Assembly (NCBI GenBank): GCA_020073145.1
Contig: JAIQFS010000001.1
Coordinates: forward strand, 62,001 to 126,000
DNA: 64,000 nucleotides
Direction of reading: 5' to 3'
DNA from: Terriglobia bacterium
GTDB taxonomy: Bacteria > Acidobacteriota > Terriglobia > Bryobacterales > Bryobacteraceae
Shown here: piece after piece, positions 1 through 64,000 of the stretch
How positions within the stretch are numbered: position 1 is the stretch's first letter
Layout: each line of letters begins with the position of its first letter
The notes under the pieces: model-generated
What the model was told of the DNA's origin: nothing
Databases searched by the model: none
Seen by the model: the letters and a program-made list of their open reading frames with translations, nothing else
Made by a program: the position numbers and the translations under genes

Positions 1-2276
<2,276 letters not shown>

Positions 2277-2286
2277 AATCCGTGGA

Positions 2287-2313
2287 GGCAGACGGCCAGG
2301 TTCGCCGTCTGCC
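2287..2313. terminator. Bidirectional hairpin between ppdK and the convergent gene
   Basis: A perfect 10-bp inverted repeat (GGCAGACGGC / GCCGTCTGCC) with a 7-base loop starts 11 bases after the ppdK stop. It sits between two convergent genes. No T-run follows, so it may be a hairpin-only or Rho-assisted terminator. Confidence 0.6.
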
Positions 2314-2327
2314 CGCACCTCGCAGCC

Positions 2328-2759
2328 TTACCGCCCGGCGGCCATTCCTTTGATCATCGCCGAGAACGACTGATATGCCTCGGCCGGCATCCGCTTGATG
2401 GCCGCGTTGCCTACCGTTTCCAGGTTCTTCAAGTAGTTCGGGTTCTTGTTGGCGGCGCGCATTTGCGGCACGAGCTCCCGCACCTTTTCCCACACAAAGA
2501 GCAGTTCCCCGTTGGTCTGCATGAAGAGTTCCTCGTTGAGCACCCCCGACGTCACAAAGGCGGCCGCCATATCCCAATAGCTGGTCACCATCCGGACGTA
2601 TGCGTTCTCCGGAGTTCCCATCGCCGGTATGTCCTTCGGCGTGCTGGCGGAGAAGCCGGCAAACCAAGTTCGCGCCTTGCGCATGGTCTCCTCGCGGCGC
2701 AGTTCATAAAGTCTGAGACAAAGATTCGCGTCATCGTATGTCGCTGGTTGATTAGCCAT
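2328..2759 (-). CDS. Conserved hypothetical protein, 143 aa
   Basis: I do not recognise a family. The 143-residue product begins MANQPATYDD, is soluble, helical and rich in Met, Arg and Glu, and has no signal peptide, membrane segment or metal motif. I chose the ATG at 2759 because a GAGG stretch lies just upstream. A longer in-frame start at 2810 would add 17 residues and nearly touch the divergent amrS start. It converges on ppdK with the 2287-2313 hairpin between them. Codon use resembles its neighbours, so it is probably a real gene of unknown role. Confidence 0.75.
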   Translation of the reverse strand: MANQPATYDDANLCLRLYELRREETMRKARTWFAGFSASTPKDIPAMGTPENAYVRMVTSYWDMAAAFVTSGVLNEELFMQTNGELLFVWEKVRELVPQMRAANKNPNYLKNLETVGNAAIKRMPAEAYQSFSAMIKGMAAGR

Positions 2760-2763
2760 AGCC

Positions 2764-2792
2764 TCGATTATATCGGGGCGCGGCGGTACAAT
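2764..2792 (+). promoter_or_regulatory. Possible sigma-70 promoter for amrS
   Basis: A good -10 box (TACAAT, 2787-2792) lies 17 bases downstream of a weak -35 (TCGATT, 2764-2769). The predicted start would give a leader of about 20 bases before the amrS ATG at 2820. The -35 matches only about half the consensus. Confidence 0.35.
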
Positions 2793-2819
2793 GATTTCGG
2801 AGTCGGTCATCGGATTGTC

Positions 2820-3923
2820 ATGCAGACGCTGGCTGACCAACTCGCTGCCGAAACTCGCGAGGCGGTGCTCTCCCGCCCCCTGGACCGCAACCGCGTCGAG
2901 TGCTTCGCGTGCGGCCACCGGTGCCCCATCGCGCCCGGTTTCGCCGGCGTCTGTAAAGTCCGCTACAATCGCGGCGGCAAACTCTACGCGCCCTACGGCT
3001 ACGTCAACGCGGCTTTCTGCGACCCCATCGAAAAAAAGCCCTTCTACCATGTGCTGCCGGGATCGCGCGCCCTGAGCTTCGGCATGCTGGGCTGCGACCT
3101 GCACTGCGGATACTGTCAGAACTGGCTCACCTCCCAGGCCCTGCGCGACGTGCGCTCTCACCTGGATTTTCACGGCGCCTCGCCTACCGACCTGGTTCGT
3201 ATGGCCGTGCGTCAGGGCGCCTCCAGCATCGTCAGCACCTACAATGAGCCGCTCATCACCGCCGAGTGGGCGGTGGCGGTGTTCCACGAAGCCAAGGCCG
3301 CGGGCCTGGTCACCGGATTCGTCTCCAACGGCAACGGCACGCCCGAGGTGCTCGCGTACCTCCGCCCCTGGGTCGACGTCTACAAGATTGACCTCAAGAG
3401 CTTCGACGATCGCCGCTATCACGAACTGGGGGGCCGCCTCGGTCCCATTTTGGATACCATCCGCCGCGTCCACGAAATGGGGTTCTGGCTGGAGGTGGTC
3501 ACGCTCGTGGTGCCCGGTTTCAACGACTCCGATTCCGAACTGCGCGCCATCGCCGAGTTCCTGGCCGCCCTCTCCCGGGACATCCCCTGGCACGTCACCG
3601 CCTTTCACCAGGACTACAAGATGACGGGACCCGATGACACTCCGGCCGCCACCTTGATTCGCGCGGCCCGCATTGGTCGCGCCGCCGGCCTGCGGTACGT
3701 CTATGCGGGAAATTCTCCCGGACGAACCGGCAATCTGGAGCATACGTTCTGCGCCGGCTGCGGCGTCCCGTTGATCGAGCGTCTGGGTTTTCGCGTGCTG
3801 CGCAATCGCCTACTCTCTTCCGGCGTCTGTCCCGACTGCGGGACGGCCATTCCGGGTGTTTGGGGCGCGCCGGGCCGCGCGCGCAGTGAGGCCGCGGATT
3901 GGCTGCACATCCGCTGCGGGTGA
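2820..3923 (+). CDS. amrS: AmmeMemoRadiSam system radical SAM enzyme
   Basis: This is a radical SAM protein of 367 residues starting MQTLADQLAA. The [4Fe-4S]/SAM motif CDLHCGYC gives CX3CX2C (C92, C96, C99). An N-terminal Cys cluster (C28, C31, C35, C45) and a C-terminal pair of CxxC motifs (CAGC, CPDC) look like zinc ribbons flanking the barrel, as in pyruvate-formate-lyase-activase-like AmrS proteins. The ATG at 2820 is the first start consistent with the family N-terminus; a longer open frame upstream runs antisense to the neighbour. The gene ends 3 bases before the Memo-AMMECR1 gene, its expected partner, so the two are an operon. The substrate of this system is not established. Confidence 0.92.
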   Translation: MQTLADQLAAETREAVLSRPLDRNRVECFACGHRCPIAPGFAGVCKVRYNRGGKLYAPYGYVNAAFCDPIEKKPFYHVLPGSRALSFGMLGCDLHCGYCQNWLTSQALRDVRSHLDFHGASPTDLVRMAVRQGASSIVSTYNEPLITAEWAVAVFHEAKAAGLVTGFVSNGNGTPEVLAYLRPWVDVYKIDLKSFDDRRYHELGGRLGPILDTIRRVHEMGFWLEVVTLVVPGFNDSDSELRAIAEFLAALSRDIPWHVTAFHQDYKMTGPDDTPAATLIRAARIGRAAGLRYVYAGNSPGRTGNLEHTFCAGCGVPLIERLGFRVLRNRLLSSGVCPDCGTAIPGVWGAPGRARSEAADWLHIRCG

Positions 3924-3926
3924 TCT

Positions 3927-5336
3927 ATGGCCGCCGTGCACACCTCGCCGTTCAGCGGTACCTGGTATCCGGCCGGAGCCGCCGAGCTCGACCGCCTCCT
4001 CGACGAGCGATTCGAGCTCTCGCGGCAGCGCACCGGCCCCTATCTGCTCTCGGAGGCCCTCGGCTTTGTCGTGCCTCACGCCGGACCCGAGTATTCGGGC
4101 GTGGTGGCCTCTTCCGTGTACCGTTCCCTGTGCCTGCAAAAGCCGGAACGGATCATCCTGCTCGCTTTCCCGCATCGCGGCGGCTTGCGCGGTGTCGCCA
4201 TTCCGGACGTGCCGGCCGTGTCGACGCCCCTCGGCGCCGTGCCCATCGACGGCTTCCTCTCGCGGCGATTTCCGCGCGTCGAAGAACGCCTCGTCTGCGA
4301 TCATTCTTTCGAAATCCAGCTTCCGTTTCTACAGAAAGCTGCTCCCGGCGCCCATCTCTGTCCGGTTTACGTCGGGCCGATGGCCCATGCGGAGCGTCGC
4401 GCCTGGGCCGAGGCCCTGGCTGAGGAGTGGAGGCCGGGCACCGTCTTCCTCGCTTCTTCCGACTTCACCCACTACGGCCGAAGCTTCGGCTACACTCCTT
4501 TCCCCAACGACAACCGCATCTCCGAGCACCTGCGCGATTTGGATTCCGGCTGCATGGAGGCCGCCGGCAGCCTGGATGCTTCCTGGTTTCTCGAGACGCT
4601 GGCCGAAACCGGCGCCACCGTATGCGGCTCCGACCCGATTGCCCTGTTACTGGCCGCCCTGCGCCTGATCCGCCCCGACGGCCTCTATCAGACCACACTC
4701 GATTACCAGACCTCCGGCGAACTCACTGGTGATTTTGACCACACCGTGAGCTACGCCGCGCTTGGTTACTACGGCCGCGAAGCTTTCGAACTCGGCCCGG
4801 ACGACCGCGCAGAGTTGCTTGCAGGTGCGGAGAGGACTCTCCACCGTTTCCGCGACACCGGCCGTCGCCACGCGGTGCGGCCGCGCGGCAGCCTGGCTCT
4901 CGCCGGCCGCCGCGGTGTTTTCGTCAGCCTCCATCGCGGCCCCGAACTACTCGGCTGTCTGGGACACTGCGCCGGCCACGCGCCCCTCGCCGAAGCTGTT
5001 CCCGACCTGGCGCTCGCCGCCGCGCTGGAAGATCCGCGCTTCGCCCCGGGCGAGGCGTTGGCCGGCCCCTTTGAGGTAGAGATCTCCGTTTTGACGCCCC
5101 TCCGCCGCATTCGCTCCACCGCCGATTTCCAGGTCGGCCGTCACGGCGGCATTCTGCAGCTCGGCCCAATGAGCGGATTACTCCTTCCGCAAGTCGCTCC
5201 CCGCCGCGGTTGGACCGCCGAAGATTTTCTGGAAGCTCTTTCGCGCAAGAGCGGCCTTCCCGCCCGAGCCTACCAGGATCCCGCCGCCCGCCTCTCCGTT
5301 TTCGAAGCCCAAGTCTTCTCTCGCGCAAACCCCTGA
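3927..5336 (+). CDS. AmmeMemoRadiSam system protein, Memo-AMMECR1 fusion
   Basis: This 469-residue fusion joins two components often encoded separately. Residues 1 to about 270 are a Memo (LigB-like) domain starting SPFSGTWYPAG, with putative metal/active-site segments PHAGPEYSG, DHSFEIQLPF and SSDFTHYG. Residues from about 285 to the end are an AMMECR1 domain. Its normally LRGCIG hexapeptide reads LLGCLG here. It starts 3 bases after amrS, completing the three-part AmmeMemoRadiSam set in two genes. Memo proteins resemble extradiol dioxygenases but bacterial substrates are unknown. The fusion and co-transcription suggest the domains act on one substrate together with the radical SAM enzyme; that is inference. 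Confidence 0.92.
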   Translation: MAAVHTSPFSGTWYPAGAAELDRLLDERFELSRQRTGPYLLSEALGFVVPHAGPEYSGVVASSVYRSLCLQKPERIILLAFPHRGGLRGVAIPDVPAVSTPLGAVPIDGFLSRRFPRVEERLVCDHSFEIQLPFLQKAAPGAHLCPVYVGPMAHAERRAWAEALAEEWRPGTVFLASSDFTHYGRSFGYTPFPNDNRISEHLRDLDSGCMEAAGSLDASWFLETLAETGATVCGSDPIALLLAALRLIRPDGLYQTTLDYQTSGELTGDFDHTVSYAALGYYGREAFELGPDDRAELLAGAERTLHRFRDTGRRHAVRPRGSLALAGRRGVFVSLHRGPELLGCLGHCAGHAPLAEAVPDLALAAALEDPRFAPGEALAGPFEVEISVLTPLRRIRSTADFQVGRHGGILQLGPMSGLLLPQVAPRRGWTAEDFLEALSRKSGLPARAYQDPAARLSVFEAQVFSRANP

Positions 5337-5344
5337 TCTTCTTC

Positions 5345-5379
5345 TTGCCTTTTGCCTTCTTCCTTCTTCCTTCTTCCTT
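5345..5379. repeat. Tandem heptanucleotide pyrimidine repeat
   Basis: Five consecutive 7-base units occur: two TTGCCTT then three CTTCCTT, followed by a degenerate CTCCTCC. They lie in a pure-pyrimidine stretch (G only in the TTGCCTT units) spanning 5337-5389. The tract fills the gap between the Memo-AMMECR1 stop and the quinoprotein ribosome binding site. Confidence 0.85.
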
Positions 5380-5417
5380 CTCCTCCTCCGTGTGTTACAC
5401 TGCCGCGGGAGGCCCTC

Positions 5418-6953
5418 ATGCGTTCGCTCCGGTTCGCTCTATTCCTCATTCCCGCCCTCGCCGCCGCGGCCGATGGCACTGCCGGCCGTTGCGCCACGAC
5501 GAAACCGTTCGCTCCCGGCGCCGGCGATTGGAACGGATGGGGCGTCGAGTCCACCAACTCGCGCTTTCAGCCGCAGCCCGGCATGACGGCCGCCGACGTT
5601 CCCAATTTGAAACTGAAATGGGCCTTCGGATTTGCCGGGGAGAGCCGCAACCAGGCCCAGCCCATCCTGGTGGGCGGCCGCGTCTTTGTCGGCACCACCG
5701 GGGGCACCGTCTATTCGCTCGATGCCTCCACCGGCTGTGTCTATTGGACTCACGATGCCGGCGGCCCCATCAAGAACGCCATCACCGTGGTGCGCTCCGA
5801 GAACCGCTGGATCGCCTATTTCGGCGATGCCAAAGGCGCGGCCCACGCGGTCGACGCCCAGACCGGCGAGCCTGTCTGGAAAACACAGGTCGACGACCAT
5901 CCGGCCGCCCGCGTCACCGGATCCCCCACCTATTACAAGGATGTTCTGTACGTTCCGGTCGCCTCCGGCGAAGAGACCCTGCAATCGCAGCCCAAGTACG
6001 AATGCTGCACGTTTCAAGGCAGCCTGGTTGCGCTCGACGCTAAGACCGGCCGCCAGCTCTGGAAGACCCGCACCATTCCCGATCCGCCCAAGCCGTATAA
6101 GAAGAACGCCGAAGGCACTCAGCTTCGCGGCCCTGCCGGCGCCGGCATCTGGTCGGCTCCCACCATCGATGAAAAACGCAAGCGCATCTACGTCGGCACC
6201 GGCAACTCTTACTCCGGGATCGAGCTCCCGACTAGTGACGCCATTCTCGCGTTCGATCTCGAAAGCGGCAGCCTGCTCTGGTCCAGCCAGGTGACGCCCG
6301 GCGACAACTGGATCCCCGGTTGTCCGCGCTCCGCCAACTGTCCTGAGAATCCCGGCGACGATTTCGACTTCGGCAGCTCGCCCGTCCTGCGAACGGTCGG
6401 CGGAAAGCAGGTCCTGGTCGCGTCGCAGAAGTCCGGCGTGATCTACGGCCTCGATCCCGAGGAACGCGGTAAGGTGCTCTGGAAGACGCGCCTCGGCGTT
6501 GGCAACGGCATGCTCGGCGGCATTGGCTGGGGCAGCGCCTTCGATGGCGTCAATGCCTACGCCGCCATCGCCGATTACAACAAGCCACAAGGCACTCCCG
6601 GCCTCTACGCCGTGCGCGTCGATACCGGCTCGAAACTATGGGAAACGCCCGCCCCGCAGGGCGCCGGCAACCGCGCCCAAGCCGCCGCCGTTTCCGCCAT
6701 GCCCGGCATCGCCTTCTCCTCTTCCTTCGGCGGCCACCTTCGCGCCTACTCCACCGAGACCGGCGCCATCGTCTGGGACTTCAATGCCCTCCGCGATTTT
6801 GAAACCGTCAATCAGGTTCCCGCCAAAGGCGGCTCCTTCGATGGCGGCGGCGTCGCCATCGCGCATGGCATTGTGGTCACCGTCAGCGGCTATGGCTTCG
6901 CTGGCGGCACCCCCGGCAACGTGCTCCTGGCCTTCTCCGTTGACGGAAAATAG
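5418..6953 (+). CDS. Secreted PQQ-type beta-propeller protein, polyvinyl-alcohol-dehydrogenase-like
   Basis: This is a 511-residue periplasmic quinoprotein-like propeller. I start at ATG 5418 because it has a Shine-Dalgarno GGGAGG 6-11 bases upstream and opens with a clean signal peptide (MRSLRFALFLIPALAAAADG). The ATG at 5352 lies in the repeat tract and is unlikely. About seven PQQ blades are visible, for example VYSLDASTG, AHAVDAQTG, LVALDAKTG, ILAFDLESG and LRAYSTETG. The segments WNGWGVESTNSRFQ and DFDFGSSPVL are typical of PVADH-type alcohol dehydrogenases. Unlike classical PVADH, no N-terminal CXXCH heme motif is present. It could oxidise an alcohol with PQQ or be a non-catalytic propeller. 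Confidence 0.85.
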   Translation: MRSLRFALFLIPALAAAADGTAGRCATTKPFAPGAGDWNGWGVESTNSRFQPQPGMTAADVPNLKLKWAFGFAGESRNQAQPILVGGRVFVGTTGGTVYSLDASTGCVYWTHDAGGPIKNAITVVRSENRWIAYFGDAKGAAHAVDAQTGEPVWKTQVDDHPAARVTGSPTYYKDVLYVPVASGEETLQSQPKYECCTFQGSLVALDAKTGRQLWKTRTIPDPPKPYKKNAEGTQLRGPAGAGIWSAPTIDEKRKRIYVGTGNSYSGIELPTSDAILAFDLESGSLLWSSQVTPGDNWIPGCPRSANCPENPGDDFDFGSSPVLRTVGGKQVLVASQKSGVIYGLDPEERGKVLWKTRLGVGNGMLGGIGWGSAFDGVNAYAAIADYNKPQGTPGLYAVRVDTGSKLWETPAPQGAGNRAQAAAVSAMPGIAFSSSFGGHLRAYSTETGAIVWDFNALRDFETVNQVPAKGGSFDGGGVAIAHGIVVTVSGYGFAGGTPGNVLLAFSVDGK

Positions 6954-6954
6954 A

Positions 6955-6978
6955 GCAGCGCGGCCCATCTGACGCTGC
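6955..6978 (+). terminator. Weak hairpin after the quinoprotein gene
   Basis: GCAGCG and CGCTGC form a 6-bp stem with a 12-base loop immediately after the stop at 6953. There is no T-run; the call is weak. Confidence 0.25.
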
Positions 6979-6998
6979 GTTGCCCCTCGGCGCCGCGG

Positions 6999-7190
6999 CT
7001 ACGCAAGCAGGTAAAAGACGTCGGTGCGAAGCTTCGCGGAAATGAAGCCGGCCCACGAAGCCATTCATCAATGGGCCCGGCCCCGTGACCCGGATAGACG
7101 ACGATGTTCAGGCCTCCCAATGCCTTTGAAGCCCGCGTAGAACTGGTCAAAGAGTTCGCGGATCTTGGCGGGGAGATTCGCTCAAGTCGC
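6999..7190 (-). pseudogene. Possible frameshifted remnant of a metallo-beta-lactamase-fold protein C-terminus
   Basis: The 500-base gap between the quinoprotein and ppx genes holds no intact gene. On the minus strand three protein-like stretches follow one another in different frames. They are ANLPAKIRELFDQFYAGF, then KALGGLNIVVYPGHGAG, then FISAKLRTDVFYLLA with a stop at 6999-7001. The YPGHG signature and its setting resemble the C-terminal part of MBL-fold hydrolases. Two frameshifts would be needed, so this looks like a decayed gene end. The rest of the gap (7200-7457) shows nothing I can name. Confidence 0.35.
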
Positions 7191-7457
7191 GCGCCCGCGC
7201 ACGATGGCGATCGGCTGTTCGGGAACCGGCTTCACCCGGACCGCGCATGGCGCGATTCGATTCTAGCGTAGCCACGCGCCATGGCGGCTCAAATACTGGC
7301 AGACTCCGAACGCTTGGGAGGCAGGCGTTCGGCGGCTGCTGAAAAACAAACCTCCATTGGCCTGGATCGGAGAACTAGCCGGGTTTCCGCCAGCCGCCGC
7401 CTTTCCAGGCGGCGCTGGCGGAGACGAAACCAGGCGCGCTCGTTTAGCATAGAAAGA

Positions 7458-8990
7458 GTGCCTCGCTACGCCGCCATCGACATTGGCAGCAACTCCATCC
7501 GAATGGAAGCCGCGGAGGTAGCGCCGGGCCAGCCGGTCCGCATCCTCGCCTCCGACCGCGAAGTCACCCGCTTGGGCGAGAGTGTCTTTCGGACCGGCTC
7601 TGTCAGCGAAGAAGCCGTCCAAGCCGCCTGCACCGTGCTGGCGCGCATGGCCGAACTGTACCGCAAGCTGGACGTGGTCGGGGTGCGCGCCGTCGCCACC
7701 AGCGCCATCCGCGACACGCACAACCAGAAAGATTTTCTGGAACGCGCATCCCAGGCGGCCGGCACCCGCGTGGAAATCATCTCCGGCCGGGAAGAGGCGC
7801 GGCTGATTCATCTGGGCGTCGAGAGCAACTGGGCGCAATCCGGCAAGAACGTGCTGATCGTGGATATCGGAGGCGGCAGCGCGGAAATCATCGCCGCCGA
7901 ACACGGACGGCTGCAGGAAGTCTTTTCGAAGCCCCTGGGTGCCGTGCGTCTGAACGAGATCTTCTTGAAAGAGGACCCGCCGTCGCCCCGCCAGTTGCGC
8001 CAGATGCAGGAGTATATCCGGCAGAAGCTGGAAGGCCCGGTGCGCCGCCTCGGCGCGGGAAAATGGGACCGCGCCATCGCCACCTCCGCCACCGCGTCCA
8101 CCGTCGCCAGCGCCGTAGCGCGCACCCCGCGCGCCAAGCGCGACGAAATCGACCGCCTGCGTATCTCCACCGCTCAGGTGCGCGCTCTCTACCAGAAGCT
8201 CTCGGTCCGGAACCTGGCGGCACGGCGCAAGATCACGGGCATCGGGCCGCGCCGCGCGGAGATCATTGTGCCCGGCGTGGCGGTCCTGCTCGAATTCCTG
8301 CAGGAGTTCCGCCTGCCCGCGGCCTACTATTCCCGCGCCGGGGTCCGCGACGGGATCATCGCCGACCTCGCTACCCGCAAGGTCGGCGCCGAGTTGTCCC
8401 GCCTCACCCGCGACCAGCGCCGCGAAGTCGAAACCATGGGCCGCCGCTACGCCGTGGGGCTCGATCACGCCCGCAAGGTGGCCGACATCGCCAGCCTCCT
8501 ATTTACCGCCCTCCAGCCTCTGCATCAGCTGCCCCCTGATTGCGGCAAGGCCCTGGAAGCCGCGGCTTATCTGCATGACGTCGGCCATTTCGTAAGCGAT
8601 GCCAGCCACCACAAGCATTCCTGGTACGTGGTGGCCAATTCGGATCTGGCCGGTTTCACCGACCGCGAGCGCCTCCTGATCGCCGGGCTCTGCCGCTACC
8701 ACCGCAAGTCTCTTCCCAACCCCGAGCACAGCGCGTTCCAATCTCTCACGCCGGAGGAAAAGCGCACTTTGATGTTGCTGATCCCCATCCTGAGGCTGGC
8801 CGACAACCTGGATCGCAGCCGCGAGCAGCGCATCCGCGCCGTCGAGTGCCGGCTGCGCGACGGCCTGGTGGTGCTGCAGGTCCGCTCCCACGGGGATATC
8901 GACCTGCAGCAGTGGGCTGCGGAGCGCACCGCCGAAGCCTTCCAATTGGTCTACAATCGGCCCGTCTCCGTCACCCGGGCGCGCGACTGA
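7458..8990 (+). CDS. Ppx/GppA family phosphatase with C-terminal HD domain
   Basis: This is an exopolyphosphatase/guanosine-pentaphosphatase-type enzyme of 510 residues. The ASKHA-fold phosphate loop AAIDIGSNSIRME is at the N-terminus and the second loop IVDIGGGSAEII near residue 140. The C-terminal half carries an HD-type helical domain (AYLHDVGHF, then a His-rich stretch). I chose the GTG at 7458, because translation from the ATG at 7281 would add about 60 Arg-rich residues with no family resemblance. It is followed 2 bases later by the CHAD genes. CHAD domains bind polyphosphate, supporting polyphosphate metabolism as its role. Activity on (p)ppGpp cannot be excluded. Confidence 0.92.
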   Translation: MPRYAAIDIGSNSIRMEAAEVAPGQPVRILASDREVTRLGESVFRTGSVSEEAVQAACTVLARMAELYRKLDVVGVRAVATSAIRDTHNQKDFLERASQAAGTRVEIISGREEARLIHLGVESNWAQSGKNVLIVDIGGGSAEIIAAEHGRLQEVFSKPLGAVRLNEIFLKEDPPSPRQLRQMQEYIRQKLEGPVRRLGAGKWDRAIATSATASTVASAVARTPRAKRDEIDRLRISTAQVRALYQKLSVRNLAARRKITGIGPRRAEIIVPGVAVLLEFLQEFRLPAAYYSRAGVRDGIIADLATRKVGAELSRLTRDQRREVETMGRRYAVGLDHARKVADIASLLFTALQPLHQLPPDCGKALEAAAYLHDVGHFVSDASHHKHSWYVVANSDLAGFTDRERLLIAGLCRYHRKSLPNPEHSAFQSLTPEEKRTLMLLIPILRLADNLDRSREQRIRAVECRLRDGLVVLQVRSHGDIDLQQWAAERTAEAFQLVYNRPVSVTRARD

Positions 8991-8992
8991 GT

Positions 8993-9394
8993 ATGCGCGA
9001 CTACGTCCGGCTGCACACGTCCATTCTCCTCCGCCGCCTGGCCTATCAGCTCAACCACGCCGCCAAATCGGGAGATGCCGACGCCATCCACGACCTGCGG
9101 GTCGCCATCCGCCGCCTCAGCGGCTGCCTGCGCCTCTTCGCCCGGTTCTATCCGGGCCATTCCGCCAAGCGCATCCGGCGCCGCCTCGGCGATTTGATGG
9201 AATTGGCGGGCGGGGTGCGCAATCTCGACACCACTCTCGAACTCCTGGGGAAGGCCGGCGTGCCGGCCAAGGCGCCGCTGGCCGTCAGCCTGCGCGACAA
9301 GCGGCGCAAGGCCTGCGCCCAACTCGAGCGGGAGATCCGTTTGTGGAAGAACCGCGCCTTTTCGCGGAAATGGAGAAGCCGCCTGGAGTTGTGA
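8993..9394 (+). CDS. CHAD domain protein, N-terminal half
   Basis: This 133-residue product carries the first helical repeat of a CHAD domain, with the conserved basic motif HDLRVAIRRLSGCLRLF that binds polyphosphate. It starts 2 bases after the phosphatase stop, so it is co-translated with it. The reading frame ends at TGA 9392-9394. The frame then continues in register through TTC to the ATG at 9398, which opens the second CHAD half. A single CHAD domain is normally about 280-300 residues, so this is half of one. Either the two pieces assemble, or the TGA is a nonsense mutation, read-through site or sequencing error. Confidence 0.8.
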   Translation: MRDYVRLHTSILLRRLAYQLNHAAKSGDADAIHDLRVAIRRLSGCLRLFARFYPGHSAKRIRRRLGDLMELAGGVRNLDTTLELLGKAGVPAKAPLAVSLRDKRRKACAQLEREIRLWKNRAFSRKWRSRLEL

Positions 9395-9397
9395 TTC

Positions 9398-9880
9398 ATG
9401 AGCAAACCCGGCCACATCGTATGGGAGGACAGCGTGGGGGCGGCGGTCAACGCGCGCCGTCGTCTCCCCGGCCTGGTCTCGGATTATTTTGCGCAGGGCC
9501 GCGAGTTGCTCGCCAACGAGCCGAAGCCGCCCCAGTTGCATGCCCTGCGTCTCGCCACCAAGCGCCTGCGCTATACGCTGGAGCTGTTCCGTCCCTGCTA
9601 CGGTCCGGGTCTCCGGGCGCGCCTCGCGGCCTTGCGCCGCCTGCAGCAATTGCTGGGTGACGTGAACGACTGCGCCACCGCCGCCGCCGAGTTGGCGAAA
9701 GCCGCCCGCGCGAAATCCCCCGGGCGCGCCCGCGTCGACCGTTTTCTCCAACAGCGCGCCCAGGCCCAGACCGCCGAATTCTCCCGCGAGTGGAAGCAAG
9801 TCTTCGACGCCCCCGGCCAGCAACGCTGGTGGACCGCCTATCTGACCCGCCACGCCCGGCCGCCGGGACGCAGGACGTAG
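9398..9880 (+). CDS. CHAD domain protein, C-terminal half
   Basis: This 160-residue product holds the second CHAD helical repeat, with the motif HALRLATKRLRYTLELF matching the one in the upstream half. It lies in exactly the same frame as the preceding gene, separated only by TGA-TTC. A GGAG about nine bases upstream could support re-initiation after the stop. Together the two pieces give 293-295 residues, the usual length of a CHAD protein. The role inferred from the family and the ppx neighbour is polyphosphate binding or granule targeting. Confidence 0.8.
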   Translation: MSKPGHIVWEDSVGAAVNARRRLPGLVSDYFAQGRELLANEPKPPQLHALRLATKRLRYTLELFRPCYGPGLRARLAALRRLQQLLGDVNDCATAAAELAKAARAKSPGRARVDRFLQQRAQAQTAEFSREWKQVFDAPGQQRWWTAYLTRHARPPGRRT

Positions 9881-10164
9881 CATACCCCGGATCCAGGCCA
9901 TCACGTATTGCCCGATTCGCCATGCCGCTCACAGACAGCGCGAGAATGCTTGAGTGACGTCGAATTCGCAGCATGCGACGCACAACCGCGATCCTCGTAA
10001 CGGCGATTTTCGTCGGGGTAGCCGCAGCGGCTCGCGCACAGACGGCACAGTCCGCGTGGGCACGAACAAGCTCAATCCAGAGACGGTCTGAGGTACGCCG
10101 GTCGCCTCGGGACGACGAGACCTACTCCGATTACCGTCTCGCCCGCGGCGGAACGCCGCTCCCC
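9881..10164 (+). other. Gap with a signal-peptide-like ORF fragment
   Basis: This stretch has no convincing gene. An ORF from ATG 9973 opens with a plausible signal peptide (MRRTTAILVTAIFVG followed by AAAARAQT). Its continuation is Arg/Ser-rich and runs into the 3' end of the opposite gene. In another frame the bases just after the signal peptide encode DGTVRVGTNKLNPETV and then a stop. The pattern suggests the frameshifted start of a lost secreted protein, but the evidence is thin. Confidence 0.25.
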
Positions 10165-10983
10165 TTACATCCCCCGGCCGTGCCGCCAGTAATCCTCGAA
10201 CAGACCCTTCATCGCTTGACCCATTCCTTCGTGGTGGAAGACCACCGCCGTCCACGTCGGACGCGTAATCACTGGGTCCAGTAGCGCGATCATCCCGTGA
10301 TGGCCGTCAAATACCGCCAGCTTCATGGGCAGCGAATCGGTGACGCGCACCTCTACCCCGGCCGCTCCATAATCCGTGAGCCGCTGCCGGTGTTCCACAT
10401 CCAGCGAGGAAGGTTCCAGCAACAGACGGCACCCGACCCCGCCCAGGCGCGCTTGCTTCACCAGTTTCTCGTCCAGTGGGTCCACCGCGTACGGAGGCCG
10501 CGAGAACTCCACGTATTCATGCTTGACCTCCGAAAGCATCCGCCGATATTCCGCCGCTGTTTGCGCAGGCTCGCTCACGATGCGAAGGAAATCCAGCGTG
10601 CCCCGCCCTCCCTGGCCCTCCGAGTACAACGCCTTCAGGTCGTCAATCATCGCCGTGCCTAAGCGCCCGTTGTCGGTCAGTTCCTGCTCCAGGATCTGCC
10701 GCTGCCGCGCCAGATAGCCCGGAATGGCTAGGCTCGGCTCTACCGCCGAAAACAGCTTGGTCTTCTCCTGCACCACTTGCGCGAAACCCTTCTCCACCAA
10801 ACTGTCCAGTACTTCGTAGATCTTCTGTCGCGGAACATGGGCCCGCGCCGCCAGTTCTAATGCCTTGAACTTAGGGTGGCCGAGCAACACCAGATACGAG
10901 CGGGACTCATACGCGTTGAGCCCCAATTGCTGCAGACGCCGCCAAAACCGCTGAAAATCGACCTCGGCCAATTCTTCGCTCAT
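10165..10983 (-). CDS. TrmB-like transcriptional regulator
   Basis: This 272-residue DNA-binding protein has an N-terminal winged-helix domain of about 80 residues (LGLNAYESRSYLVLLGHPKF, then VPRQKIYEVLDSLVEKGF), the signature of TrmB/sugar-specific regulators. A C-terminal PLD-like ligand domain follows (residues about 120-272, with FSRPPYAVDPLDEKL and FDGHHGMIALLDP). The ligand is unknown. It is divergent from the NarL-type regulator at 11207, across a 220-base intergenic region that carries a good promoter for the other gene. No metabolic neighbour suggests a target. Confidence 0.82.
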   Translation of the reverse strand: MSEELAEVDFQRFWRRLQQLGLNAYESRSYLVLLGHPKFKALELAARAHVPRQKIYEVLDSLVEKGFAQVVQEKTKLFSAVEPSLAIPGYLARQRQILEQELTDNGRLGTAMIDDLKALYSEGQGGRGTLDFLRIVSEPAQTAAEYRRMLSEVKHEYVEFSRPPYAVDPLDEKLVKQARLGGVGCRLLLEPSSLDVEHRQRLTDYGAAGVEVRVTDSLPMKLAVFDGHHGMIALLDPVITRPTWTAVVFHHEGMGQAMKGLFEDYWRHGRGM

Positions 10984-11154
10984 CTCTCTTCCACCTTATC
11001 AAAGCCGACTGTAAAATTCATCGGAACTCTATCAGGGGAAACAAGAAAACCAAGCCACCTAGGGCAGGTGATTGGACCTGCCCGTGAGCCTGCAACCTTG
11101 GTTATACAGTCCCTTAGGTACACCCTTCCTATTACCAAGGTTTCCAAGGAAGAA

Positions 11155-11183
11155 TTGACGTGGTACTATTGGAACTCTAGAAT
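11155..11183 (+). promoter_or_regulatory. Sigma-70 promoter upstream of the NarL-type regulator
   Basis: TTGACG (11155-11160), a 17-base spacer and TAGAAT (11178-11183) differ from consensus at one base in each box. The predicted start near 11190 leaves a leader of about 17 bases before the ATG at 11207, which has only a weak ribosome binding site. This is the best housekeeping promoter I see in the window. Confidence 0.65.
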
Positions 11184-11206
11184 AGTGCCTGGTAGCTAAA
11201 GAATTT

Positions 11207-11938
11207 ATGTCTGACAACAGTATTTCTATGGGCGGGCTTCCAGCCGTCTCTGGCGTCTCTAAGCCCAAGATCCGGATCGTAGTTGCTGACGATCATCCGA
11301 TCTTTCGGGACGGTCTGTGCAAGCTCCTGGCGCTCGAGGAAGACTTCGAGGTCATCGCCCAGGCCCAGGACGGCCGGGAGGTATTGGACGTGCTCCAACA
11401 GCATGAACCCGACATCCTCCTACTCGACCTGAAGATGCCGGGACTGGATGGGCTGGGCACTCTGCAGCGCCTCCAGGCCGCACGCAATCGCACCCGCGTC
11501 ATTGTGTTAACGGCTTCTGACGACAAGAACGAATTTGTGCAAGCTATGAAGCTGGGCACCTCGGGGATTGTCCTGAAGCAGACCGCCACGGATTTGCTGA
11601 TTAAGAGCATTCGCAAGGTGCACGCCGGAGAAATCTGGCTCGACTCCCACACCACCGCCGCTGTCATCCGCCAATTTGTGTCGGCCGACGAGATGCCGCC
11701 TCCGCCGCAAGCCGCTGCTCCGCGGGAGCGCGAGCGTTCGCCGCTCAGCCAGCGCGAGCGCGAGATCGTGGCGCTGGTCGCTCAGGGATTCAAGAACAAG
11801 GAAATGGCCGAGAAGATGTTCATCAGCGAGCAGACTGTGAAGAACCACTTGCACAACATCTTCGACAAGCTCGGAGTTTCCGACCGCCTGGAACTCGCGC
11901 TCTACGCCATTCACAACAACCTGCACACCGGCCGGTAG
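11207..11938 (+). CDS. NarL/FixJ-family response regulator
   Basis: This is a two-component response regulator of 243 residues. The receiver domain spans residues about 22-140, with acidic pocket DD28-29 and phospho-acceptor D74 in LLLDLKMPGLDG. A Pro-rich linker (EMPPPPQAAAP) leads to a LuxR-type HTH at about 175-240 (LSQREREIVALVAQGF, then MFISEQTVKNHLHNIF). An unstructured 20-residue N-terminal extension precedes the receiver. No histidine kinase lies nearby. It converges with the NtrC-type gene across a GC hairpin. Confidence 0.93.
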   Translation: MSDNSISMGGLPAVSGVSKPKIRIVVADDHPIFRDGLCKLLALEEDFEVIAQAQDGREVLDVLQQHEPDILLLDLKMPGLDGLGTLQRLQAARNRTRVIVLTASDDKNEFVQAMKLGTSGIVLKQTATDLLIKSIRKVHAGEIWLDSHTTAAVIRQFVSADEMPPPPQAAAPRERERSPLSQREREIVALVAQGFKNKEMAEKMFISEQTVKNHLHNIFDKLGVSDRLELALYAIHNNLHTGR

Positions 11939-11961
11939 CGCCGCTCAGTTGCGATTGCAGC

Positions 11962-11981
11962 CCCCCGCGTGAGCGCGGGGG
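11962..11981. terminator. GC-rich hairpin between convergent regulator genes
   Basis: CCCCCGCG and CGCGGGGG form a perfect 8-bp stem with a TGAG tetraloop, in the 53-base gap between the two convergent regulators. There is no T-tract on either side. It is probably a shared terminator. Confidence 0.55.
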
Positions 11982-11991
11982 CGCTTACCCC

Positions 11992-13425
11992 CTACAGTCC
12001 CATCCCGAACTCTTTGCCTCCACCGTATTCCTTGAGCTTGTTGTGCAGCGTCTTTAGGCTGATCCCCAGGATCTCTGCCGCGCGCGTCTTGTTGTTCCGC
12101 GTGTGCTCGAGCGTGCGCAAGATCAGCCCCTTCTCCGCTTCTTCCACCGTGGTGCCAATCTGAAATCGGATGGCGGCCGGGTCATCCGGCGCCGCCGCCG
12201 GCGCCGCCTCCACCACTCCGTCCACCTGCAATCGCCGAGGGCCTCCCCCCTGTAAGAACGCCGGCAGGTGCTTGATCTCGATGCTGCCTTCCCCGGCTAA
12301 AATCACCGCCCGCTCCAGCACATTCCGCAATTCCCGGACATTGCCCGGCCACTGGTGCCCCGCCAGCGCTTCCAACACCGTCGGCGACAGGTCCGCCACC
12401 CGGCACTCGTGCTTGCGGTTCAGGTCCGAGATGAGGGCTTCCGCGATCGTCGGCAGATCTTCCTTGCGCTCCCGCAATGGCGGCAGATGAATCTGAAACA
12501 CGTTCAGCCGGTAGTACAGATCTTCCCGCAGGTGGCCTCCGCGCACCGCCTCTTCCGGCACTTTGTTGGTCGCCGCCACCACCCGCACGTCCACTTCGAA
12601 CTCGTTCTTGCCGCCCAGGCGCCGCACCTTCGAGTCTTCCAGAATGCGCAGCAGTTTGGCTTGGGTCTGCAGGGGCATCTCGCCGATTTCGTCCAGCAGG
12701 AGCGTCCCGTTTTGCGCCACCTCGAAGCAGCCCGCGCGCCGCTCCGATGCCCCCGTGAACGATCCCTTTTCGTGCCCGAACAGTTCGCTCTCAATCAGCG
12801 TCTCCGGCAGAGCCGCGCAGTTGATCGCCACGAACGGCCCCTGCCGTCGCGGGCTCAGTTCATGGACCGTCCGCGCCACCAGCTCTTTGCCCGTGCCGCT
12901 CTCGCCCGTAATCAGCACGCACGCCTTGCTGGGCCCGGCCTGCTGCAGCAGCGCAAAGATCTCTTGCATCTTGCCCGAGGTGCCCACCAACTCCCCCAGC
13001 GAGCCCTTGTACCGCAGTTGGCGCTCCAGATTGCTCTTCTCCGCCCGTAGCCCCGCGTGGCTGCCCGCCCGGCGCAGCAGCACTTCCAGCGTGCCTGGCT
13101 GGATCGGCTTTTCCAGAAACCAAAACGCCCCCAGCTCGTGCACCGTCTTCACTGCCGTCTCGATGCTGCCGAACGCCGTGAGCACGATGGTCGGCGGCAT
13201 GTCGCCGGAATCCCGCAACCGCTGCAGAAAGCCGAACCCGTCCAGGCCAGGCATATTCAGGTCCGTGATGACGACATCGGCCGTGAACGTCGTCAGCTTT
13301 TGCAGCGCCTCGTTGCCTTCGGCCGCTGTCTCCGGCTTCATACCCCACGATGAAACCATGGCCGCCAGTCCGCTCCTCTGGCTGGCTTCATCGTCGACGA
13401 TGAGTACTTTCAATGGCTCTCTCAA
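11992..13425 (-). CDS. Sigma-54-dependent response regulator, NtrC family
   Basis: This 477-residue enhancer-binding protein has three domains. The receiver (residues 1-125) has DD11-12 and phospho-acceptor D55 in VITDLNMPG. The AAA+ domain (about 140-380) has Walker A TGESGTGKE, the sigma-54 contact loop as GSFTGA rather than GAFTGA, and Walker B LLLDEIGEMP. A Fis-type HTH (NKTRAAEILGISLKTLHNKL) sits at the C-terminus. It should activate RpoN promoters by ATP hydrolysis. No cognate kinase is adjacent and I found no clear -24/-12 promoter in the window, so the regulon is probably elsewhere. Confidence 0.95.
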   Translation of the reverse strand: MREPLKVLIVDDEASQRSGLAAMVSSWGMKPETAAEGNEALQKLTTFTADVVITDLNMPGLDGFGFLQRLRDSGDMPPTIVLTAFGSIETAVKTVHELGAFWFLEKPIQPGTLEVLLRRAGSHAGLRAEKSNLERQLRYKGSLGELVGTSGKMQEIFALLQQAGPSKACVLITGESGTGKELVARTVHELSPRRQGPFVAINCAALPETLIESELFGHEKGSFTGASERRAGCFEVAQNGTLLLDEIGEMPLQTQAKLLRILEDSKVRRLGGKNEFEVDVRVVAATNKVPEEAVRGGHLREDLYYRLNVFQIHLPPLRERKEDLPTIAEALISDLNRKHECRVADLSPTVLEALAGHQWPGNVRELRNVLERAVILAGEGSIEIKHLPAFLQGGGPRRLQVDGVVEAAPAAAPDDPAAIRFQIGTTVEEAEKGLILRTLEHTRNNKTRAAEILGISLKTLHNKLKEYGGGKEFGMGL

Positions 13426-13553
13426 GGAATGGTCCTTCCGCGTGAATCCGCGACTTCGATATCTTCATTGTAGCTGGCGGAGTCCGCGCGGAACGGCCCG
13501 CGTGCCCTGTGGGGCAGTGTGTCATCCTGCGCGGCGGTGGGAAACCGCCGCCG

Positions 13554-16040
13554 CTACTGCGCGCCTCCGCTGAGCCCAACCCGCCGCAGCAAATCCGTGA
13601 AATGCGGATCGCTCCGGATGCTGTCGAAGAATGGATCTACCTTCAGGTCCACCAGCCACGCCGAGCGGTCGGCGTAGGCTTTTTCGAACCCGTCGAAGGC
13701 CTCGTTTTTCTCCCCCAGCGCGAGATCGATGGCCGCCATCCACATCGGTTGCACATACGTGTCCCGCGACCGCGTCTCGAGCTCTTCCAGCGCCTTGCGC
13801 GCCTCACCCGGCTGGCCTGCCCGCGCCTGCGCATACCCGAGCGCCGCCAGGTCGTTGGTGTCTCCCCCGGATAATTGCAGCGCCTGCCGGAATTCCGCGA
13901 TGGCGTCTTGATTCAATCCCTGCTGCAGGTAGGCTCGGCCGAGAAGAACATGAGCCGGCACGTAGCTGGCATCCAGGGCCAGCACCTTCTGGGATTGCGC
14001 CACCGCCTGCGGATATTGGCGCGTGTAGTACAGGCGATAGCCCAACGCCAGGTTGATTTCCGTCGAGAGCGGGTTCTGTTCCAGCGCGCGATTCAGCTCC
14101 GCCAGTGCTTCCTCGGACCGCCCCAGCGCCGACAGATACTCGCCGTACCACAGATGCGCCGTCGGATAGCTCGCGTTCAGTTCGATGGCGCGTTTGAATT
14201 CCTTCTCCGCTCCCGCCCAATCCCAGGCGTGAAACGTCGCCCATGCCAGCGACGTGTGCGCCTCGGCCAGATTGCCGTTCAACTCCAGCGCCTTGGCCGC
14301 CGCGGTCTGCAGCTTGGGCATCACTTCCCGCGCCGGCAGCACGTTGAAGTCCGCCAGCAGCGCGTACGCGTCCGCCAGTCCGGCGTATGCCAGCGCGTAC
14401 CGCGGATCCTTGGCGATCGCCTGATTGAAAAAGTCGATGCTCTGCTGCAGCCCGTCCAGCGTCCGCTTGTTCCACTGATACCGGCCTTGCAGGTAGAGCT
14501 GATAAGCCCCCGTGTCCTGGGTGGTGTGGCGGGTCATCCGCTCTCGATCGGCGCCCGTGAATTGCAGCCGCAGCTTCTCCGAGATCTCCTGCGAGATCTG
14601 CTGCTGAATCACCAGCAGGTCCGCCACTTTGGGCGTGTACTGGCTGCCCCACACCTGCCGGTTCCCGTCCACGTCTACCAGCTCCGCGCTGATCGCGAAC
14701 TCGTCGCCCCGCCGCACCAGCCGGCCGGTGAGCACCGCCCGGACTTTCAAATCGCGGCCCGCCGCCTGCGGATTGACGTCTTTGTTGCGGTAGTGCGCCA
14801 CCGAACTAAACGACCGCACCGACAGCTTGGGCAGTTGCGAGAGATTGTTGATGATGCTTTCTGCAATTCCGTCGCTCAGGTACTCGGTCCCCGGGTCGTT
14901 CTCCATATTCGCGAACGGCAACACCGCCAGCGAATCCAACGGCTTTTCCCGGTTCATCAGATAGAACCCGGCCGCTGCCGCGAGCACCACGCCCGCCGCC
15001 GCGATCCCCGCCACCTTCCGGTGCCGCCGCAGCCTGCCGACAATGTACTCGGCGCTCGACGGCGCCGGCGCCAGCGTTTCCGTCTCCGGCGACGCCGCCC
15101 GCGGGTTCGACGTCCGCGCCGGAACCGCCATCGACCCCGAGGGCAGGCTATCAATCGTCGTCGTCAATCGGTTGGGGTCCACGTCGCGCCGCAGACGTTT
15201 CAGGTCGGCCCGGATCTCGGCGGCGCTCTGGTAGCGCATGTCGCGGTTCTTCTCCAGGCCCTTGAGAATGATCCGCTCCAGTTCGGCCGGCACATCCGAC
15301 CGCAACTGGGAGGGCCGCACTGGCTGGTTGTGCAGAATGGCCACGAACGTCAGCGCCGTCGTGTTCCCTTGAAACGGCGAAACCCGCGTGACCATCTCGT
15401 ACAGCACCACTGCAAAACTGAACAAATCGCTGCGCGCGTCCAGTTCCTCGCCGCGCGCCTGCTCCGGCGACATATACGACACCGTCCCCAGCGTCGAACC
15501 CGGACTCGTGACCAGTTCCTCCAACGCCGCCGTGGGCGCTTGCGAATCCCCCGCGCTGCTTCCCCGCGCCGGTCCCACCTTCGCCAGGCCGAAATCCATG
15601 ATCTTGATCTGGCTGCGCCGTGTCACGAAAATGTTGGCCGGCTTGATGTCCCGGTGCACGATTCCCGAAGCGTGCGCCGCGTCCAACGCGTCCACCGTCT
15701 GGATCCCCAGTTCCAGCACTTCCTGGATCGTCAGCGGTGTCCCCAGGATCAGGTCGCGCAGCGTCCGCCCTTCCAGGCACTCCATCACCAGATACGGCCG
15801 GCCTTCATACTCGCCGATATCGTGGACCGTGCAGATGTTCGGATGATTCAAGGCCGAGGCCGCGCGCGCTTCCCGCGCGAATCGCTCCACCGCCATGCGG
15901 TCGTCGGCCAGCGCTTCAGGGACGAATTTCACCGCCACCGTGCGGCCCAGGCGCGTGTCTTCGGCCTTGTAGACCACGCCCATGCCACCCTGCCCTAAAG
16001 TGGAGAGGATCCGGTAATGAGAGATCGTCTTACCCAGCAT
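13554..16040 (-). CDS. Membrane Ser/Thr protein kinase with TPR tail
   Basis: This 828-residue Hanks-type kinase has the Gly loop GQGGMG (17-22), VAVK lysine 38, HRDIKPAN (129-136) and DFG (149-151), so it should be active. A single membrane helix ([17 protein letters not shown]) lies near residue 345-365. The extracytoplasmic part begins with a FlgO/TolB-like segment ([21 protein letters not shown]), followed by multiple TPRs (for example [20 protein letters not shown]). This kinase-TM-TPR layout is common in acidobacteria and is presumed to transduce envelope or protein-interaction signals. It starts [12 protein letters not shown]; a porin/PstS pair lies upstream and an NtrC gene downstream, all on the minus strand. 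Confidence 0.93.
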
Positions 16041-16089
16041 GACGGCGCGATATCATCCGCGGATCGCGGATGCCCCGGGGTCGATTCCC

Positions 16090-16578
16090 TCAGTGTAGCG
16101 GGTAACCCGCTTCCCGTGGAAGCCGCCCGTTGATCTTTAGTACTTTGAGCCCGCTCGGGATCTGGGCCGAGTCCACGAACGCCACCGCCCCCGGAATCTG
16201 CGTCGCCAGTTCCACCGCCATTTCGTTGGAGTACACGATTCGCGGACCGCTCGCGGCCTCGGCGCGAAATACTTTGGCAATCCAGTACTGGCGGAATTGC
16301 GCCTCTGACATCTGATAGATCGTCTTCAGCACCACGTCCCGTTCCCGCGCCCCCGGCGCGCGCACCAGCAGCGTCACCCGCAGGTTCGAGGACCAGTATT
16401 GCCGGTCGCCCAGCATCAACCGGCGTAGCTCGGCAAAGCTCAGGTTGTCCACCGGCACATCCGGCCGCACCACAATCGCGATCGTGTTGTCCTCCGCCCC
16501 CGCCACCGGAAGCGCCGCCGCCGCTGCCAGAGCCAGTAGCACCGTCCGTCTTGTCTGGATTCGCTTCACGCTCTTCAT
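16090..16578 (-). CDS. Short PstS-like periplasmic protein
   Basis: This is a secreted 162-residue protein whose signal peptide carries a twin-Arg-like start (RRTVLLALAAAAALPVAGA). The mature part matches the phosphate-binding-protein-like fold (FAELRRLMLGDRQYWSSN, then GAVAFVDSAQIPSGLKVL). It is about half the length of a full PstS. The bipartite binding site may be incomplete, so transport function is uncertain. It lies 9 bases after the porin gene, clearly the same operon, suggesting porin and binding protein handle one anionic solute. No ABC permease or ATPase is present. Confidence 0.75.
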   Translation of the reverse strand: MKSVKRIQTRRTVLLALAAAAALPVAGAEDNTIAIVVRPDVPVDNLSFAELRRLMLGDRQYWSSNLRVTLLVRAPGARERDVVLKTIYQMSEAQFRQYWIAKVFRAEAASGPRIVYSNEMAVELATQIPGAVAFVDSAQIPSGLKVLKINGRLPREAGYPLH

Positions 16579-16587
16579 CCCATTCTC

Positions 16588-17910
16588 CTAAAACGTAAAG
16601 CTCGTCTGGGTGAAGATCCCGTTGATGGTGGGTAGTTCCCGGCGCATATAATTCCGGTACTCCAGCTTGAATGCGGCGAAGCTGGCGAAGTCGTACCGGA
16701 GACCGGCCGTGGAGCCCGAAAACGTCGGCACCAGCCCGCGGAACAACGCGTCCGACAGCGGCGTGTGCATCTGCTCGAACCGATAGTACGGTTTCCACAA
16801 CTTGTTGAACCAGGGCAGGCGGTACGCTACCTGCATGTAAAACGCCTGGCTGTTGGAGGTCAGCCCTCCCGAAAACTGGTGCGTGACATTGGCAAATTCG
16901 GCGATGAATTCCGGCGTCTCCTTCTGCCACACAATGTGTCCGGACTGGATCCACTCCCGCGCTTTCAGCCCGCTCGCCGGGCTCAGCTCATCGCGATACA
17001 CGGAACCGCCCACCTGCAGCCCGTACGCCGCGTCTGGCTTCACGAACAGGTTCGCCAGCCAGGCCCGGTTGTTATTGATGTCGCTGAAATCCCCGGCGCG
17101 GCTCAGCACCTGCCCCCGACCGTTGCCCAGCCCGAAATTGTAATTCAGGTTCAGGCCTCCCGCCGGCGTCGAGCCCTCCACCAGAGTCCCCACGAAGTGG
17201 ACCGGAATGAAACTGCCGCCGAACTGCGTCATCTCCGGCCGGCTGATGCTGGTCTGCAGCCACTGCCCGTGATGGAACGCGGTATTCCAGTAGTTGATCG
17301 GCGTGTGATAGCGGCCAAACGAGATTTTGAAATAGTCGTTCAGGTCGTACCGCAGAATCAGCCGTTCCACCTCGGCATTGAAGCCCGGCGCGGCCGGTGC
17401 CGGCGCCCCTGTCCCCGCGTCCGATCGCGCCGTCAGGCTCAGTTCGCCGAACACCGACACCTTCTGAGAGAGCGCCGAGCTGAGATGGAGCACGAACTGG
17501 CCTTCCTCGAATCCGGTGTGGCTCCCCAGCAGCGTCTGCGCCCCGAAACCGCCCGAGGGACCATGCAGGTTGCTGGCGGAAAAGTCGAAGTCGCTGAAGC
17601 CGGCGATCTTGAGCGAGGGATAGACCGGCTGCGCGTCCGGTCCGGCGGTCTCCGGCGCAGGCGCCTGGTCGTGCGTATGGACCGCGGCCGTCGCCGCCGG
17701 CGCCGCCGGCGCGGCCGGTGTGGTGGCACCCGCGGCGGCCGCGCGCGCCGTCGCGGGCGTCTGCTCCAGCTCCGCCACGCGCTTCTCCAGTCGATCGATC
17801 CGCGCCATCAACCGCTCGATGAGTTCGCGGGTCGCAGGGTCCGTTGCCTGCGCCCCAGCCCCCTGCGGCAGCATGAGCGCCACACCCAAGGCCAACACTC
17901 CGTACTTCAT
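16588..17910 (-). CDS. Outer-membrane porin-like beta-barrel protein
   Basis: This 440-residue protein has a signal peptide (MKYGVLALGVALMLPQGAG), a short coiled-coil (ELIERLMARIDRLEKRVAEL), an Ala/Pro-rich linker, and then a beta-barrel of alternating strands ending in a C-terminal Phe (QTSFTF), as expected for BAM substrates. The N-terminal coiled coil resembles that of phosphate-selective and other trimeric porins. An AAGGAGG sits just upstream of the ATG at 17910. It is first in an operon with the PstS-like gene, so phosphate or another anion is a plausible substrate by context only. Confidence 0.8.
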   Translation of the reverse strand: MKYGVLALGVALMLPQGAGAQATDPATRELIERLMARIDRLEKRVAELEQTPATARAAAAGATTPAAPAAPAATAAVHTHDQAPAPETAGPDAQPVYPSLKIAGFSDFDFSASNLHGPSGGFGAQTLLGSHTGFEEGQFVLHLSSALSQKVSVFGELSLTARSDAGTGAPAPAAPGFNAEVERLILRYDLNDYFKISFGRYHTPINYWNTAFHHGQWLQTSISRPEMTQFGGSFIPVHFVGTLVEGSTPAGGLNLNYNFGLGNGRGQVLSRAGDFSDINNNRAWLANLFVKPDAAYGLQVGGSVYRDELSPASGLKAREWIQSGHIVWQKETPEFIAEFANVTHQFSGGLTSNSQAFYMQVAYRLPWFNKLWKPYYRFEQMHTPLSDALFRGLVPTFSGSTAGLRYDFASFAAFKLEYRNYMRRELPTINGIFTQTSFTF

Positions 17911-17993
17911 AGCCCCTCCTTCAGCCCCCAGGGATTAGCAAAACCAGATCGTTGCGGCGGATGTCCGCGGATAGCCCAAAAACCAAAACATTC

Positions 17994-17999
17994 ATTATA
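17994..17999 (-). promoter_or_regulatory. Possible -10 box for the porin operon
   Basis: A perfect TATAAT reads toward the porin gene about 85 bases upstream of its start. No recognisable -35 is found at 16-18 bases, so it may be activator-dependent or chance. Confidence 0.3.
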
Positions 18000-18130
18000 C
18001 TCTTTGTTTCGGTATGGGACCGCGCACCGCGCGGGAAACCGCCGGCCCCCACCCGTTTCCAGTCGCGGCCTGGTACTCCCGCCGGGGCCGCCTCTCCCCC
18101 GGAAATGTTAGGATGAGAGCGGAACACTCT

Positions 18131-18152
18131 TCAGGAGTACGACCGTTCCTGA
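18131..18152. repeat. Inverted repeat upstream of the 18184 gene
   Basis: TCAGGA and TCCTGA arms flank a 10-base centre. The repeat lies about 30 bases before the putative start of the membrane protein gene, where an operator or leader hairpin could sit. The remainder of the 17911-18183 gap shows nothing else. Confidence 0.3.
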
Positions 18153-18183
18153 AGTCGTGCGCGCTACTTCACGAGGACGGACT

Positions 18184-19632
18184 GTGCTGACACTGATCCG
18201 GAGAGCCCGGCGGCGACTCCTGTACAACGAACTGTTGTCTCAGGGCGCCAATGCCGTCAGCGCCGCCCTCGTCGCCTTCATCCTGCTCCTCCTGCTCGGC
18301 ACCGAGATCCTCAACTGGTACTGGACTTTGCTGATTCCCGCTGCCGCGGTCGCCGTAGCGTTGTATCGCGTGCGCCAACGCCTTCCGCCGCCCTACGTTT
18401 CCGCTCAGATCGTCGACCGGCGCATGGACCTGGCGGACTCGCTCTCCACCGCCATCTATTTCAACGGCCCCGACGCTTCCAAAACTTCGCCCGACTTGCT
18501 CCGTCTCCAGGCCGAGCAGGCCGAACGCATGGCCGCCGGCGTGGATGTCCGCCGCGCCATTCCCTTCCTTTGGCCGCGCACCGCCTACGTCATGGCGGCC
18601 CTGATCCTGGTGGCCTCCAGCCTCTTCGCCCTGCGTTATGGCCTCACCCGCCGCCTCGATCTCAACCAGCCCATGGCCCGCATTCTGCAGCAGGCTCTGG
18701 GGCTGGATCCCACTCAAACCGCTAGCGCGCCCCACAGCAAGAACCTCCGCCTTCCGGACGCCGGTCAGCAGGATGGCGATAACCCCGTGGATGCCGACAA
18801 GCCTTCCGACGATCCCAGCCTCCAGGCCGGCGATCCGCTGGACGACAACAAAGAACCGCAGGACGCCGCCAGCGGCAAGCAGGCCGACAAGAATTCCAAA
18901 GACAAAGACGAGGAGGCCAAAGCCGGCAGCCAGAACGGCGAGGACCAGCAAGGCCAGGGCGAGCCGCGCGCCTCCGACGATCAGAACTCCGGCAAAGGCC
19001 CTGAAAACGAGAAGCAGAATCAGCAGGCCGCCGGCCAGGATCCCAACGGCTCTAGCAACAGTTCCAGCCTCCTCAGCAAGGTCAAGGACGCCGTCAAGAA
19101 CATGCTGTCCAGCATGAAACAGCAGCCCGCCGGCGCTAACTCGCAGCAGCAGAATCAGTCAGCGCAGAACAGCCCGCAGAAGGGGCAGCAGAACGCGGGC
19201 AAGCAGTCGCAGAAGGGCGAAAAGACCAGCGGCCAGGCCGGCGGCGAAGAGCAGGATCCCGATCTGAGCAGCGAATCCCAGCAGGCCGAGAACGCGCCCG
19301 GCAAAGGCGACGATTCCAAACCTTCCAACAAGCAGCCCGGCGGCGGCATCGGCACCCGGGATGGCAGCAAGGACGTCAAAGCGGCCGAGCAGTTGGCGGC
19401 CATGGGCAAGATCACCCAGATCATCGGCAAGCGCTCCGCCACCCTCAGCGGCGAAGCCACCGTCGAAGTCCAATCCACCGTCCAGCAATTGCGCACCACC
19501 TACTCCGACAGCGCCGCGCAGCACGCCGACGCCGGCGGCGACATCGGCCGCGACGAAATCCCCGTGGCCTTGGAAAGCTACGTCCAGCAGTACTTCGAAC
19601 AAGTCCGCAAACAGCCCGCCCCCAAGAAGTAG
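18184..19632 (+). CDS. Membrane protein with long Gln/Asn/Lys-rich low-complexity region
   Basis: I do not recognise a firm family; the layout recalls DUF4175-like proteins. The 482-residue product has a basic start, a hydrophobic hairpin near residues 20-55 (two helices), and a further helix near 125-150 (TAYVMAALILVASSLFALRY). A highly hydrophilic Gln/Asn/Asp/Lys-rich segment covers about 200-400, and a short helical C-terminus includes EQLAAMGKITQIIGKR and YVQQYFEQVRKQP. I prefer GTG 18184 because a GAGG lies about ten bases upstream; an in-frame GTG at 18157 is the alternative. It may be an envelope or coiled-coil scaffold, but the function is unknown. Confidence 0.75.
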   Translation: MLTLIRRARRRLLYNELLSQGANAVSAALVAFILLLLLGTEILNWYWTLLIPAAAVAVALYRVRQRLPPPYVSAQIVDRRMDLADSLSTAIYFNGPDASKTSPDLLRLQAEQAERMAAGVDVRRAIPFLWPRTAYVMAALILVASSLFALRYGLTRRLDLNQPMARILQQALGLDPTQTASAPHSKNLRLPDAGQQDGDNPVDADKPSDDPSLQAGDPLDDNKEPQDAASGKQADKNSKDKDEEAKAGSQNGEDQQGQGEPRASDDQNSGKGPENEKQNQQAAGQDPNGSSNSSSLLSKVKDAVKNMLSSMKQQPAGANSQQQNQSAQNSPQKGQQNAGKQSQKGEKTSGQAGGEEQDPDLSSESQQAENAPGKGDDSKPSNKQPGGGIGTRDGSKDVKAAEQLAAMGKITQIIGKRSATLSGEATVEVQSTVQQLRTTYSDSAAQHADAGGDIGRDEIPVALESYVQQYFEQVRKQPAPKK

Positions 19633-19633
19633 A

Positions 19634-19673
19634 GCCGGAATTCTCGCAATCCGGTGAAGTCGGATTCTCCGGC
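19634..19673 (+). terminator. Bulged stem-loop immediately after the 18184 gene
   Basis: An outer stem GCCGGA/TCCGGC encloses an inner stem AATCCG/CGGATT with a 7-base loop. It begins two bases after the TAG stop. No T-run follows, and a role as terminator or 3' stabiliser is inferred. Confidence 0.45.
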
Positions 19674-20002
19674 ATGATCCTGGTGGCCTGCATGGTACCG
19701 CGCCCGGTACCGCACCACCGGCCCGGTAACCCGTGCCGCCGCAACGTCGGGCTGCCCCTGGTACCCTTGGTAGCGCCATCGCCGCGCCGACAGCACTCCC
19801 AGTACGCCGGTAGCCCCCCCCTCGGTCTCCCCCCTCTCCCGGCGTGCGGCCCTCTGGCCGTATTCTCTCTTTAGGGCTGGCGGCACATTGCAGCGCCGAC
19901 ACGTCGCAAGATGGGAGCGGAGTTCGCTAGCATCTGCCGGCCCTTCTCACTGTGGCGCGAAGCGCCCGTCTTCCGGCGACACCGCGGACAAGCACAGGAC
20001 CC
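19674..20002. other. Intergenic region with GGTACC-rich segment, no gene
   Basis: No convincing gene is seen here. The first 80 bases contain two GGTACC sites spaced by six bases, then GGTAACC and further GGTACC/GGTAGC variants. This makes several overlapping small inverted repeats. The region separates two convergent transcription units. Confidence 0.4.
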
Positions 20003-21793
20003 CTAGCGCAGCGCCGCCGCCAGTTCCCGGTGCTCGTAGTGTCGCGCCTGTTCCAGCGCCGTGCGGCCTTCGGCGTTGCGGATCGTTCGATCGGCGCCCG
20101 CCTGCAGCAGCGCCCGCACCGCCTCGGCATCCCCGAAGTCGATCGTCGCCGCGTACATCAGTGGCGTGTAGCCGTTCTCGTCGCGGGCGTTCAGCGAGGC
20201 CCCGGCAGCGATCAGAATCGGGATCACCGTCGGCCGATCCGCAATCACCGCCCAATGCAGCAGGTTGATGCCCGTGCCTTCCGTGCCCGTAACCGAAGCC
20301 CCCGCCGCGATCAACGTCTGAACCACGTCGGCGTATCCAAAAGTCACCGCGGCGGCGACCGGCGTGTTGGCCTGCGGGGTGGGTGTTGCCGAAGGATCCG
20401 CGCCATGGGCCAGCAGGAGTTTCACATTGTCCCCATCGCCCGTCAGGGCCGCGAACAACAGCGGCGCGTTGCGCGCGTGAACCCCGGGGCCCGCTTGTAC
20501 CGCCGCGCCGGCATCGAGCAGAGCTCCGACCGCGTCCGCCGTCCCTCGATATGCGGCGGCAATCGTCAGCGCATCGCAGCCGGAAGCGGCCCGTGCCTTC
20601 ACATCGGCTCCGCGCGCCACCAGCAGCCGCACTTTCGCCGCATCGGGCGCGGCCATCATGAGCAGCGTGGTGCCATTCCGCGTTTTGCGATTCACGTCCA
20701 GCCCCGCGTCCAGCTCGGCCGCCAGTTGCCGAGCCGTGCCGAATAGCGCGGTCCGCGTCCACGGTTCGCCCGCGGCGGGTGCCGGCGTCGATGGCGGCGC
20801 GCCTGCTTCCGGCATCGCGCTGAGCAGCGCCATCACCGCCCAGCAACTCCCGGCATACGACAGATACTCGTCCTTCGCATACGGAAACCCACTGGAAAAA
20901 TACGCGGGGCTGATCTGGGCCGGCGAGACCATCCGCGTGCGCACTCGCCAGCTTCCATCGACGGCTTGTGTCCGCAGCAGAAACTGCAGACCCCGCCGCC
21001 AGGCGCGGTCGCTCGCCTCCGCGCCGGATTCGTGCAGAGCGTAGAGCGCCTCGCCCGTCGAGTAGGCGTCTGCCGCGTAGCCGGGCAATTCCGGCCAGCC
21101 TCCCGCCGGCTTGGCAAACGCGATCAGATCCTTCCGTGCGCTCTCGACTTCCGGAGCCGCGGCGCCCGCCCACACCAGCCCCAACAGCCGGAAGGTTGCG
21201 TCTTCCGTGGAAGCCGGATGCGCCGCCACCAGCCACTCGCGCGCCCGCCGGATCGAGGCCTCGCCTTCCGCCCTCGCTTCCTCCGGCAAGTACAGTCGAA
21301 TCGCCCGCACTGCGCTCGCCGTCGCCGTGAACGTGCTGCTCGAGTGTGGCGGCCGGAAATCCGAAGTCACCCAGTGCCCTTCGCGCTGCCATCGCACCAG
21401 CCGCAGCGCGTAGACGCCCGTCGTCAGATCCGCCGCCACCCCGCCCTCGTGCGCCGCCATCAGTAGAAAGCTGTCGTTGGGCGTCGGATCATTGAGCGTG
21501 CCCGCCTGCACCGCTTCGTCCAACGCCGCCGCGCCGCGAAGCGGACGGAACGTCTTCTCCTCCACCGCGCGCAACACCGCCTCATCGATCGCCACGCCCC
21601 GTCGGCGGGCCAGGTGGAGCATCAGGACGGGAAGAATGTTGTGATGGCAGGAAATGCAGGCGCGTTGCGCCACGAATTCCGAAGCCGAACGCTCCAGCAG
21701 TGGCAGCGCCCGCATGACGGCCTGCCGCGCATCCGGTCCCGCCTGCGCGAACGCGCTCTGCGCCAGCAGGGCCAGCCCGATGAGTGAACGCAT
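20003..21793 (-). CDS. Secreted CXXCH / toroid / ankyrin-repeat fusion protein
   Basis: This 596-residue product has a signal peptide (MRSLIGLALLAQSAFAQ) and then a heme-c-type motif CISCH (C46, C49, H50). A long helical region at about 60-330 carries terpenoid-cyclase-like alpha/alpha toroid repeats (RAWRRGLQFLLRTQAVDGSW). About six ankyrin repeats follow from residue 365 on (for example NGYTPLMYAATIDFGDAEAV). The start at 21793 is chosen for the signal peptide; the longer open frame is a shadow of the upstream gene. It follows that secreted gene by 5 bases, so the two are co-transcribed. Heme attachment is inferred from a single motif; the CXXCH could instead bind a metal. Confidence 0.82.
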   Translation of the reverse strand: MRSLIGLALLAQSAFAQAGPDARQAVMRALPLLERSASEFVAQRACISCHHNILPVLMLHLARRRGVAIDEAVLRAVEEKTFRPLRGAAALDEAVQAGTLNDPTPNDSFLLMAAHEGGVAADLTTGVYALRLVRWQREGHWVTSDFRPPHSSSTFTATASAVRAIRLYLPEEARAEGEASIRRAREWLVAAHPASTEDATFRLLGLVWAGAAAPEVESARKDLIAFAKPAGGWPELPGYAADAYSTGEALYALHESGAEASDRAWRRGLQFLLRTQAVDGSWRVRTRMVSPAQISPAYFSSGFPYAKDEYLSYAGSCWAVMALLSAMPEAGAPPSTPAPAAGEPWTRTALFGTARQLAAELDAGLDVNRKTRNGTTLLMMAAPDAAKVRLLVARGADVKARAASGCDALTIAAAYRGTADAVGALLDAGAAVQAGPGVHARNAPLLFAALTGDGDNVKLLLAHGADPSATPTPQANTPVAAAVTFGYADVVQTLIAAGASVTGTEGTGINLLHWAVIADRPTVIPILIAAGASLNARDENGYTPLMYAATIDFGDAEAVRALLQAGADRTIRNAEGRTALEQARHYEHRELAAALR

Positions 21794-21798
21794 GCGCC

Positions 21799-22764
21799 CT
21801 ATTCGCCGGCCTTGTCCTCGGCGCGGCCGCCCCGCAGGACGCCCTCCACCGCGTGATTCCCTTCGTGACAGGCGTACTCGAAAATCTGATAGTCCGGATC
21901 CCGCGTCATGGGAATCGACACTGTCCACGGCTTCGCATACTCGTTCGGATCGTCGATCGTCACTTCGTAGCGGATCGTATTGGCATCGGTGCGCGTAAAC
22001 CGCTCCACCACGTGCAGCGCTTCGCTCTGCGCGATCCCCTTGATGCGCCCGCCGGCCGCGCTGGTTGAGATCCACCCCTTGCCGTTGTAATTCGTGGTGT
22101 CGACCACCAGCGTGTTGCCTTCCCAGTGGCCGCGCGGGTCCCCGTCCCACTGCTTGATCGTGGCCGGCAGGTGCGGCCGCCCGTCCAGCGGAATGACCCG
22201 CACGTTGTGGATCATCTCGTAGTGAATCACCACGAATCCCGGAATCTGCACGATCTCGTAGGCGTTGTTGTAGCCCGCCGGAAACATCGCGCCGGGAATG
22301 CCACGCGTGATGCACCGGTCCCACACGCTCATGTATTCGTACGAATCGGCGTTGTGCGCCAGGTTGAAGTCTCGCCGGGCCTCCGCCTCGGGCCGCACTG
22401 GAACGCGCCCGTCCGCCGGGTCCACCACCAGCGACGTCTGCCGCGTCCCCACCACCTTGGTCCCCGAATCGAACCAGAACTGATTGTAGTTGCCCACGTC
22501 GCCCGCCGTTGGCGGACGGTCTACCCGGTTCTGCGCGGCCCGCTGCTCCAGTTGCGCCGCTTCCTGCTCCGTCAGCACGGCTTTGCCTGCCAGATCGGCG
22601 GGACGTTCAAACGGCGTGATCGTGGGATTCGTCCAGACCCCCTGCAAGTCGGGCTGGCCGTCCGGCGTATGGCCCAGCTTCCAAGCCTTGCCGGAGGGCG
22701 CTTGAGCGGCGGCCGGCAGCGCCAGCAAGAGCGCGCAGAGAAGCGTGCGAAGTCGGAAACTCAC
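21799..22764 (-). CDS. Secreted protein of the PDLQG(V/I)W type, unknown function
   Basis: This 321-residue product starts at GTG 22764 behind an ideal AGGAGG with 5-6 bases spacing, followed by a signal peptide (RTLLCALLLALPAAAQA). The mature N-terminus carries TPDGQPDLQGVWTNPTITPF, a motif I associate with a large paralogous group of secreted acidobacterial proteins without assigned function. Later segments include HYEMIHNVRVIPLDGRPH, GHWEGNTLVVDTTNYNGKGW and VERFTRTDANTIRYEVTIDD. These suggest a beta-rich lipocalin-like or barrel fold. It is first in an operon with the CXXCH-ankyrin gene. The fold and the ligand are guesses. Confidence 0.85.
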   Translation of the reverse strand: MSFRLRTLLCALLLALPAAAQAPSGKAWKLGHTPDGQPDLQGVWTNPTITPFERPADLAGKAVLTEQEAAQLEQRAAQNRVDRPPTAGDVGNYNQFWFDSGTKVVGTRQTSLVVDPADGRVPVRPEAEARRDFNLAHNADSYEYMSVWDRCITRGIPGAMFPAGYNNAYEIVQIPGFVVIHYEMIHNVRVIPLDGRPHLPATIKQWDGDPRGHWEGNTLVVDTTNYNGKGWISTSAAGGRIKGIAQSEALHVVERFTRTDANTIRYEVTIDDPNEYAKPWTVSIPMTRDPDYQIFEYACHEGNHAVEGVLRGGRAEDKAGE

Positions 22765-22799
22765 CGAACCCTCCTGTCGTGAACGCCCACCCAGGGAAG

Positions 22800-23231
22800 C
22801 TACGTTTCCCAAACCCGCTTGGGCACACCGCGGTCGCGGTCTTTCACCCGGTCGTACAGATAAAACGTCGAGACCGTCCCCAGGGACTCGTTGTAATAGC
22901 TCTCCTGCCCGAGGCCTTCTTTGAGGTCTTCCTCGAAATCGTGCAGCGCCTCCAACTCCTCGGCCAGTGCGGGCTTTTTCTTCCCGGACGGCGCGCGAAA
23001 AAATTTCTGAAAGCCGCCATCCACCAGCCGGCCGATCTCGTCGCCCACCCGGATCCCCGCCAGGTCGGCGACATGGACCGCGCCTGCATGGTCGGCCACA
23101 TCCACCGCGCAGGTTCCGCGGCTCACCCGCGCGCCCCCGCTGCGGGGCGTCACCATAAAGCCCGCCTTCTTCAACTGCTCCAGGCGCTCCTGAAACGTCA
23201 GGTTCTTGGGGCGCTCTCTGCGAAAGAACAT
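22800..23231 (-). CDS. Conserved hypothetical cytosolic protein, 143 aa
   Basis: I do not recognise this family. The product begins MFFRRERPKNLTFQERLEQL, has a helical N-terminus, a central beta-rich part (VSRGTCAVDVADHAGAVHV) and a Lys/Glu-rich C-terminal half with EELEALHDFEEDLKEGLGQE. No signal peptide or membrane segment is present. The start could also be the in-frame ATG at 23240; the GGAGG that overlaps it would serve either. The gene is divergent from the M16 peptidase gene and on the same strand as the secreted pair, 35 bases upstream of it. It looks like a genuine gene. Confidence 0.75.
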   Translation of the reverse strand: MFFRRERPKNLTFQERLEQLKKAGFMVTPRSGGARVSRGTCAVDVADHAGAVHVADLAGIRVGDEIGRLVDGGFQKFFRAPSGKKKPALAEELEALHDFEEDLKEGLGQESYYNESLGTVSTFYLYDRVKDRDRGVPKRVWET

Positions 23232-23390
23232 AACCTCCATTATGTTCCAAAAACGGGACAGACGCATTTTCGGAGCTGTCCGAACGGGAAGGGAAGCAGC
23301 TCCGGACCGGCCTTGCCGCGGCCCAGGTGTATACTGGCTGGAAATAGGAAGTGCCGCGGGAAACGAATCCCGCCCTGACCTGGAGGTCCA

Positions 23391-24749
23391 ATGCGCCTGT
23401 CTGCGTCCTGTCTTCTGCTCGCCACCTTCGGGACCCTGGCCTTCGCCCAGACCCCGATTGCCCCCATCAAATTCAGCGATACGCGGCTCGACAATGGCCT
23501 GCGCGTCATCATCACTGAAGACCACTACGCCCCGGTCTATGCCATTGCGGTCAGCTATGCTGTCGGCTCCAAGGATGAGCGCCAGGGCCGCACCGGCTTC
23601 GCGCACCTCTTCGAACACATGATGTTCAAGGGCTCGGAGAACGTCGGCCCGGGTGAGATGGATCTCCTGATCTTCACCAATGGCGGCAACATGAACGGCA
23701 CCACCAACACCGACCGCACCCTCTACTATGAGGTCCTGCCCAAAAACCAGCTCGATCTCGGTCTGTACCTCGAGTCCGACCGCATGCGCTCCCTCGCCAT
23801 CACCAAAGAGAACCTCGAGAACCAACGGCAGGCCGTCAAGGAAGAGCGCCGCCTGCGTCTCGACAACCAGCCCTATGGCCACTCCGACGAGCGCCTGGAT
23901 GAGTTGGCCTTCGACAATTTCGCCTATCACCACTCGGTCATCGGTTCGATGGAGGATCTCGACGCCGCCTCGGTCGAAGACGTCCAGGCTTTTTTCCGCA
24001 CCTATTACGCGCCCAATAACGCCGTCATCGCCATCGTCGGTGATGTCGATACCAAGAACACGCTCGCCAAGGTGCAGCAGTACTTCGGCAATATCCCCCG
24101 GCAGGAGGCGCCCAAGCCCGTCGATCTCTCCGAACCCCCGATGAAGGCCGAGCGTCGCGATGCCCTCGACGACAAGCTCGCCCGCCTGCCTCAATTGAGC
24201 ATCAACTACAAAATTCCCCCCGCCACCAGCCCCGATGCGCCGCCTCTTTCCGCCCTCGGCTCCATCCTGGGCGGCGGCGAAACCTCCCGCCTCTATCAGA
24301 AACTGGTGAAGGAAAAGGAAGTGTGCGCCTCCATCAACGCCGGTAGCGCCGCGCGCATGGGCCCCGGCCTGTTCCGCATCACCTGCACCGTCCGTCCCGG
24401 AAAAACAATGCAGGAAGCCGAGTCCCTGATCTCGGAGGAAATCGCTAGGGCCAACGCCGAGCCCGTCACCGAAGGCGAACTGAAACGTGTGAAGACCTCG
24501 GCCCGCCGCTCCGCCGTCGCGATGCGCGAGAGCGCGCTCAGCCGCGCGGTTTCGCTTGCCGATGGCGCGGCCCTTTATAACGATCCGAACCGCGCCAATA
24601 CTTCCACCGACAAGCTCATGGCCGTGACTGCCCCCGATGTCCAGCGCGTGGCCCGAGCGTATCTGCGCAGCGACAACAAGATCGTCATCCAGACCACCCC
24701 GGCCGCCGCCGGCCCGCCCCGAGCCCCATCCCGGCTCAGTGTCCAGTAG
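23391..24749 (+). CDS. M16-family zinc metallopeptidase (active subunit)
   Basis: This 452-residue secreted M16 (pitrilysin/MPP-like) peptidase has a signal peptide (MRLSASCLLLATFGTLAFAQ). The inverted zinc motif HLFEH (H72, E75, H76) is followed by the distal Glu in the region RQAVKEERR, so it should bind zinc. Both the N-terminal peptidase domain and the C-terminal M16 domain are present. It is followed 14 bases later by a paralogue without the zinc motif. Such pairs form heterodimers in mitochondria and some bacteria. Location is probably periplasmic and the substrate unknown. Confidence 0.93.
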   Translation: MRLSASCLLLATFGTLAFAQTPIAPIKFSDTRLDNGLRVIITEDHYAPVYAIAVSYAVGSKDERQGRTGFAHLFEHMMFKGSENVGPGEMDLLIFTNGGNMNGTTNTDRTLYYEVLPKNQLDLGLYLESDRMRSLAITKENLENQRQAVKEERRLRLDNQPYGHSDERLDELAFDNFAYHHSVIGSMEDLDAASVEDVQAFFRTYYAPNNAVIAIVGDVDTKNTLAKVQQYFGNIPRQEAPKPVDLSEPPMKAERRDALDDKLARLPQLSINYKIPPATSPDAPPLSALGSILGGGETSRLYQKLVKEKEVCASINAGSAARMGPGLFRITCTVRPGKTMQEAESLISEEIARANAEPVTEGELKRVKTSARRSAVAMRESALSRAVSLADGAALYNDPNRANTSTDKLMAVTAPDVQRVARAYLRSDNKIVIQTTPAAAGPPRAPSRLSVQ

Positions 24750-24763
24750 CCAGGAGGATCGTC

Positions 24764-26212
24764 ATGCGGAAAAAAACACTCTTCGTCGTCTCGATTTCTC
24801 TCGGCGCCCTGCTCGCGCAGAATCCGCCGCAAGCGCCTCCTAGTTTCAAGGGCGTCGTGCGCAAGAACCGCGCCCCGGTCTCCAATGACGTGCTTCGCGT
24901 CAAGTTCCCCAAGCCGGTCGAAAGCCGCCTCCACAACGGCATGTCTCTGCTCGCGCTCGAGGATCATCGCTCTCCCACCGTTCAACTCGAGATCGCCATG
25001 CCCGCGTCCACTCTGAACGATCCGCGGGACCTCGCTGGCATCGGAGACGCGACCGCCAGCTTGCTCCGCCTCGGCACCAAGACGCGAACCTCCGTGCAGA
25101 TCGCCGACACTCTCCAGGAACTCGGTGCGTCCCTCAACGCCAGCGCCGGCGACCGCTATGCCTATTTTCGGGTTTCGACGTTGTCCGAGAACCTCGACGC
25201 CGTCCTCGCGCTGCTGGCCGACGTCATGTTCAATCCCAGTTTCCCGCAGGACGAATTGGACAAGTGGAAGAATCGCCAGCTCAGTTCCCTCCAGCAGATC
25301 CGCACCCAGCCCGGATTTCTCGGGCAGGAGCGCTTCTTCGCGGTGTTGTACCCCCATGACAACCGCTCCATCGTGGCCCCGACCCCGGAATCCATCAACC
25401 GCATCACCCGCGACCGCATTGTCGAATACTACAGCCAGAACTTCCGCCCCGAGGGCGGCCGCGTGGCCGTCGCCGGCGATATCGCGCCCAAGGCGATCGC
25501 CGACAAGCTCGATGCCATATTGGGAAATTGGAAGGGCGCCGCTCCCAAGCCCCCGGAGCTGGCGTTGCCCGGCGCCATCGGCGATAAGAAGATCTACCTG
25601 ATTCACCGCCCGAATTCGGTGCAGACCAATCTCTACATCGGAAACCTCGCCCTCGGCCGGCTCGATCCCGATTACATCCCCGCCATGGTCATGAACCAGG
25701 TGCTCGGCAGCGGGCCTGCCTCGCGCCTGTTCCGCAACATCCGCGAGGACAAAGGGTACACCTACGGAATCAGCAGCGGATTCGGCGCCACCCACTACAT
25801 CAACTACTTCGTGGTCTCGACTTCGGTCCGCACCGACGTCACCGGCCCCGCCATGGAAGAGATCTTCAAGGAACTGGTGGATATCCGCGACCGCCCCGTT
25901 CCCTCCGATGAGCTGGACGGGGCCAAGCGCGCCCTAGTCGCCAATTTCGCGCTCAGCACCGAGAGCCCGGCCACGGCCCTCCGCAACGCCACCATGATCA
26001 AAGAGTACGGTTTCCCGCCGGACTATTGGGACGTGTATCCGGAAGCCATCGCCAAGGTCACCGCGGCCGACGTCCAGCGCCTCGCCCGGAAGTATATCCC
26101 GGTCGACAACTCGCAGATTGTCGCCATCGGCGACGCCTCTAAAATCCGCGACGTCCTCGCCAAATTCGGCCCCGTCGAGGAATGGGATGCCGAAGGCCAC
26201 CTCGTCAAGTAG
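24764..26212 (+). CDS. M16-family peptidase-like protein (zinc-free partner)
   Basis: This 482-residue protein has the two-domain M16 fold and a short signal-like N-terminus (MRKKTLFVVSISLGALLAQN). The position equivalent to HxxEH reads LAGIGDATASLL, so zinc ligands are missing and it is expected to be non-catalytic. The conserved C-terminal R/Y region (RNIREDKGYTYGISSGF) that binds substrate is retained. The start has an AGGAGG seven bases upstream. Co-transcription with the active M16 gene suggests a heterodimer in which this protein supplies substrate binding. Confidence 0.92.
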   Translation: MRKKTLFVVSISLGALLAQNPPQAPPSFKGVVRKNRAPVSNDVLRVKFPKPVESRLHNGMSLLALEDHRSPTVQLEIAMPASTLNDPRDLAGIGDATASLLRLGTKTRTSVQIADTLQELGASLNASAGDRYAYFRVSTLSENLDAVLALLADVMFNPSFPQDELDKWKNRQLSSLQQIRTQPGFLGQERFFAVLYPHDNRSIVAPTPESINRITRDRIVEYYSQNFRPEGGRVAVAGDIAPKAIADKLDAILGNWKGAAPKPPELALPGAIGDKKIYLIHRPNSVQTNLYIGNLALGRLDPDYIPAMVMNQVLGSGPASRLFRNIREDKGYTYGISSGFGATHYINYFVVSTSVRTDVTGPAMEEIFKELVDIRDRPVPSDELDGAKRALVANFALSTESPATALRNATMIKEYGFPPDYWDVYPEAIAKVTAADVQRLARKYIPVDNSQIVAIGDASKIRDVLAKFGPVEEWDAEGHLVK

Positions 26213-26238
26213 GAGGGCAGCACCGAGAGTTCCGGCCG

Positions 26239-26279
26239 CCGGACGGGTATCGACTGCTCAGGGTAAACCGGCCCGTCCG
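26239..26279. terminator. Hairpin between convergent M16 and PEP-CTERM genes
   Basis: CGGACGGG and CCCGTCCG give an 8-bp perfect stem with a 24-base loop. It overlaps the 3' end of the minus-strand gene and could act as a shared terminator for the two convergent units. Confidence 0.4.
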
Positions 26280-26953
26280 CCCACATGGGCGGCCGCCGGC
26301 GCAAACCGCCCGAGCGTTACCAGCCCGCACAAGAGCACCGGCACGATTCCCAGCCCTCCCCGTTCCGGAACTGACGAAGGCGGAGCGACGTTGACTTCAA
26401 ACACCGGCGCCGGCGCATCCGCTGCGGTCGATCGCCACGCCGGACCGCCAGGGTCGCCCGCGTAGATATATTCGAAGCCCGTAACTCCGATGCTGTTGGA
26501 GCCCCAACTAAAACCGCCAAACATCGCGCTCGAATCTGCCCGCAGCCAATACGTGACTCCGGACTCCAGTACCGGGCTGTTCACCGAGGAAAGCGTGAAG
26601 ATCTGGAGTGGTGCGTCGTAGGGACGGCCTGCAGGTGCGGCCGGCATCATTGCTGTCGTTAGAGTCCACGACTCCAGCACCGCACCATCCGGAGTGGATC
26701 CGCCGCGCAGCGTAAACGTTAAGGGCGCGGGATCGCCGAATTGAATCTGACCGGCGACCACGCGCAGGTTCGTCAGCGAGCCCGACTCGCTGATCGTGAA
26801 AGGCACTGCGTCGGACTCCCACGACGCAATCTGCCAATGGAAACTGTCCGTGAGATAAGCATCCCCGGGACCGAATGTGCTGTACGCAACAGTATCAGCG
26901 CTGGCAGGCAAAACAAGCACGGCCAGCAGTATGGCGCTTCGATAGCTAAACAT
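26258..26953 (-). CDS. PEP-CTERM sorting-signal exported protein
   Basis: This 231-residue protein has a signal peptide (MFSYRSAILLAVLVLPASA) and a beta-sandwich central region of the choice-of-anchor type (YSTFGPGDAYLTDSFHW). The C-terminal tripartite signal is VPERGGLGIVPVLLCGLVTLG, with VPE followed by a hydrophobic helix and an Arg. That signal predicts processing by an exosortase and surface or exopolysaccharide association. The tail after the helix is longer than usual. No exosortase lies in this window. It converges with the M16 pair. Confidence 0.75.
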   Translation of the reverse strand: MFSYRSAILLAVLVLPASADTVAYSTFGPGDAYLTDSFHWQIASWESDAVPFTISESGSLTNLRVVAGQIQFGDPAPLTFTLRGGSTPDGAVLESWTLTTAMMPAAPAGRPYDAPLQIFTLSSVNSPVLESGVTYWLRADSSAMFGGFSWGSNSIGVTGFEYIYAGDPGGPAWRSTAADAPAPVFEVNVAPPSSVPERGGLGIVPVLLCGLVTLGRFAPAAAHVGGRAGLP

Positions 26954-27135
26954 TTCGCGGCACTTTCAACTCACCCGTGGTCGGAGGAGGGCAACCCTCA
27001 AACTCCGCTCGCAATTGTACTGCGGTTCGGTGGGCTCGGCTTTCGGATACGTACTACGGTGGGTACCGGGACGCCGCACCAGTCTGATCCAATTTGTCGT
27101 TTACTTGGGTGATGAACCTGCCGTGACAGACGGTC

Positions 27136-28413
27136 TCAGGCTTTTCGCCACACGATGTCGCCGTTGACGATGGTCGCCACCGGCCCGCCCCGGAACGTCC
27201 GGCCGTGGAACGGCGAATTCCGGCTGCGCGACTGCGACTGGTTCACGTCGTAGGTCCACGACGCATCCGTGCTGAAGATGGTCACGTCGCCGGCCACGCC
27301 CGGCGCCAGCGTACCCCGGCCCAGTCGCATCACCGCTTCCGGCCCCGTCGTGAATAACTCGATCATGCGGTTCAGCGTGATTTTGCCCGAGTGCACCAGC
27401 ATCTCCAGCGCCAACGCCAGCGCCGTCTCCAGGCCGATAATGCCGAACGGGCAGCGTTCGAACTCCTGCATCTTTTCGCTGCCGGCGTGCGGCGCGTGGT
27501 CGGTGGCAATGGCGCTCACCGTTCCGGCCACGATCCCGTCCACCACCGCGCCGCGGTCGCACTCCCCGCGCAGCGGCGGCTTCATCTTGTAATTGCTGTC
27601 ATAGGGCAGCATCTGCTCGTCGATGATCGAGAAGTGGTGCGGCGTGGCTTCGCAGGTCACCGCCAGACCCTGCCGCCGCGCATATTCCACCATCGCCACG
27701 GCGTTGCGCGTCGAGATGTGCGCCACGTGATACCGCGCGCCCGTCAATTCGGCCAGCACCAGGTCGCGCGCCACCATCACGTCTTCGGACGCCGCCGGAA
27801 TGCCGCGCAGTCCCCACCTCACCGACAGCCGCCCTTCGTGCATATCGCCGCCTGCGCTCAGATGCAGGTCTTCGCAATGGTCGATCACCGGCAGGCCGTA
27901 CGACCGCGCGAACTCCATCGCCCGCCGCATGACCCGCGAATTCATTACCGGCTGCCCATCATCCGACACCGCCACCGCCCCGGCCGCTTTCATCGCTCCG
28001 ATCGCGGCCAGTTCCTCGCCCCCGCTGCCCTTGGTGATCGCACCAATGGGAAACACGTTGACCGCCGCCAGCCGCCGCGCGCGCTCCACAATGTAGCTGG
28101 TCACTGTAGCGCTGTCGTTAATCGGCTTCGTGTTCGGCATGCAGCAGATCGACGTGAACCCGCCCGCCGCCGCCGCGCGCGACCCGCTCTCGATGGTTTC
28201 AGCGTGCTCGAAGCCCGGCTCCCGCAGGTGCACGTGCATGTCGATCAACCCCGGCGCCACCACCATCCCGCTGGCGTCGAACACTTCGGCCCCGGGCGCC
28301 GACAGATTCGTTCCCACTTCCGCGATCTTCCCGCCGCTGATCCGTACATCCGCCACGCGGTCGGTCTGCGACGCCGGGTCGATCACGCGGCCGTTCCGGA
28401 TGACAAGCGCCAT
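27136..28413 (-). CDS. pyrC: Dihydroorotase
   Basis: This 425-residue class I dihydroorotase catalyses the third step of UMP synthesis. The metal motif DMHVHLREPG lies near residue 60. Other family segments are the Asn/His stretch MPNTKPINDS, VIDHCEDLHL, HVAHISTRN and the metal Asp in ATDHAPH. It starts 2 bases after the pyrB stop, so it is the last gene of pyrR-pyrB-pyrC. The ATCase-plus-DHOase pairing is a common noncovalent complex in bacteria. Confidence 0.96.
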   Translation of the reverse strand: MALVIRNGRVIDPASQTDRVADVRISGGKIAEVGTNLSAPGAEVFDASGMVVAPGLIDMHVHLREPGFEHAETIESGSRAAAAGGFTSICCMPNTKPINDSATVTSYIVERARRLAAVNVFPIGAITKGSGGEELAAIGAMKAAGAVAVSDDGQPVMNSRVMRRAMEFARSYGLPVIDHCEDLHLSAGGDMHEGRLSVRWGLRGIPAASEDVMVARDLVLAELTGARYHVAHISTRNAVAMVEYARRQGLAVTCEATPHHFSIIDEQMLPYDSNYKMKPPLRGECDRGAVVDGIVAGTVSAIATDHAPHAGSEKMQEFERCPFGIIGLETALALALEMLVHSGKITLNRMIELFTTGPEAVMRLGRGTLAPGVAGDVTIFSTDASWTYDVNQSQSRSRNSPFHGRTFRGGPVATIVNGDIVWRKA

Positions 28414-28415
28414 GG

Positions 28416-29324
28416 CTATCCGATCACCTGTTCCAGCACCGCCATGCGTACGGCGATCCCGTTCTCCACCTGGTTGAGGATCACCGAGCGCTGGAAGTCC
28501 GCCACCTCCGACGACAACTCGCGCCCGCGATTGATCGGCCCCGGATGCATCACGATGGCGTCGGGTTTGGCCAGGTCGAGGTGTTCCAGACGCAGCCCAT
28601 AGAACTGGAAATATTCGTTGGCCGGGAAAGAGGCTTCGTGCTGCCGCTCCAGCTGCACGCGCAGCATCATAATGACGTCGGCGTTTTGAATGGCTTCGCG
28701 GATGTCGGTCGTGAGCCGCACGCCGGCCGCCAGTTGCTCCAGTTCGCGCGGCAGCAGCGACGCCGGCCCGCAGAGCACAATCTCGGCGCCGAATTTCGAA
28801 AGCAGATGCACGTTGGATCGCGCTACCCGGCTGTGCGCGATGTCGCCAATGATCGCCACCCGCAGCCCTTCGAGCGTCGCCCGCCGGTCCAGAATGGTGC
28901 GGGCATCCAGCAGCGCCTGGGTCGGATGTTCGTGCGTGCCGTCGCCGGCGTTGATAATGGGCGTTGGCAGGTGTTGTGCCAGAAAGTGCGGAGCGCCCGA
29001 AGCCGCGTGCCGCATCACGATGGCGTCGGGCCGCATGGCCGCCAGCGTGTTCAGCGTGTCCACCAGCGATTCGCCCTTGGAGACGCTGGACGCCGAGGCG
29101 GTGATCGAAACCGCATCCGCTCCCATCCGCTTGGCCGCGATTTCAAAGCTGGTGCGGGTGCGCGTGGACGCCTCGTAAAAGAGGTTCACGATCATTTTCC
29201 CGCGCAGCGTGTCGAGCTTCTTCAGCGACTGGCTCTGCAGCGGCTGAAAATCCTTGGCCCGCGACAGAATCGCTTCGATCGCGCCGCGGTCCAGTTCCTC
29301 GATCCCCAGCAGTCCGGCAGGCAT
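28416..29324 (-). CDS. pyrB: Aspartate carbamoyltransferase catalytic subunit
   Basis: This 302-residue transcarbamylase condenses carbamoyl phosphate with aspartate. Signature motifs are STRTRTSFE (carbamoyl-phosphate binding) and HPTQALLDA, with [10 protein letters not shown] and [11 protein letters not shown] for the aspartate side. No pyrI regulatory subunit is present nearby. It lies 5 bases after pyrR and 2 bases before pyrC, a tight operon. Confidence 0.97.
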
Positions 29325-29329
29325 GCAGA

Positions 29330-29896
29330 TTACGCCACTTCGCTGGCCGCCACTTTTTCCACCAGGAGAACCTTTTCCATGCCGTCAATCTCCTGGAACT
29401 TCACCTCGATAATCTCGATGTCGGTCGTCTGCACCACCCGGCCCACAAACCGCGCTTCGATCGGCAATTCGCGGTGACCGCGGTCGATCAACGCCAGCAA
29501 GTGCACCTTCGCCGGACGTCCGTGATCGAACAGCGCGTCCAGCGCCGCGCGAATCGTGCGCCCCGTATACAGCACGTCATCCATCAGAATGATGTCCTTG
29601 CCCTGGATCGAAAACGGAATCTCGGTGGAACTGACCACGGGCTTGATGTCCACCGTCGTCAGATCGTCTCGATACAAGTTGATATCCAAAATCCCAACCG
29701 GGATTTTGCGTTTCTCGAGAGTCTCGATCTTGTGGGCCAGTCGCTGCGCCAGAGGCACGCCGCGGCGGCGGATTCCGATGAAGGCCAACTGGTCCAGGTT
29801 GCCGGTCTTTTCCAGAATCTCGTGAGCCAACCGGACCAGCGTCCGGTCGATCTCGGAAGCGCTCATGAGCTGGGCTTTTTCGCGCGTGGCGGCCAT
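29330..29896 (-). CDS. pyrR: Bifunctional pyr operon regulator / uracil phosphoribosyltransferase
   Basis: This 188-residue PyrR-family protein has the PRPP-binding loop [17 protein letters not shown] and an N-terminal part [16 protein letters not shown]. It makes UMP from uracil and PRPP and in many bacteria binds pyr mRNA leader loops. I looked for the PyrR-binding loop pattern (ARUCCNGNGAGGYU) in the 420-base leader on the minus strand and did not find it. Attenuation is therefore not supported by the sequence, and the salvage role is the safer call. The start at 29896 has a GGAG five bases upstream. Confidence 0.94.
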
Positions 29897-30048
29897 AGAA
29901 CTCCGAAGTTCAGGGTAGCATGCGCCAGCCCCAGGTTCACCACCGCCGGCTCTGGCCGCTGACGTGCTCTGTCTGCCACCGTTGCATCTTCGAACGGATG
30001 CTCCTCACCAGGGCAAGTCGTTGAAAACGCGAGCGAGGAGGGGTCCTT

Positions 30049-30252
30049 ATGTCGCGGCGGCCAACGAAAGTGGGGGAAAGGACGCTGTCTGCGCCCAAGG
30101 CGCGCTCCCTCCGGACTGGGGCTTTTCACCCAGCTCGGGCGCTCGGGGCATCGGTCAGCCGGCCTGGGGTGATTCTGGTTCGTCCCGCACCTCCGCGGGT
30201 GTGCTGTAAAACTTGTAAGGACCGGGGTTGTATCGGGCTCTGCCGTTTCTAA
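30049..30252 (+). CDS. Possible small Cys-rich ORF, 67 aa
   Basis: This is a short ORF with an unusually good ribosome binding site (AGGAGGGG, seven bases before the ATG). The product is basic and ends with a Cys-rich segment, CCKTCKDRGCIGLC. It lies in the 420-base gap between the divergent pyrR and pseudo-receiver genes. The middle is compositionally ordinary for high-GC non-coding DNA, so coding status is uncertain. Confidence 0.3.
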   Translation: MSRRPTKVGERTLSAPKARSLRTGAFHPARALGASVSRPGVILVRPAPPRVCCKTCKDRGCIGLCRF

Positions 30253-30320
30253 CCGATTTCGGCGTCTCCCCGCTTGCGCCGGTGAGGCGGCAGCTATACA
30301 CTGGGCACGGGGCAAAATAG

Positions 30321-30773
30321 ATGTCCGCTGCAACCCTGAAGAAGCCGATTATGGCGTCAGACGAATCCGCTGGAGCGCAGGTGGCCGTGCTCGTGGTAGC
30401 GGCGGAGTCCGACCGCGTCGGCTTCCGTCGGATCTTCGAACACAGCCGGTGGACTCTCCTGGAAGCCGAGACGGTGGCCGATGCTGCCGCGGCTCTGAGT
30501 CGGCGTTCCTCCCTGGTCGTCATCTGCGAGGCGGTTCTTCCCGATGGGACCTGGCTCGATCTGCTCCGATTGGCGCGAGATTTGCCGGTCCCGCCGCCCG
30601 TGATTGTCACTGCCCGCCAGGCCGACGATGATTTCTGGATGCAGGTCCTCGATCGCGGCGGCTACAACGTGTTGGGGCGGCCGTTTTCGGAAAAGGAAGT
30701 CTTTGAGATGGTGAGCGTCGCCTGGCGCCACCGCAAAGATCGCGCCCAGACCGAACTGCGCGCCGCCGGATAA
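30321..30773 (+). CDS. Degenerate receiver-domain protein (pseudo-receiver)
   Basis: This is a stand-alone receiver fold of 150 residues. The sequence shows the beta3 segment SLVVICEAVLPDG, where the phospho-acceptor Asp is Glu (E70). The acidic pocket DD is replaced (VVAAESD), and the conserved Lys of the KPF motif is Arg (GRPF, R120). These changes argue against normal phosphorylation; Glu at this position can mimic the phosphorylated state. A second ATG at 30351 would remove ten N-terminal residues. It has no output domain. Neighbours give no partner. Confidence 0.8.
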   Translation: MSAATLKKPIMASDESAGAQVAVLVVAAESDRVGFRRIFEHSRWTLLEAETVADAAAALSRRSSLVVICEAVLPDGTWLDLLRLARDLPVPPPVIVTARQADDDFWMQVLDRGGYNVLGRPFSEKEVFEMVSVAWRHRKDRAQTELRAAG

Positions 30774-30865
30774 ACCGCCCCGCCCGCCAAACCCGCCGTC
30801 CGTCACCGCCGAACCGGAAGTTCGCCTGTCGCGCGCCCTAGGCTTGCGATATCATACCTAGCGCT

Positions 30866-31480
30866 ATGGACGAACAATTTCTCGATCGGCTGCAAATCCG
30901 CGAACTCATCGCCAACTGGGTCCTCTACCGCGACGCCAACATGTGGGACGGCTTCCGCGCCGTGTGGGCGCCGGAAGGCCGCATGATGGCCACCTGGACC
31001 CAGGGCACCTTCGAGGAATTCATCGAGATGAACAAATCGGGCTTTGCCAAGGGCGTGCGGATCCTGCACTACCAGGGCCCTAGTGCCGTCGAGGTCAGCG
31101 GGAACCGCGCCATCGCCTACACCAAGATGGTGATCTCGCAGCGCGCCAAAGTGCACGACGTGCTCTGCGACGTGAACTGCACGGGCCGCTTCTGCGACTT
31201 CTTTGAGAAGAAGGACGGCAAGTGGGGGCTGGTGCTGCGCCAGCCGATCTACGAGAAAGACCGCATGGACCCGGTGGACCCCGCCGCCACCTTGACCCTC
31301 GACCAGAACCTGCTCGCCAGCTTCCCCGAGGGCTACCGGCACTTGGCGTACCTGCAAACCCAAATCGGCTACAAGGTCAAGACCGACATGCCCGGATGGA
31401 CCGGCCCGGAAGTCGAAGCCCTGTACGCGCGATGTAGCGCTTGGCTTTCGGGCAAGGCGAAGACCGCCGACGCCCGCTGA
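30866..31480 (+). CDS. SnoaL-like / NTF2-fold protein
   Basis: This 204-residue protein begins with a SnoaL-like pattern (FLDRLQIRELIANWVLYRD, then DGFRAVWAPEGRM), followed by strands such as VSGNRAIAYTKM and a C-terminal helix that extends the normal NTF2 cone. Members include hydroxylases, dehydratases and isomerases of small hydrophobic compounds, with the DLYGDIDRRA-type positions only partly conserved. Substrate cannot be assigned. It is preceded by about 90 bases without a clear promoter and converges with the DUF1992 gene. Confidence 0.78.
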   Translation: MDEQFLDRLQIRELIANWVLYRDANMWDGFRAVWAPEGRMMATWTQGTFEEFIEMNKSGFAKGVRILHYQGPSAVEVSGNRAIAYTKMVISQRAKVHDVLCDVNCTGRFCDFFEKKDGKWGLVLRQPIYEKDRMDPVDPAATLTLDQNLLASFPEGYRHLAYLQTQIGYKVKTDMPGWTGPEVEALYARCSAWLSGKAKTADAR

Positions 31481-31491
31481 ACCAGAAAAAA

Positions 31492-31830
31492 CTAAAGGGT
31501 TCGCTTGTGCAGGGTGAGCGCGGGCGCCCTCAAATTGAAATTGACAATTCTCCGGTTGAGGTCCGCCACGCGCCTCTCGAAATCACTGGCAGGGGCTGCC
31601 GCCTGAGCCTGCAGGTGGCGCGATTCGGCTTCGATTTCTTTGGACTCCTGAATCCAAGCGGGCGTCAACCCGTTGTTCTTCAGGATCCGATTCGCCATCC
31701 GAAGGGAAGGATCTTCGAACGGGTTCTCCTCCAACGGGAGCGGCTTGCCGGCGCCCTCCAGGTGATCGAATGCCCCTTCTTCCATCCCTTCCCGGATCTT
31801 CCGCTCCGCAATGAAATGCCATTCGTCCAT
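31492..31830 (-). CDS. DUF1992 / DnaJ-C28-like protein
   Basis: This 112-residue protein matches the DUF1992 family. It starts MDEWHFIAERKIREGMEEGA, followed by FDHLEGAGKPLPLEENPF, and has an N-terminal helix and a coiled-coil C-terminal half. The family is related to the eukaryotic DnaJ homologue subfamily C member 28 but lacks a J domain. Its function in bacteria is unknown. It converges with the SnoaL-like gene across 11 bases. Confidence 0.88.
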   Translation of the reverse strand: MDEWHFIAERKIREGMEEGAFDHLEGAGKPLPLEENPFEDPSLRMANRILKNNGLTPAWIQESKEIEAESRHLQAQAAAPASDFERRVADLNRRIVNFNLRAPALTLHKRTL

Positions 31831-32005
31831 ACCTTGAATTTACCATTGACGTCCGAGCCAGACTGACCCCGCCGGTACTGCGCCACGGACGTTCCCGACA
31901 GTATCCGGCTTTTCAAATCTCCATTCCCCGGCCGCTCAATCACTTGCGCTCGTATGCCCCCGTTTCCAGCCCGCGCGCGCGTTACCCTCTAGGCGGAAAC
32001 CAACG

Positions 32006-32626
32006 ATGTCTTCCTTCCTCCAAATCCAGGCGAATCGACGCAATTCGCAAAATTCCACCGGGCCGCGCACCCCCGAAGGAAAAGCCGCTTCCCGTTTCAA
32101 TGCCCTCCAATCCGGCATCGACGCCAAAGCGCTCGTCATCCCCGGCGAAGCCGCCGAGGATCTCGAAGCCCTCGCCGCCAACTACCGCCTCCTGTTCGAG
32201 CCTGCCTCCCCGCTCGAAATCTTCCTCGTCGACCAGCTCGTCTATGCCGACTGGCAGCTCCGCCGCCTCCACAAAATCGAAGCCAATCTCCGGGCACAGG
32301 CTGCCCATTCCCCCCATGACGCGCTCGATCTTGCCCTCAACCGCATCGCCCGCCTGGAGCGCCGCATCGACGCCACCGAGCGTTCCTACTTCCGCGCCCT
32401 CAAGCAGTTAGAGCGCTTTCAAACCCCCGCCAAACCCTCGGTCCCAGCTCCCGGTCCCCAGCCCCTGGTTCCCGCGCCGGCCTCCGGCCCCCATCCCCCG
32501 GCTCCTGCCGCTGACCACCGGCCCCCGGCCGCTGCGCCAGCCCCCGAATTGGCTTCGTTCCCTACCAGTCCTCCTCCCGCTTCGCCGCCTGCGGAAATCC
32601 CGCCTCGACAGACGATAATGAGCTAG
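32006..32626 (+). CDS. STGPRTPEGKA-motif protein with Pro-rich tail
   Basis: The N-terminus QANRRNSQNSTGPRTPEGKA followed by SRFNALQSG is the hallmark of a large uncharacterised family that I associate with acidobacteria and planctomycetes. Residues about 45-140 are helical with a Leu/Arg-rich stretch (ALNRIARLERRIDATERSY). Residues about 145-200 are a low-complexity Pro/Ala tail. The stop TAG shares its G with the GTG start of the following oxidoreductase (TAGTG), implying translational coupling. Its function is unknown and there is no metal or catalytic motif. Confidence 0.85.
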   Translation: MSSFLQIQANRRNSQNSTGPRTPEGKAASRFNALQSGIDAKALVIPGEAAEDLEALAANYRLLFEPASPLEIFLVDQLVYADWQLRRLHKIEANLRAQAAHSPHDALDLALNRIARLERRIDATERSYFRALKQLERFQTPAKPSVPAPGPQPLVPAPASGPHPPAPAADHRPPAAAPAPELASFPTSPPPASPPAEIPPRQTIMS

Positions 32627-35541
32627 TGAGTCTCGTTCAGTTGGAAGCCGGGACACCGGTTCCCCAGGCCAGCGCCGCCGCCGTCGACACCGAGGCCTTG
32701 CGCCGCGAATTGGAAGCCCACATCGAAGGCGAGGTGCGCTTCGACCGCATCTCCCGCGCCTTGTACTCCACCGACGCCAGCGTCTACCAGATCCAGCCGC
32801 TCGGTCTGGTGGTGGCGCGCGGCCGCCAGGACATCCTCCGCGCCCTCGACATCTGCCGCCGCTTTCGCTGCCCCCTCACTCTCCGCGGCGGCGGCACTTC
32901 CCAGGCCGGCCAGGCCATCGGCGAAGGCCTCCACATCGATACCTCCAAATACTTCAACCGCCTCCTCGAGGTGAATGCCGAAGAGCGTTGGGCGCGCGTC
33001 GAGCCCGGCATCGTCCTCGATGAGCTGAATGCCCAGCTCGCCCCGCTCGGCCTCCGCTTCGCGCCCGATATCTCCACCGCCAGCCGCGCCGCCATCGGCG
33101 GCATGATCTCCAATAACTCGGCCGGAGCGCGCAGCGTGCTCTATGGAAAAACCATCGATCACGTCCTCGAGCTCGAAGTCGCCCTCTCCGATGGCAGCAT
33201 CGTCCGCGTCCACGACACGCCCCGGGCCGCAGTCCCCACCGGCGATTCCCTCGAAGCCGCCTGCTATCGAACCGTCCTCGGCCTGGCCGCCACCCATGCC
33301 GCCGAAATCGACCGCCGCTACCCCAAGATCCTCCGCCGCGTCGGCGGCTATAACCTCGACGAATTCACCGATCCCGCCCGTCCCGTCAACCTCGCCAAGA
33401 TTCTGGTCGGCTCCGAGGGCACCCTCGCCGTAGTCCTCGAAGCCAAGCTGCGCCTGGTCCCGCTCCCCAAAGCCAAGGCCGTCATGGTGGTGATGTTCGC
33501 CGAGCTGCTCGAAGCCCTCGCCGCCGCCCCCGCCATCCTGCGCCATCGGCCCTCTGCCATCGAGGTGATGGACAAAGCCATCCTCGACAACACCCGCCAG
33601 AACGCCGCCCTCGAACGCATCCGATCCTCCGTTGTCACGGGCGATCCCGGCGCCACTCTCTGCATCGAGTTCTATGCCGACCGCAAAGAGGATCTGCCGC
33701 CGCGTCTCCGCGCCCTCGAAGACGACCTCCGCGCTCACCATCTCGGCTATGCCTATCACTGCGAGACCGACCCCGCCGCTCAGCAGCGCATCTGGAGCCT
33801 CCGCGAAGCTGCCCTCGGTCTGTCCATGGCCATGAAGGAGGATGCCAAGTCCATCTCGTTCGTCGAAGACACCGCCGTGGCCCCCGAGCGTCTCAGTGAA
33901 TTCATCGGGCGTTTCCTCGAAATCATCCGCGCCCACAACACCACCGCCGGCGTCTACGCCCATGCCTCCGTCGGCTGCCTGCACGTGCGGCCGGTGGTCA
34001 ATATGAAAACCGAGGAAGGCGTTCAGAAATTCGAATCCATCGCCCGCGCTGTGGCCGATCTGGTCATCGAGTTCGGCGGCGCCCTTTCCGGCGAACACGG
34101 CGATGGCCTGGTCCGCGGCCCCTTCATGCGCCAGATGTTCGGCGACGTGCTCTACGAGGCCTTCCGCGAAATCAAGCGCACCTTCGACCCCTTGGGCATT
34201 CTCAATCCCGGCAAGATCGTCGACGCCCCTCCGATGACCGCCAACCTGCGCTTCGGCGCGGGCTATCAAACCCCCAAGCCGCAATCCTGGTTCGATTATT
34301 CCGAGTACGGCGGCCTCGGCGGCGCGGTCGAAATGTGCAGCGGCGTCGGCGCCTGCCGTAAGAAACTTTCCGGCACCATGTGCCCGTCCTACATGGCCAC
34401 CCGCGAAGAATCCGATTCCACCCGCGGCCGCGCCAACGTGCTCCGCCTTGCCATGGCCGGCCGCCTGGGTGAATCCGGGTTGGGCGACGAAGGCGTCCAC
34501 CGCGTCCTCGACCTCTGCCTCGAATGCCGCGCCTGCAAAGCCGAGTGCCCCGTCGGCGTCGATATGGCGCGCTTCAAGAGTGAGTTCCTCGCCGATTACT
34601 ACACCCGTCACGGCACCCCGCTCCGCGCCCAGGCCCTCGGGAACATTCACCGCCTCTCGGTCTGGGGCAGCCGCTTCGCTCCGCTTGCCAATTGGATGTC
34701 CACCGCCGCGCCGGCCCGCTGGCTCAATGAGAAGCTCCTCGGTGTGGACCGCCGCCGCCGCTTGCCCGCATGGAAGCGCCAAACCTTCGCAACCTGGTTG
34801 GCCGGCCACCCCCGCCCCGCCGGCCAGGCCCAGCGGGAGGTCACGCTTTTCAATGACACCTTCACCAACCACTACGACCCCGAAATCGGCATCGCCGCGC
34901 TGGAAGTTCTGGAGCGCGGCGGCTGCCAGGTGAATGTCGTCCGTCCCGGCTGCTGCGGCCGTCCGCTCATCTCGCAGGGTCTTCTTGCCGAAGCCCGCGC
35001 TCAACTCGGCCCGGTCATCGAAGCGCTCTTTCCCATCGCCCAACGCGGGGGCCAGATCCTGTTCTGCGAGCCCAGTTGCCTTTCCGTCCTCAAAGAAGAC
35101 GCCCCATCCCTGCTGCGCGGCGCGCTGCAAGAAAAGGCGCGAGCCGTGGCCCCAGCCTGCCGGCTGTTCGAAGAGCACGCCGCCCAGTTGGATCTGCCGC
35201 TACGCCCCGGCCCCAAGAAAATCCTGCTCCACGGCCACTGCCATCAGAAGTCCATGGGCTTGCTGTCGGCCACCACCGCGCTCCTCTCCCGCATCCCCTC
35301 GGCCACCGTCGTCGATCTGGATGCCGGCTGTTGCGGCATGGCCGGCTCGTTCGGCTACACCCATGGGCACTACGACGTCTCCGTCGCCATCGCCAATCGC
35401 AAACTGCTGCCCGCCGTCCAAGCCATGCAGCCCGGCGAGGTCCTGGTCGCCCCCGGAACCTCCTGCAGACATCAGGTTGCGGAGCTCGGAGCCGCCTCCG
35501 GAATCCATCCGGCCGTGTTGATCCGTTCGTTGCTGGAATAA
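32626..35541 (+). CDS. FAD-linked oxidase / Fe-S oxidoreductase fusion (glycolate/D-lactate type)
   Basis: This 971-residue oxidoreductase fuses a GlcD-like FAD domain (PCMH fold, residues about 40-490, with TLRGGGTSQAGQAIG and the C-terminal HGDGLVRGPF) to a GlcF-like Fe-S part. The Fe-S part has one cluster-like motif around CSGVGACRK, CLECRACKAECP for a 4Fe-4S cluster, and CCG-type motifs PGCCGRPL, HGHCHQK and DAGCCGMAG at the C-terminus. It probably oxidises a 2-hydroxy acid such as D-lactate or glycolate and passes electrons to quinone. The start overlaps the preceding stop. Confidence 0.92.
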   Translation: MSLVQLEAGTPVPQASAAAVDTEALRRELEAHIEGEVRFDRISRALYSTDASVYQIQPLGLVVARGRQDILRALDICRRFRCPLTLRGGGTSQAGQAIGEGLHIDTSKYFNRLLEVNAEERWARVEPGIVLDELNAQLAPLGLRFAPDISTASRAAIGGMISNNSAGARSVLYGKTIDHVLELEVALSDGSIVRVHDTPRAAVPTGDSLEAACYRTVLGLAATHAAEIDRRYPKILRRVGGYNLDEFTDPARPVNLAKILVGSEGTLAVVLEAKLRLVPLPKAKAVMVVMFAELLEALAAAPAILRHRPSAIEVMDKAILDNTRQNAALERIRSSVVTGDPGATLCIEFYADRKEDLPPRLRALEDDLRAHHLGYAYHCETDPAAQQRIWSLREAALGLSMAMKEDAKSISFVEDTAVAPERLSEFIGRFLEIIRAHNTTAGVYAHASVGCLHVRPVVNMKTEEGVQKFESIARAVADLVIEFGGALSGEHGDGLVRGPFMRQMFGDVLYEAFREIKRTFDPLGILNPGKIVDAPPMTANLRFGAGYQTPKPQSWFDYSEYGGLGGAVEMCSGVGACRKKLSGTMCPSYMATREESDSTRGRANVLRLAMAGRLGESGLGDEGVHRVLDLCLECRACKAECPVGVDMARFKSEFLADYYTRHGTPLRAQALGNIHRLSVWGSRFAPLANWMSTAAPARWLNEKLLGVDRRRRLPAWKRQTFATWLAGHPRPAGQAQREVTLFNDTFTNHYDPEIGIAALEVLERGGCQVNVVRPGCCGRPLISQGLLAEARAQLGPVIEALFPIAQRGGQILFCEPSCLSVLKEDAPSLLRGALQEKARAVAPACRLFEEHAAQLDLPLRPGPKKILLHGHCHQKSMGLLSATTALLSRIPSATVVDLDAGCCGMAGSFGYTHGHYDVSVAIANRKLLPAVQAMQPGEVLVAPGTSCRHQVAELGAASGIHPAVLIRSLLE

Positions 35542-35695
35542 CCCGCGCTCTGCTCGCCAGTTGCATGCAGTGCGCTCAATGGAATACACTTGAACGGCTA
35601 ACGACTGGTAAACAAAAGGGGAAGAGCCCTCCGCACGGACAGGATGGGGGCGTATCCCACCTTCGAAAGCGGCTTTAGGAGGGCCTCATAAAACC

Positions 35696-36913
35696 ATGTC
35701 ATCTACGAAACCCGGTCCAGCGGCGGGGTCCGGACCAGTGGCGGCTGTGTCCGGCCTGGCTTCGGCATCCCCCGATCCCGAACAGAATTTCCGGTTTTAC
35801 GACAACCGCCAGAAGTACCTCATGTTCGTCAACACCTGCAGCGAGAAGTGGGTCATCGCCAGCCGCGTCGCCGCCGAGTTGAATGAGATTCACCCCATCC
35901 CCCCGGCCATCCGCGTCTTCGACGCCGGCGTCGGCGACGGCACCGTCCTCGCCCGCATGATGCGCACCATGCACCGCCAGTTCGAATGGATGCCCTTCTA
36001 CATCGTCGGCAAGGAAATCAGCCTGGAAGATGTCCGGCTGGCCCTGGAGAAAATGCCCGACCGCTTCATGGAACACCCGGCCACCGTCCTGGTGATGACC
36101 AACATGAAGTACGATGAGGCCCCGCTGCTGACCCCCAACGAACCCGGCGCGGCCGAGAAGGTGGTCTGGCACGAAGTGGAATTGAAGGGCAATACCGCCG
36201 GCCAGTTCGACGACCAGATTACTGCCTTGCAGCCCTTCCTCGCGGATAATTGGCGCGCGCGGATCAGCCCCAAAAGCGGCAACCCGGTCTACGAAAAGCC
36301 CACCGTGCTGGTGATCTACCGGCAGGATTGCAAGTTCCTGCTCGATCAGGTGCGCCCCAAGCGCGGCGCCCCTCGCGCCGATTTCGACTTGATCCTCGCG
36401 TCGCAGCCCTACCGCGCCCGCGCTTCGGTGGAATTCAAGGCCAAGCGCGTCATCGCGCCGCTGGCCCGCAGCCTCAACCCCGGCGGCCGCCTCATCGGCA
36501 TCCATTCCTGCGGCAATGACCCCGCTCTCGAAATCGTCCAGCGCGTCTGGCCCGAGGAGAATCCCTTCCAGTCCAACCGCTTCGACCTCCTCAAGGCATC
36601 CGAGGCCGCTCTCGGCGGCCAAGCCCGCGACTTCCAGTTTCTGGCCTATGACGACGAGCGCTCCCTGCTGCGCTACGACATGCACACGTTGCCCACCGAG
36701 ATCGGCTCATCGGCCTCTTCCATCGGCACCTCCACCTTGCTGGCCGCCTGGAACGCCGCCACCTATGTCGCTCAGATCGAGGACCAGCGCCTCGCCGACG
36801 CCATGTCCGGCACCACGTATATCGAAGCCACTCGCGAAGTCCTTCGCGAGCACGGCGCATTGTGGTTCTGGGATGAGTGCTATATCGTCGCCCGCAAATT
36901 GCAGCAGGCCTGA
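35696..36913 (+). CDS. SAM-dependent methyltransferase-like protein
   Basis: This 405-residue protein has the class I SAM-binding motif I as FDAGVGDGTVL (residues 75-85), after an unstructured 30-residue N-terminus. The rest includes YIVGKEISLEDVRLALE (motif II region) and SLNPGGRLIGIHSCGND (motif VI-like). An AGGAGG lies about 13 bases upstream of the ATG, a long spacing. Substrate is unknown. It precedes the lipoprotein gene on the same strand by about 40 bases. Confidence 0.75.
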   Translation: MSSTKPGPAAGSGPVAAVSGLASASPDPEQNFRFYDNRQKYLMFVNTCSEKWVIASRVAAELNEIHPIPPAIRVFDAGVGDGTVLARMMRTMHRQFEWMPFYIVGKEISLEDVRLALEKMPDRFMEHPATVLVMTNMKYDEAPLLTPNEPGAAEKVVWHEVELKGNTAGQFDDQITALQPFLADNWRARISPKSGNPVYEKPTVLVIYRQDCKFLLDQVRPKRGAPRADFDLILASQPYRARASVEFKAKRVIAPLARSLNPGGRLIGIHSCGNDPALEIVQRVWPEENPFQSNRFDLLKASEAALGGQARDFQFLAYDDERSLLRYDMHTLPTEIGSSASSIGTSTLLAAWNAATYVAQIEDQRLADAMSGTTYIEATREVLREHGALWFWDECYIVARKLQQA

Positions 36914-36951
36914 AACCGCCTTCGGTACAATAATTGCTAGTGGGGTGACCT

Positions 36952-37830
36952 ATGAAACTATTTACACTGGCAATCGCAGCATTGCTTTTCCTCTGTTCCT
37001 GCAGTAAGACCACGGGAGGAGGCCAGCACGCCACTGTCGAACTGCGTGACGGCACCAGCGTCAGCGGCAACGTGCTCTCCAGTTCCGCCAGCGAGATTCA
37101 GATCGCCGGCGACGACAAACTCACCCGGACCATTCCCATGGCCCAGGTGAAGTCCATCGAGTATGACGATGCCGCCCCAGCGGCCGACGCCAGCGCTCCG
37201 GCCGCGACTCCCGCCGCTCCGGCCGCACCATCGGGGGCGGCGCCTAAAGCGGCTCTCCGCCATCGCGACCATTACCACCCGACCGAATCGGCCGTCACCA
37301 CCAAGACCAGCGAACTGCCCGTCGGCACCGAGATCTCGGTGCGTAACGAAGAAACCATCGATTCCGGCAAGGCCGTCGAAGGCCAGACCTTTCCCGCCGA
37401 AGTTACCGCGAACGTGCTCGATGCCTCGGGTGCCGTCGTGATCCCCAGCGGCGCGAACGCCCAAATCGTGATCCGCTCAGCCTCCAAGGGCGGCAAGATC
37501 CGAGGCGCTTCCGATCTGGTGCTGGACCTGGCCACGGTCTCGGTCGACGGCCGCGAGTATCAGCTCAGCACCGCCGACCTGTCCGAGAAGGGTCACGATA
37601 GCGTGGGCGTGAACAAGCGCACCGGCAAGTTCGCGGGCGGCGGCGCGGCCATCGGCGCCATCATCGGCGCCATCGCCGGCGGCGGCAAAGGTGCGGCCAT
37701 TGGCGCGGGCTCGGGCGCGGGAGCGGGCGCTCTGACCGAAATCCTGACCAAGGGCACCATCAAGGTTCCCGTGGAAACCGTCCTCACCTTCAAACTGGAT
37801 GAAGCGCTGCGCGTGCAGGCCGCGCGGTAG
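36952..37830 (+). CDS. Glycine-zipper lipoprotein
   Basis: This 292-residue lipoprotein has a signal peptide and lipobox (MKLFTLAIAALLFLCSC; LCSC, Cys17). A beta-rich segment (VELRDGTSVSGNVLSSSASE) is followed by an Ala/Pro linker, a second beta domain (VRNEETIDSGKAVEGQTFPA), then a glycine-zipper segment (GGGAAIGAIIGAIAGGGKG) and KGTIKVPVETVLTFKLDE. Such zippers insert into or line the outer-membrane face in related envelope proteins. A GGGGTGA sits just before the ATG. A role in envelope stress or surface display is plausible but unproven. Confidence 0.78.
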   Translation: MKLFTLAIAALLFLCSCSKTTGGGQHATVELRDGTSVSGNVLSSSASEIQIAGDDKLTRTIPMAQVKSIEYDDAAPAADASAPAATPAAPAAPSGAAPKAALRHRDHYHPTESAVTTKTSELPVGTEISVRNEETIDSGKAVEGQTFPAEVTANVLDASGAVVIPSGANAQIVIRSASKGGKIRGASDLVLDLATVSVDGREYQLSTADLSEKGHDSVGVNKRTGKFAGGGAAIGAIIGAIAGGGKGAAIGAGSGAGAGALTEILTKGTIKVPVETVLTFKLDEALRVQAAR

Positions 37831-37839
37831 CCGCCCGGG

Positions 37840-38859
37840 CTAGCCGCCCGCGCTGTGTCCCAGATGTCCGCCGAACTGGTAGCGCATCGCCGACAACAGC
37901 CGGTTGGCAAACTGATCCTGGCCGCGCGACGCGAACCGCTCGTACAGCGCGGCGGTCAGCACCGGCGCGGGCGCGGCTTCGTCGATGGCCGCCTGAATCG
38001 TCCAGCGGCCTTCGCCCGAATCCGACACCTCTTCCGAGAACCGGGCCAAGTCCGGCTCTTCCAGTAGCGCCGTCGCCGTCAGGTCGAGCAACCACGAGGC
38101 GATTACGCTCCCCCGCCGCCACACCTCCGAGACATCCGCCAGGTTGAACTCGTACTGATAGTGGCTGGGCTCGCGCAGCGGCGTGGTCTCCGCGTCCACT
38201 TTGTGATCGCGCATCCCCACGTTGGCGTGTTTCAGAATATTGAGTCCCTCCGCATACGCGGCCATCAGCCCATACTCGATGCCGTTGTGCACCATCTTGA
38301 CGAAATGCCCGGCGCCCGAGGGGCCGCAATAGAGATACCCTTCTTCCGCCGTGCCGCCGGCCTGTTCCCGCCCCCGCGTGCGCGGCACGTTGCCGCGTCC
38401 AGGCGCCAGCGTCTTGAAGATGGGATCGAGATGTTGGGCGACTTCCGGCGGCCCGCCGATCATCATGCAGTACCCGCGCTCGAGCCCCCACACGCCGCCG
38501 CTGGTCCCCACGTCCAGATAGCGGATCCCGCGCGCCGCCAGCGCCTGCGCGCGCCGGATATCGTCGATGTAATAGGAGTTCCCGCCGTCGATGAGAATAT
38601 CGCCCGGCTGCAGCAGCGGCGTCAGCTTTTCGATTAGTCCATCCACCACCGCCGCCGGCACCATCATCCACACCGCCCGCGGCGCCGCCAGCGAGCGCAC
38701 GAATTCCTCCAGCGACGCAGCGCCCGACGCGCCCTGTCCCGCCAGGTCTTTCACCGCCACCTGGTTGCTATCGAAGACGGCGCACTGGTGCCCCCCCTTC
38801 AATAGCCGGCGCACAATGTTGGCGCCCATCCTCCCCAGCCCGATCATTCCCAGTTGCAT
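37840..38859 (-). CDS. gnd: 6-phosphogluconate dehydrogenase (short form)
   Basis: This 339-residue protein oxidises 6-phosphogluconate to ribulose-5-phosphate with CO2 release. The Rossmann motif [10 protein letters not shown] is at the N-terminus, the substrate loop is [11 protein letters not shown], and the catalytic Lys/His segment is [13 protein letters not shown]. The length fits the short NAD-preferring Gnd (about 300-340 residues). A short start at 38859 is preferred over the 40-residue-longer frame, which lacks similarity. The 38860-39072 gap holds nothing I recognise. Confidence 0.93.
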
Positions 38860-39072
38860 CCCGATGAGTGCTCTCCTTGGTTTATCATCCCATTTGTGGG
38901 GTGAAGGCAAAGTGAAGCCCAAGCTAAGAAGGCGTCGGCTAGTATGTACAGAGCCAACCACCAGAACCACCGACAGCACAGCAGGAAGCCGGATTGGTCA
39001 GGATTCCGCAGATCGACCAGATGGTAAGAAGGTTTGGTTCTTTGTCGAGAACTTCGGCAAGGACGACAGCAC

Positions 39073-41061
39073 TCATTCCGCCTCCGAAGTAAACACGATC
39101 AACTCCGCGCCTTCGTCCACCACGTCGCCGGGGGCGTAGCGGACTTCTTTGATGACGCCATCGGTCGGCGCGGTGATGGTGTACTCCATCTTCATGGCTT
39201 CCAGGATCAGCAGACCGGCGCCACGTTTCACCTCCGCGCCCGCCCGGGTCAGCACCTGAATGATGCGGCCGGGCATCGGGGCGGTCAGGCTGCCGGTGGC
39301 TTCCTCTTCAGCTCCCTTGGGGGCGAGCGGATCGACCAGGTGGAGGACGCGATTCACGCCGTCCAGAATGACCGTGAACTCACCTGCGTGGCGCACGACA
39401 GTGGCGCGCGTCTTGACGCCGTCGATCCGAACGCCGCCGTCTGCGGCCGAAAGCGTCGCGGAGCCGCCGGGGAGGTCGGAGCGGAAACTGCCATCGCGCT
39501 GCGGGTAGACGCGCACAGCGATTACGGTCTCACCCTCCCGAAACGCCAGGTCCAGATAGCCGGCGCTGTTCATGCGCCAGGCGGTGAGCTGATTCCACGG
39601 CGACCAGGGGTCGTTCGACGCCGCGGCCCGTTCTTCCACCGAGCGGCGTTCATCGGCCAGAACGCTCAGCACTGCCGCAGCGAGCACTTCCCGCGAGACC
39701 GGCAAAGCGGTGGGAGACAACTCGGCAGCGTGACGCGGGATGAAGCCGGTGTCTACCTTCGCAGCGGCGTACGCGGGATGCGCGGCCACTTGCGCCAGGA
39801 AAGCCAGGTTCGTGGTCACGCCCGCGATTTCGTAGTCGGCCAGGGCCCGGCGTAGACGTTGCACCGCGGCGGCGCGGTCCTCGCCCCAGACAATCAGCTT
39901 GGCGATCATCGGGTCGTAGTGGATGGAAATCAGATCGCCGCTGCGCACGCCGGTGTCCACGCGCACGTGCTCGCCGGCGAGCGGCGGCCTCACATGGAGG
40001 AGCGTGCCGATGGAGGGCCGGAATTCCTGCACCGGGTCTTCGGCGTAGACACGCGCTTCGATGGCGTGCCCGTGGACGGCCAGTTCCTCCTGCGTCTTCG
40101 GCAACGCGCCGCCGGCGGCCACGCGCAGTTGCCATTCCACCAGATCCAGCCCGGTGATGAACTCCGTCACCGGATGCTCCACCTGCAGACGCGTGTTCAT
40201 CTCCATGAAGTAGAACTGGTCGCTCTCGGCCAGAAACTCCACCGTGCCGGCGTTGACGTAGCCGATGGCGCGCGCGGCCGCACAGGCCGCTTCGCCCATG
40301 GCACGCCGGCGGGCCGGATCCATGCCGGGCGCAGGGGACTCTTCCATCACCTTCTGATGCCGGCGCTGGATGGAGCAATCGCGCTCGAACAGCGAGACCA
40401 CGTTGCCGTGCGCGTCGGCGAACACCTGGATTTCGATGTGGCGCGGGTGAGCCAGGTACTTCTCCAGCAGCAGGCGGCCGTCACCAAAAGAGGATGCCGC
40501 TTCCCGCGCCGCCGAAGCGATGGCGGCTTCCAGGTCCTCCGCCCGCTCCACCACCCGCATGCCTTTGCCGCCGCCGCCGGCCGAGGCTTTCAACAGCACC
40601 GGATAGCCCAACCGCTCCGCAGCCGCGGCCAGCGTCTTCAAATCCTGCGCCTCGCCGTGATAGCCGGGCACCAGCGGCACGCCCGATTTCTCCATCAGCG
40701 TTTTGGCCGCCGATTTCGACCCCATCGCGCGAATGGCCGAGGCCGGCGGCCCGATGAACACGATGCCTGCCGCGGCGCACGCCTCGGCGAACTCGGCGTT
40801 CTCGGCGAGGAACCCATACCCCGGATGAATCGCCTGCGCTCCCGACCGCCGCGCGGCGTCCAGAATCCGGTCGATGGCCAGGTAGCTCTCGCGCGCCGGC
40901 GGCGGACCGATGGGATACGCCTCGTCCGCCAGTTCCACGTGCAGCGCGCGCGCATCGGCCTCTGAGTATACGGCCACCGTGCGAATGCCCATCCGGCGGG
41001 CGGTTCGCATCACCCGGCAGGCAATCTCGCCGCGATTGGCAATCAGGATTCTTTCGAACAT
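39073..41061 (-). CDS. Acyl-CoA carboxylase biotin-carboxylase/BCCP subunit (methylcrotonyl-CoA type)
   Basis: This 662-residue alpha subunit has biotin carboxylase at residues about 1-450 (ATP-grasp motif ASAGGGGKGM, EKYLAHPRHIEIQVF, EMNTRLQVEHPV). A linker domain is followed by a C-terminal biotinyl domain with the EAMKM lysine. The length and the carboxyltransferase partner 4 bases upstream fit methylcrotonyl-CoA carboxylase in leucine breakdown, though propionyl- or geranyl-CoA carboxylases look similar. No other leucine-catabolic gene is in the window. Confidence 0.93.
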   Translation of the reverse strand: MFERILIANRGEIACRVMRTARRMGIRTVAVYSEADARALHVELADEAYPIGPPPARESYLAIDRILDAARRSGAQAIHPGYGFLAENAEFAEACAAAGIVFIGPPASAIRAMGSKSAAKTLMEKSGVPLVPGYHGEAQDLKTLAAAAERLGYPVLLKASAGGGGKGMRVVERAEDLEAAIASAAREAASSFGDGRLLLEKYLAHPRHIEIQVFADAHGNVVSLFERDCSIQRRHQKVMEESPAPGMDPARRRAMGEAACAAARAIGYVNAGTVEFLAESDQFYFMEMNTRLQVEHPVTEFITGLDLVEWQLRVAAGGALPKTQEELAVHGHAIEARVYAEDPVQEFRPSIGTLLHVRPPLAGEHVRVDTGVRSGDLISIHYDPMIAKLIVWGEDRAAAVQRLRRALADYEIAGVTTNLAFLAQVAAHPAYAAAKVDTGFIPRHAAELSPTALPVSREVLAAAVLSVLADERRSVEERAAASNDPWSPWNQLTAWRMNSAGYLDLAFREGETVIAVRVYPQRDGSFRSDLPGGSATLSAADGGVRIDGVKTRATVVRHAGEFTVILDGVNRVLHLVDPLAPKGAEEEATGSLTAPMPGRIIQVLTRAGAEVKRGAGLLILEAMKMEYTITAPTDGVIKEVRYAPGDVVDEGAELIVFTSEAE

Positions 41062-41065
41062 GGGC

Positions 41066-42673
41066 TCACATCCGGAAGACGCCGAAGCGGGTCGCCTCGA
41101 TGGTCGCGTTCATTGCGGCCGAAAGCCCGAGGCCGAGCACCGTCCTGGTATCCGCCGGATCGATCACGCCATCATCCCACAGCCGCGCGCTCGAATAATA
41201 CGGATGGCCTTGCGTTTCGTATTGCTGGCGGATCGGAGCTTTGAATTTCTCTTCGTCCTCGGCCGGCCAGGTTTTTCCGTCGGCCTCCAGGTTGTCGCGC
41301 CGCACCGTGGCCAGCACGCTAGCGGCCTGCTCGCCGCCCATTACCGAGATGCGCGCGTTCGGCCACATCCACAGGAAGCGCGGACTGTAGGCTCGGCCGC
41401 ACATGCCGTAGTTGCCGGCCCCGAAGCTGTTGCCGATGATCACGGTGAACTTGGGCACGGCGGCCGTGGCCACCGCAGTCACCATCTTGGCGCCGTCTTT
41501 GCTGATGCCGCCGGCCTCGTATTTGCGGCCCACCATGAAGCCGGTGATGTTCTGCAGAAACACCAGCGGGATGCCGCGCTGCGCGCACAGCTCGATGAAG
41601 TGCGCGGCCTTGAGCGCGCTCTCCGAAAACAGAATGCCGTTGTTGGCCACGAGGCCCACCGGGTAGCCCCAGATGTGGGCGAAGCCGGTGACCAGGGTGG
41701 GCCCATAGAGCTGTTTGAATTCGTCGAATTCGCTGGAGTCCACCAGGCGCGCGATCACCTCGCGCACGTCGTACGGTTTGCGGATATCGGCCGGCACCAC
41801 GCCGTGCAGTTCCTCCGGGTCGAATCGCGGCTCGCGCGGCCGCTGCAATTCCAGTTGGGGCTGCCTCCGCGCCGGAAGCCCGCCCACGATGCGGCGCGCG
41901 ATCGCCAGCGCGTGCGGGTCGTTCTGAGCATAGTAGTCGGTCACCCCGGAAGTCCGGCAATGCACGTCGGCGCCGCCGATCTCTTCGGCGGTCGAGACTT
42001 CGCCGGTGGCCGCCTTGACCAGTTGGGGCCCGCCCAGATAGATGGTGCCCTGGTTGCGCACGATCACGGCCTGATCCGCCATGGCGGGAATATAGGCGCC
42101 GCCCGCCGTGCACATGCCCATTACCACGGCGATCTGCGGAATGCCGGCCGCCGAGAGCTGCGCCTCGTTGTAGAAGATGCGGCCGAAGTGGTCGCGGTCC
42201 GGAAAAATCTCGTCCTGGTGCGGCAGGTTGGCGCCGCCGCTGTCCACCAGGTAGAGGCACGGCAGGCGGTTCTGCAGGGCGATCTCCTGCGCGCGCAGGT
42301 GCTTCTTCAGGGTGATGGGGTAATAGGTGCCGCCCTTGACCGTGGCGTCATTGGCGACGACCACGCACTCGCGCCCCATCACGCGGCCAACCCCGGTCAC
42401 AATGCCGGCGGAGGCGATGTTGTCCCCGTACATCCCGTAGGCCGCCAGCGGGCTGAGTTCCAGAAACGGGGAGCCGGGGTCGATCAGCTCGCTGACGCGG
42501 TCGCGGGCCAGCAGCTTGCCGCGGCTCCGGTGCTTCTGCCGCGCGGCTTCGCTGCCGCCCTGGGCGATCTGGCCGGTCTTGGCCCGCAAATCGGTCAGGA
42601 GTACCTGCATGGCGGCCGCGTTGGCGCGGAAGCCCTCCGAGCGGGCATCGAGATTCGTCGAGAGAACCGGCAT
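41066..42673 (-). CDS. Acyl-CoA carboxylase carboxyltransferase subunit (methylcrotonyl-CoA type)
   Basis: This 535-residue beta subunit begins [20 protein letters not shown]. The segments [60 protein letters not shown] and [16 protein letters not shown] are characteristic of methylcrotonyl-CoA carboxylase beta subunits. It transfers CO2 from biotin of the alpha subunit to the acyl-CoA. The start at 42673 follows family N-termini. The gap 42674-42924 upstream shows no gene. Confidence 0.94.
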
Positions 42674-42924
42674 GTCCTCTAGTTGAACAGCGTCAGCGGC
42701 GTGAAGGCAAGGGCCGGCAGCCCGCGGGTTGCCCACCACGGCAGGTTGCCCACCTGGCCCGGCATCCTTATGCATTTGCAGGTGCGGCCGGCCGCCGTTC
42801 ACTTTAGTTATGCCGCGGCTGTTGCGCTTGGACGTACCACCAGAATGAGTCTTGTTGCCAAAAGAAATGTGCCGTACAGTTCCACCCTAAGCCCGCTCCG
42901 GCTAGAGCAGGGTGGAATAAAGCT

Positions 42925-43203
42925 ATGGTTCGAACTGACATCTCCCTCGTGGAACTCTCCGATTCCCAAGAGATCGCCGCTTTGCTGGCATCCCAACCGC
43001 AACCCCAGCGCCCGCCCACGACGCCGCGCGCCCGCCTCTCCACGCGCTCGGGCCGCCGCCATCGCTGCCAATGCGGAGGCTGCCCGGCCTGCGCCGAGAA
43101 TGCCCGCTGGGACAAGATTTTCAACGAAAAGTTCGCCGATCCCAATTACTACAAGGCCCAGCCCATCCGGCACACGTCTTCGCTGAGCTGGCCGCCGCGC
43201 TAA
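42925..43203 (+). CDS. Small CxCxxCxxC protein with conserved RWDKIFNEKFADPNYY tail
   Basis: This 92-residue protein has a helical start (MVRTDISLVELSDSQEIAAL), a Pro/Arg/Ser linker, then a four-Cys cluster CQCGGCPAC (C48, C50, C53, C56) followed by ENARWDKIFNEKFADPNYYK. The spacing suits a zinc or Fe-S site. I associate the RWDxIFxxKFADPxYY tail with small acidobacterial proteins of unknown function. The ATG at 42925 is the natural start. It has an opposing neighbour at its 3' end and no operon partner. Confidence 0.75.
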   Translation: MVRTDISLVELSDSQEIAALLASQPQPQRPPTTPRARLSTRSGRRHRCQCGGCPACAENARWDKIFNEKFADPNYYKAQPIRHTSSLSWPPR

Positions 43204-43222
43204 GCTCTGGGTTGGCGGTGCA

Positions 43223-43570
43223 TCAGGAAGAACGCCGGGCTCTTTCGTAGGCTGTCCCCACCATGGCAAAGGCAAGGATGGCCGCGAAATACGCCTTGGT
43301 GGCGTTCTCACTGGTCTTGCTGGGGCCGTGCTGGTCGCACCACGCCGGGATCCCGCCTGCGTACTCGCTGGTCCGGTAGACGTAGAAGCCTTTGGTGCGC
43401 AGTTCGTCGGCCGCGCGTTTCAAGGTGCGCGTCGCCTTGCGGCCGCACACCGTGCAGCGAGCGTCGATGCCATCCAGGGGAACCAGCGGCACAGACCGGT
43501 TGAGAACCAGCAGGAACGCCAGCGCGGGGGCAGCCAGCAGCACGATTGTGGCAATCGTATTCAGCCGCAT
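43223..43570 (-). CDS. Small membrane protein with CxxC motif
   Basis: This 115-residue product has an N-terminal membrane helix (IATIVLLAAPALAFLLVL), a middle domain with CTVC and a later Cys-His pair (WCDQHG), and a second hydrophobic segment near the C-terminus (AYFAAILAFAMVGTAYE). The CTVC/CDQH pattern could hold a zinc ribbon between two membrane spans. I do not recognise the family. It converges with the 92-residue gene and lies 36 bases downstream of the HDOD gene on the same strand. Confidence 0.7.
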   Translation of the reverse strand: MRLNTIATIVLLAAPALAFLLVLNRSVPLVPLDGIDARCTVCGRKATRTLKRAADELRTKGFYVYRTSEYAGGIPAWCDQHGPSKTSENATKAYFAAILAFAMVGTAYERARRSS

Positions 43571-43606
43571 GACGTGGCGGAAATGCCTCGGTCCGGGCGG
43601 ACACCG

Positions 43607-44590
43607 TTACCCGGCGCGCGAGCGAACCAGACCCCCATCGTGAAAGGTTTCCAGTTGTCTATCGATCTTGGCCTGCAAGACTTCCGGCAGCAAGAGCGAA
43701 GAATTGCGCAAGCGGGCCGGAATCGCCGCCAGGACGGCTTCTGGTCCTTCGATCAGGTCGGCGCGCTTCACTTCCGGGAAACCGAGGCAGTCGGCCAGGT
43801 TGCACGCCACGCCGACGAGCTCGAACAACTGGCCGGCATGGACGGCGACGTCCCAATGGTGGAAGCGGACGCAATCGCACAAGGCGGTGGGGAAGCCCCA
43901 GGTTCCCGCCAGGAACGCCCCGGCGTCGTCATGGGCGCAGCCGAAGAGCAGTTTCTCGAGGTTCAGGTATTCCTGGATGTTGGCGAACCCGGTGGAGAGC
44001 ACCTGTCCGTACTTCTCGGCGGAAACCTGAAACAGCGCCAGTCGACCCACATCGTGCATCAGACCGGCGGTGTAGAGCAGCGGCACCGACGTATCCTCGG
44101 CGGCGCCGAGCGCTTCCGCGATGACCGCGGTGGCGATGGAGTGACGCCAGGAAACCTGGAGAGCGTCGCCCCACTGCCCGGTGCGGATATAGCCTTTGAC
44201 GGCGACCGCGAAGGCCAGCGACCGGATGCGCTCCAAGCCCAGCAGCGCAATGGCGTGCCGGATGCTCTGCACCGTGGCGCGGACGCCGAAGACGGGAGAA
44301 TTGGCCAGAATCAGCAGGTCCGTAGCCAGCACCGGGTCGGACTTGAACACCCCTTCGAAATCGGCGATGGCCGAATCGCTTTCGGCGGAGATCGAGAGCA
44401 ATTTCAACGTGGACGGCCGCAGCGGGGGAAGCCGGGACAGCCGGTTGAAGACGTTGGGTTCGCCGCCGAATTGTGGGACCGGTGCGGGTTCGTGAATCAG
44501 CGGGCTCTGCAACGTCGACCTCTTCTCCGAGACGGGGGGGCCGCTATCCAAAGTCGTGGGCCCTCGTCGTTCATATCGGATGGCCGACAC
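43607..44590 (-). CDS. HDOD domain signalling protein
   Basis: This 327-residue protein contains an HDOD domain (residues about 45-260), with RLPPLRPSTLKLLSISAE, SIRHAIALLGLERIRSLAFA and AGLMHDVGRLALF as family signatures. HDOD proteins relay signals in motility, c-di-GMP and stress pathways and usually lack phosphohydrolase activity. The GTG start at 44590 lacks a strong ribosome binding site. It is divergent from the PilZ gene and shares with it a region holding twin inverted repeats. Proximity to the flagellar genes supports a motility-related role. Confidence 0.9.
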   Translation of the reverse strand: MSAIRYERRGPTTLDSGPPVSEKRSTLQSPLIHEPAPVPQFGGEPNVFNRLSRLPPLRPSTLKLLSISAESDSAIADFEGVFKSDPVLATDLLILANSPVFGVRATVQSIRHAIALLGLERIRSLAFAVAVKGYIRTGQWGDALQVSWRHSIATAVIAEALGAAEDTSVPLLYTAGLMHDVGRLALFQVSAEKYGQVLSTGFANIQEYLNLEKLLFGCAHDDAGAFLAGTWGFPTALCDCVRFHHWDVAVHAGQLFELVGVACNLADCLGFPEVKRADLIEGPEAVLAAIPARLRNSSLLLPEVLQAKIDRQLETFHDGGLVRSRAG

Positions 44591-44609
44591 GATGCTTCTA
44601 GAGAAATAC

Positions 44610-44693
44610 AGGTTTTTACCTTAGTTATCCCGGGACCCGCTGCCCAAAGCGCCCACCTCTCCAGTACTTTGTTGAAAAACAGGTACTTAACCT
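44610..44693. repeat. Two AGGT-N4/5-ACCT inverted repeats between hdod and pilZ genes
   Basis: AGGT-TTTT-ACCT (44610-44621) and AGGT-ACTTA-ACCT (44681-44693) are two similar short dyads, both preceded by ACA/AAC. They lie about 70 bases apart in the 172-base divergent region. They could be operator sites controlling both genes. Confidence 0.4.
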
Positions 44694-44762
44694 CACCTTT
44701 GGACACCTAACCGGACTTGTCACGGGGCCGAATCAGCCCCCATGATGGGGGGAGAACGTAGC

Positions 44763-45137
44763 ATGTCTCTTGACCTGATCCCCGGCGACCGCCGGATATA
44801 CCGGCGCTATGAGTGCCAACTGGACCTGCGGTTCGAGCATCAGGACCGGGCGGGCGCCATCACAGTAGGCCACGGCGTCACCGCGGATCTGAGCACGGGG
44901 GCCTTGCGTTTCTTTCCCGACCAGACACTCCCTCCGGGCTCCCAGACCGAGGCCCGGGTGGCTTGGCCGTTCCTGCTGCAGAACGTGTGCCCGCTCGAAT
45001 TGGTTCTGAAAGGGACGGTCAGCGCGGTAACGGGCAGAGGCACGATTCTGGCGATTCGGAGCTATGAATTCCGCACCTGCGGTGCGCGGTCGTTCTGGGA
45101 AACGCCGCCGGCTTCGAGCATGTGGAAAGTGGCATAA
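44763..45137 (+). CDS. PilZ domain c-di-GMP receptor
   Basis: This 124-residue PilZ protein has the c-di-GMP-binding RxxxR at the N-terminus (within RRIYRRYECQ) and the second motif DLSTGALRF (D/NxSxxG), so ligand binding is expected. The start at 44763 follows a GGGGAG; an upstream in-frame ATG at 44742 adds only MMGGERS. Its last 76 bases overlap the 3' end of a convergent ORF. Context with HDOD and flagellar genes suggests control of motility or surface attachment. Confidence 0.88.
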   Translation: MSLDLIPGDRRIYRRYECQLDLRFEHQDRAGAITVGHGVTADLSTGALRFFPDQTLPPGSQTEARVAWPFLLQNVCPLELVLKGTVSAVTGRGTILAIRSYEFRTCGARSFWETPPASSMWKVA

Positions 45138-45439
45138 GCCGGCGGGCGCATGCCCGACGGACCCATACCCGATGGACCCAGGGAGTCCCGGCTGAGGACG
45201 CATTTGCGGCCATAGGACCAGCCTTCCACCTGCACCACGGCGCCCTGGCGGCCGACCCGGTACAACGCCGCCGCTCCCAGTTCGATGGCCAGGGCCGGCA
45301 GGGACCACCCCGTGACGTCCGACAGGATGCGGATCGATCCGGTCCGCAGGACGCTGATCACGTACTCGGGGGCATTGCGCTCGCGCGACGCCACGGCCGT
45401 ATCCAGGATGCGTTCCGCGTCTCGAAGAAAGCTCTCCAC
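45062..45439 (-). CDS. Hypothetical protein, 125 aa, overlapping the PilZ gene tail
   Basis: I do not recognise this protein. The N-terminal 85 residues look like a real folded domain (FLRDAERILDTAVASRERNA, then YVISVLRTGSIRILSD and ELGAAALYRVGRQGAVVQVE), while the last 35 are low-complexity and overlap the PilZ gene. It lies upstream of and on the same strand as the lytic transglycosylase only if read outward; the two are separate units. The overlap may mean the true 3' end is shifted. Confidence 0.6.
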   Translation of the reverse strand: MESFLRDAERILDTAVASRERNAPEYVISVLRTGSIRILSDVTGWSLPALAIELGAAALYRVGRQGAVVQVEGWSYGRKCVLSRDSLGPSGMGPSGMRPPAYATFHMLEAGGVSQNDRAPQVRNS

Positions 45440-45496
45440 AGAACTCTCTTCGGCCAGCGGAAGGCCGAATTCCGGTCAGATTTCGCCCGGAAGGGA

Positions 45497-46198
45497 TCAG
45501 GGAAGAAACGACAGCACCTTCTGCACGTAATCGACGGTCTCAGGGAGGTTGGGCACGCCGCCGGCTTGATTCACCCGGCCCGGTCCGGCATTGAACGCGC
45601 CCAAGGCCAGGGAGGGGTCCCCGCCGTACAGGTTCAGCAACTGTTTCAGAAAGCGGGCGCCGGCATCCACGTTTTCTTTGGGATCGAAGGCGTCGGTGAC
45701 GCCCAATTGCGCGGCCGTGGCCGGCATCAACTGCATCAGGCCCATCGCCCCTTTGGCGGAGACAGCGCAGGGGCGGGCGCCCGATTCCTGGCGGATGACC
45801 CCGCGAAGCAGGTCGGGGGCTAGGTTTTCACGGAGGGCCGCCTCTGCCACCAGGGAGTCGATTTGGGAGGAAGGCAGCGGGGGGCAGGCGGGAGCGGGCT
45901 CAGCCACCGGGGGTATCGGGGAATCCGGCAGGCTCGGCACGGAGGGCAGCGTCGCCAGCGGCTGCAGAGTGAAGAAGGACGAGGCCGGTTGGGGCGCCGC
46001 CTGTTTCTTGAGAGCCTGGCGCTGGGCTTCAATCGAGGCGGCCATGGAGGCGACGGCCTGCCGCTGTTGGGCCATGGCAGCAGCCATGGCTTGGGCCGAA
46101 GACGGCGGTGCATCCGCGTCTCCGGCCCACAACCCGGCAGACACCAGGAGGGGCATCACGAGCACGCGTAAGTGGTTTAGTTGAATGGATATCCGCAT
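45497..46198 (-). CDS. Lytic transglycosylase (SLT domain)
   Basis: This 233-residue exported SLT enzyme cleaves peptidoglycan. The N-terminus (MRISIQLNHLRVLVMPLLVS) is a signal peptide, followed by a Gln/Ala-rich stretch and a Pro-rich linker. The catalytic domain at about 110-233 has the catalytic Glu in RQESGARPCAVSAKGAMGLM and the NAGPGRV motif. The start at 46198 is preferred over an upstream ATG that lacks a signal peptide. The adjacent rod-binding FlgJ lacks a muramidase domain, so this enzyme may open the wall for rod assembly. Confidence 0.88.
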   Translation of the reverse strand: MRISIQLNHLRVLVMPLLVSAGLWAGDADAPPSSAQAMAAAMAQQRQAVASMAASIEAQRQALKKQAAPQPASSFFTLQPLATLPSVPSLPDSPIPPVAEPAPACPPLPSSQIDSLVAEAALRENLAPDLLRGVIRQESGARPCAVSAKGAMGLMQLMPATAAQLGVTDAFDPKENVDAGARFLKQLLNLYGGDPSLALGAFNAGPGRVNQAGGVPNLPETVDYVQKVLSFLP

Positions 46199-46217
46199 GG
46201 TAATTCCAGGAACCGTA

Positions 46218-46243
46218 GAAAGGAGGACATCAACCGCCGATAT
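46218..46243 (+). promoter_or_regulatory. Sigma-28 (FliA)-type promoter for flaG-fliS
   Basis: GAAA (46218-46221), a 15-base spacer and CCGATAT (46237-46243; GCCGATAT with the preceding G) match the FliA/SigD consensus TAAA-N14-16-CCGATAT at all but one position. The predicted start is about 30 bases before the flaG ATG at 46283. FliA itself is encoded at 61412. Confidence 0.6.
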
Positions 46244-46282
46244 GAATCGTGGGTTGCAGGATGCAACCTTCGTGAGGCGCTT

Positions 46283-46573
46283 ATGCAAATCGGTCCCGTG
46301 AATTCTTTAACTCCTGCGCCGGCGGTGGATCCCACCCCGGTCGCTAACCAGGACCCGACTTTCCTCAAGCAAGTGGCCACGGCGGTTCGGGCGATCAACC
46401 AGTCCGAGTTGTACGGGCAGGATCGCGAACTGCAGTTCGCGCGCGATCCCGGCACCAAAACGATGATCATCAAAGTTGTGCAGCAAGCTACCGGAGAAGT
46501 GCTCGAACAAATCCCGCCGGAAGAAGTTCTGCGGGCTTTTGAAGCTCTGCAGAAGATGCAGAAAGGGAAATAG
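46283..46573 (+). CDS. flaG: FlaG-family flagellar protein
   Basis: This 96-residue protein has the FlaG core (RELQFARDPGTKTMIIKVVQ, then GEVLEQIPPEEVLRAFEAL). FlaG influences filament length and is a late flagellar gene. I use ATG 46283 because a GAGG lies seven bases upstream; the longer frame from 46181 has no family similarity and would place a sigma-28 promoter inside the gene. It is followed by fliS after five bases, so flaG-fliS form a late unit. Flagellin and fliD are not in the window. Confidence 0.88.
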   Translation: MQIGPVNSLTPAPAVDPTPVANQDPTFLKQVATAVRAINQSELYGQDRELQFARDPGTKTMIIKVVQQATGEVLEQIPPEEVLRAFEALQKMQKGK

Positions 46574-46578
46574 GGGCT

Positions 46579-47058
46579 ATGAAGGGGAGAGCAGCGTACC
46601 TCGAGACGCACGTGCTGTCGGCTGACCCGATGGAACTGGTCTGCCTGCTGTATCAGCACGGGGCGGATGCGGTGCAGGATGCACGGCAGTATCTGGCCAG
46701 CGGCGATATCGCAGCGCGCGCGAAAGCCATCTCGAAGACGATTGCGATCCTGGGCGAGTTGACGGCGTCGTTGAATCGCGAAGTAGGCGGCGCCATTGGC
46801 AGCAACCTGGAGCAGTTGTACAACTACATGACGCTGCGTCTGACGGAAGCGAACGTGCGGCAACAGGATGGGCCTCTGGCGGAGGTGCAGTCGCTGCTGA
46901 CCACGTTGGGGCAAGCCTGGCAGGAGACGCGGGCGCGGCAGTCGGCGGTTGCGGTTCATCCGGCGGTTCCAGCGCCAGACACGCCCGCAACGCCTCCAGC
47001 GGCCGCGGCCTGGCAGGAAACGGATCTGGAGCCGGCGACCCATGGGTGGAGCGCCTAG
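46579..47058 (+). CDS. fliS: Flagellar secretion chaperone FliS
   Basis: This 159-residue FliS binds flagellin C-termini in the cytosol and prevents premature polymerisation. The helical body begins YLETHVLSADPMELVCLLYQ, and helices up to about residue 120 match FliS. The last 35 residues form an Ala/Pro extension. Its TAG stop lies within a CTAG shared with the convergent flgJ stop. It is co-transcribed with flaG. Confidence 0.92.
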   Translation: MKGRAAYLETHVLSADPMELVCLLYQHGADAVQDARQYLASGDIAARAKAISKTIAILGELTASLNREVGGAIGSNLEQLYNYMTLRLTEANVRQQDGPLAEVQSLLTTLGQAWQETRARQSAVAVHPAVPAPDTPATPPAAAAWQETDLEPATHGWSA

Positions 47059-47354
47059 CTCTGGGGAGCCGGCGGCGTCAAGCCCTTGGCGATGAGTTTG
47101 GCGAGCCCGAGCCCGCCGCCCGCCGCCATCGATTGCGCGAACATCTCCTGGCCGTATTCCATGGCTGAGGAGGAGGCATCGTCCTCGTCGGTTCCCATCC
47201 AACCGCCTTCGGAGTCGCGCATGGACTTCATGATTTGTCCCATCAGCAAGGCTTCGAACTGGCGAGCCGCGTCCTGAACCTTGGCGGGATCGTCCTTAGG
47301 CTGCGCGGTGGCGCCCACGGGCGGGGTGGTGGCGGCGGCAATCGGTGGAAACAT
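47055..47354 (-). CDS. flgJ: Rod-binding protein, FlgJ N-terminal type
   Basis: This 99-residue protein carries only the FlgJ rod-binding domain (DAARQFEALLMGQIMKSMRD, then YGQEMFAQSMAAGGGLGLAK). Full-length FlgJ of gamma-proteobacteria also has a muramidase domain, missing here. The separate SLT gene at 45497 is a candidate partner. It is the last gene of the leftward flgF-flgG-flgA-flgH-flgI-flgJ operon, 11 bases after flgI. Confidence 0.9.
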   Translation of the reverse strand: MFPPIAAATTPPVGATAQPKDDPAKVQDAARQFEALLMGQIMKSMRDSEGGWMGTDEDDASSSAMEYGQEMFAQSMAAGGGLGLAKLIAKGLTPPAPQS

Positions 47355-47365
47355 CGGGAGATCTC

Positions 47366-48469
47366 CTAAATCACTTCCAATTCGGCATCCAGAGCGCCGG
47401 CGCTCTTCAGGTTCTGCAGAATCGCGATAATGTCGCGGGGGGTGGAGCCGATGGCGCTGAGGGCGCGGACCAGCTCTTCGACGGTGGCCCCTTCCTTGAG
47501 CAGGATATCGCGGGCCTTTTCTTCCTTGGCGGTCACTTCCACCTGCGGGGTCACTTCCGTGGTTCCCGCTCCGAAGGGCGCGGGCTGGGTCACGTTCAGA
47601 GTGGTCTGCACCTCGACGGTGAGGTTGCCCTGCATGACGGCGACCGGGGCGATGTGCACGTCCTTGCCCATGACGATGGTGCCGGTGCGCTCGTTGACCA
47701 CGATGCGCGACTCGCGGTCGGAATCGACGGTGAGGCTCTCCAGTTGAGCGACAAACTCGGTAGGGCTCTTCTGAAACTCGACGGGAAGGGTGATGGCCAC
47801 CACGCCGGCGCTTTCGGCGCTGGCGGCAGCGCTGAACTTTTTGTTGACGGCCTCGGCCACGCGCGCGGCGGTGGTGAAATCAGCCTGGCGCAACTGCAGG
47901 CGGACGGTATTTCCGATTTTGACAGTGGGCGCGGCGCGCTCGACAATGGCGCCTCCGGGAATGCGTCCCACGGTGGGGTGATTGACCACTTGCGTGGCGG
48001 CGGCCCCGCCAGCAGCGCCGCCCGCCGCATAGCCGCCGAGCACGGCCGCGCCCTGGGCAACAGCGTAGACCTGGCCATCGGGACCTTGTAAGCCGGTCAT
48101 CACCAGAATTCCGCCTTGCAGGCTGGGCGCGTCACCGAGCGCCGCGATGGTCACGTCGATTTTCGCGCCCGGCTCGGCATAGGGAGGCAAGGTGGCGGTC
48201 ACCATCACGGCGGCCGTATTCTTGACCTGAATCAGCAAGGGGTTGATCGTCACCCCCATACGCAGCAACAAATTGGTGACGCTCTGCGCGGAGAACAAGG
48301 TCTGTCTCCGGTCGCCGGTGCCATTCAAACCGACCACCAGACCGTAGCCCAGCAGTTGGTTGTCGCGGACACCCTCCAAAGAGACCAGCTCTTTGAGGCG
48401 CGTGGCGGCCCCCGCCCCATGGGGAGCGATCGCGGCCGCGAAGAGGAATGACGCCAGGATCTTATTCAT
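47366..48469 (-). CDS. flgI: Flagellar P-ring protein FlgI
   Basis: This 367-residue protein forms the P-ring in the periplasmic peptidoglycan. A signal peptide (MNKILASFLFAAAIAPHGAG) precedes RLKELVSLEGVRDNQLLGYG, with GLNGTGDR and NPLLIQVKNTAAVMVTATLP as FlgI signatures. The length is normal. It follows flgH by 6 bases. The presence of P- and L-ring genes shows a Gram-negative envelope. Confidence 0.96.
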   Translation of the reverse strand: MNKILASFLFAAAIAPHGAGAATRLKELVSLEGVRDNQLLGYGLVVGLNGTGDRRQTLFSAQSVTNLLLRMGVTINPLLIQVKNTAAVMVTATLPPYAEPGAKIDVTIAALGDAPSLQGGILVMTGLQGPDGQVYAVAQGAAVLGGYAAGGAAGGAAATQVVNHPTVGRIPGGAIVERAAPTVKIGNTVRLQLRQADFTTAARVAEAVNKKFSAAASAESAGVVAITLPVEFQKSPTEFVAQLESLTVDSDRESRIVVNERTGTIVMGKDVHIAPVAVMQGNLTVEVQTTLNVTQPAPFGAGTTEVTPQVEVTAKEEKARDILLKEGATVEELVRALSAIGSTPRDIIAILQNLKSAGALDAELEVI

Positions 48470-48475
48470 AGCCGA

Positions 48476-49180
48476 TCAGAAGGGGAGGATTCCCATGAGC
48501 GTCCGCCACACGATGTTGGGCCGGCGGACGGAATCGTTGACCACGCCTTTGCCGTCAATCTTGAGTTCCATCTGGGCGATCTGGGTGGAGCTGATCACGT
48601 TGTTGTACGCGAGGTCGGAAGGCCGCACAACGCCGCGCAGGGTGACCAACTGGTGCTCGGCATTCACGCCGACTTCCTTGGAGCCCTCGATCACCAGATA
48701 GCCGTTGGGCAACACCTGGGTGACGCGGGCGCTGAGGGTGGTGCTGAGAGTGGTGGATCGGGTGGTGGCGCCTTGTCCATTCAGCGCCGATTGGGTATTG
48801 AGGCCGGCCAGGTTCGCCAGGGCGCCAGCGGCCTTGGTGGGGCCTCCGGCGGCGGTCACGGAGCTGCTCAACGTGGACTGGCGCTGGGTCTTGGTGGTGC
48901 CTTGGGCCACGGCCGAAGCCTGCTCGGACACGACGATGGTGATGAGGTCATCCACCTGGCTGGAGCGCACGTCCGCGCCGAGACTGGTGAGCCGGGAAGT
49001 GGGCGCCCAGAGCGATCCGGCGGAGGCCGGGGTGGGGGCGGGCCCGCGACTGACGGCCGCATTGACGTATTGATCGAGCGGGCTGATTACGGGCGCCTTG
49101 GGCTGCTTCTTTTTGCTCTTGGCAGCGGGGAGGACGGACGAACCGGCCAGCAGTATCGAAAGGAGAACGAGCGCGCGCAT
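48476..49180 (-). CDS. flgH: Flagellar L-ring protein FlgH (no lipobox Cys)
   Basis: This 234-residue protein forms the outer-membrane L-ring around the rod. FlgH segments include SLWAPTSRLTSLGADVRSSQ, VDDLITIVVSEQASAVAQG and YLVIEGSKEVGVNAEHQLVT. FlgH is usually a lipoprotein. Here the N-terminus reads MRALVLLSILLAGSSVLPAA with Ser where the lipobox Cys should be, and there is no Cys in the first 30 residues. It sits between flgA (upstream, one base apart) and flgI. Confidence 0.94.
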   Translation of the reverse strand: MRALVLLSILLAGSSVLPAAKSKKKQPKAPVISPLDQYVNAAVSRGPAPTPASAGSLWAPTSRLTSLGADVRSSQVDDLITIVVSEQASAVAQGTTKTQRQSTLSSSVTAAGGPTKAAGALANLAGLNTQSALNGQGATTRSTTLSTTLSARVTQVLPNGYLVIEGSKEVGVNAEHQLVTLRGVVRPSDLAYNNVISSTQIAQMELKIDGKGVVNDSVRRPNIVWRTLMGILPF

Positions 49181-49181
49181 A

Positions 49182-50102
49182 TTAGTTCCTTTGAGGGGCG
49201 CCGAGGTCGAGCGAGGCTCGATCTTCGCCGTCGACGCGGGCCTGAAAAATTCTGTTGCTGCGAAGGTTGCGGAGGGTGATGAAATCTCCGGTCCGTCCGT
49301 TGGTCTCCGCCTTTCCGGTGAGCGCGAGGTGCGTCAAGCCGCTGTGAACCTCCACCTGCACGGTGTCTCCGCGCTTCACATCCAACGGCGATTCCACCTG
49401 ACTCAGATGAATTTCCGCGCCTGCCGCTATGTTGGCGACGGCAATCCGTCCGGCCACCTGATCGAGGCTGGAGGCGGCATCGCCGCGCCCCGGGAAGACG
49501 TCGGCTGGTTGCACGCGGAGCTGGGCGGCGGAGATCGATCGTCCGCGCCGGATCGGTTCGACCGCGACCAGGCGGGGGATGCGCGCGGTGACGACCACGC
49601 GCGCCCAGATGGCAAAGCGCTGTCCGGCGCCATAGAGGACATTGCCCTTCCAGACGACGGGCGCGGGAGACTCGGGCAAGGCGGGCGCTCCCAGGTCCTC
49701 GCGGCGGAATTCAATGCGGCCGCGAGGCGCCGGTTGGAGACTGGTCTCGAGGATTTCGATGCGGGCTTCGGGAAACGGAAGCGCGGCCTTCATGGCGTCG
49801 AGGAGGCGGGCGCGGTCGAGCGACTCGAGAGGCAACGCGAAACAGAGGTCTTCGGCGGAAGGAAGGTCCAGAGAGTATTTGCGCGCCAGCGACATCAGCT
49901 CGAGGGCGCGGAAGACACGGTGCACGCCGGGCCCGGGAGCGGGGGCCAGGGGCGTGCCGGCCGGCAGGCGGCCGAAAGCCGGGGCCAACCGGGCCAGATC
50001 GCCGGCGGTAATGGGATCGTGCTCCGCGGGCGCGCAGGTTTGCGGCCACGCCGGAAGCGCGAGCGCCAGAGAAACCCAGGCCAGTGGAAGAAAGCGGCTC
50101 AT
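49182..50102 (-). CDS. flgA: P-ring assembly chaperone FlgA
   Basis: This 306-residue periplasmic chaperone promotes P-ring assembly. A signal peptide (FLPLAWVSLALALPAWPQ) precedes a long N-terminal part; the C-terminal SAF-type domain contains RGRSISAAQLRVQPADVFPG and VKRGDTVQVEVHSGLTHLAL. The protein is longer than the E. coli FlgA (about 220) because of the N-terminal extension. The ATG overlaps the flgG stop in an ATGA, so it is translationally coupled. Confidence 0.9.
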   Translation of the reverse strand: MSRFLPLAWVSLALALPAWPQTCAPAEHDPITAGDLARLAPAFGRLPAGTPLAPAPGPGVHRVFRALELMSLARKYSLDLPSAEDLCFALPLESLDRARLLDAMKAALPFPEARIEILETSLQPAPRGRIEFRREDLGAPALPESPAPVVWKGNVLYGAGQRFAIWARVVVTARIPRLVAVEPIRRGRSISAAQLRVQPADVFPGRGDAASSLDQVAGRIAVANIAAGAEIHLSQVESPLDVKRGDTVQVEVHSGLTHLALTGKAETNGRTGDFITLRNLRSNRIFQARVDGEDRASLDLGAPQRN

Positions 50103-50890
50103 TGCGAGAGATTGTTGACCTGCTGGTACATTTCGTCCGCGGCCTTGACCACTTTGGAATTGGCCTCGTAGGCGCGCTGGGCGATGATCAGATTGATGAA
50201 CTCCTGAACGATACTGACGTTGGACTGCTCGGTGTAGCCCTGGAGGAGCGTTCCGAGGCCTTCCTGCCCGCCGGGATTGGCGACGATGGGGTCGCCCGAC
50301 GCGTCGGTGGGCTGGTACAGGTTATGGCCGATGCTATTCAAGCCGGCCGGGTTCTGAAACTGGGCGAGCTGAATTTGTCCGGCCTGCTGCACGGCGGTCT
50401 GGCCGGGCTGGGTATAGCTGACGGTGCCGTCGGGCGCAATGGTCACGGCCTGCGCGGTCGAGGGAATGTTGATGGCGGGTTCCAGAGGATCGCCGTCGGC
50501 GGACACGAGCGTGCCGTTCTTGTCGAACTGAAACGAGCCGGCGCGGGTATAGGCCAGGTCGCCCGTGGGCCGGCGGACCTGGAAGAAGCCATTGCCCTGA
50601 ATGACTACGTCCAGCGGGTTGTCGGTTTGCGAGAAATTGCCTTGGGTGAAGATGATCTCGTTGGAAGCGGCGCGCGTTCCCAGACCGAGCTGGAGGCCGA
50701 CGGGGACGACGGTCTGTTGTCCCGCGGAAGCGCCGGGCTGGGAGAGGCTCTGGTAGAGCAGGTCCTGAAACTGCGCGCGGCGCATTTTGTAGCCGGTGGT
50801 ATTGGCGTTGGCCAAGTTGTTGGCGATGTTATCGACGTTGGTCTGCTGGGCCGTCATGCCGCTGGCGGCGCTGTAGAGAGCGCGGATCAT
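50099..50890 (-). CDS. flgG: Flagellar distal rod protein FlgG
   Basis: This 263-residue rod protein has an N-terminal flagellar domain (MIRALYSAASGMTAQQTNVD, then IANNLANANTTGYKMRRAQF) and the C-terminal FlgG/FlgE signature (NVSIVQEFINLIIAQRAYEA, then SKVVKAADEMYQQVNNLS). It has the usual length. Its ATG overlaps the stop of a small upstream ORF (TTATGA) and its stop overlaps the flgA start. Confidence 0.97.
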   Translation of the reverse strand: MIRALYSAASGMTAQQTNVDNIANNLANANTTGYKMRRAQFQDLLYQSLSQPGASAGQQTVVPVGLQLGLGTRAASNEIIFTQGNFSQTDNPLDVVIQGNGFFQVRRPTGDLAYTRAGSFQFDKNGTLVSADGDPLEPAINIPSTAQAVTIAPDGTVSYTQPGQTAVQQAGQIQLAQFQNPAGLNSIGHNLYQPTDASGDPIVANPGGQEGLGTLLQGYTEQSNVSIVQEFINLIIAQRAYEANSKVVKAADEMYQQVNNLSQ

Positions 50891-51102
50891 AAGGCAACAC
50901 CTCCGTTGTCGATGTGTGACTGAGGACAGAGCAGTCCGGGAAAGCGGGCAAGGGACGGCGGCCGGACAGCGGGCGCCGGGCGGGTGAATCTGCGGGGAGG
51001 CCGCGGCACACCGGCGGTTGCGGCCGGGGGCGCGCCTTCGGAGCCGGCGGGCTTTGTCTGGGAGAGCCGGACCACATCCGGCGTAGACGCTTTATCGATC
51101 AT
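50887..51102 (-). CDS. Small ORF between flgF and flgG, 71 aa
   Basis: This short ORF starts MIDKASTPDVVRLSQTKPAG behind a GAGGTGA at about nine bases and ends in an ATGA overlap with flgG. The middle is Pro/Arg-rich. The placement, start signal and overlap favour coding, but composition is like ordinary GC-rich spacer. I cannot match it to FlgM or another flagellar protein. Confidence 0.35.
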   Translation of the reverse strand: MIDKASTPDVVRLSQTKPAGSEGAPPAATAGVPRPPRRFTRPAPAVRPPSLARFPGLLCPQSHIDNGGVAL

Positions 51103-51122
51103 TCCATTCACCTCAGCCGCGC

Positions 51123-51872
51123 CTACGAAGCGACGCGGGCGACCTCTTGAATTCCCTGGCGGCTCATCTCCGAGTCGAGGGTGACGGCTTTCTGCAGCAT
51201 TTCGAACTGGCGCATCACGTTGACCAGCCGCATGGCGGCTTCGGGCACAGCAACGTTGGACGTCTCTACTCTTCCCTGTTGCACCTGGACGTCAGCGGCG
51301 GGGGCCGGGACGCTTTGCGGATCGGTATTCTGAAAGGCCGCGGCGGTCATCTTCTTCAGGGACGTAGTGGATTTGAAATCGACAATCTCCAACTGGCCGA
51401 GGTTCTGCCCTTCCTGGCGGAGGACGCCATCGGGAGAGATGTCGATGGGTTTGTCGGAAGTGACGCGAATGGGTTTGCCGTTGGTCCCCAGGGAGCGCAC
51501 GGCATAGCCTTCGCCGGTGACGACCTCGCCGGTGGGAGCGATTTTGAGATTGCCGTTGCGGGTGTACAGCGGGCCGCTGGGGCCGTTGATGGCGATGAAG
51601 CCGCGGCCGGAGAGGGCGACATCGAGCGGGTTTCCGGTGGCCGCGAGGGTTCCCTGGGAGAAGTCGGTCCACTGCCGCTCCACCACCGGCAGCGTGGTGA
51701 CGAACTCGCCGCCCTGCTCGCTGGAAGCTTCCGGAGAAACGAAGAGGCCATAGAACTCGCGATCGGTCTTGTAGCCGCTGGTTTCGGCGTTGGCGAGATT
51801 GTTGGCCAGCAGATCGAGGGTATCCATGCGGGACCGTAATCCGCTCGCGGCCGAGATTGTTAACGCGTCCAT
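51123..51872 (-). CDS. flgF: Flagellar proximal rod protein FlgF
   Basis: This 249-residue rod protein begins MDALTISAASGLRSRMDTLD, then LLANNLANAETSGYKTDREF, the N-terminal flagellar rod domain. The C-terminal part ends RLVNVMRQFEMLQKAVTLDS. The start at 51872 is chosen to match the family; the longer frame adds an unlikely 16 residues. It opens the leftward ring/rod operon and is divergent from fliK across about 220 bases. Confidence 0.94.
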   Translation of the reverse strand: MDALTISAASGLRSRMDTLDLLANNLANAETSGYKTDREFYGLFVSPEASSEQGGEFVTTLPVVERQWTDFSQGTLAATGNPLDVALSGRGFIAINGPSGPLYTRNGNLKIAPTGEVVTGEGYAVRSLGTNGKPIRVTSDKPIDISPDGVLRQEGQNLGQLEIVDFKSTTSLKKMTAAAFQNTDPQSVPAPAADVQVQQGRVETSNVAVPEAAMRLVNVMRQFEMLQKAVTLDSEMSRQGIQEVARVAS

Positions 51873-51982
51873 AGGAAGTTCCGGGGAAGGCACAGAGCAA
51901 GTGGCGGTCCAAAAAAACAATTCAAAAAAAGTCGAGTTTGCACGGGATTCCGCGATATGGAAAACGAAGCGGGGGAATTTCA

Positions 51983-52009
51983 GTCAACAAGTTGACGCTG
52001 GGGGTTGAC
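51983..52009. promoter_or_regulatory. GTCAAC-AA-GTTGAC dyad plus half-site in the flgF/fliK divergent region
   Basis: A perfect 6-bp dyad (51983-51996) is followed seven bases later by another GTTGAC (52004-52009). It sits in the intergenic region serving both flagellar operons, and may be a regulator operator. The rest of this region is AT-richer than its surroundings (long A-tracts at 51903-51930), but no clear promoter boxes are seen. Confidence 0.4.
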
Positions 52010-52091
52010 TCGTCAAAACTCCAACACCTTGCCATCGCGGTTCATCCCGTTGAATCGAGAAGCGGTTGGTTTTGGCGGGTGACCTGCATTT

Positions 52092-53390
52092 GTGGACGCC
52101 GTGACTTCGTCCGGTGCTCTCACCAGTTGCTGCGCGGCCATCGCGGACTCTCCGGCGTCTCCTGCTCCGAGCGCCGGGAATACGGCTGGTCCGCAAGCGT
52201 TCCAGCAGCAGCTACGGGATGCCCACGAGTCGTTAACCTCCCAGGGGAATGACGCGCCCAAGGGAAGCACCGGACGTCTCAAACGCACCGAAGGGCGGGC
52301 GGAGGGAAAGAAAGAGCGGGACCGCGGAGAGGCGGCTGGAGCGATTCCGGCGCGGGCGCCCGCGGCCCCGCCCCAACCGCTTCCGTTGCCGCTCGGCCTG
52401 GCACTGCTGGCGGCAGTGGTCAACCAGGGCGCGGCAGGTAGCGGCGATGCCAACTCCGCGGCGGGAGGCGGGACGGCTCCGAATGGGACACCAGTCCCGA
52501 ATGCGCCGCCAGTCCAGGCCGACCCCACTCAACCGGACCCGGTTGCGGCAGCATCGGCGACCGCACCTCTGCAAGGAGACCTGGCCTTCGCGGTCAAATT
52601 GAACCCTCAGGAACCGGCCCAAGCCCCGGCGGAAAAGACCGATGGCGGAGACAGCGCCACGCCCCCGCAAGGCGCGTCCACGCTCCCGCAAGGCACGATC
52701 GCGGGCCGGATCGCGATGCCGGCCAAGGCCATGGCGGCGGTGACGCCGGTGAAAGAGGTTCACCGGGCGGAGCTGGAACCGGATGCGCCGCAGCCCGCGC
52801 CGCGCGCGGAGATGCTAGCCCAAGCCGTGCCGGCGATTCAGACCGCGGCCAAAGACGCCCCCAGCGGGCCGCCGCCCGTTGCGCCGCCACCCACCGACGC
52901 TGGCGCCAAGGCCCTGGACGCCACCCCGATTCAGCCGCACGCCGTGGACGCTTCGGCCAAGGCAGCCGGGCCGATGAAGGATCTGTCCATCCAGGTGGGC
53001 CAAACGCAGAACGACAGGGTGGAAGTTCGCATGGTGGACCGCGGGGGCGAGTTGCAGGTCGCGGTGCGCGCGGCCAATCCAGATGTGGCGCAGGGACTGC
53101 GGCAGGGGCTTTCGGACCTGTCGGACCGGCTGGAACAGAACGGCTTTCACGCGGAGACGTGGCGGCCGGGAACTTCCGTCACCGCAGTGCAGGGCACTGG
53201 GGAGACGCAGCAGAAATCCACGCAATTCCAGAGAGACGGTTCGCAATCCCAATCCGGCGGATCGCAGCAAGGCCGCCAGCAGAATAGTCAACAGCAACCT
53301 CCCCGCCCCCGATGGGTCCAGGAACTGGAAGGCCGCATGACGGGCGGGAGCACGTCCTTTACAGGAGAATCGCATGGCCTCACCAGTTAG
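52092..53390 (+). CDS. fliK: Flagellar hook-length control protein FliK
   Basis: This 432-residue FliK-type ruler starts at a GTG. The long N-terminal region is Ala/Pro-rich and disordered, as expected. The C-terminal domain (about residues 300-380: MKDLSIQVGQTQNDRVEVRM, then LRQGLSDLSDRLEQNGFHAE) is the conserved Flg_hook part that contacts FlhB. Gln/Ser-rich sequence follows it. Its end overlaps the flgD start by 17 bases. Confidence 0.88.
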   Translation: MDAVTSSGALTSCCAAIADSPASPAPSAGNTAGPQAFQQQLRDAHESLTSQGNDAPKGSTGRLKRTEGRAEGKKERDRGEAAGAIPARAPAAPPQPLPLPLGLALLAAVVNQGAAGSGDANSAAGGGTAPNGTPVPNAPPVQADPTQPDPVAAASATAPLQGDLAFAVKLNPQEPAQAPAEKTDGGDSATPPQGASTLPQGTIAGRIAMPAKAMAAVTPVKEVHRAELEPDAPQPAPRAEMLAQAVPAIQTAAKDAPSGPPPVAPPPTDAGAKALDATPIQPHAVDASAKAAGPMKDLSIQVGQTQNDRVEVRMVDRGGELQVAVRAANPDVAQGLRQGLSDLSDRLEQNGFHAETWRPGTSVTAVQGTGETQQKSTQFQRDGSQSQSGGSQQGRQQNSQQQPPRPRWVQELEGRMTGGSTSFTGESHGLTS

Positions 53391-53733
53391 CTCGCTGTTC
53401 ACGTCAAACCCCGCCGTGGGTACCACCACGGCGGGCCCGGCCTCCGCGGCCCCCAACGAGCAGATGTTTCTGCAACTGCTCGTATCGCAAATTAAGAACC
53501 AGGATCCACTGAACCCCTCCGACAGCACGCAGTTCGTGGCGCAACTGGCGCAATTCAGCCAACTGGAGCAACTGATCGCCATCCGCAGCGATCTCGACAA
53601 TGTCGCCGGTGCACCGGCCGCCACAGGCGCAGGCGCGACGCCGGGCAGCGGGACCCCCGTGCCCACCGACGGCAGCACGACGCCGGGCAGCGGGACTCCG
53701 ACGAATAACACGCCAACAACTCCCCAATCCTAA
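53374..53733 (+). CDS. flgD: Flagellar hook assembly protein FlgD (short form)
   Basis: This 119-residue FlgD scaffold has the conserved N-terminal core (EQMFLQLLVSQIKNQDPLNP, then STQFVAQLAQFSQLEQL). It lacks the C-terminal tudor/FnIII domain of longer FlgDs. The C-terminal tail is a Thr/Gly/Pro repeat (TPGSGTP occurs twice, from a duplicated 17-base DNA unit). It precedes flgE by 17 bases. Confidence 0.92.
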   Translation: MASPVSSLFTSNPAVGTTTAGPASAAPNEQMFLQLLVSQIKNQDPLNPSDSTQFVAQLAQFSQLEQLIAIRSDLDNVAGAPAATGAGATPGSGTPVPTDGSTTPGSGTPTNNTPTTPQS

Positions 53734-53750
53734 GACCGAGGAAAAATCAT

Positions 53751-54998
53751 ATGTTTGACGCATTCTCTACCGCGCTCTCCGCACTGAACGCAACTTCAAC
53801 GGCCATCAGCATCGTCGGGAACAATCTGGCGAACCTGAATACGACCGGATACAAGTCCGACGACGTCCAGTTCTACGATCTGCTCAGCCAGCAGATCGGA
53901 GGAGCCACATCGGCGGGCTCGGTAGGAACGGGAGTAGGCCCGGCCCAGGCGTCGAAGGTGTTCACGCAAGGCTCGATTCAACAGACGGGCGGTCCGCTGG
54001 ACGCGGCCATCAGCGGCGACGGCTTTTTCATGGTCCGGGACAGCATCGGGCAGACGCTCTATACGCGGGCGGGCGACTTCAGTCTGACGGCCAACGGGAC
54101 GCTGCAAACGGTGACGGGCGAGAAGGTGCAGGGTTGGAATGCGGCGGCGGGCGCGATCAATCTGGCTGCGCCGGTGGGCGACATCACGATTCCGGTGAAC
54201 GGCGTGGTGCCGGCGACGCCAACCGGCAACGTCTCGCTGACGGCCAACCTGGACGGGCGGCCGGCGGTAGGCGCGACGGGCGCCTCGTTCTCCTCCCCGG
54301 TGCAGGTTGTCGATTCGCAGGGCGCGACTCACATTCTGACGTTCGCGTTCACCAAGACCGGGGCGAATGCCTGGAGCTACACGGTGACGATTCCGGCGGG
54401 CGATTTGGCGGCCGGGGGAACCACCACGGCAGCGTCCGGCAATTTAACCTTCGATGCCACCGGGCAGCTGCTCACGCCAGCCTCGGGAGCGGGACCAGTG
54501 ACGTTGAATGTCAACGGGCTGGCGGATGGCGCCAACAACATGGCCATCAAGTGGAATCTATACAGCGGAACCGCCGGGCTGCTGACGCAGTTCGCGCAGA
54601 ACTCGGGTGTTTCGGGAACCGCGCAAGACGGCTTCCAGGCCGGCCAGATCGCCAAGATCGCGATGGGAAATAACGGCATCATCACGGCGACCTATTCGAA
54701 CGGGCAGCAGAGCCCGATCGCGCAGCTGGCGCTGGCGTCGATCCGGAATCCGTCGACGATGTTGTCGGTAGGCAACAACAACCTGCTGCCCACCATCGAC
54801 ACCTCGGCGCCGGCCGTAGGCGCGGCCGATAGCGGCGGCCGCGGCACGGTGACGGGCGGCGCGCTGGAGACTTCGACGGTCGATATCGCGGCGCAGTTCA
54901 CCAACCTGATGTCCTTCCAGCGGAGCTACGAAGCGAGCTCGAAGGTGATCACGACCACCGATCAAATGATGCAGACGTTGATCAACTTGAAGCAGTAA
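53751..54998 (+). CDS. flgE: Flagellar hook protein FlgE
   Basis: This 415-residue hook protein has the N-terminal rod/hook motif IVGNNLANLNTTGYKSDDVQ and the FlgE C-terminus (SFQRSYEASSKVITTTDQMM, then QTLINLKQ). The central D1/D2 region has the expected beta-rich repeats. Length is typical. A GAGG lies 12 bases before the ATG. It is followed 20 bases later by fliO. Confidence 0.96.
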   Translation: MFDAFSTALSALNATSTAISIVGNNLANLNTTGYKSDDVQFYDLLSQQIGGATSAGSVGTGVGPAQASKVFTQGSIQQTGGPLDAAISGDGFFMVRDSIGQTLYTRAGDFSLTANGTLQTVTGEKVQGWNAAAGAINLAAPVGDITIPVNGVVPATPTGNVSLTANLDGRPAVGATGASFSSPVQVVDSQGATHILTFAFTKTGANAWSYTVTIPAGDLAAGGTTTAASGNLTFDATGQLLTPASGAGPVTLNVNGLADGANNMAIKWNLYSGTAGLLTQFAQNSGVSGTAQDGFQAGQIAKIAMGNNGIITATYSNGQQSPIAQLALASIRNPSTMLSVGNNNLLPTIDTSAPAVGAADSGGRGTVTGGALETSTVDIAAQFTNLMSFQRSYEASSKVITTTDQMMQTLINLKQ

Positions 54999-55018
54999 CG
55001 CCGGAAGCAAAGGCTGAC

Positions 55019-55306
55019 ATGGAATCGATCCAACAGGCGCTCAGCGTAGTGGTGGTGTTGGGACTGCTGGGGGGCGTCCTGTGGTGGTTGCGCCGCAAGG
55101 GGATGGCGCAGTTCGCGTTCAAGACGCCGGGAGGAAGCCGGCGGCGATCGATTCAGGTGATCGAGCGCACGACTCTGACGCCGCACCACTCGCTGCACCT
55201 GGTGCGGGTGGCGGACCGGACCGTGTTGATTGCCGCTTCCCCGTCGGGCTGCTCGATTCTGGAAGGTTTCACGGAGCCGGCGAACGAACGAGTGGAGATT
55301 CGATGA
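55019..55306 (+). CDS. fliO: Flagellar biosynthesis protein FliO
   Basis: This 95-residue FliO-type scaffold has one membrane helix (ALSVVVVLGLLGGVLWWL) and a cytosolic part (SIQVIERTTLTPHHSLHLVR). It helps FliP ring formation. It overlaps fliP by ATGA, starting the fliO-fliP-fliQ-fliR export-gate series. Confidence 0.85.
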   Translation: MESIQQALSVVVVLGLLGGVLWWLRRKGMAQFAFKTPGGSRRRSIQVIERTTLTPHHSLHLVRVADRTVLIAASPSGCSILEGFTEPANERVEIR

Positions 55307-56055
55307 AGCCTGCGATGAAACACAGCCTGCGCGGTCTGGGGTTGCTGCTGGCGACGAGCCCGCTGCTGGCGGCCCCGGCGGACACGACGACGCTGTTTGG
55401 CATCAACATGAGCAAGAGCGGCGATACGGTCAGCGTGCCGATGCAGATCATCATGCTGCTGACGGTGCTGACGCTGCTGCCGGCGATCGTGATGTCGATC
55501 ACACCGTTTCTGCGGATCACGATCGTGCTGCATTTTTTGAGGCAGGCGCTGGGCACGCAATCCACGCCCTCCAACCAGGTATTGATCGGGCTGGCGCTGT
55601 TCCTCACGATTCTGGTGATTCAACCGGTGGCCATGGACATGTACCACCAGGGGTGGGAGCCGCTGGAGAACCACCAGATGACTTCGTCGCAGGCCTTTGA
55701 CGCCGGGATGAAGCCGCTGCGAACGTTCCTGCTCCGCTTCGCGCGGCAGAAGGACGTGAAGCTGTTTCTGGAAATGTCGCACACGCCCCCGCCGCGCAAC
55801 GCCGACGATCTGACGCTAAGCGTGCTGATCCCCGCCTATGTGACCTCCGAGCTGAAGGCCGGCTTTCAGATCGGGGCGGTGCTGTTTCTTCCCTTTCTGA
55901 TCATCGATCTGGTGGTGGCCTCGGTGACGCTGTCGATCGGCATGGTGCAGTTGCCGCCGGTGATGATCTCGGCGCCGTTCAAGATCCTGCTCTTCGTGCT
56001 GGCGGACGGGTGGAACCTGGTGCTCGGCTCGTTGATGAAAGGCTTCTATTCATGA
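55303..56055 (+). CDS. fliP: Flagellar export gate protein FliP
   Basis: This 250-residue core gate subunit has a cleavable signal peptide (RGLGLLLATSPLLAA). Conserved segments are LTLLPAIVMSITPFLRITIV, LRQALGTQSTPSNQVLIGLA and VLIPAYVTSELKAGFQIGAV. Four further membrane helices are visible. Start ATG at 55303 overlaps the fliO stop. Length and order match other FliP proteins. Confidence 0.97.
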   Translation: MKPAMKHSLRGLGLLLATSPLLAAPADTTTLFGINMSKSGDTVSVPMQIIMLLTVLTLLPAIVMSITPFLRITIVLHFLRQALGTQSTPSNQVLIGLALFLTILVIQPVAMDMYHQGWEPLENHQMTSSQAFDAGMKPLRTFLLRFARQKDVKLFLEMSHTPPPRNADDLTLSVLIPAYVTSELKAGFQIGAVLFLPFLIIDLVVASVTLSIGMVQLPPVMISAPFKILLFVLADGWNLVLGSLMKGFYS

Positions 56056-56321
56056 CGCCGGAATTCGTGATCCAGATTCTCCGCGATTGCCTGATGACGG
56101 CCTTCTGGCTGAGCGCTCCGCTGCTGATTGTGGGGTTCGTCGCGGGCATCGTAGTGAGCCTGATCCAGATCGTCACGTCCATTCAAGACACAGGGTTCAG
56201 CACGATTCCGCGCCTGGCGGCGTTTCTGGGGGCGTTTCTTTTGTCGCTGCCGTGGATGCTCTCGAAGATGACGTCGTACACGGTGTTGATCCTGGGAGAC
56301 CTGAGCCGCTATGCAAAGTGA
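56052..56321 (+). CDS. fliQ: Flagellar export gate protein FliQ
   Basis: This 89-residue protein with two membrane helices starts MTPEFVIQILRDCLMTAFWL, with the conserved central SLIQIVTSIQDTGFSTIPRL. Its start overlaps the fliP stop by four bases and its end overlaps fliR by 11 bases. Confidence 0.96.
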   Translation: MTPEFVIQILRDCLMTAFWLSAPLLIVGFVAGIVVSLIQIVTSIQDTGFSTIPRLAAFLGAFLLSLPWMLSKMTSYTVLILGDLSRYAK

Positions 56322-57081
56322 CCTGGTCATCTCGACCGCCACGCTGCTGGGCTTCCTGCTGACGCTGGCGCGGGTGGCGGGGGTATTCGTGTTCGTGCCC
56401 ATTCCCGGTTTGGGGACGCGCTCGAGCGCGGCACGCGTGGTGCTGTCGCTGAGTATCGCGGTGGCGCTGTTTCCCTACTGGCCGCACCCGGAGGGCGAGG
56501 TGGAGGGAGGGCTTCTGACGGCATGGCTGCTATCGGAAGCGGCGCTGGGCATCGGGATCGGATTATCGGTCGCGTTTCTCACCGAGGGATTCAACGTAGC
56601 GGCCCAGATCATGGGGCTGCAGGCGGGGTACGCGTACGCTTCCACGATTGACCCGAACAGCAACGCCGACTCGAGCGTGCTGGTGATCTTCGCCGAACTG
56701 GCGGCCGGCATGCTGTTCTTCGCGCTGGGGCTGCACCGGGAGGTGTTCCGGGTCTTTGCGCGCAGCATGGAGGTGGCGCCGGCCGGGGCCTTCACCCTAT
56801 CGCGGAACGTGGGGGCGCAATTGGTTCTGATGGGGGGCACCATGTTCTCGACGGGAGTGCGGCTGGCGTTGCCGGTGGTGGCGGTGCTGTTGCTGGTGGA
56901 TCTCTCGCTGGCGTTGTTGGGGCGGGTCAATGCGCAGCTGCAATTGCTGACGATCGCCTTCCCGGTGAAAATGCTGGTGGGGCTGGCGGTGTTCGGCTGG
57001 CTGTTGCTGCTGATGCCGGTGCTGCTGCGGAGCGGCGCCAACGCGGCGTTCTCGGCGGTGCAGTCGCTGGCGGTCCGGTAA
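56311..57081 (+). CDS. fliR: Flagellar export gate protein FliR
   Basis: This 256-residue multi-helix gate protein carries the family signatures RVAGVFVFVPIPGLGTRSSA and GFNVAAQIMGLQAGYAYAST. About six membrane helices are visible. It overlaps fliQ and ends one base before flhB. Confidence 0.95.
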   Translation: MQSDLVISTATLLGFLLTLARVAGVFVFVPIPGLGTRSSAARVVLSLSIAVALFPYWPHPEGEVEGGLLTAWLLSEAALGIGIGLSVAFLTEGFNVAAQIMGLQAGYAYASTIDPNSNADSSVLVIFAELAAGMLFFALGLHREVFRVFARSMEVAPAGAFTLSRNVGAQLVLMGGTMFSTGVRLALPVVAVLLLVDLSLALLGRVNAQLQLLTIAFPVKMLVGLAVFGWLLLLMPVLLRSGANAAFSAVQSLAVR

Positions 57082-57082
57082 C

Positions 57083-58147
57083 ATGGCCGACAAAGACCAA
57101 AAGACAGAACAGCCGACACAGCGGCGGGTCAAAAAGGCGCGGGACGAAGGCAACTTCCCGTCGGCGCGAGTCTTCGTCAATGCGATCCAGTTTCTGGCTT
57201 TTGTGTCGCTGGTGCATTCCTGGGGCCCGATCTGGGTGACGGCCATTCACCGCAACCTGGCGCAACTGCTGAACCATGCGTCGACGGCCCGGATGGATGC
57301 CATGTTCATCGTGCAGATGAGCCTGGAGCTGGTCAAACAGACGCTGCTGCCCCTGTTGATCCTGGGCGGCGTGTTGATGCTGGTTACGCTGGCGGCGCAG
57401 TTCCTGGTGACGCGGCTGGGCGTCAGCCTGAAGAAACTCACACCCGATTTCAAGCGGCTGAACCCCATGGCACGTGTGAAGGAACTGCCCAAGCAGAACA
57501 TCCCGGCGTTCCTGCAGGCTGTGGTGATGCTGCCGGTTTTCGGCGCTGTGGTGTATTTCCTGGTGCGTGACAACTTCGACTCGCTGCTGGCTTTGCCGCT
57601 GACGAGCGCGGTGGCGGGAGCGGCGCAGGTGGGGAGCACGCTGGAATCGCTGCTCTGGAAGGCGTCGGGTCTGTTTCTGGTGTTCGGCCTGGTCGATTTG
57701 TTCCGCCAGAAGCGGCGCTATCAGCAGGACATGCGGATGAGCAAGCAGGAAATCCGCGATGAGTTGAAAGAGATGGAAGGTAACCCGCTGATGAAGGCGC
57801 GCATCCGGCGGATCCGGCGGGATATGGCCCGCCGCCGCATGATGCAGGAAGTGCCGAAGGCGACGGCGGTGGTGGTGAACCCGACGCACTACGCGGTGGC
57901 CTTGAAGTACGAAATGAACACCCAAGGCGCGCCCAAAGTGGTGGCCAAAGGCAAGAACTATCTGGCGCTGCGCATCCGGCAGAAGGCGATCGACGCCGGA
58001 GTGCCGCTGATCGAGAATCCGCCCTTGGCGCAGGGGCTGTACAAATCAGTGGACGTGGGGCAGGAGATTCCGGCGGAATTCTACCGGGCGGTGGCGGAGA
58101 TTCTGGCTTACGTGTACCGGCTGATGCACGGCAAGTTACCGGCATAG
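57083..58147 (+). CDS. flhB: Flagellar export switch protein FlhB
   Basis: This 354-residue switch protein has four membrane helices (residues about 25-210), then the cytosolic domain with the autocleavage site NPTH in VVVNPTHYAVALKYE near residue 270. It sets substrate specificity together with FliK. The N-terminal Lys-rich KTEQPTQRRVKKARDEG is typical. The gene is followed by flhA after 28 bases. Confidence 0.96.
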   Translation: MADKDQKTEQPTQRRVKKARDEGNFPSARVFVNAIQFLAFVSLVHSWGPIWVTAIHRNLAQLLNHASTARMDAMFIVQMSLELVKQTLLPLLILGGVLMLVTLAAQFLVTRLGVSLKKLTPDFKRLNPMARVKELPKQNIPAFLQAVVMLPVFGAVVYFLVRDNFDSLLALPLTSAVAGAAQVGSTLESLLWKASGLFLVFGLVDLFRQKRRYQQDMRMSKQEIRDELKEMEGNPLMKARIRRIRRDMARRRMMQEVPKATAVVVNPTHYAVALKYEMNTQGAPKVVAKGKNYLALRIRQKAIDAGVPLIENPPLAQGLYKSVDVGQEIPAEFYRAVAEILAYVYRLMHGKLPA

Positions 58148-58175
58148 CATTTTCGAGCGGGCATACAGGATTCGC

Positions 58176-60272
58176 ATGGACCAAAAGGCATTGACAGGCG
58201 GCAAGTCGACAGCAGGGACGGTGGCGTTGAAGCTGCCCGGGCTGGCCATGACCAATTGGAAGGACATCACCGTGCCACTGGCGGTGCTGGGGGTGGTGAT
58301 CGCGCTGATCTCACCGGTCCCGCGCTTCCTGCTCGACATCCTGATCGTCACCGACATCATGCTTTCGGTGGTGGTGATGATGGTGGCGATGTATATCCGC
58401 AAGCCGGCTGAGTTCAGCGTGTTTCCCACCACGCTACTACTGTTGACGCTGTTCCGGCTCTCGCTCAACATCTCGTCGACGCGGCTGATTCTGATGAACG
58501 GGAACACGGGGACGTCGGCGGCGGGAGACGTGATCCAGGCCTTCGGGAATTTCGTGGTGGGGGGCAACTACATCATCGGGACGGTCATCTTTCTGGTGAT
58601 GATCGCGATCCAGTACGTGGTGATCAACCACGGCGCGGTGCGCATTTCGGAAGTGACGGCGCGGTTCACGTTGGACGCCCTGCCGGGCAAACAGATGTCG
58701 ATCGACTCCGATCTGAGTTCGGGGCTGATTGACGAGCACGAAGCCCGGCGGCGACGGAAAGCCCTGGCGGCGGAAGCGGAGTTCTACGGGGCCATGGACG
58801 GGGCTTCGCGCTTCACGCAGCGGGACGCGGTGGCCAGCATCCTGATCACCGGCATCAACATTGTGGCGGGTTTCCTGATTGGCGTGCTGCAACACGGGAT
58901 GGATCTGGGACACGCGGCGGAAACCTACACGGTCCTGACCATCGGGGACGGGCTGGTCACGGTAATTCCGGCGCTGATGATTTCGATTTCGGGCGGTTTG
59001 ATTGTGACGCGCGCGGCTTCGGATGAGCGGCTGGGGACGGATTTCGGGACGCAGGTTTTCGGCAACCCGCAACCGCTGTTTTTGGCCAGCGGCGTCCTGG
59101 TGGTGCTGGGCCTGTTTCCGGGCCTGCCGACGATTCCGTTCCTAGTGATGGGCGGCGGTTTGGGAGCGGCCGCATGGAACCTGCGGAAGAGAGACGCACA
59201 GGCGGTGAAGGCAACGGCGGCGGCCAAACCGGCGGCGGCGGCCAAGGAGAACCTGGAAGGATTGCTGCGGGTGGAGCCGCTCTCCATCGAGATGGGGCTG
59301 GGGGTGGTGAAGTATGTGGCGGGGGGCCAGGAGTCGCCGCTGATCAAGCGCATCTCGGCCATCCGGCGGCAACTGGCGGGCGATTTAGGGTTCCTGCTGG
59401 GGCCAGTACGGATTGTGGACAACATCTCGCTGAAGGCCCACGAGTACGTGATTCTGCTCAAGGGCGCGGAAGTGGGGCGCTACGAACTGGCAGCGGGCTG
59501 CGAGCTGGCGATTCCGGTGGGCAAGGTGGAGGCTCCGCCGGAAGGCAAGGCCACGAAGGAGCCGGCGTTCGGGATGGCGGGATGGTGGGTTCCGGCGGAT
59601 GTTGCGGAACGGGCCCGGCGGGGCGGGTTCACGGTGGTGGACCCGGTGAGCGTCATGGGCACGCACCTGACCGAGATCATCCGGCAGCACTCGTCGGAAC
59701 TGCTGTCGCGGCAAGACACGAAGAAGATCCTGGACCGGGTGGCGATCGAGCATCCCAAGGTGGTGGAAGATTTGGTACCAAAACTGCTTCCTCTCTCGGC
59801 CGTGCAACGCGTGCTCCAAAATCTGCTACGGGAACGAGTGTCGATTCGCGACGCGGTTACGATTCTGGAGGCACTCAGCGAAGCCGCCGCCACCAGCCGC
59901 AACCCGATTCTGCTGACCGAGTACGTGCGGCAGGCAGTGCGGCGCCTCATCGTCAAACCGTTCCTGAACGCACAGGGCGAGCTGCCGGTCTACCTGGTGG
60001 ATGCTTCCCTGGAGCAGACGGTGGAAGCGGCCGTGGAACACGGAGAACAGAACAGCCACCTGACGCTCAATCCCACGGCTTTGCGCGACGTGCTGAAGCG
60101 GCTGCACGCCAAGGTGGGGAATCCGGAGACGCCGGTGGCGGTGGTGGCGGGATCCGGGTCGCGCTATTTCTTCCGGCAGATCGCGGAGTCCACCATGCAC
60201 AACCTGTTCTTCATCTCGCATAACGAAATCCCGGCCGAAACCAAGATTGTGTCACTGGGGGTAATCCAATAA
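58176..60272 (+). CDS. flhA: Flagellar export apparatus protein FlhA
   Basis: This 698-residue export protein has eight N-terminal membrane helices and the FHIPEP-type cytosolic region (ALPGKQMSIDSDLSSGLIDE, then ARRRRKALAAEAEFYGAMDG). The C-terminal domain docks chaperone-substrate complexes. Length is normal. It is followed immediately by flhF after one base. Confidence 0.97.
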   Translation: MDQKALTGGKSTAGTVALKLPGLAMTNWKDITVPLAVLGVVIALISPVPRFLLDILIVTDIMLSVVVMMVAMYIRKPAEFSVFPTTLLLLTLFRLSLNISSTRLILMNGNTGTSAAGDVIQAFGNFVVGGNYIIGTVIFLVMIAIQYVVINHGAVRISEVTARFTLDALPGKQMSIDSDLSSGLIDEHEARRRRKALAAEAEFYGAMDGASRFTQRDAVASILITGINIVAGFLIGVLQHGMDLGHAAETYTVLTIGDGLVTVIPALMISISGGLIVTRAASDERLGTDFGTQVFGNPQPLFLASGVLVVLGLFPGLPTIPFLVMGGGLGAAAWNLRKRDAQAVKATAAAKPAAAAKENLEGLLRVEPLSIEMGLGVVKYVAGGQESPLIKRISAIRRQLAGDLGFLLGPVRIVDNISLKAHEYVILLKGAEVGRYELAAGCELAIPVGKVEAPPEGKATKEPAFGMAGWWVPADVAERARRGGFTVVDPVSVMGTHLTEIIRQHSSELLSRQDTKKILDRVAIEHPKVVEDLVPKLLPLSAVQRVLQNLLRERVSIRDAVTILEALSEAAATSRNPILLTEYVRQAVRRLIVKPFLNAQGELPVYLVDASLEQTVEAAVEHGEQNSHLTLNPTALRDVLKRLHAKVGNPETPVAVVAGSGSRYFFRQIAESTMHNLFFISHNEIPAETKIVSLGVIQ

Positions 60273-60273
60273 C

Positions 60274-61404
60274 ATGCTGCCGACCGATAAGAACGCGCGA
60301 TTGTTCGTGAAGTCGTACTTCACGCACTCGATCACGGAAGCGATCGAGCAGGCCCGCGTGGAGATGGGCCCGGACGCGCTGCTGTTGAACACGCGGCCGG
60401 CGCCGCCGGAAGGGGCGCACCAGGGCGAGTATGAAGTGGTATTCGGCCTGCGGCCGGGCGCCGAGGACGGCGGAGCCCGGGCGGAAACCGCGGCGGTCGA
60501 TCCGGTGCAGGACCTGCGGAAGCAGATGGAGCAGATCCGCGAGATGGTCAGCCGGATCGGCGCCGGGCCGGTGACGGCTTCGCGTCCGCACTCGGTGGCG
60601 GACGCGCTCTTGAACGCGGGAATCGCTCCGCGACTGGCGGCGGAGATCGACCTGGCGGTGCAGCAACGGCTGCGCAACCGCAGCGCGATCCAGACGGGAC
60701 GCATCAAGTCGATCGGCGATTGGGACCCGGCGACGGTGCTGCAGGAGACCGAGTCCGAAATCGCCAGCCGCTTCACGGTGCTGCCCGAGACGGGGCGGAT
60801 TGTCGCGCTGGTGGGACCTCCGGGATCGGGCAAGACGACCGCGCTGATCAAGCTGGCCGTGACGCAGGGGCTGGCAGCGCGGCGGCGGGTACACCTGATT
60901 TCGACCGACCACTACCGGATTGCGGCGGCGGCGCAACTGGAAACCTATGCGGAGATCCTGGGGGCGCCCTTTACCCTAGCCGAAACCACGACGGCGCTGG
61001 CGCACGCGATCGAGTCAGCTCCCGCGGAAGCGCTGGTGCTGATCGACACTCCGGGGTACACGGCGGTGTCGCTCGAGGAATCGGGCGGCGACCTGACTGG
61101 TTTTCTGAGAAGCCGTCAAGATATTGACACCCATCTGGTTTTGACAGCTACCACTCGTCTAGCAGACCTTCGGCGGGTGGTGGATTTATTTCAGAGCTGC
61201 CTGCCGGCCAAGCTGCTGTTCACCCATCTGGATGAGACGGACTCCACGGCGGCCATCTTTTCCGAGGCGGCGCGGACGGAAAAGCCGCTTTCCTTCTTCT
61301 CCACCGGGCAGGTGGTGCCGGAGGACCTGGAGCCGGCCTCCAAGGCGCGAGTCACCCAATCATTGGTACTGGAATTGCCACAGCCATGCGAGGCAGTTGC
61401 CTAA
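60274..61404 (+). CDS. flhF: Flagellar SRP-type GTPase FlhF
   Basis: This 376-residue GTPase places flagella at the pole in many bacteria. It has an N-terminal basic B domain, then the GTPase with Walker A VGPPGSGKTTALIKLA and DTPGY. FlhF normally partners FlhG, yet fliA follows directly after 7 bases with no flhG between. The last residues run to a normal C-terminus. Confidence 0.94.
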   Translation: MLPTDKNARLFVKSYFTHSITEAIEQARVEMGPDALLLNTRPAPPEGAHQGEYEVVFGLRPGAEDGGARAETAAVDPVQDLRKQMEQIREMVSRIGAGPVTASRPHSVADALLNAGIAPRLAAEIDLAVQQRLRNRSAIQTGRIKSIGDWDPATVLQETESEIASRFTVLPETGRIVALVGPPGSGKTTALIKLAVTQGLAARRRVHLISTDHYRIAAAAQLETYAEILGAPFTLAETTTALAHAIESAPAEALVLIDTPGYTAVSLEESGGDLTGFLRSRQDIDTHLVLTATTRLADLRRVVDLFQSCLPAKLLFTHLDETDSTAAIFSEAARTEKPLSFFSTGQVVPEDLEPASKARVTQSLVLELPQPCEAVA

Positions 61405-61411
61405 ACTACGC

Positions 61412-62182
61412 ATGGCCCTCAGCCCGGCTGATTATCGCGGCACTTTGGACGAGGAAAGCACACTGCGGCGCGAAGCCCTGGTGTTGCAACACCTCCCACA
61501 GGTGCGCCTGATCGCCCGGCGGATTCACGAGCGCTTACCTTCGTACATCAGCCTGGACGATCTGGTGTCGAGCGGGGTGCTGGGGCTGCTGGCGGCCATC
61601 GACAATTTTGACGAGACGCTAAACGTCCAGCTCAAGACCTACGCCGAGCGGCGGATCCGCGGGGCGATCATGGACAGCCTGCGGGAACTGGACTGGGCGC
61701 CGCGGGAGACGCGCAAGAAGTCCAAAACCATCGAATCGGCAATCCACAAAAGTAAACAGCGGCTGGGGCGGGAGCCATCCGAAGAGGAAATCGCCGCCGA
61801 GCTGAGCATCACGCCCGCCGAGTATCAGAAGTGGCTGAGCGACATCCAGGCGATTGACCTGCAGCCCATGGAATACGCCACCAGCGACGGCCACCATCTG
61901 GACGTCTTGCGGCTGGTTCCCGATACGGAAGAGAATTGGCCCTCGCACCTGGTGGAGCGATCGGAACTGGAACGGATTCTGACGCTGGCGATCGAACGGA
62001 TGCCGAAGCTGGAGCGGAATATTCTGAACCTCTACTATTTCGAGGAGCTCAGCCTGGCCGAGATTTCGAAAGTGGTGAAGCTGCACCTGTCGCGGGTGGC
62101 GCAATTGCGGGTGCAAGGCGTGCTTCGGTTGCGCAGCCACCTGCAGAGAGTCTGGTCGCTGGAAACCAGGAGGAAAGAGTGA
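61412..62182 (+). CDS. fliA: Motility sigma factor FliA (sigma-28)
   Basis: This 256-residue sigma factor has region 2 (YISLDDLVSSGVLGLLAAID, then LKTYAERRIRGAIMDSLREL), region 3 and region 4 (YYFEELSLAEISKVVKLHLS, then RVAQLRVQGVLRLRS). It should direct late flagellar genes; the flaG promoter at 46218 matches its consensus. The ATG at 61412 follows flhF by 7 bases. Its stop overlaps the fliN start in a GTGA. No flgM anti-sigma gene is recognised in the window. Confidence 0.93.
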   Translation: MALSPADYRGTLDEESTLRREALVLQHLPQVRLIARRIHERLPSYISLDDLVSSGVLGLLAAIDNFDETLNVQLKTYAERRIRGAIMDSLRELDWAPRETRKKSKTIESAIHKSKQRLGREPSEEEIAAELSITPAEYQKWLSDIQAIDLQPMEYATSDGHHLDVLRLVPDTEENWPSHLVERSELERILTLAIERMPKLERNILNLYYFEELSLAEISKVVKLHLSRVAQLRVQGVLRLRSHLQRVWSLETRRKE

Positions 62183-62550
62183 CGCCCCCCACACCAAGCA
62201 GTTCGAGCTCCAGCGCGAGGCCGCCGGTCGGCGGGATGAAACCGCCGGCGCAGAAGGCCACGGGAACGCTGGACCTGCTGATGGACATGGAGATGCCGGT
62301 GTTGGTGCGGTTCGCCAGCACGCGCATGGCGCTGCGCGAACTACTGGCGCTGGAAGCGGGAGAGATTGTGGAATTCCGGCGCGGGCCGGAGGACCCGGTG
62401 GACATTCTGGTGAATGGACGGGTGGTGGCGCGCGGCGCGGTGGTGGTGGTGCAGGGGAACTACGGGGTCCGCATCATGGAAATCTGCAGCCAGGAAGATC
62501 TGGTGAGACGCCCGGGGCTGGCGCGCCCAAGACAAGAGGAAACGGAATGA
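62179..62550 (+). CDS. fliN: Flagellar motor switch protein FliN-like
   Basis: This 123-residue protein has a Ser/Pro-rich N-terminus and the SpoA/FliN domain at about 40-105 (LDLLMDMEMPVLVRFASTRM, then LLALEAGEIVEFRRGPEDPV and DILVNGRVVARGAVVVVQGN). It is the C-ring surface. The GTG start has an AGGAGG just upstream and overlaps the fliA stop. FliM and FliG are not in the window. Confidence 0.9.
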   Translation: MTPPTPSSSSSSARPPVGGMKPPAQKATGTLDLLMDMEMPVLVRFASTRMALRELLALEAGEIVEFRRGPEDPVDILVNGRVVARGAVVVVQGNYGVRIMEICSQEDLVRRPGLARPRQEETE

Positions 62551-62966
62551 ACTTCGATTGGATTCTAAACCCGCTGACGCCCTTGGCGGCAATCGCGCTG
62601 GCGCTGGCGGCGTGCATCGCCTGTTTTCTATCCACCAAGAGCGAAGTCTACCGGCTGCGCCGGACCGCGGCGGAGACCGAGCGGGAGTTGGCGCGCAAAC
62701 TGGAGCAGGTGGAATCGGCGGTGGCGACCATGGGCCAGCAACAGGCAGAGCCGCCGCTCCCCCTTCCCATGGTGCCCACAGTGCGGCCTTCGCTCAATCT
62801 GACACGGCGCACGCAGGCGCTGCGCATGCGCCGGCGCGGCGAGACCGCCGAAAGCATCGCAGCGGCGCTGGCGGCCCCGCGCAACGAGATCGAGCTGCTG
62901 TTGAAAGTCTACGAGATGGTGGAGTACCGGAAGGGCCTGCCGGCCCCGGCCGAGCCAGCGGCGTAA
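62547..62966 (+). CDS. Small membrane-anchored protein, DUF2802-like
   Basis: This 139-residue protein has one N-terminal helix (PLAAIALALAACIACFLSTK), a coiled-coil (AETERELARKLEQVESAVAT), and a C-terminal HTH-like helical part (RRRGETAESIAAALAAPRNE). The tail recalls the DUF2802 flagellar-operon proteins, weakly. The ATG overlaps the fliN stop (ATGA), so it belongs to the motility operon. Function is unknown. Confidence 0.7.
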   Translation: MNFDWILNPLTPLAAIALALAACIACFLSTKSEVYRLRRTAAETERELARKLEQVESAVATMGQQQAEPPLPLPMVPTVRPSLNLTRRTQALRMRRRGETAESIAAALAAPRNEIELLLKVYEMVEYRKGLPAPAEPAA

Positions 62967-63138
62967 GGCGCAGTCCCGATTCAACCGGACCTCGAGAGAC
63001 TTGCCGGAATCGGCGAGCCAATCGCACCCTCCGAACCCGATACCACACGACGGGCGCGGTGCTTCTCAGCCTCAGCGCCGAAAAACGAGGGGGCTGGGCG
63101 GGCGAATCGCCGGCCCCACAATCGTACGAGAATGGGAC

Positions 63139-63519
63139 ATGGCGCGCGTGAGAATCGACAAGTGGCTGTGGGCCGCGCGATTCTTCAAGACGCGGTCATT
63201 AGCGGTGCGGGCCTGCGAACTGGGGCGGATTGAGTCGAACGGACAGCTGGCCAAGCCGGCGCGCGAGGTGCACATCGGCGACCGGCTGCAAGTGAAGAAC
63301 CCCAGCGGCGATTTTCAAGTGGAGGTCCTGCTCCTGAGTGAGATGCGCGGGCCGGCTTCGGTGGCGCAAACGCTCTACCGCGAGACCGACGCCAGCCGGG
63401 AGTTGCGGCTCAAGCTGGCGGAAGAGCGGAAGACCATGCCGCATTTCGAACCCGTACACGCGGGCAAGCCTTCGAAGCGCAACCGGCGGGAGTTCGACCG
63501 GCTGCGCGGGAGAGGGTGA
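63139..63519 (+). CDS. hslR: S4-domain RNA-binding protein, Hsp15-like
   Basis: This 126-residue protein has an N-terminal S4 domain (RIDKWLWAARFFKTRSLAVR, then LGRIESNGQLAKPAREVHIG) and a basic C-terminal tail (KPSKRNRREFDRLRGRG), as in Hsp15. Hsp15 binds free 50S subunits with nascent chains. The frame runs open upstream to 63001, but the family N-terminus begins at 63139. It converges with the ankyrin gene, one base apart. Confidence 0.9.
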   Translation: MARVRIDKWLWAARFFKTRSLAVRACELGRIESNGQLAKPAREVHIGDRLQVKNPSGDFQVEVLLLSEMRGPASVAQTLYRETDASRELRLKLAEERKTMPHFEPVHAGKPSKRNRREFDRLRGRG

Positions 63520-63520
63520 A

Positions 63521-64000
63521 TCAGAATCGGGGGCGGGCGCGGCCCGGCTGGACGGGCCGGTCGGACTTGGCGCCTTTTTCGATGAGGTACTTGACCACGC
63601 TGTCATAGCGCAGCGATCGGGCGGCGTCGAGCGCATTGCGGCCGTCGGTGTTGGCCGTGTTCAGATCAATGCCCCAGTCCACGAGCATTTTGACCGTCTC
63701 CAGAGTCAGCGCCTCGGCCTGGCCTTTGGGGACGTCGACCCAGGGATAGACGCGGATCATTCCGGTGGCTGCCATGAGCGCGGTGGCTGTTTCCTGGCGC
63801 GGGGCTTGTCCGAATCCCTGCTCGGCGACATAGTTGGCATGATGCACGAACTTGGGATCGGCGCCGCGCCCGACCAGCAGGCGCATGACGTTGGGCTCGG
63901 TGAATCGGGCGGCCAGCCAGAACGGCGTGGCTCCGACCAGGGACGGCTCGAAATGCCAGTCATCGGAGGAGCGGCGGGTGGGAGTCCAGGTCTTCAGGGG
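63521..64000 (-). CDS. Ankyrin-repeat protein (5' end beyond the window)
   Basis: The minus-strand frame stays open from 63521 to the window edge; the ATG at 63886 is internal. Readable ankyrin units include PFWLAARFTEPNVMRLLVGR, ALTLETVKMLVDWGIDLNTA and DGRNALDAARSLRYDSVVKY. The C-terminus ends GAKSDRPVQPGRARPRF. It may be another secreted ankyrin fusion like the one at 20003, but its N-terminus is not visible. It converges with hslR. Confidence 0.8.
   Translation of the reverse strand, partial: PLKTWTPTRRSSDDWHFEPSLVGATPFWLAARFTEPNVMRLLVGRGADPKFVHHANYVAEQGFGQAPRQETATALMAATGMIRVYPWVDVPKGQAEALTLETVKMLVDWGIDLNTANTDGRNALDAARSLRYDSVVKYLIEKGAKSDRPVQPGRARPRF

Follow-up and report, generated by a model that had tools for sequence, protein, structure and literature searches.

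A conserved CXXCH-toroid-ankyrin design and its PDLQGVW neighbour in a Terriglobia bacterium: a candidate exported haem c protein

In the genome of a soil acidobacterium of the Terriglobia, a gene of the PDLQGVW family stands directly before a gene whose product joins a signal-peptide-like start, a CXXCH motif, a toroid and ankyrin repeats, raising the questions of whether the two act as a pair and what a protein assembled from such parts might do. The window, i.e., the whole 64,000-nucleotide stretch that was analysed, spans C21:62001-126000 of a 6.32-Mb genome (G000, referred to here as the own genome). The anatomy given by an earlier sequence-only reading, namely two open reading frames on the minus strand at 20003-22764 with 5-base spacing, was exact in its positions: the stop codon of the PDLQGVW gene (21799-21801) is followed by 5 bases and then by the ATG of the toroid-ankyrin gene (Table 1). 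It is this spacing, together with the shared strand, that suggests co-transcription of the two genes.

Table 1. Features of the two-gene locus, in window positions
Feature	Position	Strand	Remarks
AGGAGG, ribosome-binding-site-like	22770..22775	-	5 bases before the PDLQGVW GTG, read from sequence
PDLQGVW-family exported-looking protein	21799..22764	-	321 aa, GTG start at 22764
CXXCH-toroid-ankyrin protein	20003..21793	-	596 aa, ATG at 21793
Predicted signal peptide, MRSLIGLALLAQSAFA-Q	21743..21793	-	By inspection
CISCH, residues 46-50, putative c-type haem attachment motif	21644..21658	-	C, C and H invariant in 48/48 toroids
Predicted (alpha/alpha)6 toroid, residues 19-330	20804..21739	-	AF2 model, VIA, family profile
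Ankyrin repeats, residues 339-596	20006..20779	-	Pfam Ank_2, PDB ankyrin-1

Predicted fold of the toroid-ankyrin protein

The signal-peptide-like N-terminus of the toroid-ankyrin protein keeps its position, as judged by eye, in those orthologues that reach the N-terminus, and on inspection of this signal peptide the protein is predicted to be exported and periplasmic. Pfam matched Ank_2 in the window protein with an E value of 7.2e-27, and from the single window sequence it also gave a weak match to SQHop_cyclase_C (E 3.3e-4, under the curated cut-off). A 16-row family profile of the toroid matched squalene-hopene cyclase (SHC) in the PDB at E 2.7e-28, with the CXXCH end of the same profile matching a cytochrome c555 chain at E 4.4e-4.

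The AF2 model of the whole protein (pLDDT 84.5, pTM 0.87, from 13 aligned sequences) lists 13 helices between the CXXCH loop and the linker, one of them of only 4 residues, as an (alpha/alpha)6 toroid would show. When compared by VIA, residues 15-330 of the model scored Z 21.5-23.3 against human OSC, bacterial SHC and drimenyl diphosphate synthase, while residues 339-596 matched PDB ankyrin-1 with a Z of 21.8 over 251 residues. The top 50 rows of a full-length Foldseek search consisted of repeat proteins, ankyrins or DARPins in almost every case, and it was VIA that revealed the toroid. The predicted structure and the profile thus securely place the (alpha/alpha)6 toroid fold of terpenoid cyclases in the window protein, and the modelled toroid is best described as a single domain distantly related to the class II terpenoid cyclases.

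What this relative has kept and lost was followed in 48 toroids, the window's included, whose envelope reached at least 250 aa; shorter or frame-broken toroids (L028, L030, L033, L079, L080/L124 and L085) stood outside this set. The cyclase motif DXDD was found in none of the 48. CXXCH was found in all of them, with C46, C49 and H50 invariant, and it is the sole invariant set of His and Cys residues across the 48 rows.

The PDLQGVW neighbour and its DUF6152 association

The PDLQGVW and toroid-ankyrin genes share a strand, are separated by 5 bases and encode proteins whose N-termini both look like signal peptides, and from these features a paired extracytoplasmic function had been proposed. This proposal was not borne out, as the pairing is not conserved when viewed from either gene, an outcome that the earlier reading had itself named as refuting it. 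A PDLQGVW gene stood directly upstream of the toroid at 0 of 47 other toroid loci, 44 of which have 500 or more bases of sequence ahead of their ORF, and it was present anywhere in the flanks (up to ~8 kb) at three: two genes downstream and on the same strand at the second toroid of the own genome (C1); in G001 it adjoins the toroid on the opposite strand, and in G003 it lies at a distance of 5.6 kb. The 47 loci leave aside the window, the duplicates L087, L125 and L126, and L028, L030, L033, L079-L082 and L085; among these last, the toroid fragment L033 has a PDLQGVW gene on the opposite strand at a distance of ~4 kb, and none was found in the flanks of L028, L030, L079-L082 or L085.

Viewed from the other gene, no toroid was present in the flanks (up to 1.5 kb) of 15 close PDLQGVW relatives from other genomes (54-72% identical), eight of which had DUF6152 there. 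Moreover, the close relatives that the two genes have in G002 lie on separate contigs (toroid-ankyrin on C32, 63%; PDLQGVW on C190, 68%). The family is also abundant, with 131 matches in the own genome that reduce to ~125 places after joining, so that adjacency to one copy says little: at ~1150 bases per gene, 125 places give a random neighbour gene a chance of ~2% of being PDLQGVW. Since no other toroid locus has a PDLQGVW gene directly upstream, the two relatives are separate in G002 and the random chance is ~2%, the simplest view of the neighbouring genes in the window is that of a local arrangement and not of a conserved functional pair. The C1 locus and the L033 fragment do speak for a conserved co-transcribed unit acting outside the cytoplasm but, given the counts above, we consider such a unit highly improbable. 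Reading the PDLQGVW adjacency as a functional pairing is a tempting error, which these comparisons correct.

The PDLQGVW protein itself had no match in Pfam, NCBIfam or the PDB, a profile search of the PDB included, and the family was detected in 34 of 297 genomes of the phylum at E 1e-30. Its AF2 model, built from 4 sequences, was poor (pLDDT 50.8); in a comparison with calycin-type (FABP/lipocalin-like) barrels it gave PDB matches to fatty-acid-binding proteins, with a best Z of 8.2 to FABP5 and a best Foldseek E of 6.1e-3. At Z ~8 such matches are too weak to assign a fold. On viral contigs, homology search returned no PDLQGVW relative, a DNA pattern gave two usable ones and a short end fragment, and a further DNA pattern added no PDLQGVW locus.

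The window PDLQGVW gene belongs to the same family that neighbours DUF6152. In 9 of 14 own-genome PDLQGVW regions, chosen non-randomly around strong or clustered copies, a gene family of ~140 aa lies nearby, and the six copies of it that were scanned are DUF6152 (PF19649). Across the own genome, 35 of 49 DUF6152 copies have a PDLQGVW gene within 1 kb, 33 of them on the same strand, against ~2.7 expected at random. The reverse direction is weaker, with DUF6152 within 1 kb of 41 of 125 PDLQGVW places, and most PDLQGVW genes, the window's included, stand without it. In six other genomes, PDLQGVW was found in the 1.5-kb flanks of 27 of 30 DUF6152 loci (the best-scoring 30 of 86 matches listed), 26 of them on the same strand. 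A model made from 8 own-genome copies found no DUF6152 in the window, the nearest copy lying ~65 kb away.

When DUF6152 proteins were aligned, the signal peptide was followed by A-HH (the hyphen marking the presumed cut) and then A/S-F in 16 of 16 rows, and an NPH motif was invariant. Mature DUF6152 thus probably begins with His-His, a start that invites the hypothesis of a copper His-brace site, which this family might carry. One copy outside the 16 aligned rows reads HHEV. As DUF6152 is a domain of unknown function, its association with PDLQGVW offers a testable lead.

Conservation of the toroid-ankyrin association

The combination of signal peptide, CXXCH, toroid and ankyrin repeats, which had been singled out as unusual, turned out to be a conserved design, with CXXCH kept throughout and ankyrins found in both domain orders as well as in split genes. 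The nearest named relatives of the window protein come from MAGs titled Acidobacteria gp5, Bryobacterales and Candidatus Sulfopaludibacter. Aligned toroid-ankyrin relatives are 48-66% identical to it, and the fusion recurs in dozens of relatives, which argues that it did not arise by chance. Among the 48 toroid rows, with ankyrins of relatives counted by a simple motif expression and not by Pfam, the order is toroid-ankyrin in 16 and ankyrin-toroid in 24, and in five the two parts are separate adjacent genes, one of these in a MAG named Chitinophagaceae (Bacteroidota). Two distant toroids (L081 and L082) lack ankyrins by this motif count, and the remaining row (L113) is close to the end of its contig and retains one ankyrin-like stretch. 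Outside the 48 rows, L080 has an ankyrin ORF directly upstream.

In a tree with the ankyrin-less rows L081 and L082 as outgroup (on a long branch), the 30 ankyrin-toroid, split and edge rows formed one clade (100/100), and the toroid-ankyrin rows fell outside it. The Chitinophagaceae row (L032) sits on a long branch and its placement is unsure. An earlier comparison set comprised 37 loci, with L001, L013, L015, L028, L057 and L033 set aside as copies or fragments. The toroid is patchy in a phylum-wide sample: at E 1e-25 it was detected in 10 of the 297 genomes, the own genome being one of the ten. A search of plasmids gave no match. That the link with ankyrins survived both a change of domain order and the splitting of the gene suggests that the ankyrin part probably works together with the toroid, and we regard this as our best functional clue.

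Further hints came from added domains and from neighbouring genes. A second CXXCH, at the N-terminus, is present in nine of the 24 ankyrin-toroid proteins, and in all three of these nine that were scanned (L010, L043 and L078) the N-terminus matched PSCyt1 (PF07635); the window protein itself gave no PSCyt1 match at E values up to 1. The window protein's own-genome paralogue at L108/L010 adjoins two PQQ dehydrogenases and a cytochrome c gene, and these neighbours, along with the PSCyt1 fusions, are hints of a redox setting. In a clustering of the neighbours of 46 of 47 loci (L101 being without a called toroid gene), PQQ dehydrogenases lay within 4 genes of the toroid at six of the 46, five of these six being Pfam-checked and two belonging to one genus. 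About 3 would be expected by a hand estimate from lower-bound match counts, PQQ dehydrogenases being common in these genomes (at least 42 matches in the own genome). As six of 46 is not clearly above this background, PQQ dehydrogenase was rejected as a conserved toroid partner and kept as a hint. Other neighbour families recur in at most 5 loci.

A putative haem domain and its relation to known systems

The invariant CXXCH, the absence of DXDD and the presence of cytochrome c assembly genes make c-type haem the natural reading of the toroid's motif, to which a haem would be attached. The assembly family PF01578 is over the cut-off at 3 places in the own genome; its presence is permissive at most, since the family is widespread, being found in 9 of 14 control genomes. 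As for a second axial ligand (Met or His, as in class I cytochromes), none is conserved across the toroids, the best column being Met321 in 29 of 48 rows. Accordingly, the haem need not be a low-spin electron-transfer haem of the classical kind, and there is room for sensor or enzyme roles.

We propose, at a probability of about 0.6, that the window protein is exported and carries a c-type haem on a terpene-cyclase-like toroid that is no longer catalytic, its ankyrins serving for docking, and that the PDLQGVW gene is its neighbour by circumstance. The protein would be exported to the periplasm, where the CXXCH at the start of the toroid would covalently carry one c-type haem. The toroid, having presumably lost its cyclase function (DXDD being absent), would act as the haem scaffold, and the ankyrin arm, whether fused on either side or supplied by an adjacent gene, would dock the haem domain onto a periplasmic partner, with electron transfer or redox sensing as the likeliest purpose. 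As a counterpoint to docking, periplasmic ankyrins could serve stability.

The main rival to this proposal concerns function: the protein may instead handle haem, either as an exported haem carrier or as a helper of a catalase or peroxidase, by analogy with AnkB-KatB of Pseudomonas and Cj1386-KatA of Campylobacter. AnkB and Cj1386 are not known to have a toroid or a haem c motif, a covalently bound haem would make a poor carrier, and no catalase was found among the few toroid neighbours scanned by Pfam. We therefore think this role unlikely, even though two papers (PMC2830190, PMC11442138) connect ankyrin proteins of bacteria with haem catalases.

Similarly unlikely, in our estimate, is that the CXXCH binds no haem and forms a metal or disulfide site in a terpene-cyclase-like binding or scaffold protein. 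The variable distal ligand would fit such a site, but the His is conserved as strictly as the two Cys residues, the three scanned relatives also carry an N-terminal cytochrome domain, and a C-x-x-C-H motif, export and Ccm-type genes together form the classical setting of c-type haem. An exported terpenoid cyclase that is still active and bears ankyrin repeats would account for the fold and for the profile similarity to SHC/OSC, yet we find it barely credible for a single toroid that has a signal peptide and lacks DXDD in 48 of 48 rows. A more specific picture, which we offer as tentative, is that of a new class of exported haem c protein, in which a cyclase toroid has turned into a haem c domain whose open coordination site faces or lies near the old hydrophobic cavity and which would sense or oxidise an extracytoplasmic hydrophobic substrate (quinone, hopanoid or terpenoid), with the ankyrins as a docking partner kept through fusion, order reversal and fission.

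We found no paper describing the toroid-ankyrin design in the open-licence literature, nor one on PDLQGVW or on DUF6152. The novelty is in the toroid-ankyrin module, built from known parts, and not in the PDLQGVW pair. If the haem is real, the module extends c-type haem to a fold with which it is not usually associated, and it explains clearly why free-living bacteria would export ankyrin repeats.

Several known systems resemble parts of the locus. The window PDLQGVW gene shares its family with the PDLQGVW-DUF6152 pairs and differs from them in standing without a nearby DUF6152. An ankyrin protein working with a haem protein is what the module would have in common with AnkB-KatB and Cj1386-KatA (PMC2830190, PMC11442138), and AnkB is called periplasmic by a title in the reference list of PMC2830190. 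Like the three scanned ankyrin-toroid relatives of the window protein, PSCyt1 proteins (planctomycete-type cytochromes) bear an N-terminal PSCyt1 domain, whereas the window protein has its CXXCH in the toroid. Finally, the toroid resembles SHC/OSC and drimenyl diphosphate synthase (PF13243, PF13249) in its predicted fold and in its family profile, and the window protein departs from these enzymes in its invariant CXXCH, signal peptide and ankyrins, and in having a single toroid from which DXDD is gone.

Association of PDLQGVW and DUF6152 genes

Throughout the window's own genome (G000), DUF6152 (PF19649) genes adjoin genes of the large PDLQGVW family. There, 35 of the 49 DUF6152 genes were observed less than 1 kb from a PDLQGVW gene, versus ~2.7 expected, and, seen from the PDLQGVW side, 41 of 125 places had a DUF6152 gene inside 1 kb. 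PDLQGVW genes also stood beside DUF6152 in 27 of 30 loci from six other genomes (L141-L170, the best-scoring of 86 listed matches). Within DUF6152 itself, NPH was invariant (16/16 aligned rows), and the mature protein is probably His-His-initiated, judging from its sequence; this predicted start and the invariant NPH together suggest a putative copper His-brace.

PDLQGVW copy number across the family

First-look searches returned 111-183 PDLQGVW candidates per genome in the window's genus, g1 (five genomes, G000-G004), compared with 3-17 in the 11 further genera sampled from that family, all of these being candidates and not scored matches. Since counts were again high in another genus of the family, g28 (83 and 148 from a profile query, likewise unscored candidates), the expansion is patchy across the family and extends beyond g1.

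Toroid proteins and other features

At one fetched locus (L113:7159-7983), a PDLQGVW gene and a toroid gene lie tail to tail on opposite strands, ~20 bases apart. One own-genome toroid paralogue (L010/L108; PSCyt1-ankyrin-CXXCH-toroid, with two CXXCH motifs) is adjoined by two PQQ dehydrogenase genes and one cytochrome c gene. A Pfam scan of the 491-aa window protein gave a top match no better than E 0.15.

Coordinates of the features discussed
Feature	Location	Remarks
491-aa protein	window 18157-19632	membrane-helix-like N-terminus; long Gln/Asp/Ser-rich low-complexity middle
Toroid paralogue (L010/L108)	G000:C79:24030-40962	
DUF6152 + PDLQGVW example	L130:4659-6136	G000
DUF6152 + PDLQGVW example	L133:5443-6992	G000

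In two distant CXXCH toroids (L081, L082) the motif reads CFSCHNNGD, and a simple motif count found no ankyrin in the same or nearby ORFs; these toroids are possibly an ancestral or sister form.
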